Shown here: in pieces, positions 1-53,768 of the stretch | Layout: every line of letters begins with the position of its first letter | Position numbering within the stretch: the first letter of the stretch is position 1 | Assembly: GCF_902779965.1 (NCBI RefSeq) | Contig: NZ_CACZDK010000020.1 | Location: forward strand, 1-53,768 | DNA: 53,768 nucleotides | Direction of reading: 5' to 3' | DNA from: Fibrobacter succinogenes | Lineage (GTDB): Bacteria; Fibrobacterota; Fibrobacteria; Fibrobacterales; Fibrobacteraceae | Program-made: the position numbers and the translations under genes | Notes under the pieces: generated by a model | Databases searched by the model: none | Told to the model about the DNA's origin: nothing | Seen by the model: the letters and a program-made list of their open reading frames with translations, nothing else

Positions 1-1
1 C

Positions 2-2056
2 GAAAAGTGCGGCACCAAGGAAGTCGAACGCCGTAACCTCAAGCAGTGGCTCATGCGCATCCCGCTGTATGGCGACCGCCTGCTGAAGGGCCTCGACAAA
101 CTCGACTGGCCGCAGGGCGTGAAGGACATGCAGAAGAACTGGATCGGCAAGAGCTACGGCGCCGAAGTGGACTTTGCCATTGCCGACGCTAACGGCAAGC
201 CGACCGAAAAGAAGCTCCGCGTCTACACGACCCGTTGCGATACGCTGTTCGGTGCTACCTACATGGTGGTGGCTCCGGAACACGCGATGGTGCCGGAACT
301 CACGACTGCCGAACAGAAGGCCGCCGTGGAAGAATACGTGCACGCCGCCGCTCTCAAGAGCGACCTCGACCGTACGGAACTCGCTAAGGAAAAGACCGGC
401 GTATTCACCGGTTCTTACGCCGTGAACCCGCTCACCGGCACGAAGATTCCGGTGTGGGTAGCCGACTACGTTTTGACGGGCTATGGCACCGGCGCTATCA
501 TGGCCGTGCCTGCTCACGATACCCGCGACTTCGATTTCGCGAAGAAGTTCAACCTCCCGGTGATCTGCATCATGGAACCGGACGCAAGCTGCCCCGAAGA
601 TGTTCGCCCGAAGGTTCTCGCTGGCGAAGCTTGCTGGGCTGCCGACGGCACTTACATCAACAGCGAAAATGCAACGCTCTGCCTGAACGGTCTCAACAAG
701 AAGCAGGGTATCGCCAAGGTCATCGAATGGCTCGAAGCCAACAAGATCGGTAAGGCTACCGTGAACTACAAGCTCCGCGATTGGCTCTTCAGCCGTCAGC
801 GCTACTGGGGTGAACCGTTCCCGATTATCCACTGGGAAGATGGCGAAATCTCTACGGTGGATGACGCCGAACTTCCGGTGCTCTTGCCGGAACTCAAGGA
901 CTACAAGCCGGGTGACGGCGGTCAGTCTCCGCTCGCGAACGCCACCGAATGGCTCCAGGTCGTCGATAAGAACGGCCGCAAGGGTATTCGCGAAACGAAC
1001 ACCATGCCGCAGTGGGCAGGTTCTTGCTGGTATTACCTCCGCTACATTGACGCTTGCAACGGTGATGCATTTGTGGCAAAGGAACTTGAAAAGTACTGGA
1101 TGCCCGTGGACCTCTACGTGGGTGGTGCCGAACACGCCGTGCTCCACCTGCTCTATAGCCGCTTCTGGCACAAGGTTTTGTTCGACCTCGGCCTCGTCTC
1201 TACCGACGAACCGTTCCAGAAACTCTTCAACCAGGGCATGATTCTTGCCTTCGCTTACGAAGATGCCGCAGGCTCCAAGGTCCCGACCGACGAAGTTGAA
1301 GAAAAGAACGGCAAGTTCTTCAAGAAGGGTACTGATATCGAACTCAAGCAGATTGTGGCTAAGATGAGTAAGTCCCTCAAGAACGTCGTGAACCCCGATG
1401 ACGTTGTCCGTGACTACGGTGCCGACAGTCTTCGCTTGTACGAAATGTTCATGGGCCCGCTCGACGCCGTGAAGCCGTGGCAGACCAAGGGCATCGAAGG
1501 CATGAACCGCTTCCTCGGCCGCGCCTGGCGTTCTGTTGTCGGCGACAGCGATGAAGCCCCGGTCTTCGTTGACGAAGCCGCTCCGGAAGCTATCGAAAAG
1601 GTGATGCACCAGAGCGTTATCAAGGTCACGAACGACATTGAAAATATGAGCTTCAACACTGCCATCAGCCAGTTGATGATCTTCAATAACGAAATGATGA
1701 AGATGGACAAGCGCTACCGCGAACCGTGCGAAACGTTCGTCAAGCTCTTGCACCCGTTTGCCCCGCATATCGCCGAAGAAATGTGGAGCATCCTCGGTCA
1801 CGAAGGCTCGCTCACGAACGTCGCCTGGCCGGAAGCCGACCACTCCAAGGCCGTGGAAAATACCGTCGAAGTCGTGTTCCAGGTGAACGGCAAGGTCCGC
1901 GCCAAGGCTTCTGTTGCTAAGGACTTGGACAAGGCTGCCCTCGAAAAACTCGCTCTTGAAAACGAACGAGTAAAAGAATTTACCAAGGGAATGACTGTCG
2001 TCAAGTCGATTGTTGTGCCTGGTAAATTGGTCAATATCGTTGTCAAGCCAGCGTAA
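2..2056 (+). CDS. leuS: Leucyl-tRNA synthetase, 3' part (5' end outside window)
   Basis: Class I aminoacyl-tRNA synthetase that charges tRNA-Leu in the cytoplasm. The reading frame is open from base 2, so the gene begins upstream of the window; the ATG at 53 is internal. About 684 residues are visible. They include the start of the editing (CP1) region, the editing-domain signature [18 protein letters not shown], the zinc/leucine-specific region with [13 protein letters not shown], the KMSKS loop ([12 protein letters not shown]) and the C-terminal tRNA-binding domain ending VVKPA. Family identity is essentially certain. Codons are strongly biased to C/G-ending forms through most of the gene, but the last ~35 codons switch to less biased codons (cga, gta, aaa, gga). 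A second, codon-biased copy of the tail lies 96 nt downstream, so the present tail may have been acquired. Confidence 0.97.
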
Positions 2057-2152
2057 CGAACGCATGAAGGATTGCCCCTGAGCCGAGTGTAGCGACCACG
2101 CTTGCGTGGGCATTACCGAGGCGATTGGGCAAGGGCTCGAAGAGCCCAATTT

Positions 2153-2221
2153 ATGGCGGGTAAGACCGTCGTGAAGTCCATCGTGCTCCCGGGCAAGTTG
2201 GTGAATATTGTGGTGAAGTAA
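2153..2221 (+). pseudogene. Displaced copy of the leuS 3' end
   Basis: An open stretch ending in TAA encodes [19 protein letters not shown], which matches the last residues of the intact gene upstream ([19 protein letters not shown]). The two DNA copies differ almost only at synonymous third positions. This copy uses the C/G-ending codons typical of the body of leuS. It has no start context and is too short to function. I infer it is the original tail, separated from the gene by recombination or insertion. A simple duplication followed by drift is the alternative. Confidence 0.85.
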
Positions 2222-2226
2222 CGATA

Positions 2227-2262
2227 CGTCATTGCGAGGAGCCGAAAGGCGACGAAGCAATC
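2227..2262 (+). repeat. Interspersed repeat, family A (GTCATTGCGAG...GAAGCAATC)
   Basis: Short imperfectly palindromic repeat beginning CGTCATTGCGAGGAGC and ending GACGAAGCAATC. The same family recurs at 35495-35528, 36230-36256 and 37117-37144, with a diverged form (GTCATCCTGAGC / GTCATTCTGAGG) at 17891-17922 and 45477-45500. Here it lies between the displaced leuS tail and the terminator. Confidence 0.8.
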
Positions 2263-2278
2263 AATAGCATTAATAAAA

Positions 2279-2305
2279 GGCCGTAGCAATTCGCTGCGGT
2301 CTTTT
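2279..2305 (+). terminator. Rho-independent terminator after leuS
   Basis: Stem GGCCGTAGC / GCTGCGGTC (nine pairs including G-U) around the loop AATTC, followed by TTTTGTTGTT. It lies downstream of both leuS tails and upstream of the convergent gene ending at 2332. Confidence 0.8.
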
Positions 2306-2331
2306 GTTGTTCTAAGTTTTAGGTTACACGT

Positions 2332-3171
2332 TTATTCGCACTTGAATCCTTGCAGTTCCAGCCCAGCGCGAATTTCGCCGTAGGTGGATGTGCGTTTCAT
2401 ATCCATCGCTTTCATGAAACGGCAATCGTTGTCGATGTGCATTTGGAATCCGGCCATAGTCGGGGTGACTTCGCCTTTGCCGCTTGCGCGTATGTGTGCC
2501 ATCATTTCTTCGCGCTTGTCGCTCATTTCGGGCGGAACGAATACGTCCGTAACGATATCGACGTTCTTGATTTCGGTATCGCCGAAGACGAATGAAATGG
2601 TAACGAGATTCTTGAGTCCGTGGAACTGGCCGTTGACTTTACAGACAAGGTTTCTATCTTTGCCTGTCTTTTTAGCGGGCTTCTTGGCGGGCTGTGGTTT
2701 TGCCGTGTTTGCGCTAGGCGTGTAATCGAGCGCTTGCAGTAGCTGTTCTTCTTTGACGACTCCGACGAGGCGGTTTACGATTTGTCCGTCTTTGATGAGG
2801 AAAAATGTTGGGAACGCTTGAATCGGGAGCGTGTTCTTGATTTTTTCGATGTTGGGTTCATCGATGCCCACGGATGCAACTTTGATGTCGCGGTAATTTT
2901 TCGCGATACCGATAAGCGTCGGGATCATCACGAGGCACGGTGGGCAACTGGTCGATGAAAATTCCAAGATGACCGGCGTTTTGGAGTGCAGAATTTCTTT
3001 TTCGAAATTGCTGTCATCTACTTTGACGATGCGGATGTCTTCGTCTGCTGCGATGCTCTTTGCGTTTGCGGCGCCTTTGGCTTGAACCTGCGAAACGCTA
3101 CCTACGGCAAGGATTGTGGCTGTTGCAAATGCGATTGCGTTTGAGAGAAAACTATTTTTAAAAATGTTCAT
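2332..3171 (-). CDS. Secreted thioredoxin-fold protein with extra C-terminal domain
   Basis: 279 residues. The N-terminus has a Sec signal peptide (hydrophobic run to about residue 30, ending SQVQAKG), so the protein acts outside the cytoplasm. Residues ~45-150 form a thioredoxin domain with the active site SCPPC and the cis-proline region QAFPTFFLIKDG. A lysine/proline-rich linker (about 152-172) leads to a ~105-residue C-terminal domain with two conserved-looking cysteines (CKVNG, FKCE) that I do not recognise. The fold implies a periplasmic thiol-disulfide role, oxidising or reducing, with the C-terminal domain possibly a partner or substrate module. The gene stands alone, divergent from the dGTPase-like gene. 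CPPC differs from the CGPC of classical thioredoxin. The start is supported by a purine-rich AAGG ~8 nt upstream. Confidence 0.85.
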   Translation of the reverse strand: MNIFKNSFLSNAIAFATATILAVGSVSQVQAKGAANAKSIAADEDIRIVKVDDSNFEKEILHSKTPVILEFSSTSCPPCLVMIPTLIGIAKNYRDIKVASVGIDEPNIEKIKNTLPIQAFPTFFLIKDGQIVNRLVGVVKEEQLLQALDYTPSANTAKPQPAKKPAKKTGKDRNLVCKVNGQFHGLKNLVTISFVFGDTEIKNVDIVTDVFVPPEMSDKREEMMAHIRASGKGEVTPTMAGFQMHIDNDCRFMKAMDMKRTSTYGEIRAGLELQGFKCE

Positions 3172-3333
3172 GTGAGTAACCTTGTTTCTCTATTGAAAAT
3201 TTTATTAAGAACGACTTTGCGTATTGTAATTATTCCTTCAAATAATAACTTTTTTCGAAGGAAAAATTTTACTGTTTTATATATTTTATTAAATGAAATG
3301 TAGATGTAATCTACCGATTAAAGGATTTGCTTT
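3172..3333. promoter_or_regulatory. Divergent AT-rich promoter region
   Basis: 162-nt spacer between divergent genes, very AT-rich (TATATATTTTATTAAAT around 3277-3295). The small palindrome TAGAT-GTA-ATCTA at 3301-3313 sits just before the AAAGGA ribosome-binding site of the rightward gene (3320-3325). Exact -35/-10 boxes cannot be fixed. Confidence 0.4.
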
Positions 3334-4509
3334 ATGGAATGGAACGCAACGGTCAAAAGCAGAATTGAGTCACGTTTGATGGATAAGGAAAAATCGCTTG
3401 CAGAATATGCTTGCAAGTCGACGGATGCAGTTCGTTTCCGTGAGATGCAAGATGATGTTCGTCCGAATTTTTCTAGAGATGCAGATAAAATAATCCATTC
3501 TTATTGCTATAGCCGATATATCGATAAAACTCAGGCTTTTTATCTTGTTGAAAATGATCATATCACACATCGTGTTTTGCACGTGCAGTTGGTATCGAAA
3601 ATTGCAAGAACCATTGGGCGTTTTTTAAATTTGAATGAAGACTTGATTGAAGCAATTTCGCTAGGGCATGACGTTGGCCATACGCCTTTTGGACACGATG
3701 GCGAAAGGATTGTCTCGAATTTTTTGCAGGATTGCGGCGAAGGGATTTTTGAACACAATGTACAAAGCTTTAGGCTTTTCCATGACCTCGAAGCGTACGG
3801 TAAAGGCTTGAATCTCACAGCGCAAGTGCTCGATGGAATCATCTGTCACAACGGCGAAGTTCTGGAGAACGAATATGGCTGTAATCGCAGCAAGACTCCC
3901 GAAAAGTTGCTGGAAGAATACAAGAACAGCTTGAGTGGAACGCTGAAGTCGAAAGAGATGGTTCCGATGACATTGGAAGGTTGCGTCATGCGAATCTCGG
4001 ACGTGATTGCTTACGTTGGTCGTGATGTCAAGGACGCTCTCATCTTGAAATTGATTAAGCCTGAGGATGTTCCAAAAGAAATTACGGAGATTCTCGGTGA
4101 CGATAATGAAAAAATCGTCAATACGCTCATCACAGACCTTGTCAACAATAGTATTGATAAAGATTCGTTGAGCTTTTCGTCGGACGTCTTTAACGCTCTT
4201 GATCAATTGAAAAAATGGAATTACGATAATATTTATACGAATCCGAAAAAGTCATCTCAGGACGAAAAAATAAGGACGATGTTCCGGGCTGTTTTTGAAA
4301 CATGTCTGGATGAACTCCGTACGGGCGTGAAAAAGGCGACGGGAATCAATCACTGGTATGAAAAAATGAGCGAAAAGTACAAGGATACGAATTCGTTACC
4401 GCGCGTTGTTGCCGATTACGTTTCTGGAATGACGGATGACTATTTGATGAATGTCTACAAGGAAATTGTAATTCCAAAATCATTTGGAATCAGTTTCGAA
4501 GGAAAATGA
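3334..4509 (+). CDS. dGTPase-like HD-domain triphosphohydrolase
   Basis: 391-residue cytoplasmic enzyme of the HD superfamily, deoxyguanosinetriphosphate triphosphohydrolase-like group. This family hydrolyses dNTPs to the nucleoside plus tripolyphosphate and tunes dNTP pools; some members limit phage replication. Visible motifs are the N-terminal FSRDADKIIHS element, the H...RVLHVQLV helix, the HD signature GHDVGHTPFGHDGE (about residues 111-124) and a downstream VMRISDVIAYVGRD helix that supplies the last metal ligand. Length fits the 'dGTPase-like' subgroup. The ATG follows AAAGGA with good spacing. It is a single gene between the divergent thioredoxin-like gene and a convergent purine operon, ending at a bidirectional terminator. 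Substrate preference (dGTP or other dNTPs) cannot be told from sequence. Confidence 0.88.
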   Translation: MEWNATVKSRIESRLMDKEKSLAEYACKSTDAVRFREMQDDVRPNFSRDADKIIHSYCYSRYIDKTQAFYLVENDHITHRVLHVQLVSKIARTIGRFLNLNEDLIEAISLGHDVGHTPFGHDGERIVSNFLQDCGEGIFEHNVQSFRLFHDLEAYGKGLNLTAQVLDGIICHNGEVLENEYGCNRSKTPEKLLEEYKNSLSGTLKSKEMVPMTLEGCVMRISDVIAYVGRDVKDALILKLIKPEDVPKEITEILGDDNEKIVNTLITDLVNNSIDKDSLSFSSDVFNALDQLKKWNYDNIYTNPKKSSQDEKIRTMFRAVFETCLDELRTGVKKATGINHWYEKMSEKYKDTNSLPRVVADYVSGMTDDYLMNVYKEIVIPKSFGISFEGK

Positions 4510-4525
4510 TGAATTTATCAAAAAT

Positions 4526-4550
4526 GCCCAGCTGGTTTGGCTGAGCTTTT
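4526..4550. terminator. Bidirectional terminator between dGTPase-like gene and pbuX
   Basis: Hairpin GCCCAGC...GCTGAGC followed by TTTT on the plus strand; read on the minus strand it is followed by ATTTTTG. It sits in the 62-nt gap between convergent genes. Confidence 0.65.
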
Positions 4551-4571
4551 AAGTTGAAATTCATTTATTTG

Positions 4572-5891
4572 TTATTTCTTTTCCGCGATTTTTTCTTCCT
4601 TGTCCTTGGGCAGCACGAGGTTTAGAGCAACGGCGAGGAGGAATACGACGGCGACGCAGTTTTCGGCGAAGATAATCTGGATTGTTTGCGGGAAAATCTG
4701 GAACATCTTGGAGGCCGAAGTAAAGCCGAGGCCGATGCTCAGCGACATGCTGACGATGATCATGTTGCGCTGCGAGAATCCGCTCTTGGCAATCATGCCA
4801 AAACCTGCGAAAAGGATGGAGCCGAACATCATGATGGTGCAGCCGCCGAGAACCGCTTGCGGGATGGTCGTGAGGAGTGTGCCGATAGGCGGGAAAATGC
4901 CGCCGAGAATCATGATGCCAGCGCTTGTCGCAATCGCAAAGCGATTCACGACGCCGGAAAGCGAAGCGAGCCCGACGTTCTGGCTGAAGGATGTAATTGG
5001 TGTACAGCCGAAGATGCCGGAGATGGTGCTTACGAAACCATCGCAGCTGATAGCTCCGCCCATTTCGGCTTTGTGGATTTGACGCTTGAGGGCGCCGCTG
5101 CAAAGTGCGCTCGAGTCACCGACCGTTTCTGTCGCGGAGACGAGGTAAATCGCGACAACGGAGAGAATAGCGCCGAGGTGAAATTCTGGAGTGAATGGGA
5201 GAATCTTCGGGAGCGCGATGATGCTGCAGTTGGAAAGTCCGGAGAAGTCTACCATGCCCATGCAAAGCGAGAGAATGTAACCGACGATGAGGCCGACCAA
5301 GACGGAAAGCGAGCGCAAGAACCCTTTCGCAAAAATTTGCGTGAGCAAACAGGTGAGGAGCGTAACGCTACCGACAATCCAGTTCTGCGCGGAACCGAAA
5401 TCAGCGGCGCCTTGGCCGCCAGCGAATGAGTTTGCGCCGATGGGCAAAAGCGAGAATCCGATGGACGTGACGACTGTGGCCGCGACGATGTGCGGGATGA
5501 GCTTGAGCCAGTATTTAGCGCAGAGGCCGAGCAAGCCTTCGATGATGCCGCCTACGATGACTGCGCCCATGAGCGCACCCATGCCCTGCGTAGTTCCGAT
5601 GGAAATAGAAACGGAAAGGAATGTAAAGCTGATGCCCATCACGATGGGGAGTCTGGAACCGATTTTCCAAACGGGGTAGAGCTGGATGAGCGTACCGATG
5701 CTCGCAATAATCATGCAATTTTGGATAAGCGAAGCGGTGATGCCCTTTTCGATTCCGACAACATTGGCAAGGATGATGATGGGCGTTATGTTGCTCACGA
5801 ACATGGCGAGTACATGCTGTAAGCCGAAAGGTATCGCCTGCAAAAGAGGAATGCGACCGTCAAGTTGATAAATGTTGTCTGAAGTCTTCAT
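4572..5891 (-). CDS. pbuX: Xanthine/uracil-type nucleobase permease (NCS2 family)
   Basis: 439-residue polytopic inner-membrane protein of the nucleobase:cation symporter-2 family, with about 12-14 hydrophobic segments. Family hallmarks are visible: GLQHVLAMFVSNITPIIIL at the N-terminus, the ATETVGDSSALCSGALKRQ region that carries the substrate-binding acidic residue, and the QNVGLASLSGVVNR motif. It should import xanthine (possibly guanine or uric acid) with H+ or Na+. It lies 12 nt downstream of xpt on the same strand, the classic xpt-pbuX pairing of Firmicutes, which is why I assign xanthine. Start: ATG directly after the xpt stop. No purine riboswitch is evident upstream of the operon. 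Confidence 0.9.
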   Translation of the reverse strand: MKTSDNIYQLDGRIPLLQAIPFGLQHVLAMFVSNITPIIILANVVGIEKGITASLIQNCMIIASIGTLIQLYPVWKIGSRLPIVMGISFTFLSVSISIGTTQGMGALMGAVIVGGIIEGLLGLCAKYWLKLIPHIVAATVVTSIGFSLLPIGANSFAGGQGAADFGSAQNWIVGSVTLLTCLLTQIFAKGFLRSLSVLVGLIVGYILSLCMGMVDFSGLSNCSIIALPKILPFTPEFHLGAILSVVAIYLVSATETVGDSSALCSGALKRQIHKAEMGGAISCDGFVSTISGIFGCTPITSFSQNVGLASLSGVVNRFAIATSAGIMILGGIFPPIGTLLTTIPQAVLGGCTIMMFGSILFAGFGMIAKSGFSQRNMIIVSMSLSIGLGFTSASKMFQIFPQTIQIIFAENCVAVVFLLAVALNLVLPKDKEEKIAEKK

Positions 5892-5903
5892 GGCAAGCCT
5901 CGT

Positions 5904-6485
5904 TTACTGTTCGCGGAACTTGATAAATCCTGTTTCGGCGTCCATGCTATCGACGATGGCTATGGATTCCAGGCGTACGCCTGCGGCGCGGAGCTTTGCA
6001 CCACCGGGCTGCATGCCCTTTTCGATGGCGATGCCGACTCCGACGAGTTCGGCGCCTGCTTGCCTCACGAGATCGATGAGCGCCTTGCTGGCTTCCCCAT
6101 CGGCGAGGAAGTCGTCAACGATGAGAATCTTGTCGGTCGGCTTGAGGTAGGGGCGCGAAACAAAAATATCGTTGAACTTTTTGTGCGTGAAGGAGTATGC
6201 CTTTGCCACGTATTTGTCGTCGGTGCTGTTGACGGTCTGGCCTTTTTTGGCAAAGACGACTGGAACATCGTTCAAGTAAGCGATAAATGCCGCGATGGCG
6301 ATGCCGCTTGCTTCGATGGTGAGAACCTTGTTGAATTCTACGTCGGCAAATCGACGCTTGAATTCTTCGCCGATTTTATGCATTAGGCGAATATCAATTT
6401 GATGGTTTAGGAAACTGTCAACCTTAAGAACGTTGCCTGGCTTGACGACGCCATCGGCAAGGATTTTCTGCTCAAGAAAGTTCAT
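5904..6485 (-). CDS. xpt: Xanthine phosphoribosyltransferase
   Basis: 193-residue cytoplasmic type I phosphoribosyltransferase that converts xanthine plus PRPP to XMP for purine salvage. The PRPP-binding signature ILIVDDFLADGEA is at about residues 120-132, and the N-terminal LNHQIDIRLM and middle KKGQTV elements are typical of Xpt (189-194 aa in the family). First gene of a two-gene operon with the permease. The start ATG has no Shine-Dalgarno sequence, and a good -10 box lies 6 nt before it, so the transcript may be leaderless. Confidence in Xpt over other purine PRTs is high because of length and the permease partner. Confidence 0.93.
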   Translation of the reverse strand: MNFLEQKILADGVVKPGNVLKVDSFLNHQIDIRLMHKIGEEFKRRFADVEFNKVLTIEASGIAIAAFIAYLNDVPVVFAKKGQTVNSTDDKYVAKAYSFTHKKFNDIFVSRPYLKPTDKILIVDDFLADGEASKALIDLVRQAGAELVGVGIAIEKGMQPGGAKLRAAGVRLESIAIVDSMDAETGFIKFREQ

Positions 6486-6491
6486 GTTTGA

Positions 6492-6519
6492 AATCTAGCA
6501 AAAAGCTCGATTTTGGCAA
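6492..6519 (-). promoter_or_regulatory. Candidate promoter of xpt-pbuX
   Basis: On the minus strand TTGCCA (6519-6514), 16-nt spacer, TAGATT (6497-6492). The -10 box ends 6 nt from the xpt ATG, so transcription would start at or beside the start codon. Confidence 0.5.
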
Positions 6520-6620
6520 TTATTCGAAATGCTTACATTGCGGAATGATGTTGTCAGAATTTCCCTAGAAGTGGGCGAAAAGTCGAGAGTGAGGCTTTAT
6601 TTTGGATGGGACCGCTCAAA

Positions 6621-6665
6621 AGTGATTAAACTGATTAATCAGTGATCAAAGGTGATTAATCACTT
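6621..6665. repeat. Cluster of GTGATTAATCAC-type palindromes
   Basis: Contains CTGATTAATCAG (6631-6642) and GTGATTAATCAC (6652-6663), both perfect 12-bp palindromes, with half-matches GTGATTAA (6622-6629) and CAGTGATCA between them. It lies in the ~300-nt divergent region between xpt and the toxin gene. It looks like a multi-site operator; a hairpin is the alternative. The rest of 6520-6731 shows nothing else I can name. Confidence 0.55.
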
Positions 6666-6731
6666 TTTCTCAATTTGCAATTTGCCGTTTTTTGCGTGAA
6701 AACGACGGTTTTCCTGTTGGCATGAATGTTG

Positions 6732-6792
6732 CAAATGTATCTGAGTTTGAAATTGCAGCTCTTGACAGCGTATCAAAAAGGAGATACATTTG
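6732..6792 (+). promoter_or_regulatory. Toxin-antitoxin promoter and operator
   Basis: TTGACA (6762-6767), 17-nt spacer, TACATT (6785-6790). A perfect 10-bp inverted repeat CAAATGTATC (6732-6741) / GATACATTTG (6783-6792) brackets the promoter, and an extra GTATC half-site (6770-6774) lies in the spacer. This fits an autoregulatory operator for the HigA-like antitoxin. The -10 box is 4 nt before the ATG at 6795. Confidence 0.7.
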
Positions 6793-6794
6793 TA

Positions 6795-7181
6795 ATGAGA
6801 GAAATTTTAGCTTATGAGGGTCCTAGCTTTACTATAGAATGGTATTACGATGAAAATGGAATAAGTCAGGCTTTAGATTATTTTAATAGATTAGGTGATA
6901 CGCAAAAACGTAAAGTGCTGATGCTGTTTAAAAGAATGGGTGATTCAGGAAAAATCTCGGATATAACAAAGTTTAGAAATGAAGGTGATAAAATTTATGC
7001 ATTCAAACCGCAACCGGACCGATTCCTTTCCTTCTTTTTTATGGGAAAGAAAATTATTGTGACGAATGCATTTTGCAAGAAGTCTCTAAAACTTCCTGAA
7101 AGCGAAAAACAAAGAGCAATATTTTCTATGCAAAGTTATAACACTCGTGTGCAAAAGGGAGAATATTATGAAGAAGGCTGA
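6795..7181 (+). CDS. HigB/RelE-superfamily toxin (Gp49/DUF891-like)
   Basis: About 128 residues from the ATG at 6795; a longer frame opens at 6726 but would start upstream of the promoter. The pattern (FTIEWYYDENGISQALDYF, LFKRMGDSGK, KFRNEGDKIYAFKPQPDRFLSFFFMGKKIIVTNAF) matches phage-derived Gp49-like / HigB toxins, which are ribosome-dependent mRNA interferases. The 'YAFKPQPDRFLSFF' core corresponds to the family's R-x-Y/F active-site strand. It is followed by an overlapping XRE antitoxin gene (14-nt overlap), the toxin-first order of HigBA. AT-rich codon use differs from leuS, as expected for an acquired module. A purine-rich AAAAAGGAG occurs at 6775-6783, but the predicted transcript would begin after it. 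Confidence 0.82.
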   Translation: MREILAYEGPSFTIEWYYDENGISQALDYFNRLGDTQKRKVLMLFKRMGDSGKISDITKFRNEGDKIYAFKPQPDRFLSFFFMGKKIIVTNAFCKKSLKLPESEKQRAIFSMQSYNTRVQKGEYYEEG

Positions 7182-7470
7182 ATCGACATTTGAAAGGATC
7201 ATGTCCGACCCGAAACAAAAGAAAGCCTTTGAAAAGGAATATGCAAATTTCCTTTTGTCTGAGCTTATATTAGATGCAATGGCGGAACAGGATGTTAGTG
7301 TTCGTGCTTTATCGAAAGCTTCTGGAATTTCGACATCGGTGATTCAAAATTTACGTGCAATGCAACCGATGAACATAACCTTAAAGACGCTAAATGCGTT
7401 GCTTTCGTCTCTTGGTTATGAACTTGTTGCTCGAAAAGGTCGGCACTACGTAAATCTTTCAACGCTGTGA
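7168..7470 (+). CDS. HigA-like XRE antitoxin
   Basis: 100 residues from the ATG at 7168, which follows AAAAGGGAG with 5-6 nt spacing. It has an N-terminal helical arm, then a helix-turn-helix domain (DVSVRALSKASGISTSVIQN, about residues 42-61) and a C-terminal LGYELVARKG segment usual in this group. It should neutralise the upstream toxin and repress the operon through the inverted repeats around the promoter. Overlap with the toxin gene implies translational coupling. Confidence 0.85.
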   Translation: MKKAESTFERIMSDPKQKKAFEKEYANFLLSELILDAMAEQDVSVRALSKASGISTSVIQNLRAMQPMNITLKTLNALLSSLGYELVARKGRHYVNLSTL

Positions 7471-7587
7471 GGGCCGCGAGGAAAGTTTGATTGTTATAGA
7501 CTCTCGTTGCTGCGGCGATTGTGCTTTGAAGAAAATGAAATAAGTAATCCCAATGAACGATGGTGATTGATTTACTAAGTCTCTTTT

Positions 7588-7618
7588 GGAGGAGGTTAAT
7601 GAACTTCCTCCATTTTTT
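7588..7618 (+). terminator. Terminator after the toxin-antitoxin operon
   Basis: Stem GGAGGAGGTT / AACTTCCTCC with loop AATG, then CATTTTTT. It separates the TA operon from the methyltransferase operon. Confidence 0.8.
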
Positions 7619-7711
7619 GTAAGCATTCTCTTGAATGTTCTTGATTTGAAGTGACATTTTGAAAAGTAAGTTTATGAGAGGGGCTGAAATAAAGTATTTT
7701 AAAGATGTTGT

Positions 7712-8302
7712 ATGACATCGACCATTGAATATTATAATAGAAATGCTCTAGAGTATTCTCGTAGCACTGTTTGTGTTGATTTTTCTGCGACGCAGGAGCG
7801 GTTCTTGCGATATATGCCATCGTATGCGAAAATTCTCGATTTTGGATGTGGTTCTGGTCGAGATACCAAATATTTTTTGGATAAAGGTTATGACGTTGAT
7901 GCTGTTGATGGTTCTAGGGAATTTTGCCGATTGGCAAGTGCCTATACGGGAATTCCTGTTAAGCAGTTGTATTTTCAAGAATTTGCATCAGTAAATGAAT
8001 ATGATGGAATTTGGGCTTGTGCCTCTATTCTCCATTTGCAATGGGATGACTTGATTTCCGTATTGCATAAAATGGCCGTTGCGCTGAAAAATACTGGAGT
8101 AATTTATACATCCTTCAAGTATGGTGATTTTTCTGGCGAACGTCAAGGTCGCTATTTTATAGATTTTACGGAAAATCGTCTAAATGAAATGCTTACACTT
8201 GTTCCAGAATTACAATGTAGAGAATATTGGATTTCTACAGATGTTAGACCGAATAGGAAAGACGAAAAATGGATGAATATAATTCTTTCCCACAAAGCCT
8301 AG
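7712..8302 (+). CDS. Small class I SAM-dependent methyltransferase
   Basis: 196 residues with a complete Rossmann methyltransferase core: motif I ILDFGCGSGRDT (about 41-52), the acidic residue ending strand beta2 in VDAVDGS, and a motif IV-like WACASILHL. There is no DPPY/NPPY or PC motif, so a classical DNA adenine or cytosine methylase is not supported; it resembles TehB/UbiE-like small-molecule or protein methyltransferases. First gene of an operon: its 3' end overlaps the HNH gene by 34 nt, and the helicase follows. The coupling suggests a joint role, perhaps modification of nucleic acid, a nucleotide or a protein. The start ATG lacks a clear Shine-Dalgarno sequence. AT-rich. Substrate unknown. 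Confidence 0.8.
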   Translation: MTSTIEYYNRNALEYSRSTVCVDFSATQERFLRYMPSYAKILDFGCGSGRDTKYFLDKGYDVDAVDGSREFCRLASAYTGIPVKQLYFQEFASVNEYDGIWACASILHLQWDDLISVLHKMAVALKNTGVIYTSFKYGDFSGERQGRYFIDFTENRLNEMLTLVPELQCREYWISTDVRPNRKDEKWMNIILSHKA

Positions 8303-9450
8303 CTTTAGATATTAGTTCGCCTTATTGTAATCAGCTTGATGTCGAGTGTTTTTCGCTCATGATGAAAAATCCGACATATTGCTACAAGTTTTACTGGCTT
8401 GAGGCGATTGTCAAACTTATTGATGAAGATTTTGTGCAGTCGACATTCGATGCTATTATCGATGAGATGATTGCAAATGTCTGGTACACTGTGTTGGAAT
8501 ATCATGTCCACTTGAGCGGGATGCTGAAAGGAAAATTTCGTGATGCTTTGGAACTTGCCATCGTGCAGTTGGCTGCGAAAAGTGAACTCCCATCCAATGC
8601 CTCGAAGGTCGAAATCAAGAACGCCATTAAGCAATATAACACAGATATAAAAAAGTATAAAGTTGCGTTAACTAAATACGTACCCTATCGTGCTCTGGCT
8701 GGATTCTACGATCGTTACGAACAGGGAGGTGGTGCGAAAGTTAATTGGAATAGTGCCTCGGAAATTGTCAGATATACGCAAGCTGTGAATCGTCGTATTT
8801 TGCTGCCGTACACCTTTGACGAAGGCTCGCAACTGAATCGTGTCGTTGTGTTCAATCCCGTTTGGAAGCAATATATCCAAGATAATTCTGTTGCGTTACT
8901 CGGATGGATTCAACATGAAAAATCCAAGTGGCTGCAGGTCAACAATCCCGAAGTCCCTGGGATTGTATATAAGCTCTCGCCTATGGATGCGAGTGCTCGA
9001 AAACTTGAACAAGTCCGTAAACTATGGGAAATAATCCTGCAACGAGAAACGATTCTTGACATCTATACAAACAAGCCTATTGAAAATGATTACGATATTG
9101 ACCATTTTATTCCATGGTCGTTCGTGATGAACGATGAATTGTGGAATCTGATTCCGATGGATTCTTCGTTAAACTCTTCCAAGAATAATCGCCTGCCGCA
9201 TTGGACATTTTTCAACCGATTTGCTGACAACCAATATGAAATGTACCGTTTGATGTGGGATGACGAATTCGTTCGCAGCCGCTTCGAGAAATGCTACCGC
9301 GACAACATCCATTCAATATGGGCGGAGACAGAATTGTTCAAACCCGGTAACAGTAAGAATGAATTTGTCAACATTTTACGGAAGAACATGCAACCTGTGT
9401 ATGATTCCGCAAGGCGGCAAGGATATGAAATATGGAAATTTAAGGGGTGA
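8269..9450 (+). CDS. HNH endonuclease-domain protein
   Basis: 393 residues. The C-terminal third carries a clear HNH (His-Me finger) nuclease motif, YDIDHFIPWSF (D278-H279) followed by NDELWNLIPM and SSLNSSKNNRLP, the order of the HNH_2-type beta-beta-alpha-metal site. The N-terminal ~230 residues are mostly helical with no family I recognise; a DNA- or effector-binding role is a guess. It starts inside the methyltransferase gene (34-nt overlap) behind GGAAAG, and ends 3 nt before the helicase start, so the three genes should be co-translated. Likely a nicking or cleaving component of a defence or mobile system. Catalytic residues appear intact. Confidence 0.82.
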   Translation: MDEYNSFPQSLALDISSPYCNQLDVECFSLMMKNPTYCYKFYWLEAIVKLIDEDFVQSTFDAIIDEMIANVWYTVLEYHVHLSGMLKGKFRDALELAIVQLAAKSELPSNASKVEIKNAIKQYNTDIKKYKVALTKYVPYRALAGFYDRYEQGGGAKVNWNSASEIVRYTQAVNRRILLPYTFDEGSQLNRVVVFNPVWKQYIQDNSVALLGWIQHEKSKWLQVNNPEVPGIVYKLSPMDASARKLEQVRKLWEIILQRETILDIYTNKPIENDYDIDHFIPWSFVMNDELWNLIPMDSSLNSSKNNRLPHWTFFNRFADNQYEMYRLMWDDEFVRSRFEKCYRDNIHSIWAETELFKPGNSKNEFVNILRKNMQPVYDSARRQGYEIWKFKG

Positions 9451-9453
9451 TGG

Positions 9454-12400
9454 TTGTCGCTAGGTATGTTTGTTTTAATAATTGTATTGCTAGTAATATT
9501 TGTTGCTTGTTATGTAGCTCATCGAAAACGGCTTGCTAAAGAATTTGAAGAAAAAGTACGGAGTTTCATAGAAATATGTGATTCGTTTTTCGTTGAATTT
9601 GACGGGTTATTTAAGCATTATATTCAGGATGCTGAAAGAGACGCTTTTATTTTAAAGTATAAAGCGTTGTACCTTGAATTGCAAAGGTATAGTGGCATTC
9701 CGTCAAAAGTTGAAGATTTTGTAAAGCTAGAAGATTTTAAGAAAAAGTACAAGGATTTCCCAGGACTCGTTATAGAGTCGAATGTGGTAATCAAATGCAA
9801 AGAGTTATTGGTTAAAGTTGAACCATTTTTTGTTGAATTTGATGAAATATTGAAACGTTATATTCAAGACTCTGAAAGGGATACTTTTATTTATAAATAC
9901 CAAGCTTTGTATTTTGAATGGCTAAAGTACAGTTCAATTTCTTCGAAAACAAATACTTTTATAAAATTGGAAGAGTTCAGAAGAAAATACGAGGATTTTC
10001 CAAGGCTCGTTTTTGCGTCAAATGCAGAGATTAAACGCAAAGAAAATCTCAAGTTGCTTTTGCAATTTGTGAACATTTTCTTTGATGAACTTGATTTCTT
10101 GACTAGTCGTTATGTTACAGACTCTGATGGAAAAATATTTTATCAGAAATGGAAAAAATTGTCTCAAGATGTTGCTATTTGTAATTTGAATGTGAATGAT
10201 GAAGAGTATGGGAAAATAAGTCATTTTGAAATAATCTATGAGAATCTTTTTAATTATTTAGAAAAAGCGAATAAATCGTTTATTGTGCGGGAATCGCAAA
10301 AATATGATTATCTGTTTTCCAACATAGATGGAAAGTCCTTAGATATGCAACAAAGAGAAGCAGTCATAACCGATGAAGATAGAATTCTTGTTTTGGCAGG
10401 GGCGGGTAGTGGAAAAACGCTGACGATTGCAGGTAAGGTCAAGTATTTATGTGACGTAAAGAATATAAGTCCGGAAGAAATACTGCTTATTTCGTTTACG
10501 AAAAAATCTGCTCAAGAAATGACCGATAGAATTCAGGGAAAGTTGGGAATCCCTGTTAAATCAACAACTTTTCATAAATTGGGTCTTGATATAATCAAAA
10601 GTGCTGTTGGAAAAAGGCCTGACGTTCTTGATGAATCTCTTTTTAATGAATTTATACATAACTTTTTTGAAAAAGAATTGGTTGATTATCCTGAATTGGT
10701 AAAAAATTTGATTGAGTATTTTGCATACTATATTGATATCCCTAAGAATATGGAGGATTATTCGTCATTAGGTGAATTGTATGAGGCCGAAAAAAACGTG
10801 GATTTGGAAACGCTTAGGTCGAAATATGATCAAGAGAAGTATACTCAAGAAGAAAAAATAAAGAAGTCGCAGAATCATACAACGCTAAAAAATGAAAAAG
10901 TAAAAAGTCTCGAAGAAGTTCAAATCGCAAATTTTCTTTTTTTAAACGGCATAAATTACGAATATGAAAAACTCTACCCGTTTGAAAATCCTGACCCCTT
11001 GCGAAAAACGTACAGACCTGATTTTTATTTGAAAGATTATGATATTTATTTGGAACATTTTGGAATAACGAGGAACAATACGGTTCCATGGCTTTCTCCC
11101 ATTGAAGCTCAAAAATATTTAGAAGGAATTGATTGGAAAAGAGAACTTCATAAGCAGAATAATACCAAGTTGATTGAAACCTATTCATACTACAATTCTG
11201 AAGGGGTGCTTTTACAAAAGCTTGAAGAGCTTTTGAAACAAAATGGAGTTGTTCTGAAATCACGAGACTTCATGGATATTTTCAATACTGTTTATGCAAC
11301 CAAGACGAATAAGTTTTTTTCTGAGTTTGTGAAGCTGTGCGGAACGTTTATTGTACTTTTTAAGTCTAATAATTATACAATAGAAACAATTGATAATTGG
11401 AAAGATTGGCTTTCGTCAGAAGATAACAAATTCTTGCAAAGAAGAAACAACACTTTTTTGAATATAATAAGAGTAATATTGGAAGAATATCAAAAATACT
11501 TAATAGCCAATAATTCAATTGATTTCTCGGATATGATAAACAACGCAACAGAGAATGTTAATGCTGGTTGCGATATTCCTTTGTATAAATATGTGATTGT
11601 AGATGAATATCAAGATATTTCAAAGGCAAGATTTAATTTGTTGAAGGTGATTGTTGATAAAACAAAAGCAAAGTTATTCTGTGTAGGGGATGACTGGCAA
11701 TCTATATATCGATTTGCCGGTAGCGATATTTCATTATTCACTGATATTGCAAAGTATTTTGGAAAAACGAAAATATTAAAAATTGAGAAAACATATCGTA
11801 ATTCGCAAAAATTAATCGATGAAGCATCGCGTTTTATTTTGCAAAATCCGCTCCAACTCAAGAAAAGTTTACGCTCCGATAAAAAGTTAGATTATCCCCT
11901 TGTTTTTTGGGGGTTCGACGACAATCCGAAAAATGCGTTACAAGCGATAATCAATAAAATTGCTTTGGATTATGGAACGAATTCGTCCATTTTACTTTTG
12001 GGACGAACGAATTACGATATAGAAATTGCAAAAGATACAGGCTTGTTCCGAAAGATTCGGAAAAATGGTGTAGATGCACTAGAGTACATTCAGAATCCGA
12101 AGTTGCAAATACAATTCCTTTCTGTTCACAAATCAAAGGGCTTGGAAGCGGATAATGTTATTTTGCTGAATTTTAGAAATGACAAACTTGGATTCCCGAA
12201 TCAGATAATTGATGATCCTGTTTTGAACTTTGTTCTTACAAATGCAGAAGATTACAGATTTGCAGAAGAACGTCGTCTGTTTTATGTTGCTATTACCCGA
12301 ACTAAAAATAGAACCTATGTCCTTGTGGACAACAAGAATCCATCGCTTTTTTTCAAGGAATTCTCAGAATCTACATCAGTATTCTTTAAATCAACAAGGA

Positions 12401-12663
12401 GAAAAATTAGCGAAAAGCAGACGAAATGCCCTCTTTGCAAAACTGGAGACTTGCTAAAAATTGAACATGATGGAAAATCTTTTGTGGGGTGCTCTAATTT
12501 TCCTCGGTGTCGGTATGCACAAAGAGACGTGACTATTTTGTCAAGTCCTAAAATATGTCCTGAATGTGGCGGTTTCCTTGTAAAACGGAAAGCCTATAAT
12601 GGATATAATTTTATTGGATGTTCTAATTATCCTGCTTGCGGATATAAGGAAAAAATGTTTTGA
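9454..12663 (+). CDS. Membrane-anchored HelD-like SF1 helicase with PD-(D/E)XK insertion and zinc ribbons
   Basis: 1069 residues. The TTG start at 9454 has AAGGGG 6 nt upstream; the next ATG (9466) has only a weak site. Domains in order: one transmembrane helix (about 5-22); three tandem copies of a ~80-residue helical unit (about 35-114, 115-194, 199-280), recognisable by FFVEFD, YIQDxERD and F.KLE.F..KY.DFP; an SF1A helicase core like DNA helicase IV, with Walker A GAGSGKT (~316), SFTKKSAQEM and TTFHKLGL; an inserted nuclease-like domain with IANFLFLNGINYEYE, YRPDFYL (~519-525) and IYLEHFG; then DEYQD (~717), GDDWQSIYRF, HKSKGLEADNV and YVAITRTK. Two topoisomerase-type zinc ribbons (four Cys each, from ~992 and ~1035) end the protein. 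It probably unwinds and degrades DNA near the membrane, working with the HNH and methyltransferase partners. Strongly AT-rich. Confidence 0.87.
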   Translation: MSLGMFVLIIVLLVIFVACYVAHRKRLAKEFEEKVRSFIEICDSFFVEFDGLFKHYIQDAERDAFILKYKALYLELQRYSGIPSKVEDFVKLEDFKKKYKDFPGLVIESNVVIKCKELLVKVEPFFVEFDEILKRYIQDSERDTFIYKYQALYFEWLKYSSISSKTNTFIKLEEFRRKYEDFPRLVFASNAEIKRKENLKLLLQFVNIFFDELDFLTSRYVTDSDGKIFYQKWKKLSQDVAICNLNVNDEEYGKISHFEIIYENLFNYLEKANKSFIVRESQKYDYLFSNIDGKSLDMQQREAVITDEDRILVLAGAGSGKTLTIAGKVKYLCDVKNISPEEILLISFTKKSAQEMTDRIQGKLGIPVKSTTFHKLGLDIIKSAVGKRPDVLDESLFNEFIHNFFEKELVDYPELVKNLIEYFAYYIDIPKNMEDYSSLGELYEAEKNVDLETLRSKYDQEKYTQEEKIKKSQNHTTLKNEKVKSLEEVQIANFLFLNGINYEYEKLYPFENPDPLRKTYRPDFYLKDYDIYLEHFGITRNNTVPWLSPIEAQKYLEGIDWKRELHKQNNTKLIETYSYYNSEGVLLQKLEELLKQNGVVLKSRDFMDIFNTVYATKTNKFFSEFVKLCGTFIVLFKSNNYTIETIDNWKDWLSSEDNKFLQRRNNTFLNIIRVILEEYQKYLIANNSIDFSDMINNATENVNAGCDIPLYKYVIVDEYQDISKARFNLLKVIVDKTKAKLFCVGDDWQSIYRFAGSDISLFTDIAKYFGKTKILKIEKTYRNSQKLIDEASRFILQNPLQLKKSLRSDKKLDYPLVFWGFDDNPKNALQAIINKIALDYGTNSSILLLGRTNYDIEIAKDTGLFRKIRKNGVDALEYIQNPKLQIQFLSVHKSKGLEADNVILLNFRNDKLGFPNQIIDDPVLNFVLTNAEDYRFAEERRLFYVAITRTKNRTYVLVDNKNPSLFFKEFSESTSVFFKSTRRKISEKQTKCPLCKTGDLLKIEHDGKSFVGCSNFPRCRYAQRDVTILSSPKICPECGGFLVKRKAYNGYNFIGCSNYPACGYKEKMF

Positions 12664-12730
12664 AAATAGGGTAAGTAATTTAATAGCTAATATGTTTCTA
12701 ATTGCCCATTGAGAAGATTAATAAGTCCTT

Positions 12731-12753
12731 TTCTGCGGTATAATTCTCTAAAT
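12731..12753 (+). repeat. Flanking motif GCGGTATAATTCTCTAAAT, copy 1
   Basis: The 19-nt core is at 12735-12753, 5 nt beyond the stop codon of the AAA ATPase gene. It is repeated almost exactly in the same orientation on the other side of that gene (14283-14301, GCGGTATAACTCTCTAAAT), with further copies in an inverted repeat at 14224-14272. Confidence 0.7.
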
Positions 12754-12758
12754 CCCGA

Positions 12759-14183
12759 TTATTTGAAAAGGTCATCGAGTGTAATTTCTTGATGTATGAG
12801 CTCGTTGTAGTAGGCGTTGTGTTGTGCGCCGAACGAGGATATTAGCACGATTTGGACGGCTTTTCTCGTTTTGGTGTTGTTTTCAAAAGCACCTCTTTTG
12901 TTCTTTAGATTCTCGTAGGATTTCTTATCGAGGGAGTATTTGTCCCTGCAATATTTCATCTCGCAAATGTCGATGATGCCGTCGTTACGGTCGATGACAA
13001 GGTCGATTTGTGCACCGTCGTTTCCGTCGCTGGCTTTGCTGAACCAAGATGCTGTGTTTGTCAATATTCCTGAAATCCCAAGAGCGCTTTTTATCTGGTC
13101 GATGTGTTGTAAGCACAGGCGCTCAAAAGCTAAACCGTACCACGTGTTTAGTGGGGCTGTATTTAGCGATTTGCTCCAGAACTGTTTGTCGATGTTTTTG
13201 TTTGTCGCCAAAAATTTGAAGTGGAACAGTACAAAGTTGTCTATAATCTGGAAAAGGGCACCTTTTTTTTCTTGGCCGATTTTATGGTATCTTTGAATGA
13301 ATCCACATTGTTCCAGTTCTTCTAGAATTTTTGTAAGGGTGCCGTCGTTCTTTAAGTCTGGAGATTGCGTGAGCTGTTCGCGTGTGAGGCCTGCTTTTTT
13401 CTTGCAGAGTTCTTCCAATACTTTAAGGTGTAAAGATGGGTCTTTAAAGAGGGAGGCGAACATTTCCCTATATTCGTATTTTAATTTTGCGTCTTTATCG
13501 AAGAAAAGTCTGTCGATATTTTGCGGAAGGCTCTCCGTACGTTTCAGTAAACTCCAGTAAAATGGCACGCCTCCGAATATCATGTAGGCGTTGGCAATGT
13601 CTGTGCGAGAAAATCCCAGTTGGGCCGTTTTGGCAAATTTTTCGCATTCGCTAAGCGTGAAGGGTTCAAGATGGATGGTGCAGGTGAGCCTGTTGTGTAG
13701 ACCTCCGTGGTTGTTGATGATTTTATTCGTAATCCATGATGTGGAACTTCCGCAGACGATTAAGACGATGTCCTGTTCTTTGCGGGCTGTTGCCCAGGCG
13801 TTCCAAAAATGCTCTAGCGCACTGACGAATCCTGATTTGGGTGTGTCAATCCACGAAAGTTCATCGATGAAAATGATCTTTTTTTTGTCCTCGGAATTTT
13901 GCAAAAAAGTTTGTAATGCGGTAAACGCTTCGCTCCAGTTCTTGGGAACAGGCTGTTTTGGGGCCCCGGCGGAGATTAGGGAATCTCTGAATGAGGATAA
14001 TTGTTTTTTTAGAGGCTGGTCGGCGAGGCCTGTGTGCTGGAACGTAAAGTGGTAATTGAACGTTTCGCGGACGAGGTATGTTTTGCCGATTCGGCGTCTT
14101 CCGTAAATGGCGCAGAATTGGGATTCCCTGCTTTCGACTAAAGCGCGAAGTTCTTCTTGCTGTTTTGAACGTCCGATGAGCAT
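12759..14183 (-). CDS. AAA ATPase with DUF234 / PD-(D/E)XK-like C-terminus
   Basis: 474 residues. The N-terminal STAND-like P-loop domain of the ATPase_2 ('archaeal ATPase') family has Walker A GRRRIGKT (28-35), Walker B IIFIDELSWID and a sensor-like VLIVCGSSTSWI. A winged-helix linker (GLTREQLTQSPDLK) and a DUF234 domain follow. The latter contains GAQIDLVIDRNDGIIDICEMKYC, a PD-(D/E)XK-type D...E-x-K pattern, so a nuclease activity is possible. Function in bacteria is unknown; these genes are patchy and often move horizontally. It stands alone on the minus strand against the surrounding operon and is bracketed by a repeated 19-nt motif. The start ATG at 14183 follows GGAGGTAAAA, a strong ribosome-binding site. 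Confidence 0.85.
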   Translation of the reverse strand: MLIGRSKQQEELRALVESRESQFCAIYGRRRIGKTYLVRETFNYHFTFQHTGLADQPLKKQLSSFRDSLISAGAPKQPVPKNWSEAFTALQTFLQNSEDKKKIIFIDELSWIDTPKSGFVSALEHFWNAWATARKEQDIVLIVCGSSTSWITNKIINNHGGLHNRLTCTIHLEPFTLSECEKFAKTAQLGFSRTDIANAYMIFGGVPFYWSLLKRTESLPQNIDRLFFDKDAKLKYEYREMFASLFKDPSLHLKVLEELCKKKAGLTREQLTQSPDLKNDGTLTKILEELEQCGFIQRYHKIGQEKKGALFQIIDNFVLFHFKFLATNKNIDKQFWSKSLNTAPLNTWYGLAFERLCLQHIDQIKSALGISGILTNTASWFSKASDGNDGAQIDLVIDRNDGIIDICEMKYCRDKYSLDKKSYENLKNKRGAFENNTKTRKAVQIVLISSFGAQHNAYYNELIHQEITLDDLFK

Positions 14184-14223
14184 TTTTTACCTCCGTTTAT
14201 AGTTTAATATAACAAAAACCTCT

Positions 14224-14303
14224 TTATAATTCTCTAAATGTCCTCAAAAACATTACATTTAGAGAATTATAAGCACTTTTTTGCGGTATAACTCTCTAAA
14301 TGT
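14224..14303. repeat. Perfect 18-bp inverted repeat plus direct copy of the flanking motif
   Basis: TTATAATTCTCTAAATGT (14224-14241) and its exact reverse complement (14255-14272) are separated by 13 nt, followed by a third copy within GCGGTATAACTCTCTAAAT (14283-14301). All lie immediately upstream of the AAA ATPase gene. A binding-site array for the ATPase or the remains of element ends are both possible. Confidence 0.75.
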
Positions 14304-14342
14304 GCGTTTTTGCGACTTTCCCCCAAAGCCCCAAAAACAAAA

Positions 14343-14364
14343 ATGTCCGCTCGCTGGCGGACAT
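14343..14364 (-). terminator. Terminator of the small minus-strand gene
   Basis: Perfect 8-bp stem ATGTCCGC / GCGGACAT with a 6-nt loop; on the minus strand it is followed by TTTTTGTTTTTGGG. Confidence 0.7.
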
Positions 14365-14415
14365 AAAATTGTTTTTTTTACGATGGGCTTTAAATTTATT
14401 AGATAGGTTGCAGTC

Positions 14416-14737
14416 TTACAATTTTGATTCTTTCGGAAATTCCACATATCTGAACCATGGATCTTTACCTCCGTTAGCTGCTTCACGGGCACGCTTTTCG
14501 CGCATGCCTCGTTCAAATGCTTTTTGGAAAAATTCGTAATTCCGTAAGCGGCGGGCACGAGCTTCTGGAGTTTCGGGGTGCCTCTCCTGCATACGGGCGA
14601 TAAACCGGCGAGCATCCTCGCCGAACAATAGCTTGCAAGCGAGTGTCGCAAAATTATGCTTGCATAATTTTATGATCGAGCAAATAGGCGGACGCCAAAG
14701 GCGTCAACATGGGGGTTTCTCTGACGGGTCTTGCCAT
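14416..14737 (-). pseudogene. Small gene interrupted by a palindromic insertion
   Basis: The minus-strand ATG at 14737 (after AGGAAGCTC) encodes MARPVRETP. The frame then enters ~80 nt of palindromic sequence and stops. A second open frame, shifted by one, begins with TTG at 14628 and encodes FGEDARRFIARMQERHPETP, continuing for 70 codons of charged helical sequence to the terminator. I recall small proteins of the type 'MA(R/K)P(V/I)(R/K)ETP-x-L-x-G-x-DA.RF' in this part of the tree, so the two pieces are probably one ancestral gene. The insertion contains AAAATTATGC/GCATAATTTT and GACGCC-TTT-GGCGTC hairpins. The downstream part alone could still be translated from the TTG. Function unknown. 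Confidence 0.6.
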
Positions 14738-14940
14738 GAGCTTCCTATTTGTTGATTGTTTGGATAAAACTAATCGATATATTAACGCCCGGCTAAGCCG
14801 GATGGCATCCTTTGAGGATCCGTGTTAAAATATAAAAAAGTCGAAAAGGAAAAACAATAGGGCGGATTGCGTGCTTTTCCTATAGCCTCTCCCTATATCT
14901 TTTCTTGCGTTTCTCATATTTTTGCAAAAATTATAAAAGT
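14738..14940. other. Intergenic region without a gene
   Basis: Holds small hairpins (CCGGCTAAGCCGG at 14791-14803 and ATCCT-TTG-AGGAT just after it) and an AT-rich stretch leading into the feo promoter. No coding sequence is seen. Confidence 0.4.
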
Positions 14941-14988
14941 TTAGCCTTGACTAATTAGCCTTGGCTTACTAATTTTAGTCTTGTCTAA
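14941..14988 (+). promoter_or_regulatory. feo promoter with three metal-regulator boxes
   Basis: TTGACT (14947-14952), 17-nt spacer, TAATTT (14970-14975). Three 14-bp boxes overlap it: TTAGCCTTGACTAA (14941-14954), TTAGCCTTGGCTTA (14955-14968) and TTAGTCTTGTCTAA (14975-14988). They share TTAGnCTTGnCT(A/T)A, resembling DtxR-family operators. The first downstream gene encodes a DtxR-family protein, so autoregulation by metal is the likely reading. Confidence 0.75.
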
Positions 14989-15027
14989 TAAAATTAGGCG
15001 ACGTTAACGTTTAAAGGATCATCGAAT

Positions 15028-15462
15028 ATGGAAAACAATCACGTGAAGCTTAGCCAGAGTCTCGAAGACTACTTGGAAATGGTGCACATGCTTCGCTTGG
15101 CAAACGGGATTGCCCGTGTCAAGGATATTGCCGCCGCCCTTTCTGTGAAGATGCCTTCTGTGGCTAAGGCGATTCTTGAACTTAAAAAGCTGGGTCTTGT
15201 GACTCAGGAACCTTACAGTGGCGTGGAACTCACGGAAGAAGGTCGCAAGGCGGCTGCCGATGTGCTGAACCGCCATATTCTTTTGAAGGGTTTTTTGATC
15301 CGTCTGGGCGTTTCCGAAGCGATTGCTGACAAGGACGCCTGCAGCATGGAGCATATTCTTTCTGCTGAAACTCTTTCGACAATTGAAGACTTCATGAAGA
15401 GGGGAAATGAAGGCGCTGTTGCGAAAAAGGCGAATGCTTTAAAGGCTAAAAAAGGAAAATAA
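15028..15462 (+). CDS. DtxR/MntR-family metal-dependent repressor
   Basis: 144 residues. N-terminal winged helix (LSQSLEDYLEMVHML...VKDIAAALSVKMPSVAKAI...LGLVTQEPYSGVELTEEG) followed by a helical dimerisation/metal-binding domain (RHILLKGFLIRLGV...DACSMEHILS) with the E/D, C and H residues expected of the metal sites (Cys and Glu-His in ACSMEH). There is no SH3-like third domain, as in MntR-type members, and a lysine/alanine-rich tail. It should sense Fe(II) or Mn(II) and repress feoAB and other genes carrying the TTAGnC..GnCTAA boxes. First gene of the operon: 1 nt separates it from feoA. Iron rather than manganese is inferred from the feo partners. Confidence 0.9.
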   Translation: MENNHVKLSQSLEDYLEMVHMLRLANGIARVKDIAAALSVKMPSVAKAILELKKLGLVTQEPYSGVELTEEGRKAAADVLNRHILLKGFLIRLGVSEAIADKDACSMEHILSAETLSTIEDFMKRGNEGAVAKKANALKAKKGK

Positions 15463-15463
15463 A

Positions 15464-15748
15464 ATGGGTTGTAATTGCGGTTGTGGAGGCAAAACCTCTA
15501 CAAAGAAATGGGATCTTGAACCGAAGTTTTCTGACCTCAAAAAAGGTGATAAGGTAGAAATCCTCGGTTATAACGAAGGCGATGCCCGCTACAAGTCCAA
15601 ATTGCTTTCTATGGGGCTTGTGCGTGGTGTGACGCTTGAAGTTTTGCAGGTGGCTCCTCTCGGTGATCCGATTGAAGTCAGTGTTTTGTCGTACCGTTTG
15701 TCGCTTCGCAAGCAAGAAGCGAACGTTCTTAAATTGAAGAGGGTCTAA
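15464..15748 (+). CDS. feoA: FeoA-domain protein with cysteine-rich N-terminus
   Basis: 94 residues. Residues ~22-92 form the SH3-like FeoA domain (LKKGDKVEILGYNEGDARYK, LLSMGLVRGVTLEVLQVAPLGDPIEV), the small cytosolic partner of the FeoB ferrous-iron transporter. It is longer than a minimal FeoA (~75 aa) because of a preceding MGCNCGCGG segment with three closely spaced cysteines and a glycine-rich stretch, which could bind Fe(II) or a cluster. Tight operon position: 1 nt after the regulator, and a 1-nt overlap with feoB (stop and start share an A). Confidence 0.92.
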   Translation: MGCNCGCGGKTSTKKWDLEPKFSDLKKGDKVEILGYNEGDARYKSKLLSMGLVRGVTLEVLQVAPLGDPIEVSVLSYRLSLRKQEANVLKLKRV

Positions 15749-18708
15749 TGGCTCCGAAGCTTTTTACTATTGCAATTGCCGGTAACCCGAACTGCGGTAA
15801 AACGGCTCTTTTTAATGCTCTTACGGGTGCTCGCCAGAGTGTTGGGAACTGGCCGGGCGTGACTGTCGAAAAGAAGGAAGGATTTTTTGAACTCGGTAAC
15901 CAGCACATCCGCGTGGTGGACTTGCCGGGTACTTACGCTCTCTTTGCGAATGCCGAAGACGAACGCGCCGCTGTCGATTACTTGCTCACTCGCGAAGCGG
16001 ACCTCATTGTCAATATCATTGATGCCTCGAACATTGAACGTAACTTGTTCTTGACTTCTCAGCTTGTCGATATGCAGATTCCGATGGTGATTGCTGCAAA
16101 CATGATCGACATTGCGGAAAAGCGCGGCTTGCATTTGGATTTGGATATCCTTGCTGAACGTTTTGGCGTGCCGGTGATTCCGCTTTCGGCCGTGAACGAA
16201 AGAAGTATCACGAACTTTATCAGCGAAATGGCTCATGTTGTCGCTGGCAAAAAGATGACTCCTAAGGCTATCCATTACGGCGAGAATGTCGAAAATGCCG
16301 TGAAGTATTTGGAACCGAAGGTTGAACCGGTTGCAAAGCTTTTGGATACGGATGCCCGCTGGGTTTCGCTCATGTACTTGGGCAACGAAAAGAGCTATGC
16401 AGACAAGTTTGCAGAAGCCAAGGTCCAAATCAACAAGGCCGAAGTGACCAAGATGCTGAACGAAGAAAGCGAATTTGCAATGGCAGATGCGCGCTACAGC
16501 TTGGCTCACGAAATTGCAGGTAAGACGATTCTTTCGAACCGTTCTAAGAGAACCTGGTCCGATAAGCTCGATTCTGTGCTTTTGAATCGTTGGGCGTCTC
16601 TCCCGATTTTCCTCTTGGTGATGTACCTGGTCTTCTGGGTGGCCGTCACAATCGGTTCTGCGTTCATCGATTTCTTTGATGTGCTGTTTGGTGCTATTTT
16701 TGTGGATGGTCTTGGCTACTTGCTCACGGATGTGCTCCATGCGCCTGGCTTTGTGTCTGCAATTCTCGCCGATGGTATTGGCGCCGGTATCCAGACGGTT
16801 TCGACGTTCATCCCGGTTATCTTCTTCATGTTCCTCTGCCTTTCGTTCTTGGAAGACTCGGGTTACATGGCGCGTGCGGCTTTTGTCGCGGACCGCTTCA
16901 TGAGATTCCTCGGGCTCCCGGGTCGTGCATTCGTGCCGATGATGGTGGGCTTCGGTTGCGGCGTGCCGGGCATTATGGGTTCTCGTGTGCTCGAATCCAA
17001 GCGTGAACGTTTCCTCACGATTTTCCTTGTGCCGTTCATGAGCTGCGGCGCTCGCCTTCCGGTGTATGCGTTGTTTGCTGCGGCATTCTTTGGAGCCCAG
17101 GCTGGGACTGTAGTGTTTGCGCTTTATCTTGCGGGTGTTCTCTTTGCGATCGTGTACGGCTTGATTCTTCGCCGCTCCTTGTTTGTGGGTGAGGCTAGCA
17201 ACTTTGTGATGGAGCTGCCGCCATACCACTTGCCGAAATTCAAGTCGCTCATGATCCACTCCTGGCTCCGTTTGCGCGATTACATTGTCCGTGCTGGTAA
17301 GGTGATTACGATTGCCGTTGCTATTCTCGGGTTCCTCAATAGCTTTGGTTTTGTAGATAAACTCTACACCGAAATCAATGGCGAAAAGACGGAAATCGTG
17401 AAGGCCGAAGAAGGTTACGCCATGGTGCAGGACGAAAAGGAAGTGCCGCTCCCTGAAGGTGTCGTGATTGACGAATCCAAGATTAAGACGGAAACGGAAT
17501 TCACGGCTGGCAATGGGGATTCCGAAAACAGCTTGCTCTCTGCAATTGGTAAAGCGATTACTCCGATTTTTGAACCGTTCGGCGTTGAATCCAACAACTG
17601 GCCTGCTTCTGTGTCGCTGTTCACGGGTCTCCTTGCTAAGGAAGCTGTGATTGGTACGATGAACTCCTTGTACTCCATGGCGGGGCCGGGTGATGCAGTG
17701 ACGAAAGGCGAAAAGGTAGTTGAAGGGGAAAGCCTTCCCCTCGCTCCCGCCTCTGACGCGGCGTCCGCTACCCCTTCTAGCGGGGACACCCCGCAACGCC
17801 CCATTGCAGACGAAAGACGAGAGACGAAAGACGAGAGAAGTGATGTAGTCGTTGCTGACTCTGCCGTCGCCGATAGCGCTGCTACGGAACGTCATCCTGA
17901 GCAAAGCGAAGGATCCAGTGACATTTCTGTTGCCGATGCTCCTGTTGATGGTTCGGCAAGCTCACCAACCGAAAAGCCTCTCATCGCTGGCGTGGACGAA
18001 TGCCCGGCCGAAGAAGAGGAAGAAGGTGGTGCTCCGGATATTCTCGGTGCATTCAAGGAAGCCCTTGGCACGATTCCGGAAAACTTGAGTGAAGTCTTCG
18101 GCTCTCTCACGGACATTCTCGGAACATCTGGCGAACTCGAAGCGCAGAATGCCGCAGAGCTCAAGAAAGTCACACTCGATAAGATTCTTGAAGCCAAGGC
18201 GATTACTTGCGAAGAATATGCTTCTATCGAAACCTTCAGCGAAGATGAAGGTGCCGACAAGGCTCGTGAAGAGGTATTTGCAAAACTCGCTGCTGCAGGC
18301 CTCACGTTGAGTGAAGATGAAATCGGCGCTCTCGAAGAAGGTGACTTGAGTGAAACTGCTGACATCTATGCCAACCTCCGTTCTTACTTCCACAACCCGG
18401 ACAAGAATGGAAATCCGGTAGACGGATTTAACTGGCAGGTGTTTGCGTTCTTGATCTTTATCTTGCTCTACGTGCCTTGCCTTGCTGCAATGGGCGTGGT
18501 CGTTCGCGAAATCGGTCTTGGTCTTGGTGTGTTGATGGCTGTGGTCCAGACGGTGCTTGCCTGGGCGGTCTCGATACTCCTCTACCAGATTCCGGTGGGC
18601 GGCGACAAGTTCTGGATTGTGTGCTCGATTGTTGTGCTTGTGGCGACATTCGTTTTCCTCAAGCTCTTCGGTATGAATGCAAATAAGAAAGGTCGATTTG
18701 AAGATTAA
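15748..18708 (+). CDS. feoB: Ferrous iron transporter FeoB with a large repeat-derived insertion
   Basis: 986 residues, against about 700-800 usual. The N-terminal G domain has G1 GNPNCGKT (12-19), the G3 motif DLPG and the G4 NMID; a GDI-like helical region follows, then the polytopic domain with the gates GFGCGVPGIMGSR and SCGARLPVYALF. It imports Fe(II) across the inner membrane. Residues ~648-891, between the conserved LLAKEAVIGTMNSLYS helix and the C-terminal transmembrane segments (QVFAFLIFILLYVPCLAAMG), form an unusually long acidic, low-complexity loop. Its first part is translated from at least four kinds of interspersed DNA repeat (17721-17970), all in frame; the rest (~770-880) is helical and may be native. 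Core motifs are intact, so the transporter is probably functional. Confidence 0.94.
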   Translation: MAPKLFTIAIAGNPNCGKTALFNALTGARQSVGNWPGVTVEKKEGFFELGNQHIRVVDLPGTYALFANAEDERAAVDYLLTREADLIVNIIDASNIERNLFLTSQLVDMQIPMVIAANMIDIAEKRGLHLDLDILAERFGVPVIPLSAVNERSITNFISEMAHVVAGKKMTPKAIHYGENVENAVKYLEPKVEPVAKLLDTDARWVSLMYLGNEKSYADKFAEAKVQINKAEVTKMLNEESEFAMADARYSLAHEIAGKTILSNRSKRTWSDKLDSVLLNRWASLPIFLLVMYLVFWVAVTIGSAFIDFFDVLFGAIFVDGLGYLLTDVLHAPGFVSAILADGIGAGIQTVSTFIPVIFFMFLCLSFLEDSGYMARAAFVADRFMRFLGLPGRAFVPMMVGFGCGVPGIMGSRVLESKRERFLTIFLVPFMSCGARLPVYALFAAAFFGAQAGTVVFALYLAGVLFAIVYGLILRRSLFVGEASNFVMELPPYHLPKFKSLMIHSWLRLRDYIVRAGKVITIAVAILGFLNSFGFVDKLYTEINGEKTEIVKAEEGYAMVQDEKEVPLPEGVVIDESKIKTETEFTAGNGDSENSLLSAIGKAITPIFEPFGVESNNWPASVSLFTGLLAKEAVIGTMNSLYSMAGPGDAVTKGEKVVEGESLPLAPASDAASATPSSGDTPQRPIADERRETKDERSDVVVADSAVADSAATERHPEQSEGSSDISVADAPVDGSASSPTEKPLIAGVDECPAEEEEEGGAPDILGAFKEALGTIPENLSEVFGSLTDILGTSGELEAQNAAELKKVTLDKILEAKAITCEEYASIETFSEDEGADKAREEVFAKLAAAGLTLSEDEIGALEEGDLSETADIYANLRSYFHNPDKNGNPVDGFNWQVFAFLIFILLYVPCLAAMGVVVREIGLGLGVLMAVVQTVLAWAVSILLYQIPVGGDKFWIVCSIVVLVATFVFLKLFGMNANKKGRFED
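17721..17970 (+). repeat. Block of interspersed repeats inside feoB
   Basis: Four segments: a palindrome-rich GC segment 17721-17802 (AAGGGGAAAGCCTTCCCCT near its start, CTAGCGGGGACACCCCGC near its end); a perfect tandem 14-mer GACGAAAGACGAGA x2 (17809-17836); a family A repeat GTCATCCTGAGCAAAGCGAA... (17891-17922, encoding ERHPEQSEGSS); and family B GATGGTTCGGCAAGCTCACC (17947-17970). Families A and B recur between and within other genes of the window. Confidence 0.8.
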
Positions 18709-18743
18709 AATCTAAAGTCCAGTTTCATTTGAGTCAAGAATCA

Positions 18744-18779
18744 TTAAGGGCCGATTGGCCAAAAGCCGTCGGCCCTTAA
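18744..18779 (+). terminator. Terminator of the feo operon
   Basis: Perfect 11-bp stem TTAAGGGCCGA / TCGGCCCTTAA with a 14-nt loop, 36 nt after the feoB stop. The T-tract is weak (TTAAACCTTTT). Confidence 0.7.
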
Positions 18780-18793
18780 TTAAACCTTTTAAC

Positions 18794-18807
18794 TTAGACT
18801 AAACTAA
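18794..18807 (+). promoter_or_regulatory. Metal-regulator-like box before the small ORF
   Basis: TTAGACTAAACTAA matches the TTAGnCnnGnCTAA pattern except at one core position. It overlaps a possible -10 box (TAATAA, 18805-18810) 20 nt ahead of the small ORF and ~190 nt ahead of the porin gene. Confidence 0.5.
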
Positions 18808-18827
18808 TAAAGATAGAGGAGACTAAA

Positions 18828-18932
18828 ATGATTGAATCAAATGAAGAACAGGAATGGGTTGAACTGAAAAATAATTGGCACGCTCTTTGCTCTAAGAAGA
18901 GTAAAAAGGGCGAAAAGCCAAGGATTTTGTAA
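18828..18932 (+). CDS. 34-residue small ORF ahead of the porin gene
   Basis: ATG preceded by GAGGAG with 6-nt spacing, the strongest Shine-Dalgarno sequence in this stretch. It encodes 34 residues starting MIESNEEQEWVELKN: acidic N-terminal half, basic C-terminal half (KKSKKGEKPR), one cysteine. I know no family; it is shorter than FeoC (~78 aa). Its TAA lies in the left arm of a perfect 9-bp hairpin (TTGTAACAC 18927-18935 / GTGTTACAA 18958-18966) located just before the porin ribosome-binding site. It could be a regulated small protein or a leader peptide coupling translation to porin expression. A chance ORF remains possible, but the ribosome-binding site argues against that. Confidence 0.55.
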   Translation: MIESNEEQEWVELKNNWHALCSKKSKKGEKPRIL

Positions 18933-18999
18933 CACAAAATGTAAAAGCTTAGACGGGGTGTTACAAAAAAAATAAAAAACCGTCATTGGAGAGTAAAAA

Positions 19000-20121
19000 A
19001 TGAAAACTCGTTTAACATCCAACCTCTTGTTTGGTCTTGCTGCTGCATCTATCCTTGCCGTACCGGCTCTCGCTCAGGAAGCTGAAACAGCATCTAAAGG
19101 CCCGGAAGTCAAGTTCTCTGGTGAAGTTGAATTTGACGCATACACGGGCGATGTAATTAATGACGATAAGCAGAGCCATAGCTACGCTTCTACTTTTGAT
19201 TTGAATGTTGATGTTAAGCTTAACGAAAAATGGTCTGCATCCGTACAGCTCGAAGCTGATGGCGAAACAACGGATCCGACTGCGATTTACAATGGCGCAT
19301 TCGTCCAGTACACGCATAGCGATAAGTTTGCCGTGAAGTTTGGCGACTTGACCTTCTCGGAAGGCGCGTTCCTCAACTTCTACGATTATGATGACCCGGC
19401 AGATAACGCTGCTGGTATGGCTGAACACGATATCCGAGGATTCGAAATTGACTATAACGGCCTTGTTTTTGGCCTCGGCTTTGGTCGCGGCGACAACGAC
19501 AATCAGATTTGTACTGAAGAAGATGGTGAAGAAAAATGCGTAGGCGTTGCCTATGACCTTCACCTTGCTTACGAACTCGGCCTTGGCGAACATGTGTTGC
19601 GTCCGTTCTTTGATTACAAATCCTATCAGGAAGCAAAGCACAACGAATTGCATGCTGGTCTTGATGCTAATCTGAAGTTCGATGCGTTTGCATTCCACTT
19701 CGTTTACGGCTTGCATGTGGATGCGCTCAAGGAAGATGATCCGAAGGCAACGCATGCTTTCCTTGCTGAACCTTCTTTGGACTTGGGCAAGGTAAACATT
19801 AAGGGCTCTGTGTTCTATGCCATTATTGACAAGAAGAATCCGACTGTTCACGGCGAAGAAATTCCGGAATACTTCTTTGCTTATGGTGAACCGAGCGTGA
19901 AGATTAATGACGCTATCGCTCTTGGTCTTCCGCTTGAATACCACACGAATACGTTGCAGAAAGATGATGACACTTCTACGTTTAACGTAGGTCTCCGTGC
20001 TTACTTCACTCCTGTTGAAGGACTTGATGTGACTGGCTTTGCTAAGGTGAATATTCCGGTCGGTGACGATGCTGATGACGCTGGTCTCAAGCTTGGTCTT
20101 GAAACAGTATTTGCTTTCTAA
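19000..20121 (+). CDS. Outer-membrane beta-barrel protein (porin-like)
   Basis: 373 residues. Signal peptide MKTRLTSNLLFGLAAASILA with cleavage near ALAQE. The mature part alternates hydrophobic and polar residues in strands (VKFSGEVEFDAYTGDV, WSASVQLEADGE, FAVKFGDLTFSEGAF) and ends in an aromatic residue (...LGLETVFAF), the usual outer-membrane insertion signal. It contains one short cysteine pair (CTEEDGEEKC). It probably forms a channel or binds a substrate at the surface. Location after the feo operon and a metal-regulator-like box suggest metal-responsive expression, which is inference. Ribosome-binding site GGAGAG 6 nt before the ATG. Confidence 0.8.
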   Translation: MKTRLTSNLLFGLAAASILAVPALAQEAETASKGPEVKFSGEVEFDAYTGDVINDDKQSHSYASTFDLNVDVKLNEKWSASVQLEADGETTDPTAIYNGAFVQYTHSDKFAVKFGDLTFSEGAFLNFYDYDDPADNAAGMAEHDIRGFEIDYNGLVFGLGFGRGDNDNQICTEEDGEEKCVGVAYDLHLAYELGLGEHVLRPFFDYKSYQEAKHNELHAGLDANLKFDAFAFHFVYGLHVDALKEDDPKATHAFLAEPSLDLGKVNIKGSVFYAIIDKKNPTVHGEEIPEYFFAYGEPSVKINDAIALGLPLEYHTNTLQKDDDTSTFNVGLRAYFTPVEGLDVTGFAKVNIPVGDDADDAGLKLGLETVFAF

Positions 20122-20153
20122 TAAACTATTTATAGATTTTTTGCCATAGGATG

Positions 20154-20191
20154 AAAATCCCGCCGCAATGAAAATTGTTGGCGGGATTTTT
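20154..20191 (+). terminator. Terminator after the porin gene
   Basis: Stem AAAATCCCGCC / GGCGGGATTTTT with a 15-nt loop, then TCTTTATG. Confidence 0.85.
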
Positions 20192-20198
20192 CTTTATG

Positions 20199-20212
20199 TT
20201 AGACATGTCTAA
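20199..20212. promoter_or_regulatory. Perfect metal-regulator box TTAGACATGTCTAA
   Basis: A perfect 14-bp palindrome matching the feo boxes (TTAGnCnTGnCTAA). It lies between the porin terminator and a ~170-nt stretch without a gene that precedes the DUF3793-flavodoxin pair. Confidence 0.65.
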
Positions 20213-20287
20213 TTTTTGGATTGTTTCAAGTCTATTTGGAGTAGCATTTGGGTTTGTAGATTTCTAAAATAAGAATAAAGAAAATTT

Positions 20288-20385
20288 TGCCATAGAACCT
20301 CAGCTAGTGTATAAGATTCGTTACCTCATATATGCTGGATAGGTTATCCCGCCTACGGCGGAAGTCGTAGGCGGGATTTTTTTTT
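20288..20385 (+). ncRNA. Candidate short RNA or 5' leader with strong terminator
   Basis: Promoter TTGCCA (20288-20293), 17-nt spacer, TATAAG (20311-20316). A perfect 12-bp hairpin ATCCCGCCTACG / CGTAGGCGGGAT (20346-20377) follows, ending in nine Ts. Transcription from the promoter would give a ~60-nt RNA ending there unless it reads through to the DUF3793 gene at 20405. No ORF of note lies inside. It may be a small RNA or an attenuator; the terminator could also simply act on upstream transcripts. Confidence 0.4.
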
Positions 20386-20404
20386 GCTTTTGCTTAGGTT
20401 GTTC

Positions 20405-20965
20405 ATGATTGAAAATATCGATTCTCGCCTAGTTCGCCATTGTGCACCGACGCTTGCCGGCCTTAAAACGGCTAATCTGTTTTGCCTTGATGATACTGAT
20501 GGAGTTTTGCTTTGTAATATTTTGGCTCGTTGGAATCGGGTGTTGAATCCAAAGGGCGTTTCGGCTCGCATTGTTGCTGAACGTTGTGGCCGTTATTTTA
20601 TATATGTTTATCGGAATAGCGCTTTACAGGAGTTGAGTAATTCCTGTGAGATTAGGAATTTTTTGAAAGGTTTTGGCTACATCGGATTTGATGTGGAATC
20701 GTTATTGAATTTTTTCCAGATGCGCATGGCGCGTTCTGTTTGCTTTCCGCATGAAGTAGGCGTTTTTTTGGGATATCCGTTAGATGATGTGAAAGATTTT
20801 ATTGCGTATGGCGGGAAAAATTACAAGTTGATTGGATGTTGGAAAGTTTATAACGATGTGCCGAATTCGATGCATATCTTTGATGTTTACAAAAAATGTC
20901 ACAAGATTTTCAATGAGAGGTTTGAACAGGGCGATTCTTTAACGGATTTAACTGTGGCATGTTAA
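20405..20965 (+). CDS. DUF3793 family protein
   Basis: 186 residues from the ATG at 20405; an upstream TTG at 20384 lies in the terminator T-run and is unlikely. The conserved FPHEVGVFLGYPLDDVKDFI and YKLIGCWKVY segments identify the family, whose biochemical role is unknown to me. It is found mainly in anaerobes, commonly beside a flavodoxin gene as here (25 nt upstream of it). A role in iron-sparing electron transfer is suggested only by context. No signal peptide or membrane segment is seen. Confidence 0.85.
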   Translation: MIENIDSRLVRHCAPTLAGLKTANLFCLDDTDGVLLCNILARWNRVLNPKGVSARIVAERCGRYFIYVYRNSALQELSNSCEIRNFLKGFGYIGFDVESLLNFFQMRMARSVCFPHEVGVFLGYPLDDVKDFIAYGGKNYKLIGCWKVYNDVPNSMHIFDVYKKCHKIFNERFEQGDSLTDLTVAC

Positions 20966-20990
20966 CTAACCGATAAAAAAGGAAAACAAA

Positions 20991-21419
20991 ATGAATAAAA
21001 TTGCTGTTATTTATTGGACAGGAACGGGAAATACCGAAGTCATGGCGAATGAAGTTGTCGCGGGTGCGAGTGCAGCTGGCGCCGAAGTGACGCTTTTCAA
21101 TACGTCTGATTTTAGTGTAGATAAGGCTCAGGAATTTGACAAGTTTGCTTTGGGTTGTCCGGCAATGGGTGCCGAAGAGCTTGAAGATAGCGAATTCCAG
21201 CCGCTTTATAATCAGCTGAAGGCGCAAATTTCGGGCAAAAAGGTGGTGCTTTTTGGCTCTTATGGCTGGGGTGGCGGTGAATGGATGAATCCGTGGAAAG
21301 AAGATGCCGCAAATGCGGGCCTTGTGCTTGCTGATGATCCGCTCGCAATTGAAGGCGCTCCAGATGACGCAGGCAAGGAAAAGTGCCGTGAGCTCGGCAA
21401 GGTCCTTGCGCTTTCGTGA
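20991..21419 (+). CDS. Flavodoxin
   Basis: 142-residue short-chain flavodoxin. The FMN phosphate-binding loop is YWTGTGNTE at the N-terminus; the flavin-ring loops are near GCPAMGAEELED and GSYGWGGGEWM. It carries electrons at low potential and can replace ferredoxin under iron limitation, which fits the neighbouring Feo genes and metal-regulator boxes. Ribosome-binding site AAAGGAAAAC precedes the ATG. Probably co-transcribed with DUF3793. Confidence 0.95.
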   Translation: MNKIAVIYWTGTGNTEVMANEVVAGASAAGAEVTLFNTSDFSVDKAQEFDKFALGCPAMGAEELEDSEFQPLYNQLKAQISGKKVVLFGSYGWGGGEWMNPWKEDAANAGLVLADDPLAIEGAPDDAGKEKCRELGKVLALS

Positions 21420-21445
21420 TTATTGAGTTTCGATGATCCATAAAA

Positions 21446-21507
21446 TGTTAGACTCTCTAACAAAATTAGAGAGTCTAACATTGTTAGAAATTCACTAACA
21501 ATGTTAG
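21446..21507. promoter_or_regulatory. Array of TTAGAC-type palindromes
   Basis: A perfect 15-bp inverted repeat TGTTAGACTCTCTAA (21446-21460) / TTAGAGAGTCTAACA (21466-21480) is followed by palindromic CTAACATTGTTAG (21475-21487) and CTAACAATGTTAG (21495-21507). It shares TTAGAC half-sites with the feo boxes. It precedes the small gene and the P-type ATPase. There is no T-tract, so an operator array is more likely than a terminator. The remaining ~150 nt up to 21654 holds one weak hairpin (AGCGG...CCGCT, from about 21605). Confidence 0.6.
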
Positions 21508-21654
21508 CGTCAGTCGTGTGAAACTCAACTGGGATGCGGGGTCTCGTGAGTTATGTGCTTAGTTTATTTGTAATTTGCAATCGGAGGGGAGAGTATTTAA
21601 TTTTTAAAAAGCGGGCAAGTGCTCCGCTGATTTTTCTTTAATAAGGAGAATGAT

Positions 21655-21882
21655 ATGTCTGTGTTCAAGAATGAAAAATTCTGGCTTGTAATTGCTGGCG
21701 CTGTGGGTTCCGCTGTCGCTAAGAAAGTGCTCAAGGCAAAGAAAACCCGCGAACTTGCCGTTCAGGGACTTGCTCATGGCATGAAGTTCACGGCTGACGC
21801 CAAGGCTGCATTCCAGGATATGAAGGACGAAGCCAACGATATCTGCAACGACGCCAAGGCAGAAGCGGGATTGAATAAGTAG
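21655..21882 (+). CDS. Small DUF6110/YtxH-like membrane-associated protein
   Basis: 75 residues behind AAGGAGAATGAT, a strong ribosome-binding site. An N-terminal hydrophobic segment (FWLVIAGAVGSAVAKKVL) is followed by a long charged helix (FTADAKAAFQDMKDEANDICNDAKAEA). The layout resembles DUF6110/YtxH-type small proteins, which in anaerobes often precede a heavy-metal P-type ATPase, as here. It could be an accessory subunit or chaperone for the ATPase. Family assignment is tentative; the gene is convincing from its ribosome-binding site and context. Confidence 0.7.
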   Translation: MSVFKNEKFWLVIAGAVGSAVAKKVLKAKKTRELAVQGLAHGMKFTADAKAAFQDMKDEANDICNDAKAEAGLNK

Positions 21883-22028
21883 ACAGTGGTTAGTAGACAG
21901 TAGGCAGTGTATGCAAAAAAGACTGCATTTGCTGATGTCAACTGCGTCAACCACTAATCACCCACCTAAAGGTGGCCATGCCCACATAAGTGCTGAAGCA
22001 CTAAGTGGTCAAAGGTAACCACTAAAAA
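21883..22028. repeat. Spacer with GTGGTTAGTAGACAG / ACCACTAATCACC repeats
   Basis: The sequence right after the stop (ACAGTGGTTAGTAGACAGTA) and its approximate reverse complement further on (AACCACTAATCACC, from about 21950) belong to the same low-complexity family as 45381-45435. A hairpin (ACCTAAAGGT) and a TAAGTGCTGAAGCACTAAG stem lie just before the ATPase gene. Confidence 0.5.
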
Positions 22029-24128
22029 ATGAAATTCAGAATCGTTTACGATAAGCCGGGTCGCCTTCGCTTGCGTGCTGGGGCGTACGCTTTTGAACGT
22101 GATTATGAAGCGCGCATTCACAAGGCTTGCTTGAATGAGCCTTGCGTTAAAAGTGTTGTAGTGCACAGCGCCAATGGCGGGCTCCTTTTTGAATATTCCG
22201 CCAAGGCGGGTGATTTCGAGACGAGCCGTAAGCAGATTCTTGATTTTGTAAGTGCGCTCAATCCCAAAGAATTGCCCGAATGCGACGGTGAAACGGAATA
22301 CCAGTTGCAAGCTTTGGACGACGGGTTTAAAAACAACCTTGCGATGATGATTGCAAGGCGCTATTTGTCGCGTTGTTTTTTGCCGCTCCCGATTCGCACT
22401 GCAATTACGGTTGTTCGCGGGTTGCGTTATGTGGCTCGCGGGATTTCGACGCTTGCGAGCGGAAACCTCACTGTTGATGTATTGGACGGTGCCGCAATTG
22501 GCGCTAGCCTGCTCCAGAGAAATTACGAGTCCGCAGGCACAGTCATGTTCCTTTTGGGCGTTTCGGGCTTGCTGGAAGATTACACCAAGGCGCGTACGCG
22601 CACTGCTTTGACGGGAAGCCTCGCTGTCAAGGTTGATAAGGTCTGGGTCGTAAAAGACGGCGTGGATACTTTGGTGGATATGAAGGAAGTGCAGGTCGAT
22701 GACCTTGTTCGCATCCGTTCTGGAAGCATGATTCCTGTGGATGGTCGCGTTGTTGAAGGCGAGGCGTTCGTGAACGAATCGACGATGACGGGCGAATCCA
22801 AGGCGGTGATGAAAACTGCCGGCCGAATCGTCTTTGCGGGCACGGTTCTTGAAGAAGGCTCGATTGTGGTCCGTGTGACTGCGGTGAACAGCAATACGAA
22901 AATTCAGAAAATCGTGGAACTGATTGACCGTAGTGAAGACTTGAAGGCTAGCGTGCAGAGCCGTGCCGAACATTTGGCGGATAGCATTGTGCCGTTCAGT
23001 TTCCTTGGCTTTGGGCTTACGCTTTTGCTGACGCAGAATATCTCACGTGCGGTTTCCATCTTGATGGTGGATTACTCTTGCGCCATTAAGCTTTCGACTC
23101 CGATTTCTGTGATTTCTGCATTGCGTGAAGCGGCGGATATGGACATGACGGTGAAGGGCGGCAAGTACCTGGAAGAACTTGCTCTTGCCGATACGATTGT
23201 GTTCGACAAGACGGGAACGCTCACGAAGGCGGAACCGCGTCTCGAAAAGATTATTCCGTTCGGCGAATATTCCGAAAAGCGGATCTTGAAAATTGCGGCA
23301 TGCATCGAGGAACATTTCCCGCATAGCATGGCTCGTGCGATTGTGAAAGCCGCGCTGGAACGCAATATCAATCACGCCGAAGAACATGCCGATGTGCAGT
23401 ACATTGTGGCGCACGGTATCGCGACTTCGCTCAAGGGCAAGCGCGTGGTTATCGGAAGCAAGCATTTTGTCATCGAAGATGAAAAGGTCAATGTTTCTGA
23501 AGCGAACCAGGCGGTTATTGACGAACAGGCGGGTGCCGCATCCGTGATTTACCTGGGCATTGGTGGCGAATTGGCGGGTGCCATTTGCATTGGTGATCCT
23601 CCTCGCGAAGAAGCAGTGGATGCAATTCGCGGCTTGCGTGAAAGTGGCATCAAGAATGTGGTGATGATTACGGGCGATAGCCAAAATGCGGCTGAACGCG
23701 TTGCCGAACATCTTGGCGTTGATACGTTCTATGCGCAGGTCTTGCCCGAAGATAAGCACCGCTATGTAGAACAAATGAAGTCCGAAGGCAAGCGTGTTAT
23801 TATGGTGGGTGACGGCATCAATGACGCTCCTGCGCTTGCTGCGGCAAATGTCTCTGTCGCCATGAGCGATGCCAGTGACATTGCACGTGAAACCGCCGAT
23901 GTGACGCTCCGCCGCGAAAATCTCGAAGACCTCGTGGAACTGCGCCTCTTGAGCCAAAAGCTGATGGAGCGCATCTCTGAAAATTACCGCTTTATCGTGA
24001 CGTTCAATACGAGCTTGCTTGTAGGCGGTTTTCTCGGGCTCCTCTCGCCGACAACGTCTGCCTTCTTGCACAACGTATCGACCATGGGCATTTGCGCAAA
24101 AAGCATGACGAAGTTGAAGGTGACGTAA
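22029..24128 (+). CDS. P1B-type metal-transporting ATPase (SCA motif instead of CPC)
   Basis: 699 residues. An N-terminal HMA-like ferredoxin fold (MKFRIVYDKPGRLRLRAG) lacks the CxxC metal site. Actuator TGES (254-257), phosphorylation site DKTGTLT (D393), HP motif (EEHFPHSMARAI) and hinge GDGINDAPAL are all intact. The transmembrane metal motif is DYSCAIKLSTP (C351), not CPC/CPx, so the substrate differs from Cu/Ag or Zn/Cd pumps; manganese or iron is plausible. It should export metal using ATP. The neighbours (a DUF6110-like gene, TTAGAC palindromes, the feo regulon) support iron or manganese efflux, but this is inference. A 146-nt gap of repeats separates it from the small gene. Confidence 0.88.
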   Translation: MKFRIVYDKPGRLRLRAGAYAFERDYEARIHKACLNEPCVKSVVVHSANGGLLFEYSAKAGDFETSRKQILDFVSALNPKELPECDGETEYQLQALDDGFKNNLAMMIARRYLSRCFLPLPIRTAITVVRGLRYVARGISTLASGNLTVDVLDGAAIGASLLQRNYESAGTVMFLLGVSGLLEDYTKARTRTALTGSLAVKVDKVWVVKDGVDTLVDMKEVQVDDLVRIRSGSMIPVDGRVVEGEAFVNESTMTGESKAVMKTAGRIVFAGTVLEEGSIVVRVTAVNSNTKIQKIVELIDRSEDLKASVQSRAEHLADSIVPFSFLGFGLTLLLTQNISRAVSILMVDYSCAIKLSTPISVISALREAADMDMTVKGGKYLEELALADTIVFDKTGTLTKAEPRLEKIIPFGEYSEKRILKIAACIEEHFPHSMARAIVKAALERNINHAEEHADVQYIVAHGIATSLKGKRVVIGSKHFVIEDEKVNVSEANQAVIDEQAGAASVIYLGIGGELAGAICIGDPPREEAVDAIRGLRESGIKNVVMITGDSQNAAERVAEHLGVDTFYAQVLPEDKHRYVEQMKSEGKRVIMVGDGINDAPALAAANVSVAMSDASDIARETADVTLRRENLEDLVELRLLSQKLMERISENYRFIVTFNTSLLVGGFLGLLSPTTSAFLHNVSTMGICAKSMTKLKVT

Positions 24129-24234
24129 GAAGATTCCCACATTACATCGGCTATGCTGCACGGGTCGCGGGAATGATAACGCTAAGTTTCGCTCTAGCTA
24201 AATGCTGGGGCGATTTTTTTATAATTTTCTGACT

Positions 24235-25428
24235 ATGAATAATTTTCGCTCCATCGATGAACTCATTCAGGCTCTTTCTCGCGAGAAGGCTTTGCTAAAA
24301 GAAATGTTTGCGAAGCGAAAAACGCTCTCATTTCGCATGGATCTGGCGGAGCCACTTGTCGATTACAAAATGTCGCGTATTCAGTATTTGGTGGATTATG
24401 GCATCATTCGTGACAACGGAAATTTTTTGGAACTTGAAGATGTTTATCTCAAGTTCTTCGAAGAGGTTCTTGAAGTCAACGAAGAAATCAATGTCGAAAG
24501 CGTCAAGGCGAATATTGACCATCTGAACGAAACTATCGAATATTACTTGCAAGAAACGAATGAATCGCAAAAGTACAATTACTTGCGCGAAGTGCGTCGA
24601 AGCTTGAAAAACATTGCACTCAATACAAAGCGTAACGTCATAGACTTGAAGCGTAATGTCGATAACACTTACAAGAACGAACCAAATTACAAAATCAAAA
24701 AGGCGAAACTCAAGCATTTCGATGAAAAACGCGACGGTATCAAGTTGCAGATAATTGAAGCGGAAAAAGTGATAGACAATCAGGCTGCATTTTTTAAAAT
24801 TGCGATGGATGCGGATTTGCGAATTGTGGTTGATGATTTGCGGTATGACTTGAACGAGTCTTCGCACAACTTAATAGAAATCGAAAAGCAGATTATCGAA
24901 TATCTGAACTTGATTGATTACCAAAGCGAACTATTGAAAAAGATTCGCTTGGTGAAATATTTCCGCGACCAGCAAGTGCTCGAAACGAATACTGATGTTA
25001 CGAACGTTCTGGCGAGTCGAAACCCTGTTTGGATGGAACCGAATGTGGGCTACAGAATCAAGGTATCGCTCGATTGGCTGAGAGGAAGCGACGACGGACT
25101 CTCTGTATTGCGTGAAGTGCGTGGCCGAAAGCAGAACTGCAACAACCTTCGAAAAAAATTGGCAGACCCGCTTGACGAAAGTGAAATTGCCGCACAGAAT
25201 ATCGTCATCCCGATGGTCGATCAGACCGAGATGAAAAACGGATTCATGGCGACGAGTACGGATTTGTTTTACTATGTCATGAATTACAGTTATCCCTACG
25301 AAATTGATTTGGAAGGAAAACTGGTGCTCTTTTGTCAGCTTGCATCGCAGTTCTCGGACGAATTTGAAATTACGGACAAGTACGAAGAAGCGTATGGGTA
25401 CGAATATCCGCTGATATATCCGAAGTGA
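24235..25428 (+). CDS. jetA: JetA-like (kleisin/MukF-type) subunit of a Wadjet system
   Basis: About 397 residues from the ATG at 24235. The frame is open from 24202, but TATAAT at 24220-24225 places transcription start near 24232, so the later ATG is preferred. An N-terminal winged helix (KTLSFRMDLAEPLVDYKMSRIQYLVDYGIIRD, given here as a region around residues 25-60) is followed by long coiled-coil helices and a C-terminal mixed domain. I assign it by position and architecture: a MukF-like gene heading a set whose later genes are clear JetB, JetC and JetD homologues. In Wadjet, JetA bridges the SMC heads. The operon is split after this gene by 1.7 kb of other sequence. No similarity could be computed, so confidence is moderate. 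Confidence 0.68.
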   Translation: MNNFRSIDELIQALSREKALLKEMFAKRKTLSFRMDLAEPLVDYKMSRIQYLVDYGIIRDNGNFLELEDVYLKFFEEVLEVNEEINVESVKANIDHLNETIEYYLQETNESQKYNYLREVRRSLKNIALNTKRNVIDLKRNVDNTYKNEPNYKIKKAKLKHFDEKRDGIKLQIIEAEKVIDNQAAFFKIAMDADLRIVVDDLRYDLNESSHNLIEIEKQIIEYLNLIDYQSELLKKIRLVKYFRDQQVLETNTDVTNVLASRNPVWMEPNVGYRIKVSLDWLRGSDDGLSVLREVRGRKQNCNNLRKKLADPLDESEIAAQNIVIPMVDQTEMKNGFMATSTDLFYYVMNYSYPYEIDLEGKLVLFCQLASQFSDEFEITDKYEEAYGYEYPLIYPK

Positions 25429-25786
25429 GTGCAAAATTTGCACCTCAAGTTGGGGCGGCAAAGATACGCTCCCTACACGTTTACCGAGCAAGGCATTTAT
25501 ATGCTTATGTACATTCTCAAGGGCAATTTGGCTGTGCGTCAGAACATCGCTCTAATATGTTTGTTCAAGAAAATGAAGGATTACATTGCCTCGGAAAATC
25601 AACAAATGCTTGGAAACACTGGCCTAGTGGAAAATTCCTTACAGATGGCGCAGAATGCTGTGCGAAAATGCGAAAAATGTGAGTGTGCGGACTTTCAGCG
25701 AGGAATTGAACGGCGAGGTTACTCCGGCGATATACCACCCGATAGTGGAGGAATTGAAGAAAGTGTCGGCAGTGGGTAAATTTTAA
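25429..25786 (+). pseudogene. Truncated and frameshifted ORF6N/KilA-N-like gene
   Basis: Starts directly at the jetA stop without an ATG. The first frame encodes RYAPYTFTEQGIYMLMYIL and LICLFKKMKDYIA, the end of the ORF6N (Bro-N/KilA-N-like) DNA-binding domain; its N-terminal half is missing. The sense then passes to the +1 frame, which continues VRTFSEELNGEVTPAIYHPI and ends at TAA 25784-25786. The loss of the 5' half plus the frameshift mark it as a remnant. A second fragment of the same C-terminal part lies beyond the DUF1016 gene (26972-27046). Confidence 0.7.
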
Positions 25787-25800
25787 GAGCAAATTTTGAA

Positions 25801-25821
25801 AAATGTCATAATATGACATTT
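25801..25821. promoter_or_regulatory. Palindrome AAATGTCATA-A-TATGACATTT
   Basis: A perfect 10-bp inverted repeat with a 1-nt centre, 70 nt upstream of the DUF1016 gene. A second hairpin (CCCGCA...TGCGGG, about 25856-25882) lies just before that gene's ribosome-binding site. Operator role inferred. Confidence 0.5.
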
Positions 25822-25892
25822 GAAGAATGTATATTTGCTAAGCAGAAGAAAAGACCCGCAATTTCAAGCTTGTTTGCGGGCTGGAGTGAAAA

Positions 25893-26930
25893 ATGAAGAA
25901 AAAGACAGGAAAAGAAATAGAGATTCCCCAAAACCAGAGCAATGGGTACAAGAATCTTGTAACGCAAATAGGTTCATTGCTGATTGAAAGCCGTAAACAG
26001 GTGTTTCAAGCAGTGAACTCCACTCTCGTAAATACCTATTGGCAAATCGGTCGTCATATTGTAGAATATGAACAAGGCGGCAACGCGAAGGCCCAATATG
26101 GGGCAGAACTGTTGGATAACCTCGCTAAGGACTTGACCGCGCAATTTGGAAAAGGGTTCAGTCGTTCGAACTTGATCTATATGCGTAAACTTTTTACGGC
26201 ATTTCCAATTCGTGAGACGCTGTCTCACAAATTGAGTTGGAGTCATTATTTTGAAATTTTAAAAGCTGATTCTGATCTCGAAATAGGTTTTTATACAAGA
26301 CAATGCGAAAACGAGAACTGGAGCGTCAGGGAACTCAAGCGTCAGATGAAAAGTCTGCTGTTCCATAGGATTGCCTTGAGCAAGGACAAAAAAGGTGTGC
26401 TGGAAATAAGCAAGCAAGGAGTCCAAACGCAAAAGCCTGAAGATATCGTAAAGGACCCTTATATTCTGGAATTTCTTGGTGTAAACGAAGAACAGAAATA
26501 CCTTGAAGGAGATATCGAGGAAAAGGTTGTCGCCAACTTGCAAACATTCTTGTTGGAGTTCGGCAAAGGCTTCGCTTTTATCGGACGGCAGTACAAGATG
26601 CAAATTGGCGCCAGGCTGTTCAAAGTAGATTTGGTGTTCTACAATTACAATCTCAAGTGCTTTGTTCTTATTGATTTAAAACGAGGCGAAATCGAGCATT
26701 ACGATGTGGGGCAAATGAATATGTACTTGAATTTCTTCAAAAAAGAGGTTTGCGCCCAGGACGACAATCCGCCTATCGGAATCGTACTCGGAGCCTACAA
26801 GGACCAGTTGTTGATGGAATACGCGATGCAGGGCATAGAAAACAATTTGTTTGTAAGCAAGTACCAACTTTATCTCCCCAAACGCGAGGAATTGCAGGGC
26901 GAACTTGAAAAAATTCTTGCGGAGAAATGA
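25893..26930 (+). CDS. DUF1016 (YhcG-type) PD-(D/E)XK nuclease
   Basis: 345 residues. An N-terminal DUF1016 helical domain (VNTYWQIGRHIVEYEQGG, GFSRSNLIYMRKLFTAFP, LSWSHYFEIL) is followed by a C-terminal PD-(D/E)XK fold with KVDLVFYN and CFVLIDLKRGE carrying the D...DxK active-site residues. Length matches the family (~340-370). YhcG-type proteins are common in defence islands; their molecular function is poorly known. Ribosome-binding site GGAG before the ATG. It is inserted between jetA and jetB and flanked by two pieces of an ORF6N-like gene that share the CCGGCGAT..TACC..CCGATAGT sequence. Confidence 0.88.
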   Translation: MKKKTGKEIEIPQNQSNGYKNLVTQIGSLLIESRKQVFQAVNSTLVNTYWQIGRHIVEYEQGGNAKAQYGAELLDNLAKDLTAQFGKGFSRSNLIYMRKLFTAFPIRETLSHKLSWSHYFEILKADSDLEIGFYTRQCENENWSVRELKRQMKSLLFHRIALSKDKKGVLEISKQGVQTQKPEDIVKDPYILEFLGVNEEQKYLEGDIEEKVVANLQTFLLEFGKGFAFIGRQYKMQIGARLFKVDLVFYNYNLKCFVLIDLKRGEIEHYDVGQMNMYLNFFKKEVCAQDDNPPIGIVLGAYKDQLLMEYAMQGIENNLFVSKYQLYLPKREELQGELEKILAEK

Positions 26931-26971
26931 CATACGGTTTTCGTGGCCAACGATGTTTTTCTTTGCAAATC

Positions 26972-27046
26972 GAATGTCCGGCGATGTACCCTCCGATAGT
27001 AGAGGTGCTATGCACAGGATTATCGCATCAAAAAATGACGCAATAA
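26972..27046 (+). pseudogene. Second fragment of the ORF6N-like C-terminus
   Basis: Encodes PAMYPPIVEVL and then about a dozen residues to a TAA at 27044-27046, closely matching TPAIYHPIVEEL at 25718-25753. The shared DNA (CCGGCGATgTACCcTCCGATAGTaGAGG against CCGGCGATaTACCaCCCGATAGTgGAGG; lower case marks differences) forms imperfect direct repeats on either side of the DUF1016 gene. Confidence 0.65.
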
Positions 27047-27098
27047 ATGGATGCGATAAACTCTTAAAAATAACATGAGCTTTTTTACAAGAAATACT

Positions 27099-27128
27099 TT
27101 GCGTATTATTGAATGTTTCGGGTAAAAT
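27099..27128 (+). promoter_or_regulatory. Candidate promoter of jetB-jetC-jetD
   Basis: TTGCGT (27099-27104), 18-nt spacer, TAAAAT (27123-27128), ~37 nt upstream of the jetB ATG at 27166. It would allow jetBCD expression independent of the interrupted upstream part. Confidence 0.5.
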
Positions 27129-27165
27129 TACTCTGCGTACTGCTGAACTTTTATATTTTTCTTTT

Positions 27166-27717
27166 ATGCTGAAATACTCCAAGGAAATTTTTGACATTTT
27201 GAGCAAGGGCTCGTTCATTTCGATGAACAGCGTTTCGCAGGCGAACCGTGCATATTTCGACCAGATTGAAGATGATTTTGAAAGCTACCGTGAATATTAC
27301 GAAGGTATCGGCTTTGTGCTGGAGAGTGGTAACGGGTATTTTTACTTTTCGCGGCATGAGCAGAGGGTGAATGCGGTTGACAAGCTCTTGCGTTTTTGTG
27401 ACTGGATTGACCGTCTGGATTTTTTGAAAACTTTCAATTCTGCGTTCGGCTCAGGATTCGTTTTTACCAAGGCGAAAATTCTGGAACGGATTTCATGCGA
27501 CATGGAACTGAAGGATAAAGCGGTCAAGCTTTATGCCGACAAGAAAGTTTTTGCTGATGTAATCGACAGGTTGACCGATGATTTGATGAAAGCGGGTTTT
27601 GTGGAATTGGAAAACGACTTGGAAGGATTGTACAAAGTGACATCTGCATTCCATTATCTCGACGAATTGGTGAATTGTTTGAATATTGTGGAGGGAGCGG
27701 AAAATGAGATCCCTTAA
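27166..27717 (+). CDS. jetB: JetB-like (MukE/kite-type) Wadjet subunit
   Basis: About 183 residues from the ATG at 27166 (MLKYSKEIFDILSKGSFI); the frame is open from 27109 but that part overlaps the -10 box. It is made of tandem winged helices (DILSKGSFISM..., VFADVIDRLTDDLMKAGFVE, YKVTSAFHYLDELVNCLNIV), matching the DUF4194/MukE-type accessory proteins of SMC-like complexes. It overlaps jetC by 14 nt, so translation is coupled. Works with JetA and JetC as the loop-extruding complex that recognises circular plasmid DNA. Confidence 0.8.
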   Translation: MLKYSKEIFDILSKGSFISMNSVSQANRAYFDQIEDDFESYREYYEGIGFVLESGNGYFYFSRHEQRVNAVDKLLRFCDWIDRLDFLKTFNSAFGSGFVFTKAKILERISCDMELKDKAVKLYADKKVFADVIDRLTDDLMKAGFVELENDLEGLYKVTSAFHYLDELVNCLNIVEGAENEIP

Positions 27718-30700
27718 CAAGATTGTCTTTATCAACAGTGCTCATGTGCGTTATGCGGAAATTGGCCTGAACGGTAATGTTCATTTGATTGGTACGCAGG
27801 GCGTGGGCAAGAGTACTCTTTTGCGTGCAATTCTCTTTTTCTACAATGCGGACAAGCAAAAGCTTGGAATCCCAAAAGAGAAAAAGTCTTTTGACGATTT
27901 TTATTTTGAACAGTCAAATTCTTATGTTGTCTATGAAGTGGAACGCGATGAGTCGGCATTCTGCGTGTTGGTAAGCAAATCGAATGGTCGTGCGGTATTC
28001 CGTTTTATCGATTCGCCGTACAAAAAGGAATGGCTGATTGACGATAATGGCGAAGTGACTGCTGAAATGGCGACTGTTCGCACTCGGTTGAACGGTTGCT
28101 ATATGAGCCCGATTGTCGATCGCTACGAAATGTTTCGCGACATTATTTACGGCAACCATCAGGCGGTGATGCGGAAGGAATTTTTCAAGTTTTCGATTGC
28201 GGAAAGTAGCCGCTACCAGAACATTCCGCGAAGCATTCAGAATGTTTTCCTCAACTCTAAACTCGATGCAGATTTTATCAAGGAAACAATAATTCAATCG
28301 ATGGATAGCGAAAGTTCGTTTATCGACTTGGGATATTTCAGGCATCAAGTTTCGGAGTTCGAGCAGGAATATAGCGATATCGGGCTTTGGTTCACGACGA
28401 ATAAGCGAGGAGAATGCGAGACGCGGTTTGATGCCGACCGCGTTGTTAAAATTTATCATTCGCTTTTGGGACTCAAAAAGAATATCGAGGATTGTGGCAA
28501 GCAACTGAATTATTCTTATCGCGTGGCTAAAGAGCAACTCCCGTCGATTGCGATTGAAATTGAAAAATCGAATGAAGCTTTGAATGAAACGATTCGTCTT
28601 ATAAGCGAAGAAAGTGGCAAGTTCCACAAGGAACGCGACGGCTTGAATGCGGACTTGACGCTTGTTAAGGATAATTTGAAAAAGTGTCGCGATAAATTCC
28701 AGGAATACCAAGCAAAGAATATTGATGAGATTCTGAAAAAACAGGAACGCGAAGGCTCCTTGAAAATCGAGAAAGAACGATTGGAAGAACGTCGCCGCCT
28801 CCTGACTCGTGAATATGAAGATGTCGCCGAAAAGTTTGAGAATTTGCTGAAACAAGTTTCGCGGGCTTTGGAAGAATTTAAGCAAAATCAGAACATTCGC
28901 CTGAACGATAAAAATGCGGAGTTGTTGGAACAACGGCAGCGGGTGCTCGAAAAATTTGAACAAATGCGAGAAACGATTGTTGCTCGGTTTGATGAAAAAC
29001 TGGTAAGCGTAAAAAATACAATTAATGCCTTGAATGCAGATCGTGTCGCTTGCGAAAAGGAGCTGCTAAGGCTTCTGTATGAACATCCGTTTAAAGATAA
29101 AATTAATGAATGCGATGAACAACTGAAATCATTGAATGCTCACGAATGTGAAATAAAAGTGCTGAAGTCTGCATGCCAAGCGGAGTTGAACAAACTTTCT
29201 GCTCAACGAGATGCCGAGCTGGAACGCAATCGCGTTGAATACGAAAAAGAGAATGATGCCTTGGTTGCGGAAAATCGAGGCTTTGCCGCTCAGCTCAAAA
29301 GCCTTGACGATTTGCTGGAACGGCAAAAGGGTTCGCTTTATGAATGGCTTAGCCAGAATAAACCGGGTTGGGAAAATTCTATTGGCAAGGTAGTCGATGA
29401 GGAATCGGTTCTGTACAATACGGATCTTTCTCCGGAACTTGTAGATGGAGACGCTCTTTTCGGCGTGAAAATCAATCTTGAAGATTTGCCGATTCGTGTG
29501 CGAACGCCCGAAGAAATTGCGACCGAGAAAAAATCAATTTTGAAGTCCGTTGAAGACAACAAGTCAAAACAGACGGAATTGTCGGATGCTCTTGAAAAGA
29601 ATAATTCGGCGGTAGAACGCTCGTATGCCCCTAAGATTAAGCCGCTTTTGGAAAATATCAGAAACGCCGAAAATGAACTCGTGCAGATTCCGATAAAGCG
29701 TAAGCGTTTGGAAAATGAACGCGAAAAATGGAATCGCGATGATGCTGCGAAAATTGAAAAACGTAAGAATGAAATTCAGTCGCAACAGAATGTCATCTCT
29801 GAAAAACTGTTGAATGCCGAGGAACAGCAGAATAAAATTATCGCAGATAAAAATCGCGAACTGAAAGCAAACGAAAAAGCGAAACAGCAAGAAAATGAAT
29901 CTCTTCAAAATGCGTTTAATGATTTCCGCGTGCAGATTCTTGCAGAAATTGAAACACGCAAGAACGAAGCGGAAAACGAACGTAAATTGTTGTTGCAGCA
30001 GCGTGACGAAGAGCTGAAAAATAAGAATGTCGATGTCAGCGTTTTGAAGGAATGCGAAGCGGAAATTGATAATGTACAGCAACAGCTAAACGAAATAGAA
30101 CGGAATCGCGATTTGGTCGCTCGTTATCGATACGACAAGCAGGAATTCTTCGACCATGATGACGAATTCAAAAATGAAAAACGCGATTTAGAAAGTCGTT
30201 TGAACGATTTGCAACAAAAGTTCAATGCTCGCAAGGAACGCCTTGAAGCGAAGCGTGCGGAGCAAAATGAAATTTTGCAGCAGAACCGCGAAACGGATCG
30301 CAAGTTGAAGGAGTCCGTTGAAGAAACGGATAAATTCTCCGTTTCAAGTTTCTGCCCAGAAAATATAAAGAGCGTTGGCGAAACACCGAATGCCCGGCTC
30401 TGTACTGAAATTTTGACTGAACTCAAGGAATCGTTGATGAACGCTCAAAAGCGAAGCAAGGAACTTGAGATGTCTATTAACAAGTTCAAGGGGCGTTTTT
30501 CCAGACGCAACACGTTCAAGTTCAAGATGGAATTGAATAGCGAAAGCGATTTCATGGATTTTGCGGACAATTTGAGCGACTTTTTGTTGAACGAAAAGAT
30601 TGAGGAATATCGCAAACGTACGAGCGGTCGATATTCCGACATTTTGGCTCGCGTTGCAAAAGAAGTTGGCGATGTTACGCGTCAAAAATCTGAAATCGAG

Positions 30701-31360
30701 AAAATTGTTTTGAATATTAATCGCGATTTTGTCGAAAAGAATTTTGCAGGCGTAATCAAGAGTATCGCTTTGCGTACCGAAGAATCGAATGACAAGCTGA
30801 TGCGTTTGATGCTTGCGATGCAGAGATTCTATGCAGAAAATCAGTATGCGTTGGGTGAATTGAACTTGTTCTCAATGGGCGATACGGAAAGTGCGAATCG
30901 CGGAGCGGTTGATTTGCTTTTGCAATTTGTGAAGTCACTAAATGACGAACCGACGCGTAATACATTAAAACTTTCGGATGCATTCCGCTTGCAGTTCCGC
31001 GTACAAGAAAACGATAACGATACTGGATGGATTGACAAAATTTCTAATGTGGGTTCCGAAGGTACGGATGTACTCGTGAAAGCAATGGTGAACATCATGC
31101 TCATCAATGTTTTCAAGACGCAGGCTTCACGCAAGTTCGGCGAATTTAAACTCCACTGCATGATGGACGAAATCGGAAAACTCCACCCGAAGAATGCAAA
31201 TGGCATTTTGAAATTTGCGAATAGTCGAAACATTTATTTGGTGAATGGCTCACCTACAACGCAGAGTGTGTCGGAATATCGCTACACGTATTTGCTCGAA
31301 AAGAATGCAAAATCGCAAACCGTGGTAAGGCCGTTAATGACAAGAGCTCTAGGAGTGTAA
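27704..31360 (+). CDS. jetC: JetC-like SMC/MukB-type ATPase of Wadjet
   Basis: About 1218 residues from the ATG at 27704 behind GAGGGAG (an in-frame upstream ATG at 27686 is less likely). N-terminal P-loop GTQGVGKST (~30-38) with a preceding HLI strand; residues ~270-950 are two long coiled-coil arms (glutamine-, lysine- and glutamate-rich heptads) around a hinge region near ~550-590; the C-terminal head has an ABC-signature-like VGSEGTDVLVKAM and a Walker B-like LHCMMDEIGKL. Known biology: JetABC extrudes DNA loops and, with JetD, cleaves closed circular plasmids. All head motifs look intact. Codon use is more core-like than in the helicase operon at 7.7-12.7 kb. Confidence 0.9.
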   Translation: MRSLNKIVFINSAHVRYAEIGLNGNVHLIGTQGVGKSTLLRAILFFYNADKQKLGIPKEKKSFDDFYFEQSNSYVVYEVERDESAFCVLVSKSNGRAVFRFIDSPYKKEWLIDDNGEVTAEMATVRTRLNGCYMSPIVDRYEMFRDIIYGNHQAVMRKEFFKFSIAESSRYQNIPRSIQNVFLNSKLDADFIKETIIQSMDSESSFIDLGYFRHQVSEFEQEYSDIGLWFTTNKRGECETRFDADRVVKIYHSLLGLKKNIEDCGKQLNYSYRVAKEQLPSIAIEIEKSNEALNETIRLISEESGKFHKERDGLNADLTLVKDNLKKCRDKFQEYQAKNIDEILKKQEREGSLKIEKERLEERRRLLTREYEDVAEKFENLLKQVSRALEEFKQNQNIRLNDKNAELLEQRQRVLEKFEQMRETIVARFDEKLVSVKNTINALNADRVACEKELLRLLYEHPFKDKINECDEQLKSLNAHECEIKVLKSACQAELNKLSAQRDAELERNRVEYEKENDALVAENRGFAAQLKSLDDLLERQKGSLYEWLSQNKPGWENSIGKVVDEESVLYNTDLSPELVDGDALFGVKINLEDLPIRVRTPEEIATEKKSILKSVEDNKSKQTELSDALEKNNSAVERSYAPKIKPLLENIRNAENELVQIPIKRKRLENEREKWNRDDAAKIEKRKNEIQSQQNVISEKLLNAEEQQNKIIADKNRELKANEKAKQQENESLQNAFNDFRVQILAEIETRKNEAENERKLLLQQRDEELKNKNVDVSVLKECEAEIDNVQQQLNEIERNRDLVARYRYDKQEFFDHDDEFKNEKRDLESRLNDLQQKFNARKERLEAKRAEQNEILQQNRETDRKLKESVEETDKFSVSSFCPENIKSVGETPNARLCTEILTELKESLMNAQKRSKELEMSINKFKGRFSRRNTFKFKMELNSESDFMDFADNLSDFLLNEKIEEYRKRTSGRYSDILARVAKEVGDVTRQKSEIEKIVLNINRDFVEKNFAGVIKSIALRTEESNDKLMRLMLAMQRFYAENQYALGELNLFSMGDTESANRGAVDLLLQFVKSLNDEPTRNTLKLSDAFRLQFRVQENDNDTGWIDKISNVGSEGTDVLVKAMVNIMLINVFKTQASRKFGEFKLHCMMDEIGKLHPKNANGILKFANSRNIYLVNGSPTTQSVSEYRYTYLLEKNAKSQTVVRPLMTRALGV

Positions 31361-31361
31361 T

Positions 31362-32261
31362 TTGGCGTACAATATTACAACAGCGTTATTGAATAAATTG
31401 ATAGTTCTTGCCAACGGAGATGAACTCCCCGCAAGCGACTGTAAAGGAGTTATTTTTGCCGAATTGCTAAAGGAAGGTTTGCTGATTTCATTCCCAAAAG
31501 GACGAGGTTCTTTTTGCAAAGCTCCAAATGGAAATGCCTTACGAGCTTATCTAGCCATTCGAGATGATGCGTTCAAAGATTTAGAAAAAAGCGAAGAGAT
31601 GTATCGTAGGCTTTCTTGGGCGGAAAGTAGCATCAGACCGTTGGCCATGCGAAAGGAACAAGCTGTATCAACAGGTAATTCAAAAATTCGAACTGCCCGT
31701 AGTTGCAAGGGGTTCTTGGTAAACTGCTATGAACCGATACCAGTGAGTCTCAATGGAAAACATTTTGATTTGAATCCGCCTGATGGATCCTTTGTTTTTA
31801 TCGCTGATTACGAAAATTTCTTTGTCCCAGAAAATGTGATAGTTGTGGGCATAGAGAATATGGAAAATTTCCGCTATATTGAACGGCAGAAAACATTGTT
31901 CAAACAAATTGTTCCCTTTGTTAAGCCGCAACCATTACTATTTGTAGCTCGCTATCCGCAGTCCGGTGATTTGATTCGTTGGCTCTGTGGCAACGACAAT
32001 TATTATATGCATTTTGGCGATTTAGACCTTGCTGGCATCAATATCTATCTTACCGAGTTTTATGCCAAACTTGAGGAGCGTTCCGCTTTCTTTGTTCCAA
32101 ATGATGCTGAAAAACGCATTGAAAACGGCAGCCGCGAACGCTACGACAACCAGATTCTGAAATTCGAGAATATGAAAGTGACCGATTCGAGAGTTCAACC
32201 GCTTGTGAATCTAATCAAGAAACATCACAAGTGTTACGACCAAGAAGGATATATCGAGTAG
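31362..32261 (+). CDS. jetD: JetD-like Toprim nuclease of Wadjet
   Basis: 299 residues. TTG start with AGGAG 6 nt upstream, one nucleotide after the jetC stop. The C-terminal half is a Toprim domain: acidic VVGIENMENF supplies the first glutamate, and MHFGDLDLAGINIY the DxD pair, as in topoisomerase VI A and JetD. The N-terminal part (about 1-120) should be the winged-helix arm. JetD is the nuclease that cuts plasmid DNA held by JetABC. It is somewhat short against the ~380-400 residues of many JetD proteins, so the N-terminal domain may be reduced. Convergent with the next gene, 11 nt apart. Confidence 0.85.
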   Translation: MAYNITTALLNKLIVLANGDELPASDCKGVIFAELLKEGLLISFPKGRGSFCKAPNGNALRAYLAIRDDAFKDLEKSEEMYRRLSWAESSIRPLAMRKEQAVSTGNSKIRTARSCKGFLVNCYEPIPVSLNGKHFDLNPPDGSFVFIADYENFFVPENVIVVGIENMENFRYIERQKTLFKQIVPFVKPQPLLFVARYPQSGDLIRWLCGNDNYYMHFGDLDLAGINIYLTEFYAKLEERSAFFVPNDAEKRIENGSRERYDNQILKFENMKVTDSRVQPLVNLIKKHHKCYDQEGYIE

Positions 32262-32272
32262 CTGAAATCTTT

Positions 32273-34630
32273 TTACGAGCGTTTCTCTCTCCCATACGGC
32301 TTGGTGACGTACACAAGGGCGGTGGTGAGCGTGTAATCGGCAATGAGGGCTGCTGCAAGACCAATGATGGAGAGTAATCCGACGTTGTGCAGTGCGCCCA
32401 TGGGGCTGAAGATGAACACGAAGAACATTGCGCAGAGAATGAATGTTGTCATACCCATCGTCTTTCCGATTTCGCGGTAAGAGAGCAATAGCGCTTTTTT
32501 GTAGCTGCTCGTGCGTTCGTAACCGTATTTGATGTGATTGTTCATGTGGATGGTGTCGTCAACGGCGATGCCCAAAATCATCGGCATGACGATCATCGTT
32601 ATCATGTCAAGTGGCATTCCCGAATAGCCCATGACGCCACCGATTAAAAGTACGGGGGCGACGTTTGGAATCATGCCGATGAGGCCCGCCTTGATGCTCC
32701 CGAATGCGAGAATCATCATGATGGCGATGATGACAAATGAACCTCCGAACGAACGCAACAGTCCATTTACGAGCTTGCCGTTCATTTCGGCATAGTTCAC
32801 GACTTCGCCGACGATTGAAGTTTTAGCGTCCGGGAAAATTTGCGCGGCGTACGATTTTGCGGAATCGAGGTCTTCAACGATTTTCTTGGCATCGTACCCA
32901 GAGAGTTCTATGTGGATGAATGTCGTTTTGTAATCTTCGTCCATGCGTTCAAAGAGCGCGTCGGCATCTGAAATTTCGTAGAGGAACAGCAGTTGCGTGA
33001 GCATGTCCTGCGCATCGGGAATCTTGTAGTATTCTGTGCTGTCGCTGTTCAGCGTGCGGTTCATTTCTTTCACGAGCCGCGTTACGGATTGAACGCGGGG
33101 TTTGTCTCCTGAAATTTTTGTGAGCTGGAGCGTGCCGAGTTTTTGTTCGAGGGATTCGATACGTTTCATGTTGACTGGATTTTTCAGTGCATCACTTTCG
33201 TTGAATTCAATCATTACGTTGAAATCGTAGAGGCTTCCGAGTTTGCCGCTAAGCATGTCCATAAGCCTTGTGACGAACGGGATTTTTTCGCCCATCGTTT
33301 TTGTGTAGTCCATGTTCACGTCAATGTTCATCACGCCTGGAATTTGCAACAACATTATGGCGGCGGAAATTGCAGCGATGATGCCGCTGTGCCTGCAAAC
33401 TTTGCGACCGAAGAATTCAAAGAGGATGTCGGCCTTGGTGGCGCCGGCCGTTTTCACTTCTGTCGGGTCGGGCTTTGCGTTTTTGCCGAAGCTCATGAGA
33501 ATCGGAATCAAGATAATGACGTACAAATAAACCATGAAGACGATGCCTGCCGAAATGCCGCCGATCCAGCGGATGGGGCGGATGCCTGCGAACAGGAACG
33601 AAATCAGCGAGGCAACGGTGGTAATGACGGTAAAGAGGATCGGCCAGCCGGTTTCTTCGACAGCGTTTATCACGGATTCGCGGCGGTTGCCCGTGCGCCT
33701 AAAGTGCATGCGGAATGAATTGATGTAATGGATGGAGTAGCCGACCGAAAGTGCCATGCCTAAAAGTATGGGGAGTGCGACCATGCTTTCGTCGCCGACG
33801 ATACCGAGCCAAGCGTTTACGCCGAGCACTGAGGCGATTCCTCCGACGGTTGCGATGGCGGGGACAATGACTCCGCGCAAGGAACGTACAAATAAAATAA
33901 GGCATGCAAGCATGACGGTAAAGCCAATACCAATGCGCATAGCGCATTCACGCGAGATGACTTCGTTTTCTTCCATTTCGGTGTAGCTCATGCCGGTTGG
34001 GAGCATCTCGAACTTGTCGCTTTTGAATTCATCGGAGAGAATGACGTTGCGAGCGAAAGGCGCGATACTGTCTTTGCCGAAATCGATGCCTCCTTCGTAT
34101 GATTTCAACGAGAGAATAACCCATGTTTCTTTCGCGTCGTCGGAGACGATGTTGTTCACGAGAGATTCTCGGCTCATGATGAGCGATTTCTTGGCGGCGA
34201 GCTGTGCTGAATCTGTCGGGATGCCGCTTTCGAACGGGTCGATGACTTCGAAGCCTTCGTTATTTGCAATAGGGATGGATAAGTTGTGTGTGAGTGAAAC
34301 AACGCGGTCGGCGTAAGGGACCTCATTTTCGAGACGCTTGGAAAGTCGGTCGATGGCGCTTAAAACTTCGGGGGCGAAAACATCGTTAGCACGGACCATC
34401 ACCATGTAGCCGTCATCGCTGCCGAAAACGTTATTGAAGTGCGCTTGGTCAATTTTGACTTTGTCCCAATCATCGAACCATTCTTCTTCGCTGCTGGTCA
34501 TTTGCAATTGCGGAAGCCCGAGGCATGCGGCGAGAGTCACAAGAATTGTTGCAAGTAAAATCAGCCAACGGAATTTAATTTGAAAACGCCCCAGGCGGGC
34601 GAAAACTTTATTAACTCGAGAAACTTGCAT
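32273..34630 (-). CDS. RND/MMPL-superfamily exporter
   Basis: 785-residue inner-membrane protein. It repeats the layout of one transmembrane helix, a large periplasmic loop and five helices: TM1 at ~20-40 (WLILLATILVTLAACLGL), loop, then a helix cluster from ~235; the second half begins with SGIIAAISAAIMLLQIPGV and ends with a matching cluster. Motifs LPILLGMALSVGYSIHYINSF and VMPMILGIAVDDTIHMNNH are typical of the MMPL/HpnN-like group, which moves lipids or hydrophobic compounds. It is a single-gene transcription unit with no partner adaptor, divergent from the ECF operon. Substrate unknown. ATG at 34630 with GGATG-type context. Confidence 0.85.
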   Translation of the reverse strand: MQVSRVNKVFARLGRFQIKFRWLILLATILVTLAACLGLPQLQMTSSEEEWFDDWDKVKIDQAHFNNVFGSDDGYMVMVRANDVFAPEVLSAIDRLSKRLENEVPYADRVVSLTHNLSIPIANNEGFEVIDPFESGIPTDSAQLAAKKSLIMSRESLVNNIVSDDAKETWVILSLKSYEGGIDFGKDSIAPFARNVILSDEFKSDKFEMLPTGMSYTEMEENEVISRECAMRIGIGFTVMLACLILFVRSLRGVIVPAIATVGGIASVLGVNAWLGIVGDESMVALPILLGMALSVGYSIHYINSFRMHFRRTGNRRESVINAVEETGWPILFTVITTVASLISFLFAGIRPIRWIGGISAGIVFMVYLYVIILIPILMSFGKNAKPDPTEVKTAGATKADILFEFFGRKVCRHSGIIAAISAAIMLLQIPGVMNIDVNMDYTKTMGEKIPFVTRLMDMLSGKLGSLYDFNVMIEFNESDALKNPVNMKRIESLEQKLGTLQLTKISGDKPRVQSVTRLVKEMNRTLNSDSTEYYKIPDAQDMLTQLLFLYEISDADALFERMDEDYKTTFIHIELSGYDAKKIVEDLDSAKSYAAQIFPDAKTSIVGEVVNYAEMNGKLVNGLLRSFGGSFVIIAIMMILAFGSIKAGLIGMIPNVAPVLLIGGVMGYSGMPLDMITMIVMPMILGIAVDDTIHMNNHIKYGYERTSSYKKALLLSYREIGKTMGMTTFILCAMFFVFIFSPMGALHNVGLLSIIGLAAALIADYTLTTALVYVTKPYGREKRS

Positions 34631-34679
34631 AACATCCTCCCAAAAATTTTGCCCGAAAATAATATAACGTGTAGCGTTT

Positions 34680-34772
34680 TTCTACTCCAATCGGACGCGG
34701 AAAAAACATGGGTGGATATAGTATGTGTACGAAAAGTTAAACGGGGCTAAACTGCGTCTAAATGGAGTAGAA
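34680..34772. promoter_or_regulatory. Imperfect inverted repeat between divergent transporter genes
   Basis: TTCTACTCCA...GGACGC (34680-34698) and GCGTC...TGGAGTAGAA (34754-34772) are inverted copies with about 15 of 19 positions paired. They lie in the 258-nt region between the RND-like exporter (minus) and the ECF operon (plus), so they may bind a shared regulator. Confidence 0.5.
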
Positions 34773-34831
34773 TTTAATGGGAAAATTTCTCTATTTTTGC
34801 CCCAAAAAAGTATCCACAATTGGAACTGTTT

Positions 34832-34882
34832 AAGGAGATTCCCGATGGTTCGGCGGGCTTACCAAACTTAGTCGGGGATGAC
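34832..34882 (+). repeat. Interspersed repeat with family B core
   Basis: AAGGAGATTCCCGATGGTTC...GTCGGGGATGACA, containing GATGGTTCGGCGGGCTTACC (compare 17947 and 37042). It ends 6 nt before the ATG of the ECF S-component, so its AAGGAG is too distant to serve as ribosome-binding site for that ATG. Confidence 0.65.
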
Positions 34883-34888
34883 AAGAAA

Positions 34889-35494
34889 ATGAAAACTACT
34901 GGAAAAAAATCTTCGAATACGTTGGTGCGTGACCTCGTGAACGTGGGCATTTTTGGTGCACTTTACCTTGCTCTTTCTGGACTTGGAGCGAGTATCGGTT
35001 TTATTCCTGCGTTTATTGTGGTTTCCACATGCGTAGTGAGCTTGGTGACGAGCGTCCCGCTATTCCTTTTCTTTTCGAAAGTCGAAAGGCCTTTACTTTG
35101 CTGCGTGTTGCTTTGCATGCTTTTTGGCGTTGTCATGGTGTTCTCTGGCCACGGAATTTCTTTTGGTTTGCTTTGCGTGGTGTATGGCGTTTTGGCGGGC
35201 CTTTGCTTAAAGCTGTTCCACAAGAATTTTGTGGGATGTCTGCTTGCTAATGTGATGATTAGTTTTGTGCCTTCTTCAATGATGATTCCGCTTTGGTCTT
35301 CGACCGAAGAATACTTGGCGTATTGCAGTTCTGTTTGCGATAAGGCTTATATTGCTCATTTGGCGGAGCTTTCTAGCAGCTATTGGCCTTTGATTGGACT
35401 TTTTAGCTTTGGTGCCGCAGGCGCTGTGGTGGGTGGATTCATTGCTCGTCGCATGATGAAAAAGCATTTTGAACGCATCGGACTTGCAAAATAG
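34889..35494 (+). CDS. ECF transporter S component (MptD/Trep_Strep-like)
   Basis: 201 residues from the ATG at 34889; a TTG at 34820 would translate the interspersed repeat and is rejected. Six hydrophobic segments (VNVGIFGALYLALSGLGA, IPAFIVVSTCVVSLVT, LLCCVLLCMLFGVVMVF, FGLLCVVYGVLAG, CLLANVMISFVPSSMMI, LIGLFSFGAAGAVVGG) and a basic C-terminus fit the substrate-binding S subunit of an energy-coupling factor transporter, Trep_Strep/MptD type. Substrate not determined (a vitamin or precursor). The next gene (EcfT) starts inside its 3' end. Confidence 0.82.
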   Translation: MKTTGKKSSNTLVRDLVNVGIFGALYLALSGLGASIGFIPAFIVVSTCVVSLVTSVPLFLFFSKVERPLLCCVLLCMLFGVVMVFSGHGISFGLLCVVYGVLAGLCLKLFHKNFVGCLLANVMISFVPSSMMIPLWSSTEEYLAYCSSVCDKAYIAHLAELSSSYWPLIGLFSFGAAGAVVGGFIARRMMKKHFERIGLAK

Positions 35495-36221
35495 CGTCAT
35501 TGCGAGGAACGAAGTGACGAAGCAATCTAGGAATCTTGCGTTTGCATTAGATCCGCGTACAAAACTGTTTTTAGCGGTGGTGGCAAACGGCATGGTTTTT
35601 ACCGCTCCACTATTCTATAGTTTGTTGATGGTTGTTGTAACGTCTATATTGCTATTATTTGAGGGAAAGTGGAAATTTGTTTGCGCTTTCTTTTTTGTTT
35701 ATTTGACTGCTGGCTTTTTCTTTGATTTTGTGAAAAATTTGGATATTGGTACCTCGGGTACGATAATTCTTGCGTCGTTGTTTTTGATGTACCGCATTAT
35801 GCCGGCCTGCGTTGTGCTTTATTATGTGATAACAACTACCAAGGTCAATGAATTTTTGGCATGCATGTCGCGGATGCATATTTCGAACAAGGTGACGATA
35901 CCCTTAATTGTGATGATTCGATTTTTCCCTACGGTGTATGATGAATCCCGTGCGATTGGCAATGCGATGCGGATGCGCGGAATCCGTTTGTTCAGTTTGC
36001 GGACGCTGAAAAATCCGGTGGCGTTTCTTGAATATCGGCTAGTACCGCTTTTGGTTTCTATTACGAAAATTGGCGATGAACTTTCGATTGCCGCAGTAAC
36101 GCGTGGACTCTCGACGGATACGAAACGCACTTGCGTTGCAAAGATTGGGTTCCGCTGGGCGGATGCTGCTGTGTGGGCTTATTGTATTGTTGTGGTTGTA
36201 ATGTTTTTACTCCGTAATTAG
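35469..36221 (+). CDS. ECF transporter T component (EcfT) with repeat-encoded N-terminus
   Basis: 250 residues if started at the TTG 35469, overlapping the S-component gene by 26 nt. The conserved EcfT body starts at FALDPRTKLFLAVVANG and has ~6 transmembrane helices plus the two coupling motifs (AMRMRGI and AAVTRGL) that dock onto the ATPases. The ~24 residues ahead of it (VIARNEVTKQSRNL) are translated from a family A repeat (35495-35528). No ATG lies between the repeat and the body, so the repeat is probably translated or a non-ATG start is used. Start uncertain. Transmembrane coupling subunit of the S-T-A complex. Confidence 0.88.
   Translation: MNASDLQNSVIARNEVTKQSRNLAFALDPRTKLFLAVVANGMVFTAPLFYSLLMVVVTSILLLFEGKWKFVCAFFFVYLTAGFFFDFVKNLDIGTSGTIILASLFLMYRIMPACVVLYYVITTTKVNEFLACMSRMHISNKVTIPLIVMIRFFPTVYDESRAIGNAMRMRGIRLFSLRTLKNPVAFLEYRLVPLLVSITKIGDELSIAAVTRGLSTDTKRTCVAKIGFRWADAAVWAYCIVVVVMFLLRN
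35495..35528 (+). repeat. Family A repeat at the start of ecfT
   Basis: CGTCATTGCGAGGAACGAAG...GAAGCAATCT, covering the S-component stop region and the first EcfT codons. Confidence 0.8.
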
Positions 36222-36229
36222 TGCTGTTA

Positions 36230-36256
36230 CGTCATTGCGAGCGTAGCGAAACAATC
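36230..36256 (+). repeat. Family A repeat between ecfT and ecfA
   Basis: CGTCATTGCGAGCGTAGCGA followed by AACAATC. It lies in the 59-nt gap before the ATG of the double ATPase; an open frame through it (from 36221) would add 20 residues but is not needed. Confidence 0.75.
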
Positions 36257-36280
36257 CGTCTTAATTGTCTTTCCCAACCT

Positions 36281-37789
36281 ATGAACATTTCTTTAAAAAA
36301 CATTTCCTTTTCTTACTCCGATTCCCTGGATGATGCGATTCTCAAGAATTTGAATTTGGAGATTCGTTCGGGCGAGTGCGTTGTGCTGGCGGGGGAGTCG
36401 GGTTGCGGAAAGACGACGATTTCAAAACTCATTAACGGTTTGATTCCGCATTACCATTCGGGAACGATGGATGGTGATGTGCAGCTCGGCGACAAGAATA
36501 CCGCCGATATGACGCTTGCCGAAATTTCAAGAGTCGTGGGTTCCGTTTTCCAGAATCCGCGTTCGCAATTTTTCAACATTGATACGGATTGCGAACTTGC
36601 TTTTGGTTGCGAAAATTTGGGAATGGATCCCGAAGAAATCAAACAGCGCGTGGAAAATGTTGTCCAGGAATTTCATTTAGAGCATTTGCTGGGTCGTAGC
36701 ATTTTTAACCTTTCGGGCGGCGAAAAACAGAAAATCGCGTGTGCGTCTGTTGCGGCGACGGACCCTGAAATTTTTGTGCTCGACGAGCCTTCGGCTAATC
36801 TTGACTTGAAAACTGTCGCAGACCTCGCCGAAATTATCAAGTTCTGGAAATCTCGCGGCAAGACCGTTGTTGTCGTGGAACACCGCATCCATTACTTGCG
36901 CGAAATTGCAGACCGGATTTGCTATGTAAAAGACGGCAGCATTGCACACGAATGGACTCCAGCGGAACTAGAAGCGAAAGGTCCGGAATATGCGGCAAGC
37001 CTCGGACTGCGTTGCATGAATTTGGAACAATTGCGCGAAGGGATGGTTCGGCAAGCGCACCGACATAACGACATTGCGAGCGGTGAAATTGACGATGTTG
37101 CGAGCGACAAAAATAACGTCATTGCGAGCGAAGCGAAGCAATCTATCATTTTCGACAATCTCACTTTCTCATACCATCGCAAGCATCTGATTTTAGATAT
37201 TGATCGTCTTGAACTCCCGTGTGGGCAAATTACGGCGCTGATTGGTCATAACGGTGCTGGCAAATCGACGCTTGCGCAAGTATTGTGCGGATTGCAGGGC
37301 TCTTGGCGTCAAAAGCGTGCGGCTCGCAAGCGCGGCACGTACTTGATTATGCAAGATGTGAACCATCAGCTTTTTACCGAAAGCGTTCTGGATGAAGTCC
37401 TGCTCGGCATGAAACCGCAAGATGAAAAGTTGGCTCTTGAAATTCTTGAAGGTCTCAATCTCAAACAATATGCGGACAATCATCCGATGGCTCTTTCGGG
37501 CGGGCAAAAACAGCGTGTCGCTATCGGCAGCGGAATTTCGAGCGGGTGCGATGTTGTTGTGTTTGACGAACCCACAAGCGGTCTTGACTATAGGCAAATG
37601 CTTGCTGTTTCTGCGACGCTTAAAAAGCTTGCCGCCAGCGGAAAAACGCTACTCGTGATTACGCATGACCCTGAATTTATTTTAAACAGTTGTCAATCCG
37701 TGGTTCGCATGGAATACGGAAAAGTCGTAGAACAGTATCCGCTGTTAGGCAATCAGGAAAAATTGATAGAAGCGATGCTGAATGTGTAG
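36281..37789 (+). CDS. Fused double ECF ATPase (EcfA1-EcfA2)
   Basis: 502 residues from the ATG at 36281. Two ABC ATPase domains in one chain: domain 1 with Walker A GESGCGKTT, signature LSGGEKQ and Walker B IFVLDEPSANLD; domain 2 with GHNGAGKST, LSGGQKQ and VVVFDEPTSGLD; both have switch histidines (VVEHR, VITHD). They power the S and T components encoded just upstream. The linker (~260-290) reads MVRQAHRHNDIASGEIDDVA and then ASDKNNVIASEAKQS; it is translated from one family B and up to three family A repeat units (37042-37144), in frame. All catalytic motifs are intact. Last gene of the operon. Confidence 0.9.
   Translation: MNISLKNISFSYSDSLDDAILKNLNLEIRSGECVVLAGESGCGKTTISKLINGLIPHYHSGTMDGDVQLGDKNTADMTLAEISRVVGSVFQNPRSQFFNIDTDCELAFGCENLGMDPEEIKQRVENVVQEFHLEHLLGRSIFNLSGGEKQKIACASVAATDPEIFVLDEPSANLDLKTVADLAEIIKFWKSRGKTVVVVEHRIHYLREIADRICYVKDGSIAHEWTPAELEAKGPEYAASLGLRCMNLEQLREGMVRQAHRHNDIASGEIDDVASDKNNVIASEAKQSIIFDNLTFSYHRKHLILDIDRLELPCGQITALIGHNGAGKSTLAQVLCGLQGSWRQKRAARKRGTYLIMQDVNHQLFTESVLDEVLLGMKPQDEKLALEILEGLNLKQYADNHPMALSGGQKQRVAIGSGISSGCDVVVFDEPTSGLDYRQMLAVSATLKKLAASGKTLLVITHDPEFILNSCQSVVRMEYGKVVEQYPLLGNQEKLIEAMLNV
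37042..37144 (+). repeat. Repeat cluster inside the EcfA linker
   Basis: Family B unit GATGGTTCGGCAAGCGCACC (37042-37064), two degenerate ACATTGCGAGCG / GATGTTGCGAGCG units, then a full family A unit CGTCATTGCGAGCGAAGCGA ending AGCAATCT (37117-37144). Confidence 0.8.
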
Positions 37790-37861
37790 CGGAATAACAA
37801 AATGCAAAATTAAAAAATGCAATAAATTGGTCAAAACGCACTGATTTGCGCCTCGATCGAA

Positions 37862-38746
37862 TTATGTAGAGTGCGTGCGGTCAAGTGTTTCGTAAACGAC
37901 GAACGTCGTCCCGATAATCATGACCAAGAGTGCCACGATGTATTGCAGCGTGATTTTTTCGTTCAGGAGTACGACAGAAAATAGGACGCCAATAAATGGC
38001 GCTATAGCGTAAAACGCACTTGTCTTTGCGGCGCCCAGATATTTTTGTGCTCGGATGTATGTAAAAATGCTCAGACCGTAAGCCACAAAGCCGAGCAGCA
38101 GGGCGAGCGGGATGTATTTTGCGGCAAAATTCATTTCGCCTGTAGTAAGCGAAACGACGATGGAACCGATTCCGGAACAGAGGCCTTTTATGGTCACAAT
38201 CTGGTATGTGCTTTTATCCGAAATTTTGCGGGTGCAGTTGTTTTCTAGCCCCCAGCAGATGGTCGCTCCGAGAACGAAAATGGAACCAATTGAAAAATTA
38301 AAAGCTTGGATATTTTCAAACGAGAGGATGAAACTGGACGCCGTAATAAACAAAATGGCAAGCCATAAACATAAAGAAACTCTTTCTCTGAAAATGAAAA
38401 ATGCAATCAGTGTTGTCGCGACGATTTCAAAGTTTCCGAGCAGAGATGCATTGCTGGATGTTCCGTACTTTACGCCAAACATAAGCAAAATGGGCGCGAC
38501 GATGTCGAGTAATACCATTCCCAACGTGTAAGGAAAATCGTTCCTATCTAATCGTTCTAATTGGGGCTCGTGCTTGATGTGAAATAAGTAGAGAATACCA
38601 ACACCGAATCCTGCACCGATATAAAGTAACCCTGCCATAAAAACAGGTGAAATATGACCAAGTAATATTTTTGAACAAGGAACGTTCAATGCGTAAAATG
38701 CGGCAGCTAGAATAGCGTAAAAAATTGCAATGAGTTTCTTGTTCAT
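37862..38746 (-). CDS. EamA/DMT-family transporter
   Basis: 294 residues from the ATG at 38746 (MNKKLIAIFYAILAAAFYAL) behind CGGGG; a longer frame upstream overlaps the MATE gene and is rejected. Ten predicted transmembrane helices in two EamA repeats (repeat 1 with LNVPCSKILLG, repeat 2 with GSIFVLGATICWGLENN), typical of drug/metabolite exporters. 31 nt downstream of the MATE gene on the same strand, so likely co-transcribed. Substrate unknown. Confidence 0.87.
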   Translation of the reverse strand: MNKKLIAIFYAILAAAFYALNVPCSKILLGHISPVFMAGLLYIGAGFGVGILYLFHIKHEPQLERLDRNDFPYTLGMVLLDIVAPILLMFGVKYGTSSNASLLGNFEIVATTLIAFFIFRERVSLCLWLAILFITASSFILSFENIQAFNFSIGSIFVLGATICWGLENNCTRKISDKSTYQIVTIKGLCSGIGSIVVSLTTGEMNFAAKYIPLALLLGFVAYGLSIFTYIRAQKYLGAAKTSAFYAIAPFIGVLFSVVLLNEKITLQYIVALLVMIIGTTFVVYETLDRTHST

Positions 38747-38777
38747 GATCCCCGAGTAGTATTTCGTACTTAAAAAA

Positions 38778-40109
38778 TCAATAGTAACCATATTTCTTTC
38801 GGTATCGCACAAGGCAAGCTGCCGTAAATATAAATGATGCGACTTCTGCAACCACGGTCGACGCCCAAATTCCATCGACTCCGAATGCAATGGGTAGCGT
38901 GAGTACGGCTAGGATCTCAAAAAGGAAAGTCCTGAAGAAAGAGATAAGGCCTGAGACCAACCCGTTGTTTAAAGCGGTGAAAAACGAGGACCCTGCGTAG
39001 TTTACTCCCATCAGTAAATAGGCGAAAGAATAAATGTATATGCCGTGACGGATCATTTCGAATAAATTGAGATCGTAGCTTCCAAAAATGTATGCGAGTG
39101 GATATGCTAAAATTTCAGAGGTTGCCGTTAGCAAGAAGCCTGCGAAGATGACGATGACCAAATCTTTCCTGAACAGATTTTTGAGTTCTTCTGTATTGCT
39201 AGCGCCGTAGTGATAACTTACGATAGGAGCTCTGCCAAATGAATACCCCATATAAATGGTTGAGAATATGTAGCTTGTATACATAATGGCTCCATAAGCG
39301 GCTACACCTGTATCGCCTGCGAATTTGATAAGCTGGTAATTGTAGAGCATGCTTACAACTGACATGGCGATATTTGATACCAATTCGGAAATACCGTTTG
39401 TCGAAGTCGTTAACAGTGCTGAACCATCAAAGCAAGGCTTTACAAGACTCAATGGAGTCTTGTTGGGCAAAAGGAAAAATATCAAGGGGACAATCCCGCC
39501 AACCATCTGGCCGATTACCGTTGCAAATGCCGCTCCGGAAATCCCCCATTTTAAAATGACGATAAAAACAAGGTCTAATAAAATATTGGTGACGCCCGCT
39601 ACGACCGTAACTATAAAACTTAATTTTGGCCGTTCCGCTACGATAAAAAAACAATAGAAAATATGCTGGAATATGAACGCGGTTCCGCCGAGAACGGCAA
39701 TGCGCCCATAGTGGGTTGCTTGAGTAAGTAATTCACCGTTTGCTCCCAAAAAGCATACGATATTTTCCATGAAAAACGAGATGGCAATACTTACGATGAT
39801 TCCAAATGCGAACATGGTATAGACAATCATCGAAAAGACCTGATTTGCCTTGACCTTATTCTGTTCGCCCAAAAGCTTTGCAACAAGGGCGCTGCCGCCA
39901 GCTCCCATCATTACGCCGACAGAAGCAAGAAACATAAGAATCGGCATGACGAAATTTACTGCGGCAAATGCTGTTTTACCGACAAAATTCGATACGAAAA
40001 TTCCGTCGACTATGCTGTAAATTGTAGTGAAAAATAATGTTAAAATAGATGGCAGAACAAAGCGTAGTAGCCGTGGATATGTAAAGTGGTCTGAAAGTTT
40101 TATTTCCAT
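38778..40109 (-). CDS. MATE-family multidrug/organic compound exporter
   Basis: 443 residues with ~12 transmembrane helices in two six-helix bundles. The N-terminal FVLPSILTLFFTTIYSIVDG and GVMMGAGGSALVAKLLGE segments are characteristic of MATE (NorM/DinF-type) antiporters, which export cationic drugs or metabolites using Na+ or H+. First gene of a MATE-EamA operon. No Shine-Dalgarno sequence: a TTGACA-17-TAAATT promoter ends 9 nt before the ATG, and a TTAGAC-type box sits within it, so regulation may be shared with the feo regulon. Confidence 0.9.
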   Translation of the reverse strand: MEIKLSDHFTYPRLLRFVLPSILTLFFTTIYSIVDGIFVSNFVGKTAFAAVNFVMPILMFLASVGVMMGAGGSALVAKLLGEQNKVKANQVFSMIVYTMFAFGIIVSIAISFFMENIVCFLGANGELLTQATHYGRIAVLGGTAFIFQHIFYCFFIVAERPKLSFIVTVVAGVTNILLDLVFIVILKWGISGAAFATVIGQMVGGIVPLIFFLLPNKTPLSLVKPCFDGSALLTTSTNGISELVSNIAMSVVSMLYNYQLIKFAGDTGVAAYGAIMYTSYIFSTIYMGYSFGRAPIVSYHYGASNTEELKNLFRKDLVIVIFAGFLLTATSEILAYPLAYIFGSYDLNLFEMIRHGIYIYSFAYLLMGVNYAGSSFFTALNNGLVSGLISFFRTFLFEILAVLTLPIAFGVDGIWASTVVAEVASFIFTAACLVRYRKKYGYY

Positions 40110-40118
40110 TGTCTAACA

Positions 40119-40147
40119 AATTTAGATAAGTCTAACATTTTTGTCAA
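40119..40147 (-). promoter_or_regulatory. MATE promoter overlapping a TTAGAC-type box
   Basis: Minus strand: TTGACA (40147-40142), 17-nt spacer, TAAATT (40124-40119). The box TTAGACTTATCTAA (40135-40122) covers the spacer and -10, matching the feo boxes at 12 of 14 positions of TTAGACATGTCTAA. A further TGTTAGACA lies between the -10 box and the ATG. Confidence 0.65.
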
Positions 40148-40203
40148 AGGACTACAGAAAAATCGTGGAACAGTATCCGCTTTCAGGGAATGAGAACCGC
40201 TTA
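40147..40203 (+). pseudogene. Probable displaced copy of the ecfA 3' end
   Basis: The plus-strand frame reads DYRKIVEQYPLSGNENRL, matching EYGKVVEQYPLLGNQEKL near the end of the EcfA protein (DNA 37712-37765). GAACAGTATCCGCT is identical in both. It is separated from ecfA by the MATE-EamA block. Too short to function. Confidence 0.6.
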
Positions 40204-41097
40204 TTCCTTTTTCTCGCGGAAGGCTTTGGGCGTCATCCCTGTCATGCGCTTGAAAAATTTCCCGAAGAAGCCTACATCAATAAAGTTCAGCTCGTTTGAA
40301 ATTTCTTGAATGTCTTTTTGCGTTGATTGTAAAAGAACCTTGGCGTCTAGGGCGATGTATTCGTCAATCCATTGTTTTGCGCCTTTGCCGCTCATTTCTT
40401 CAATGACTGTAGAAAGGTATTTGGGGGTGATGAAAAGTTCGTCAGCGTAATATTTGACACTGTGATTTTGGCGGTGTTCTTCTTCGACTTTTTGCAGAAA
40501 TGCGTTGAATAAAGCTTTTTTTCGATTAGAACCTTGCGGCTCAATGCTTTTTTCTGTTAAAATGTCGATGCATTCAAACGCAATGGATAGTACAAGGTTC
40601 TTAATGATTTGATAATGGTAGCGATTGTCTTTTGTGAGTTTAATTTTTTCTTGCAGGTGTCTGAACGATTTTTTTATTTGTTCAAATTTTTCACCATCCT
40701 TTTTCTGGAATGGCGATTGTTTTGCATGCTGAAAAAGTTGTAAACTGTCTTTGACTTGAGACATTAAGTCGTTCATCATGTCCATTGAACACGCGATACA
40801 TAACGGTTTAATGTCATTGCTTATGCTGATAACATGGATGATTTGCCCTGGAAATACGACAAAAATACAGCCTTTTTCCAACTCGTATGTCGTTGTGTTC
40901 ACTTCGATTGTGCTGTGGCCTTTTTCAATTAAAAATAATGCAAGACCTTGTATGTAAAAATAGCCAGATGTGTCTAGCCCTTCAATGTTTTCAAAAAAGA
41001 CAATTTTCCCAGGAACAGTGTTTGACTGCTTCAAAAAATCTAATAGGGAAAGGTCGGCTTTCTTTATGTTATTTGCGTTTGTAGGCTTTCTTTTCAT
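40201..41097 (-). CDS. AraC-family transcriptional regulator
   Basis: 298 residues from the ATG at 41097 (a TTG at 41112 is the alternative). The N-terminal ~150 residues form a cupin-like sensor region (FYIQGLALFLIEKGHSTIEV...FVVFPGQIIHVI). The C-terminal ~100 residues are a double helix-turn-helix AraC domain (VKYYADELFITPKYLSTVIEEMSGKGAKQ... and the conserved ISNELNFIDVGFFGKFFKRMTGMTPKAFR segment). Divergent from the RND efflux operon across a 155-nt promoter region, so it most likely controls that pump, and possibly the MATE gene downstream on its own strand. Effector unknown. Confidence 0.88.
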   Translation of the reverse strand: MKRKPTNANNIKKADLSLLDFLKQSNTVPGKIVFFENIEGLDTSGYFYIQGLALFLIEKGHSTIEVNTTTYELEKGCIFVVFPGQIIHVISISNDIKPLCIACSMDMMNDLMSQVKDSLQLFQHAKQSPFQKKDGEKFEQIKKSFRHLQEKIKLTKDNRYHYQIIKNLVLSIAFECIDILTEKSIEPQGSNRKKALFNAFLQKVEEEHRQNHSVKYYADELFITPKYLSTVIEEMSGKGAKQWIDEYIALDAKVLLQSTQKDIQEISNELNFIDVGFFGKFFKRMTGMTPKAFREKKE

Positions 41098-41252
41098 AAA
41101 ATCGAATAACAAATGTTTAAAATTGCTCCTAGTAAAAATTACCTCAATTTTGCCTAAAAAGTCACTAAAAAGTTTGAATTATGGTAAAAATTTCTGTTTT
41201 TGGCGAAATTTTAACCTTATAATTGACGAGCCTAAATCATATTTTTTAAAGT
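41098..41252. promoter_or_regulatory. Divergent promoter region of AraC regulator and RND pump
   Basis: 155 nt, AT-rich. TATAAT at about 41218-41223 is a candidate -10 for the pump operon, ~30 nt before its ATG. No clear repeats identify the AraC binding site. Confidence 0.4.
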
Positions 41253-42311
41253 ATGAATACGAAATTGTACATACTTCCTCTTTTGATATTGTCTCTTGTT
41301 GCTTGCGAAAGTGACTTCAATTCTCGCAATGACAAGAAAATCGCTCAGAAACAAACGCCGATAGTTAAAGTCGAGACTATTGTCGCTAAGAATTCAAATG
41401 TCGGCAGTTCGTTGCGTTACGCGGGTTCTATAGCCGAAGTCGCGACAACGATGGTAAGCTTTTCTTCGCCGGGGACGGTGAAGTCGGTGCATGTGACCGA
41501 AGGCAAAAAGATGAACAAGGGTGCGCTCGTGGCGACCTTGGATGATACTTCTGCAAAGAGTGCCTTGGAGATTGCCTCTGCTTTGAAAAATCAGGCGGAA
41601 GATGCGCGCGCCCGTATGGAAAAGTTGCATGAGAACAAGACCATTTCTGAAATCCAGTGGATGGATGTTGAAAGTAAATATAGGCAGGCTATTGCTGCGG
41701 AGAAACTTGCGCAAAAGGCGCTGGATGATTGCAAACTTTACGCCCCTGCAACGGGAATTGTTGTGGGCAAATCGCTTGAAATCGGGCAGAATGTTGTACC
41801 GAGTTCTCCTGTGTTTCGCATTGTGAATATCGCGACGGTCAAGGCGGTTGCCTCCGTTCCCGAAAAAGATGTTGCTATGCTCAATGTGGGTGACAAAGTA
41901 GAAGTCCGTGTCGGTGCACTTGGCGATAAAACTTTTGAAGGGAAGATTACAAATAAGGGAATTTCTGCTAATCCGCTTTCGCGTTCTTACCAAATCGAAG
42001 CTGAACTGAAAAATAAGAGTGGCGAGCTTTTGCCGGGAATGCTTTTGGAAATGTTCATCGATAGTAAAAATTCTCTCGCTGGTGTAGAACTCCCCGCATC
42101 TGCGGTGCTTTTGGATGAATACAATCGCTCTTTTGTTTGGGTCGTCCGTGGTGGAAAAACGATGAGAAAAAATGTTGAAACCTCTCTAGGAAATGGTTCA
42201 CAGCTTTTGGTGCAGGGAATTGACGATGGTGATTCCGTTGTGGTAAAGGGAATGTCCAAGGTGGGCGAGGGTGACCGAGTTCAAACGGCAAATCAGGCTG
42301 TTGCTCGATAG
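41253..42311 (+). CDS. RND efflux membrane-fusion lipoprotein
   Basis: 352 residues. Lipoprotein signal peptide with lipobox LVAC (Cys ~18). HlyD/AcrA-type architecture follows: a barrel-sandwich half (GSSLRYAGSIAEVATTMVSF, VKSVHVTEGKKMNKGALVATLDD), a short alpha-hairpin (~90-150), the second half-motif (DCKLYAPATGIVVGKSLEIGQNV), a beta-barrel and a membrane-proximal domain. Periplasmic adaptor linking the RND pump encoded 9 nt downstream to the TolC-type channel. No obvious Shine-Dalgarno sequence before the ATG. Confidence 0.93.
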   Translation: MNTKLYILPLLILSLVACESDFNSRNDKKIAQKQTPIVKVETIVAKNSNVGSSLRYAGSIAEVATTMVSFSSPGTVKSVHVTEGKKMNKGALVATLDDTSAKSALEIASALKNQAEDARARMEKLHENKTISEIQWMDVESKYRQAIAAEKLAQKALDDCKLYAPATGIVVGKSLEIGQNVVPSSPVFRIVNIATVKAVASVPEKDVAMLNVGDKVEVRVGALGDKTFEGKITNKGISANPLSRSYQIEAELKNKSGELLPGMLLEMFIDSKNSLAGVELPASAVLLDEYNRSFVWVVRGGKTMRKNVETSLGNGSQLLVQGIDDGDSVVVKGMSKVGEGDRVQTANQAVAR

Positions 42312-42320
42312 GGGAATTCT

Positions 42321-45300
42321 ATGAAAAAGAAACGTTCCTTTGTTGAAACCGCCATGCGTTATCGCGGCATTGTGTTTATGCTTTGCTGCATTTTGGTGCT
42401 ATTGGGCGTTTATGGCCTTTCTGCTAATCGAAAAAATGAGTTCCCTGAATTTACAGTGCGTCAGGGCGTTGTGATTGCGGTTTATCCCGGTGCAACTGTA
42501 AAAGAAGTGGAAGACCGTGTTACGAAACCGCTTGAAGATTACATCTTCACTTATGGCGATGTCAAAAAAAGCAAAACGACTTCTATGACTCGCGATGGCA
42601 TGGTGATTGTTCAGGTGGCGCTTGAAGATTACGTGTATGACAAAGATGGATTTTGGAGTCGATTCAAGCATGGTGTTTCGCAGTTCAAGTCGAGTTTGCC
42701 TGCTGGAGTCCTTGCAATCATCGTGATGGATGATTTTGGCGATGCTTCGTCGATGCTCTTGGCGATAGAAAGCAAGAATAAAACTTATCGTGAATTGGGT
42801 GAATATCTTGACGGACTTGCGGATAACTTAAGACCGCTTGAAAGTGTCGGCCGCATTACGCGTTTTGGCGAACAGAAAGACCAGATTTCTATTTATCTGG
42901 ATAACGAAAAACTTTCCCAATATGGGCTGGGCTACAAGTCGGTGACCGCGTTCCTTTCGGGGCAAGGCCTCGTGAATATTGCGGGAACCTTAAGGGACGG
43001 CGATTACAACCACCCGATTTATGTGGAAAGCGGCGTGAATTCTTTAGAAAGTGTCCGCGAAACAATTGTCTTTAGTGCGCCTGACGGAAGTGTGGTTCGC
43101 TTGAAAGATGTAGCCCGTGTGGAACGCGAATATCCTGATCGTACAGCCTATATCGAAGTGAACGGCAACAAGTGCGTGATGCTTAGCATCGAAATGAAAA
43201 AAGGCCACGACATCGTGAAAATGGGCAAGGAAATAAAACAGGTGCTTTCGGAATTTGAAAGCAGCTTGCCTGAAGAAGTCAAGATGTTCCGCATTACGGA
43301 CCAGACGGAAGTTGTTGGCAAAAGTATTGATGACTTTTTGAGAGAAATCTTGGTTGCCGTATTGGCGGTTATTATTGTGGTTGTTCTGTTGCAACCTTTC
43401 AAGGTGGCATTGATTGCGGCTTCGACTATTCCAATATCCATTTTCATTTCGCTTGGGCTTTTCTTTGGCCTCGGCTACGAAATAAACGGTGTGACGCTTG
43501 CAGCCTTGATGGTGTCGCTGGGAATGATTGTAGATAATTCCATCGTGATATTGGATGATTATCAAGAACGAATTTATGGTTCTGGTACACGCTGGAGAGC
43601 GGCGGAACATAGCGCCGTTCATTTCTTGAAATCGATTTTTTCGGCTACGCTCGCCATAAGCATTACCTTCTTCCCGTTCTTGGTGACGATGAATGGAATG
43701 TTTAGCGATTTTGTGACAACATTCCCGTGGGCGGTGACTATCGTTCTTTCGATTTCTTTGCTCGTGGCGATATTTATTGTTCCCTATTTGCAATTTGCTT
43801 TCTTAAAACCGAAAACAAAAAAGAAGAGCAAGTTCTCTTTTGAGAGTCTCTCGAACTTTATCTATGAACGCGTTTTAAGAACTTGTTTCAGGTTCCCAAA
43901 ATTGACCATTCTTGTGGCGGTTATTTGTGTTGTCTTGGGCGCGGTTATGATTATTTCTCGCCCCATAAAACTCATGCCGATTGCGGAACGCAACCAGCTC
44001 TCAGTAGAATTCTATTTGCCGAACGGGACTTCGATTAATCAGACTTCTGCCGTGGCGGATAGCATGAAGTGTATCTTGGAAAAAGATCCGAGAGTCACCT
44101 ACATTACGACATTCAAGGGAATGTCTTCGCCGCGTTTTCATATGACTTATGCACCGCAATTTGCCGGTGAAAATTTTGCGCAGTTTATCGTAAATACCGA
44201 AAGTGCTCATGCTACAGAAGAGATTATCAAGGAGTATTCGGAAAAATATGTAGATCATTTTGCAAATGTATTTGTGCGCTTTAAACAGCTCAGCTTTAGC
44301 GATGCCGCATCGCCAATAGAAATTAGAATCTCCGATGGAACGGATGAAAATCGTAAAGTTGCAAGCGAAAAGGTGAAAAATTATTTGCGGGGTCTCCCAG
44401 GTGTTTATCTTGTTCGCAGTTCCTATGGAGAACCTTTGAGCGGCATTAAAGTTTCGCTTGACGAAAATGCTTCGAAACTTGGGGTGAACCAGTTTTCTGT
44501 CGAGGCGATGCTTGCTTCTCGCTACAATGCCGGATTCCCGATTGCAAATCTTTGGGAAGGCAATAGAAATGTTCCTGTTGTGCTTAAGGGAACGCATGCT
44601 GATTCTGCAAGTTTTTCGAATCTTGAAAATGAACAAATCGCAACTTATGGCGGACTTTCTAATGCGCCGCTCCGTCAGATTGCAAAATTCTCGCCTGTAT
44701 TCAACGAGGGCGCGCGCGATAGAAGGAATGGTCTCCCGACGGTGACGATTTCTGCCGAAGTTTCGCAGAATGTCAGTGCGAATGACCTTGCTTTAAAACA
44801 TTTTGAATCGTTGAAAAAACTGACTGCCAGCGAAGGGGTTAAATTGGAGCTTGGTGGCGAAGCGGCCTCTGTTATCGAAACGCTTCCTGGACTCCTTAAA
44901 GGTCTCGTCGTGGCTGTTGCTATGATGTTCTTTATCATGGTATGGCACTTCCGAAAAATTCGTATCGCGTTCACGTTGTTCTCGTTGCTTTCGCTTTCTA
45001 TTTTCGGGACGGGTGTTGCCATGTGGATTACGGATATGGATTTCACGATTACGGGCGTCCTTGGCATGGTGAGCTTGTTTGGAATTATGGTGCGTAATGG
45101 AATTATCATGATTGATTATGCTGAGGAATTGAAACGCAAGGAACATTTGAGTCCCAAAAATGCCATATACAATTCGGCACTTAGGCGTATGCGTCCGATA
45201 TTCCTGACTTCGGCGGCGGCTTCTGCGGGAGTCTTACCTATGATGGTGAGTGGAGATGGTCTGTGGGTGCCTATGGCCATCATCATTTTCTGGGGAACGC

Positions 45301-45395
45301 TTGTGACGATGTGCTTGATTTTGACTGTGCTGCCCGTTGCTTATTGGGGTGTAAGTTGTATGAAATTCAGACGCAGGAAAGTGATTAGTGGTTAG
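42321..45395 (+). CDS. RND efflux pump permease (AcrB-type)
   Basis: 1024-residue inner-membrane proton antiporter. Duplicated layout with large periplasmic loops after TM1 and TM7; VSLGMIVDNSIVILDDYQER carries the TM4 acidic residues of the proton relay, and GVLGMVSLFGIMVRNGIIMIDYAEEL is the matching TM10 segment. Substrates cannot be told from sequence; the loops do not show the Met/heavy-metal signatures of CusA. The stop codon and last codons (KVISG) fall in a GTGATTAGTGGTTAG repeat, so the C-terminus may have been trimmed or reset by repeat insertion. Confidence 0.94.
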   Translation: MKKKRSFVETAMRYRGIVFMLCCILVLLGVYGLSANRKNEFPEFTVRQGVVIAVYPGATVKEVEDRVTKPLEDYIFTYGDVKKSKTTSMTRDGMVIVQVALEDYVYDKDGFWSRFKHGVSQFKSSLPAGVLAIIVMDDFGDASSMLLAIESKNKTYRELGEYLDGLADNLRPLESVGRITRFGEQKDQISIYLDNEKLSQYGLGYKSVTAFLSGQGLVNIAGTLRDGDYNHPIYVESGVNSLESVRETIVFSAPDGSVVRLKDVARVEREYPDRTAYIEVNGNKCVMLSIEMKKGHDIVKMGKEIKQVLSEFESSLPEEVKMFRITDQTEVVGKSIDDFLREILVAVLAVIIVVVLLQPFKVALIAASTIPISIFISLGLFFGLGYEINGVTLAALMVSLGMIVDNSIVILDDYQERIYGSGTRWRAAEHSAVHFLKSIFSATLAISITFFPFLVTMNGMFSDFVTTFPWAVTIVLSISLLVAIFIVPYLQFAFLKPKTKKKSKFSFESLSNFIYERVLRTCFRFPKLTILVAVICVVLGAVMIISRPIKLMPIAERNQLSVEFYLPNGTSINQTSAVADSMKCILEKDPRVTYITTFKGMSSPRFHMTYAPQFAGENFAQFIVNTESAHATEEIIKEYSEKYVDHFANVFVRFKQLSFSDAASPIEIRISDGTDENRKVASEKVKNYLRGLPGVYLVRSSYGEPLSGIKVSLDENASKLGVNQFSVEAMLASRYNAGFPIANLWEGNRNVPVVLKGTHADSASFSNLENEQIATYGGLSNAPLRQIAKFSPVFNEGARDRRNGLPTVTISAEVSQNVSANDLALKHFESLKKLTASEGVKLELGGEAASVIETLPGLLKGLVVAVAMMFFIMVWHFRKIRIAFTLFSLLSLSIFGTGVAMWITDMDFTITGVLGMVSLFGIMVRNGIIMIDYAEELKRKEHLSPKNAIYNSALRRMRPIFLTSAAASAGVLPMMVSGDGLWVPMAIIIFWGTLVTMCLILTVLPVAYWGVSCMKFRRRKVISG

Positions 45396-45504
45396 TGGTT
45401 GGTGATTAGTGATTAGGAAAAAGTAGGCGATAGGCAGTGGATGGTAAGAAGTAAACGTTCTCTTTGCGTCATTCTGAGGACCGAAGGGACGAAGAATCCA
45501 GGGA
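45381..45504 (+). repeat. Repeat-filled gap between RND permease and TolC gene
   Basis: GTGATTAGTGGTTAGTGGTT direct repeats (45381-45417), then GTAGGCGATAGGCAGTGGAT (about 45423-45442), then a family A-like unit CGTCATTCTGAGGACCGAAG...GAAGAATCC (45477-45500). Confidence 0.7.
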
Positions 45505-45513
45505 GTTTATAAA

Positions 45514-46875
45514 ATGAATAAATTGAATAACATAATGGTTGCTCTTATTTTTAGCATTTCCGCATCGTTCGCGGCGGATGTGTATACGCTTGATGATTGC
45601 TTGCGTATTGCACGCGAAAATAATGCGACTTTGAAAAGTGCGAAAGTGAATCGCCAAATGGCCGAAGAAACCGAAGGAAGCGCCTTCCCGGCGTATTTCC
45701 CGAAGGTGTTTGCCGGTGGTTTTGCCTTTATCTCGAACGATTTCTTGGTAAAACAAAAAATGGATCTGTCCAAAGAAATGGAAAGTGTCGGACAACAAGT
45801 TGCGCCGACCTTGGTGCAGGCGGGGATTGACCCTTCTTTGTTGTCAGGACTTCCGACGACTTTTAATATGGGAATGGTTGATAAAGGAATTATTGGGCAT
45901 TTGACTTTGATTCAGCCGATTTTTGTGGGCGGACAAATTTACAACGGCAATCAGCTTGCCAAAATTGGAACTCGTGTTGCCAAATTGCAGGAAACTCTTA
46001 CCGAAACGGAAATCCGCAAGAATACGGAGACCTATTACTGGCTCATTATTTCGCTTAAGGAAAAGTTGAAAACACTTGCCGAAGCCGAAAAACAGGTGGA
46101 TGGAATTTATAGCGATGTCCAAGTTGCTGTAGAAGCGGGGGTCGCTGTGAAAAATGATTTGCTTCGTGTTGAACTCGAAAAGAAAAAGCTGCAAAGCAAT
46201 CGTCTGAAACTTGAAAATGGAATCTCGGTCGCAAAGCTGATGCTGGCGCGGCAAATGAACCGCGACAATGCTGATTTTGACCTTGCCGATGCTGATCTTT
46301 CACAAATAACGCCGCCTGAATCTTACGCGATTTCTGCTGACGATGGTGTTGAACGCCGTGCCGAAAGTAAGTTGCTTGCCATCAGTCGCGAAGCTGCCGA
46401 AAAGGAGCGTTCGATGGAACGCGGCAAAGTTCTCCCAACTCTTGCTGTTGGCGCAAGTTTGCTTTATCAAAACTTGCTTGACGATGATGCTGTGAATGGC
46501 GTGCTTTTTGCATCGCTTACGGTGCCGATTTCGGATTGGTGGAGCAATAGCTATTCTACCGCCAAGCTTGACTTGAAGGCGCAAAAGGCGGCGATTGACG
46601 AGGTAGAAAACAAGAACTTGATCAAGGTGGATATTGATGCCAAATGGAACACGCTGAACGAATCCTTCAAACAAATAGAAATCAGTCGTGATGCCATTGC
46701 CCAGGCCGAAGAAAACTTGCGCATACAACGTGAATTTTACAATGCGGGCACTGCGACGCTTAGCAATTTGCTAGAAGCGGAAACGTTGCGCCAGCAAGCT
46801 GCGGATTCGTACACCGAAACTGTCACAGGATATTACACTGCAGTCTGTGCGTACTTGACTGCAACAGGCCGGTGA
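45514..46875 (+). CDS. TolC-family outer-membrane efflux protein
   Basis: 453 residues. Signal peptide MNKLNNIMVALIFSISASFA. Two OEP repeats with long helices (LDDCLRIARENNATLKSAKV..., and from about residue 250 onwards AESKLLAISREAAEKERSM...) and short beta-barrel strands; the helix motif LRIQREFYNAGTATLSNLLEAE is typical. It forms the trimeric exit duct of the tripartite pump with the two upstream genes. It is separated from the permease gene by 118 nt of repeats but presumably stays in the operon. Confidence 0.93.
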   Translation: MNKLNNIMVALIFSISASFAADVYTLDDCLRIARENNATLKSAKVNRQMAEETEGSAFPAYFPKVFAGGFAFISNDFLVKQKMDLSKEMESVGQQVAPTLVQAGIDPSLLSGLPTTFNMGMVDKGIIGHLTLIQPIFVGGQIYNGNQLAKIGTRVAKLQETLTETEIRKNTETYYWLIISLKEKLKTLAEAEKQVDGIYSDVQVAVEAGVAVKNDLLRVELEKKKLQSNRLKLENGISVAKLMLARQMNRDNADFDLADADLSQITPPESYAISADDGVERRAESKLLAISREAAEKERSMERGKVLPTLAVGASLLYQNLLDDDAVNGVLFASLTVPISDWWSNSYSTAKLDLKAQKAAIDEVENKNLIKVDIDAKWNTLNESFKQIEISRDAIAQAEENLRIQREFYNAGTATLSNLLEAETLRQQAADSYTETVTGYYTAVCAYLTATGR

Positions 46876-47053
46876 ACGGAACGGGAATGCGTTGGGTTAT
46901 TCTTGCTTTCAGTGTAGCTTTTTGTGTAGTTTTATTATGTAGTCCTATCTGTAGTTTTTAGGTCATTGCTTACGTTTTCAATTCTCGTGTCGTATGAGTA
47001 GCTTGTGGCAAAGCCTGATGTATTTATTCAACGAAAACTTTTAGAAAGATAAA
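46876..47053. other. Intergenic region without a gene
   Basis: About 180 nt after the tolC-type gene; several GTAGTTTT-like T-rich runs (GTAGCTTTTTGTGTAGTTTT) but no convincing hairpin, ORF or repeat family. Confidence 0.4.
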
Positions 47054-47077
47054 CGGATGCCGAGCTTTCGACATCCG
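47054..47077. terminator. Hairpin terminator before the 47098 gene end
   Basis: CGGATGCCGA / TCGACATCCG with one mismatch and a 4-nt loop; T-rich on both sides, so probably bidirectional between the convergent tolC-type and hypothetical genes. Confidence 0.7.
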
Positions 47078-47097
47078 CTTTGTTTTATGTTTTACGT

Positions 47098-47499
47098 TTA
47101 CTTGATGAATGCGTGAAGCAGTTTTTTCGCTTCATCGCCTGTGGCAAATCGCGTTTCGACAACCGTGTGGTATTCGAATCCCGAGAATTGTTGCAAGTGG
47201 AATGCTGCGAATTCATGGTCTCGCGAGTAGCAGAGATTCAGTTTCATGTTCCCGTTATCGCTTGTTTTGGGGCGACCATTCTTTTGCAGGACGGCGTCGA
47301 GTTCAGCGGGGGAGGCTTCGAGAATTGCTTTTGCTTTTTGCCCTTCTGCGGGAGCGAATTCCAATGCGGTCCCTACGACAGGAGAATTTGTCGGGGCGTA
47401 AGTGACTTTGGTTTTGAGGCCGAAAAAGGCTTTTTCGGTTTTGATATAAATTTGATTGAAGAGGGCTGTCGCCATCTCCATTTTGGAAATGTTTTCCAT
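47098..47499 (-). CDS. Hypothetical 133-residue protein
   Basis: I do not recognise the family. The sequence is well-formed for a coding gene: AAAGAGAAAGAAC before the ATG, a terminator after the stop and balanced codons. No signal peptide or membrane segment. N-terminal helix (MENISKMEMATALFNQIYIK), a central AEGQKAKAILEASPAELDAVL helical part, and a C-terminus with FHLQQFSGFEYHTVVETRF strands ahead of a final helix. Probably cytoplasmic. It stands alone. Confidence 0.65.
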   Translation of the reverse strand: MENISKMEMATALFNQIYIKTEKAFFGLKTKVTYAPTNSPVVGTALEFAPAEGQKAKAILEASPAELDAVLQKNGRPKTSDNGNMKLNLCYSRDHEFAAFHLQQFSGFEYHTVVETRFATGDEAKKLLHAFIK

Positions 47500-47575
47500 G
47501 TTCTTTCTCTTTGTTAAAAGTTTAAATTTTGCCGCTTGTTTGTGCGGCGGAATGTGTATCGAGAGAAAGAACTTG

Positions 47576-48004
47576 TTAACAAAGTATTCGTTTTAATGTG
47601 AATACGTAATATTCTTTGGGAATTTGATATGCAAGGGGTGTCGGAAAGCCGTTATGTATTCCGATCGATGCAAAAACTTTTTGAATAGTGTGCTTTGCAC
47701 CCCATTTAAATGCTGCTGCATCGCGACCGCCAATTCCTTGAAAACCCGCATTCCGTAAAGTACGTGAAAGCGCCTGTTGCCCGGCTCTTCGCATGAGCAG
47801 AACGGCTTCTGATGAAACTTCTCGCGACAGAAAATGTGACTTTTCGTGAGCGGCGTCTTGGTTGAATTCGGCATAGCTTAATTCGACGCTTGAGTTTAAT
47901 TCAACATCGTAGTCATAAACAAAAGACCCTTCGACAACCGCGGCGAGAATTGCAAAAAATGCCGCCGCAATCATCAAAAGGAAATTTTGTTTAATGGTTT
48001 TCAT
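47576..48004 (-). CDS. Hypothetical secreted or anchored protein
   Basis: 142 residues from the ATG at 48004 (a TTG three bases upstream is an alternative). An N-terminal hydrophobic segment (FLLMIAAAFFAILAAVVEGSF) could be a signal peptide or anchor. The remainder includes AHEKSHFLSREVSSEAVLLMRRAGQQALSR (given as the region around residues 50-80), which recalls predicted zinc-binding HE..H-like spacing only weakly, and GFPTPLAYQIPKEYYVF near the end. No family recognised. Its start is 47 nt from the end of the DUF4405-like gene on the same strand. Confidence 0.6.
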   Translation of the reverse strand: MKTIKQNFLLMIAAAFFAILAAVVEGSFVYDYDVELNSSVELSYAEFNQDAAHEKSHFLSREVSSEAVLLMRRAGQQALSRTLRNAGFQGIGGRDAAAFKWGAKHTIQKVFASIGIHNGFPTPLAYQIPKEYYVFTLKRILC

Positions 48005-48051
48005 CAAAGTTTAAAATAGAATTTTTATAAGGGCGAAGTTTCACATTTTTG

Positions 48052-48705
48052 TCAGCGTGAGTATTTAACCATCGCCGTCATCGCAAGGTGCATCACCACC
48101 GCGAACATCGCCATGATGGCGATGTAGTCTAGTACGAACAGCAAATAGCCGTGTTCCAGATCCAGGAAGAAGAATGGTTGCTGGAGCGTAAGGTATTTCC
48201 AGAGACCGCGGGCGACAAAAGCATATATTCCGTAAGCGGCAAGCGCAAACGTTATGCCTGTGGCGACCTTTCCGCGAATAAACAGCGACAAGTGTAGCCC
48301 GATGTGTAGCGAGACGAATACGAGATACCAGTGACTTGCTTGCATGTGGGCGTTGCGGGCAAAATTTGCTCCACTTTCGATTCCGAGCCAAGAAAACACG
48401 TGATTCGATAGCATAATCCCGCTTATCATCAAGAACAGAACGCACACGATAACGCCAGCGTTAACAATCGTCCGCACGATTCTCAACGCGTTGTATTTTC
48501 CCTTGAGTACGCCCTTGATCCACGCACGGTTCCAAACAACGTGTACCGCCCACAAAACAAACTGCACAACGCCCAAGATTTCGTGGACGAGTCTACTGTC
48601 AAGTTCGCCGCCGAAAACATTGTAAAAAAGACCGTTCCCACCCATCAATATGAGGGTGAGTACGGCCATTGTTATATCTAATGTACGGCGGGCTATTTTA
48701 CCCAC
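48052..48705 (-). CDS. DUF4405-like cytochrome-b-type membrane protein, copy 1
   Basis: 217 residues, about five or six transmembrane helices with histidines placed as in b-type cytochromes: LVHEILGVVQFVLWAVHVVWNR, ASHWYLVFVSLHIGLHLSLF and FAVVMHLAMTAM. The DUF4405/DUF4405-like group is associated with flavodoxins and may transfer electrons through the membrane. Copy 2 at 52647 shares about 80% of residues; the DNA is nearly identical over the last ~400 nt of the gene and more diverged towards the 5' end. Upstream of this copy lies only a broken fragment rather than the flavodoxin found upstream of copy 2. The role in reducing a partner is inference. Confidence 0.8.
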   Translation of the reverse strand: MGKIARRTLDITMAVLTLILMGGNGLFYNVFGGELDSRLVHEILGVVQFVLWAVHVVWNRAWIKGVLKGKYNALRIVRTIVNAGVIVCVLFLMISGIMLSNHVFSWLGIESGANFARNAHMQASHWYLVFVSLHIGLHLSLFIRGKVATGITFALAAYGIYAFVARGLWKYLTLQQPFFFLDLEHGYLLFVLDYIAIMAMFAVVMHLAMTAMVKYSR

Positions 48706-48833
48706 TTGTCCACTTCCTTCTGCGCTTTTTCGCGTTCATTCTGTGCGACATGTCCCTAGATGGCGAGTCCCGCAGTCACGTTCGCGCCGGTCACCCCAAC
48801 GCAGCTGTAACTATTGAAAACAGGCTTCTCTAG
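48693..48833 (-). pseudogene. Decayed 3' fragment of an unknown gene
   Basis: The minus-strand frame reads EKPVFNSYSCVGVTGANVTA, GLAI, an in-frame TAG, then GHVAQNEREKAQKEVDKWVK and a stop, overlapping the start of the DUF4405-like gene. The tail looks like the C-terminal helix of a flavodoxin or flavin-reductase-like protein, but I cannot name it. The in-frame stop and missing 5' part indicate a remnant, probably left where the RecD-like helicase gene was inserted. Confidence 0.5.
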
Positions 48834-48944
48834 GATTGTTTACCCACTTGAACAAACTTGAAAAGCGTATATTTTACAGGAATATAATTCAAAATCACAG
48901 ACCACATTTGGCGGTTTGGGGCTGATTGAGTAAAAAGGAAAATT

Positions 48945-51900
48945 ATGCAGAATTCAAAAAACATAACAGTAAGAGTCCCATGGCAGGATAACGGTTGGAA
49001 AGGAACATTATGCAATCATCCACAAGACAACTTTTCCTGCAAGTATTTAAAAGGCATCGCAGATAAAAAGAATTGTGATTTTGAATGTCTTTTTGCTGCA
49101 AAAAAGTTTACAGACCTAACTATACAAGATCAAGAGAAAATCCCTTGTATTAAAGAGAACGCAGCATTTTTATCAGAAGATGCTTTGTCTTTTATGGCTG
49201 AATACCCATATTCATCATATACTGGTCTTGAACATATTAAACCTACAAAAGTTGATATTTTATCCAAATCATTAATTTCCCGTCCTTACCGATGGCTTAG
49301 AACAGAGGATTCACTGGCTTCTTCTATTGTTATTAATTACAGTGAAAAACGTGAAGATGAATACAAGGCATCGCATAAAAATTCAAAAAATCATCCAATA
49401 AATAATACATGGATAAACGAGCCCCAAAACCAAAAAGCCGTTCTTGAATATTACTATGACAATGTTAACGAAAAATCTTTGATTGTACCGTATTTAAAGA
49501 ATGTCCCTTTTACAGAAGATAGCCGTCGAGTTGTTTTGGGCATTGGTTTTGTAAAAAAAGTACATGATACACAACACTATGATTCATCTGATGCATCTAT
49601 AACGACAACCCCTTCTTTATGGGACAAAATCATTGAACATGATATTGTCAATAACGGTTTTATATTTCCTTATAAAAAATTGTATGATTATTGGCAAGCA
49701 AACAGCCAGCCCAATATTGACAAGTATATTCTATTTGCTGATGACGATTATCGGGATCAATTTAGCAACGGTTCTGAATTGATATCATACGATGCATTAA
49801 TCAGCATTTTAAAAAAGGCTAAAAAATGTTATAAAGAAATTTCAACAGATATTCCTACAATCATTTTTGATTATGGCAAAATTTCAAGCTGGATAGACTC
49901 ACAAATTGAGCGCTTACAAAATGAACGTGGAATATATCCCGGTCTTGGAACGCTTCTTCTCTCTTCAGGAAAGTTTACAACAAAAATTAATGATGAAGAT
50001 AAAAATATAGCTCTAGATATTATTAAAAATATTTCATTTAATGGAACTCAAGACTCCATCAATGAATTGAACAAAGCAATCGATGACTACAATGGTGAAT
50101 TTTCCGCAACACAAAAAGCCAAAGCAAAAAAATTTATTAAAGATAATCTTAAAACAATTAAAAATCTTTCTCGTTTTATTTGTAGCGAAGAACAATTCGC
50201 GGATATTTTGCAAAACGAGGCAATTTATGGTGATTTCATAAACAATCCTTATTTATTATTTGAAAATTCTTTACAAAACAAGCTGGATTTACAGATTCCA
50301 TTAACACTTCTTGATAATGGCATGTTTTTTAATGTGCAAAAACAAAAAGAAGACAAAGATTTAACAATAATTGAGGCAGATTCTAAAGAAAGACTTAGGG
50401 CTTTTTTGATACGTGAACTCGATGAACAAGCACAAAATTATGGTCATACGACATTGCCGGACACTCGTTTAGTTGAGTTAATAAATGCCAGAAACCTAAT
50501 ACATGATTTGCATTTTGACACTGATAGTATAGAACTTTTTGAAGATTACTTAAAAGAAAAAATAATCATCAAAAAAATTAAAGAAACAACTTATTTAAAA
50601 TTAAAGAGTATAGAAGAATTTGACAAAGTTGCTCGTGATGAAATAGGAAAAAGAGTAAAATCCGAAAAAATCAATTTAGATATAGATAGTTTTAAGAAAA
50701 TCCTAAAGGAGAAACTTTCAAAATTTGACGGTAATGATACTCCAAAGGGAAAATTAGCCGCAGAAGAAAAGCTGGCGGCTTTAGCAAAACTCGCTCAAAA
50801 TCAAATTTCTGTTTTAATTGGAGATGCCGGTACAGGTAAAACAACTGTACTTTCCGCTTTGTGCGCGCACCCCGAAATCAATACAAAAGTCTTATTACTT
50901 GCTCCTACTGGCAAAGCGAGAGTTAGAATGTGGGATGCAACCGGCAAGCAATATGATTCAAAAACCATTGCTGGATTTTTAATTGGAGACAACAGTTTCG
51001 ACTGGAATACAGGCCGGTACCGGCTTCCAAGAACATCAAAGGTTGAATTATCCGATTATACGGTAATTATAGATGAATGTTCGATGCTCACAACCGAAAT
51101 GTTTGCAGCAGTTTTGAAAGCAGCGTCATGTGCCAAAAGAATTATCTTTGTTGGCGACCCGAATCAGCTCCCCCCCATAGGTTGTGGCAAGCCCTTTTCC
51201 GATTTAGTTGACCATTTTACAAAGAATTATCTTTCCAATATTGCTAAGCTTTCCCAGACTATGCGAAGCAATATTTCAGAGACGAATGACTTTGCGGCTT
51301 GGTTTAAAGGTGGTAGCAACCCAGATGAAAGTATTTTAGATTCCATCGAAAAAGGTGAATCAGGAATTCGTTTTAGAAAATACGAAGATGAAAAACTTAA
51401 TGATGTAATTATTGATGAAATTGTAAATGTTGCTGGGATGGAAAATAAAGATGATATAAAAAAATTTGACATTAGTTTAGGAGCTTTTATTAATGGTCAA
51501 TACACAAATTTTAATGTTGGTGGATTTTTTGGTGTTCCAAAAAATGGTGGCTCTGGTTCAAAAGCAGAAAATTGGCAAATTCTAACTCCTGTAAAAAACT
51601 CTCCTGATGGCATTTATTCTATTAATGAAATAATCCACGAAAAGTATCGTCCAACACATTATTCTAAGTTTAAAGAGGTTAACAATTACTATTCTGAGGT
51701 TTGTGGACTTCAAAAAATTGGTGTTGGCGATAAAGTCATATGTACAAAGAATGGAACCTCAGACTCGTATCCGAAAAATGATTTTAATTATATTGCAAAT
51801 GGTGAAATCGGGATAAGAGTTAGCAGTGCAAAAGGAACAAATTTCCCAAATGTTGAATTTTCTACTCAACTTGGAGTAACATATTACGGAAAAAAATATA

Positions 51901-52586
51901 ATGATAACATGTACCCATGGAAATATTATGGAGATGATGACGACGGAGATTTAGAACTTGCTTATGCAATCACCGTTCATAAAGCACAAGGTAGTCAATT
52001 TAAAAATGTAATCCTTGTGTTAAATAAAAACAGCAGAATGTTATCTCGAGAACTTCTGTATACAGCCATAACTAGACAACAGAATGGACTCGTAATTTTA
52101 TATAACGACAATTTTAGAAATCTTTTACGTTTTTCTTCGGATGCTTATTCAGAATTAGCTAAACGTTGTACCGATTTGTTTACGAATCCAAATTTCATCA
52201 ATATAGAAGATAAAGGCTGGTACGAAAAAGAAAAAATTCACAGAACAGACAATGGTATAATGGTTCGTTCAAAATCAGAAGTGATTATAGCCAACGAATT
52301 AGAAAAAGCAGGACTTGATTGGCATTATGAAAATGATGGCAACTATATAATAATTAATGGCAACAAGTATTTACCAGATTTTGTCATAAATCATAATGGT
52401 AAAAAATATTACTGGGAACATCTAGGTCTTCTTAAAGAAAAAGATTATAGAGAAAAATGGGAAAAGAAGAAAAATGACTATCTAAGTCTTGAAAGTATTA
52501 TCCTGAAAACTACACAAGACCAAGCAAACGGTGGTATTGATTGCAAAGCCATTTTAGATACTATTGAAGAAATTAAAGACAATTAA
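48945..52586 (+). CDS. RecD-like SF1B helicase with C-terminal PD-(D/E)XK domain
   Basis: 1213 residues behind AAAAAGGAAAATT. The N-terminal ~600 residues are unlike RecD2 and unrecognised, with cysteines early on (CNHPQDNFSC, CDFEC). The helicase core has Walker A GDAGTGKTT (~627), LLAPTGKARVRM, Walker B VIIDECSML (~708-716), GDPNQLPPIG, and a UvrD_C_2-like end (AYAITVHKAQGSQFKNVILV, LLYTAITR). After residue ~1100 comes a nuclease-like domain, SEVIIANELEKAGLDWHYEN...LPDFVINHN...YYWEHLG, with PD at ~1144-1145, closely matching the motif order inserted in the helicase at 9454. Very AT-rich. It lies alone between two copies of a DUF4405-like gene, on the opposite strand to both. Likely a self-contained DNA-degrading defence protein (inference). 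Confidence 0.85.
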   Translation: MQNSKNITVRVPWQDNGWKGTLCNHPQDNFSCKYLKGIADKKNCDFECLFAAKKFTDLTIQDQEKIPCIKENAAFLSEDALSFMAEYPYSSYTGLEHIKPTKVDILSKSLISRPYRWLRTEDSLASSIVINYSEKREDEYKASHKNSKNHPINNTWINEPQNQKAVLEYYYDNVNEKSLIVPYLKNVPFTEDSRRVVLGIGFVKKVHDTQHYDSSDASITTTPSLWDKIIEHDIVNNGFIFPYKKLYDYWQANSQPNIDKYILFADDDYRDQFSNGSELISYDALISILKKAKKCYKEISTDIPTIIFDYGKISSWIDSQIERLQNERGIYPGLGTLLLSSGKFTTKINDEDKNIALDIIKNISFNGTQDSINELNKAIDDYNGEFSATQKAKAKKFIKDNLKTIKNLSRFICSEEQFADILQNEAIYGDFINNPYLLFENSLQNKLDLQIPLTLLDNGMFFNVQKQKEDKDLTIIEADSKERLRAFLIRELDEQAQNYGHTTLPDTRLVELINARNLIHDLHFDTDSIELFEDYLKEKIIIKKIKETTYLKLKSIEEFDKVARDEIGKRVKSEKINLDIDSFKKILKEKLSKFDGNDTPKGKLAAEEKLAALAKLAQNQISVLIGDAGTGKTTVLSALCAHPEINTKVLLLAPTGKARVRMWDATGKQYDSKTIAGFLIGDNSFDWNTGRYRLPRTSKVELSDYTVIIDECSMLTTEMFAAVLKAASCAKRIIFVGDPNQLPPIGCGKPFSDLVDHFTKNYLSNIAKLSQTMRSNISETNDFAAWFKGGSNPDESILDSIEKGESGIRFRKYEDEKLNDVIIDEIVNVAGMENKDDIKKFDISLGAFINGQYTNFNVGGFFGVPKNGGSGSKAENWQILTPVKNSPDGIYSINEIIHEKYRPTHYSKFKEVNNYYSEVCGLQKIGVGDKVICTKNGTSDSYPKNDFNYIANGEIGIRVSSAKGTNFPNVEFSTQLGVTYYGKKYNDNMYPWKYYGDDDDGDLELAYAITVHKAQGSQFKNVILVLNKNSRMLSRELLYTAITRQQNGLVILYNDNFRNLLRFSSDAYSELAKRCTDLFTNPNFINIEDKGWYEKEKIHRTDNGIMVRSKSEVIIANELEKAGLDWHYENDGNYIIINGNKYLPDFVINHNGKKYYWEHLGLLKEKDYREKWEKKKNDYLSLESIILKTTQDQANGGIDCKAILDTIEEIKDN

Positions 52587-52646
52587 TGCTCTATTGAGTA
52601 AACTTTCGCACTAGAAGGTCTTACGAATACAGGTATCGTGCATTCA

Positions 52647-53282
52647 TTAGCGTGAGTATTTAACCATCGCCGTCATCGCAAGGTGCATCGCCACCGCGAA
52701 CAGCGCCATAATGGCGATGTAATCTAGTGTAAACAGCAGATAGCCACGTTCCAGATCCAAGAAGAAGAACGGTTGCTGGAGCGTAAGGTATTTCCAGAGG
52801 CCGCGAGCGATAAAGGCGTAAATTCCGTAAGCGGCGAGCGCAAACGTTATGCCCGTTGCAACTTTTCCACGGATGAACAGCGACAAATGCAATCCGATAT
52901 GGAGCGAGACAAATATAAGATACCAGTGACTTGCAAGCATGTGGGTGTTGCGGGCAAAACTGGCTCCACTTTCAATGCCGAGCCAAGAAAATACATGGTT
53001 CGAAAGCATGATTCCGCTCACCATCAAGAAAATTGCGCACAAAAGAATCCCGCAATTCACGACTGCCTGCAAGATGCGGAATACGTTGTAGCGGCCCTTG
53101 AACAGCGAAAGGAAGAATCGCCGGTTCAGCGTGATGTGCACCGCCCACAGAACAAGCAGCACCACGCCCAGAATCTCGTGAACGGCGGTCGATTCAAAGA
53201 AGTAATTGCCGCCCATCAGCACGAGCGTCGCGACCGTCATCGCGATATCAAGAGGCATACGGATTTTGGCGGAAATAGGCAT
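52647..53282 (-). CDS. DUF4405-like cytochrome-b-type membrane protein, copy 2
   Basis: 211 residues, the same helices and histidine placement as copy 1 (AVHEILGVVLLVLWAVHI, ASHWYLIFVSLHIGLHLSLF). The stretch from about residue 83 (LMVSGIMLSNHVFSWLGIES) to the end is almost identical to copy 1, while the N-terminal third is more diverged. 15 nt downstream of a flavodoxin gene on the same strand, suggesting a flavodoxin-cytochrome electron-transfer pair. Lacks the GGELDSR insertion near residue 32 of copy 1. Confidence 0.82.
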   Translation of the reverse strand: MPISAKIRMPLDIAMTVATLVLMGGNYFFESTAVHEILGVVLLVLWAVHITLNRRFFLSLFKGRYNVFRILQAVVNCGILLCAIFLMVSGIMLSNHVFSWLGIESGASFARNTHMLASHWYLIFVSLHIGLHLSLFIRGKVATGITFALAAYGIYAFIARGLWKYLTLQQPFFFLDLERGYLLFTLDYIAIMALFAVAMHLAMTAMVKYSR

Positions 53283-53297
53283 ATCAGGGAATATACA

Positions 53298-53768
53298 TTA
53301 TTTCGTCTTCACGCCGTTTTTCTCGAGCCACTTGGCCACATCTTTCGAGAGTCTTGAACCGCCAGAATAATGCACCGAAAGTCCTTCGCCGATTTTTGCG
53401 TTGGGCGCGAGTTTCGCAATCGCGGTGATGCTCTGGCCAAAGCGCCCGCCACCGTGGGAGCAGAACGGCAGAAGCCGCTTGCCCGTAAAGTCGTAACTTT
53501 CGAGCAAAGTCGCAATAGGCATCGGGATACTCGCCCACCAGTTGGGGTAACCGATGATAATCGTTTCGTAACCGGCCCACTTCTTTGCGTCAGGCTTTTT
53601 CTTGAGGGCAGGGCGCGCCTGTTTGTGCTGATCGTTCTGTGCCTGCTTCAAGACGGTGTTGTAGTCTTCGGAATAAGGCTTCACGAGTTCAAGTTCCACC
53701 ATGTCGAAACCGGTCTGCTTCTTGATTTCGCGGGCGACACCGCGGGTATTCCCGCTCCAGGAATAGAA
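53298..53768 (-). CDS. Flavodoxin, 3' part (5' end outside window)
   Basis: The frame is open from the window edge (FYSWSGNTRGVAREIKKQTG), which includes the FMN phosphate-binding loop SWSGNTRGVA, so the gene starts beyond 53768; the ATG at 53702 is internal. At least 156 residues: the flavin loops IIGYPNWWASIPMPIATLLE and FCSHGGGRFGQS, ending NGVKTK. Flavodoxin_4-type (NAD(P)H-dependent or flavodoxin-like oxidoreductase). Followed by the DUF4405-like gene. Confidence 0.9.
   Translation of the reverse strand, partial: FYSWSGNTRGVAREIKKQTGFDMVELELVKPYSEDYNTVLKQAQNDQHKQARPALKKKPDAKKWAGYETIIIGYPNWWASIPMPIATLLESYDFTGKRLLPFCSHGGGRFGQSITAIAKLAPNAKIGEGLSVHYSGGSRLSKDVAKWLEKNGVKTK

What the first reader, a model, noticed from the sequence alone, without database searches (positions are those of the whole stretch)
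24235..32261. Wadjet operon split by a DUF1016 nuclease
jetA is followed not by jetB but by 1.7 kb holding an ORF6N remnant and a complete DUF1016/YhcG-type nuclease gene, then jetBCD behind its own promoter-like sequence. Wadjet genes are normally contiguous. Either a second defence gene was nested inside the operon, or the nuclease has become part of a composite system.
Basis: partly seen in the sequence, partly recalled or inferred. Interest (0 to 1): 0.7.

Follow-up and report, generated by a model that had tools for sequence, protein, structure and literature searches.

The report
Accessory nuclease nested in split Wadjet-like operon
In some rumen Fibrobacter bacteria the four genes of a plasmid-destroying (Wadjet/MksBEFG-like) machine are interrupted, between the first and second gene, by a mobile DUF1016 nuclease gene sitting in the wreck of an earlier guest gene; the machine's genes look intact and still under selection, so this is an accessory gene parked in a working operon rather than proof of a new composite weapon.

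Summary
Window 24235-32261 encodes a divergent MksFEBG/Wadjet-like operon: kleisin JetA, KITE JetB (MksE), SMC JetC, TOPRIM JetD. 1,737 bp separate jetA from jetB. They hold the remains of an ORF6N gene, an intact DUF1016/YhcG nuclease gene with its own leader, and a second ORF6N tail. In 14 homologous operons outside this lineage, including F. intestinalis (JetA and JetB 90% identical), the gap is 60 bp or less. All four carriers in 80 Fibrobacter species genomes have the insert. In one (G071) the slot holds a complete ORF6N gene instead. The slot is therefore lineage-specific and its guest has turned over. dN/dS of 0.02-0.05 for all four jet genes between two split lineages indicates that the split operon is maintained. 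Jet plus insert is 97-100% identical across two species whose upstream flank differs by 5-22%, so it travels as a unit. DUF1016 genes are common in the genus (69 of 80 genomes, up to 8 copies), and the same leader and hairpin precede unrelated guests elsewhere. A nested, independently expressed accessory gene is the best reading; a composite system is not supported but not excluded. Jet activity and transcription are untested.

The parts
24235..25428 (+). jetA / mksF, kleisin subunit, 397 aa
   Evidence: Homologues at 25-91% identity immediately upstream of jetB in 14 other operons; AlphaFold model (pLDDT 71, pTM 0.45) with best Foldseek hits MukF 9gm7_C (E 2.7e-3), JetA 8q72_E (1.3e-2) and MukF 3rpu_A. 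No Pfam or PADLOC JetA model matches.
25429..25779 (+). ORF6N gene remnant: middle of the gene joined directly to the jetA stop, internally deleted, with the gene's 3' tail (about 25690-25785)
   Evidence: Pfam ORF6N positions 64-85 only; PADLOC PDC-S05 2.3e-20; similar to complete ORF6N genes in L049, L060, L062.
25804..25818 (+). perfect palindrome TGTCATAATATGACA of the guest leader, followed by a -10-like TATATTTG at 25830
   Evidence: Same palindrome in 43 of 80 Fibrobacter genomes, 0 for the reversed control; it precedes ORF6N, DUF1016 and RhuM genes, among others.
25851..25880 (+). leader hairpin CCCGCAA-N12-TTGCGGG directly before the Shine-Dalgarno sequence and start codon of yhcG
   Evidence: Same 30-mer in 17 of 61 Fibrobacter genomes, 0-3 copies each, before unrelated genes; folds as one hairpin.
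25893..26930 (+). DUF1016/YhcG-type PD-(D/E)XK nuclease gene, 345 aa, intact
   Evidence: DUF1016_N 1e-45 and YhcG_C 1e-55, PDC-S02 1e-132; VDLVFY...LIDLK motif read in the sequence; 90% identical stand-alone copies at another locus in G029 and G081.
26964..27010 (+). second ORF6N 3'-tail fragment
   Evidence: 80-88% identical to ORF6N 3' ends in L049, L060, L061 and L062; 86% identical over 29 bp to the left tail.
27016..27065 (+). 10-bp inverted repeat between yhcG and jetB, no U-tract
   Evidence: Folding z-score -4.9; not called as a terminator.
27091..27165 (+). block before jetB shared with G071, possible jetBCD promoter region (TATATT at 27152-27157, TATAAT in G071)
   Evidence: 8 of 75 differences against 27 of 56 at jetB fourfold sites, though only 4 of 17 in the nearest 60 codons; absent from the 10-bp gap of F. 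intestinalis.
27166..27717 (+). jetB / mksE, KITE subunit, 183 aa
   Evidence: Pfam MksE 8.4e-38; start set by the F. intestinalis homologue.
27704..31360 (+). jetC / mksB, SMC ATPase, 1218 aa
   Evidence: DUF3584 3e-65, PADLOC JetC1 1.7e-6; Walker A GTQGVGKST and Walker B-like MMDEIGKL read in the sequence.
31362..32261 (+). jetD / mksG, TOPRIM-type nuclease subunit, 299 aa
   Evidence: All 9 homologues match PADLOC JetD1 models (best 4.9e-7); E165, D220 and D222 invariant.

Best explanation
The locus is a divergent MksFEBG/Wadjet-like plasmid-defence operon whose jetA-jetB junction became a landing slot for solitary accessory genes in one Fibrobacter lineage. First (inferred), an insertion opened the junction and brought the block now in front of jetB; the slot held an ORF6N gene, as it still does in G071. 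Later the ORF6N occupant was broken and a DUF1016/YhcG nuclease gene with its own operator-like palindrome, promoter-like sequence, hairpin and ribosome site took its place. Shown: the empty site, the two different guests, the intact reading frames, purifying selection on all four jet genes between two split lineages, and near-identity of jet plus insert across species with diverged flanks (transfer as one block). Inferred: jetBCD is transcribed by read-through and/or from the conserved block before jetB; JetABC extrudes loops on small circular DNA and JetD cuts it, as in characterised Wadjet systems; the DUF1016 protein acts independently as a single-gene candidate defence nuclease.
For: Domain and motif assignments; kleisin fold for JetA; exact empty site in F. 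intestinalis with a 10-bp gap; gap of 60 bp or less in 14 loci outside the lineage; insert in 4 of 4 jet-bearing genomes among 80 Fibrobacter species genomes; complete ORF6N guest in G071 at the same chromosomal site; dN/dS 0.02-0.05 for jetA-D between window and G071; jet plus insert 97-100% identical to L012 over most of its length while the upstream flank is 78-95%; DUF1016 in 69 of 80 Fibrobacter genomes, up to 8 copies; yhcG present or absent between hairpin copies at another locus in G029 and G004.
Against: yhcG is kept intact and nearly identical in all three genomes that have it here, which would also fit a selected partnership, but these copies are too young to tell. The jet operon and its guest move together. 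JetA matches no sequence model, and JetD only weakly. No transcript or activity data exist. The palindrome is also found before genes of other kinds.
Confidence: 0.8

Rival explanations
1. Composite system: the DUF1016 nuclease has been recruited as an additional effector or modulator of the jet complex and is co-selected with it.
For: Same strand, within the operon, intact, 99.7-100% identical at protein level in three genomes, transferred together with jet.
Against: None of 14 other jet operons has it, including F. intestinalis; G071 has ORF6N in its place; yhcG has its own leader; 90% identical stand-alone copies exist without jet; few changes separate the three copies, so selection on them cannot be measured.
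Confidence: 0.08
2. Degenerating operon: the insertion disconnected jetBCD from its promoter and the system is decaying.
For: The native Shine-Dalgarno sequence and first two codons of jetB in F. intestinalis (AAGGATGGTT) are missing at the junction; jetD starts with TTG.
Against: All four frames open in four genomes; dN/dS 0.02-0.05 between two lineages that both have the split; catalytic motifs intact.
Confidence: 0.07
3. Housekeeping condensin rather than defence: the operon is an MksBEF chromosome-organising complex.
For: The KITE matches MksE, and several relatives (L015, L105, L111, L112, L115) have no jetD detected next to jetABC.
Against: The window operon has jetD with its acidic residues; it is present in few Fibrobacter species (4 of 80), as expected for an accessory system.
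Confidence: 0.05

Closest known systems
MksBEFG / Wadjet (JetABCD), e.g. Corynebacterium glutamicum mksFEBG and E. coli type I Wadjet
   Same: Same gene order A-B-C-D (F-E-B-G), kleisin-like, KITE, SMC and TOPRIM subunits (PMC10123090, PMC10586767).
   Different: Sequence lies outside PADLOC JetA and JetB models; 1.7 kb with another gene between jetA and jetB; JetD is short (299 aa against 387-409 positions in the matched JetD1 models).
Contiguous homologous operon of Fibrobacter intestinalis ATCC 43854 (L013) and Bacteroidota relatives
   Same: Homologous jetABC(D); 73-91% identity in F. intestinalis, 25-57% in Bacteroidota for JetA.
   Different: No insert; jetA-jetB gap 60 bp or less.
DUF1016/YhcG nucleases (PADLOC candidate PDC-S02)
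   Same: Both Pfam domains complete and above cut-off, PD-(D/E)XK motif.
   Different: Stand-alone in the closest other Fibrobacter copies looked at; here inside a jet operon.
ORF6N-domain genes (PADLOC candidate PDC-S05)
   Same: A complete ORF6N gene with palindrome leader occupies the same slot in G071.
   Different: In the window only fragments remain.

Membership tests
MksBEFG / Wadjet | MukB-like SMC ATPase (JetC/MksB) | tested here: met
   DUF3584 3e-65; Walker motifs in the sequence.
MksBEFG / Wadjet | KITE subunit (JetB/MksE) | tested here: met
   Pfam MksE 8.4e-38.
MksBEFG / Wadjet | Kleisin subunit (JetA/MksF) | tested here: met
   Synteny in 14 loci and Foldseek top hits MukF and JetA, best E 2.7e-3 with a moderate model. 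Sequence models did not match, so support is structural and positional.
MksBEFG / Wadjet | TOPRIM nuclease subunit (JetD/MksG) | tested here: met
   9 of 9 homologues match JetD1 models, best 4.9e-7; window protein alone 0.003; E165, D220, D222 invariant. Fold model was uninformative.
MksBEFG / Wadjet | Uninterrupted gene order A-B-C-D (usual, not defining) | tested here: not met
   Order and strand kept, but 1,737 bp between A and B.
MksBEFG / Wadjet | Restriction of small circular DNA | not testable with these tools
   Needs experiment.
DUF1016/YhcG nuclease (PDC-S02) | DUF1016_N plus YhcG_C PD-(D/E)XK domain, complete | tested here: met
   155 and 188 bits against cut-offs of about 33.
DUF1016/YhcG nuclease (PDC-S02) | Anti-phage or DNA-cutting activity | not testable with these tools
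   PADLOC lists it only as a candidate.
Composite Wadjet system with DUF1016 | Recurrent association of DUF1016 with jet operons in independent lineages | tested here: not met
   0 of 14 operons outside this lineage have any gene between jetA and jetB; different guest in G071.

The most novel reading that the evidence does not exclude
DUF1016, ORF6N and RhuM genes of Fibrobacter are hairpin-bounded, selfishly moving nuclease-type gene cassettes (single genes gained and lost at a shared leader hairpin) that colonise expressed sites, and the jetA-jetB junction of a Wadjet-like operon is one such site.
Probability: 0.15. Interest if true: 0.65.

Novelty: new variant of a known kind. Interest (0 to 1): 0.4.

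Why it matters
It is a documented case, with empty site, two different guests and selection data, of a defence operon carrying a replaceable accessory gene between subunit genes. It warns that tools requiring contiguous jet genes, or relying on current JetA and JetB models, will miss such operons. It also points to a shared leader that marks a set of nuclease-type accessory genes across Fibrobacter.

Tried and rejected
JetA against Pfam, PADLOC and PDB sequences: nothing usable. JetD structure: pLDDT 60, Foldseek gave mostly winged-helix matches over short stretches. JetA and JetB relatives in IMG/VR: none; leader hairpin in IMG/VR: none. Bacteroidota sample: JetB homologue in only 2 of 395 genomes including the centre, so the survey of gaps rests on few loci. 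Promoter and terminator scans did not exceed shuffles. A single leader hairpin is no more stable than shuffles, so its case rests on recurrence, not on energy. Integron-type cassette arrays were considered: I recognised no attC-like core site by eye, and no recombinase was looked for systematically. The DNA next to the ATPase gene in jet-less genomes was variable and gave no clean empty site for the whole operon. No paper in the library holds both Wadjet and DUF1016.

Full report
Observation. The window lies in a Fibrobacter genome (G000, 4.09 Mb in 76 contigs; the nearest named relatives are Fibrobacter). On the + strand, between a P-type ATPase gene and an MMPL gene, lie jetA (24235-25428), an ORF6N remnant (from 25429), a complete DUF1016/YhcG gene (25893-26930), jetB (27166-27717), jetC (27704-31360) and jetD (31362-32261). 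I corrected the jetB start from 27109 to 27166 and found a second ORF6N 3' tail after the nuclease gene.

Is it a Wadjet-type operon? JetB matches Pfam MksE at 8e-38 and JetC matches DUF3584 at 3e-65. JetD alone is weak, but all nine homologues match PADLOC JetD1 models (best 4.9e-7), and E165, D220 and D222 are invariant. C. glutamicum MksG needs an acidic pair (E236, D279) for cutting (PMC10123090); the equivalence is my inference. JetA matches no sequence model. It is nevertheless the gene directly upstream of jetB in 14 other operons, and its model (pLDDT 71, pTM 0.45) finds MukF and JetA first in the PDB (9gm7_C E 2.7e-3, 8q72_E E 1.3e-2). VIA-align ranks unrelated helical bundles as high on the central part, so the fold evidence is supportive, not conclusive.

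Is the split real and unusual? F. intestinalis ATCC 43854 has the homologous operon (JetA and JetB 90% identical) with 10 bp between jetA and jetB. In 14 operons outside the lineage (F. intestinalis and Bacteroidota, chromosomal and plasmid-borne) the gap is 60 bp or less (distances read from those coordinates). The insert is therefore specific to one lineage and its content differs.

History (inferred from these comparisons). The 75 bp before jetB are shared by window and G071 (67 of 75 identical) and absent in F. intestinalis, so the opened junction probably predates their divergence. The ORF6N remnant of the window is only 67% identical to the G071 ORF6N gene and up to 75% to ORF6N genes elsewhere, so the slot probably held more than one ORF6N gene. 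The yhcG unit (leader, hairpin, gene) lies between ORF6N fragments. Copies of this unit, 90% identical, stand at another locus in G029 and G081 without jet. At that locus yhcG of G029 is flanked by a full and a partial copy of the leader hairpin, and G004 has the same flanks with one hairpin and no yhcG. This shows gain or loss of single genes at the hairpin, although plain recombination between repeats would do.

Does the split operon still work? dN/dS for jetA, jetB, jetC and jetD between window and G071, both split, is 0.02-0.05 (synonymous distances for jetB-D are near saturation, so the ratios are rough, but they are far below 1). All frames are open. Jet plus insert is 97-100% identical to L012 over nearly all of 24151-31650 (one 250-base block at 94%), while the upstream ATPase is 78-95% identical, so the split operon has moved between species as a block. 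The native ribosome site of jetB was lost. The conserved block before jetB contains TATATT (TATAAT in G071) 8 bp before the start codon, which would give a leaderless message; this is a suggestion only, since the promoter scan shows no excess, and nearby synonymous divergence is also lowish.

Mechanism. Shown: anatomy, empty site, two guests, selection, block transfer. Inferred: JetABC loads on circular DNA, extrudes it and triggers JetD cutting, as reviewed for Wadjet (PMC10586767); YhcG is made from its own leader and acts separately. Nothing found links YhcG to the jet complex.

Novelty and verdict. The operon is a divergent member of the MksBEFG/Wadjet kind, with an unusual replaceable guest gene inside. 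No paper in the library contains both Wadjet and DUF1016; the library is not complete. I score it as a new variant of a known kind, of moderate interest. The more novel idea is that DUF1016, ORF6N and RhuM genes form a set of mobile single-gene cassettes with a common leader; searches support the common leader, but mobility by a dedicated mechanism is not shown.

Noticed in passing
window 25804-25892; also L019, L020, L024, L038, L051, L150, L153, L154, L161, L165: A common leader (palindrome TGTCATAATATGACA, TATATTTG, hairpin, Shine-Dalgarno, ATG) precedes DUF1016, ORF6N and RhuM genes across Fibrobacter. The hairpin has two sequence subtypes (CCCGCAA/TTGCGGG and CCGCC/GGCGG) with a GCTTGT-like loop. 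A shared regulator or RNA element is likely.
   Followed up: partly
L054, L055, L056, L057, L064 (hairpin positions): The same hairpin also occurs with a different promoter (TTGACA..TATATT, GTGCACAAG) before a RhuM-like gene, AbiEi-like genes and an ATPase gene (named by eye), sometimes twice within 2-3 kb.
   Followed up: partly
L047 10053-11166 against L053 about 10300 (reverse): Filled and empty versions of a yhcG site: two hairpin copies with yhcG between them in G029, one copy and no gene in G004, right flank 94% identical.
   Followed up: partly
L015, L105, L111, L112, L115: Bacteroidota operons with jetABC but no jetD detected next to them, beside relatives that do have jetD: possible switches between plasmid-defence and condensin-only forms.
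   Followed up: no
window 24235-25428 against 27166-32261, compared with G071: Synonymous divergence from G071 is about 0.43 for the ATPase and jetA but above 1 for jetB-D, so the two halves of the operon may have different histories, with the slot as the boundary.
   Followed up: partly
window 27016-27065: Strong 10-bp inverted repeat between yhcG and jetB (z -4.9) without a U-tract; role unknown.
   Followed up: no
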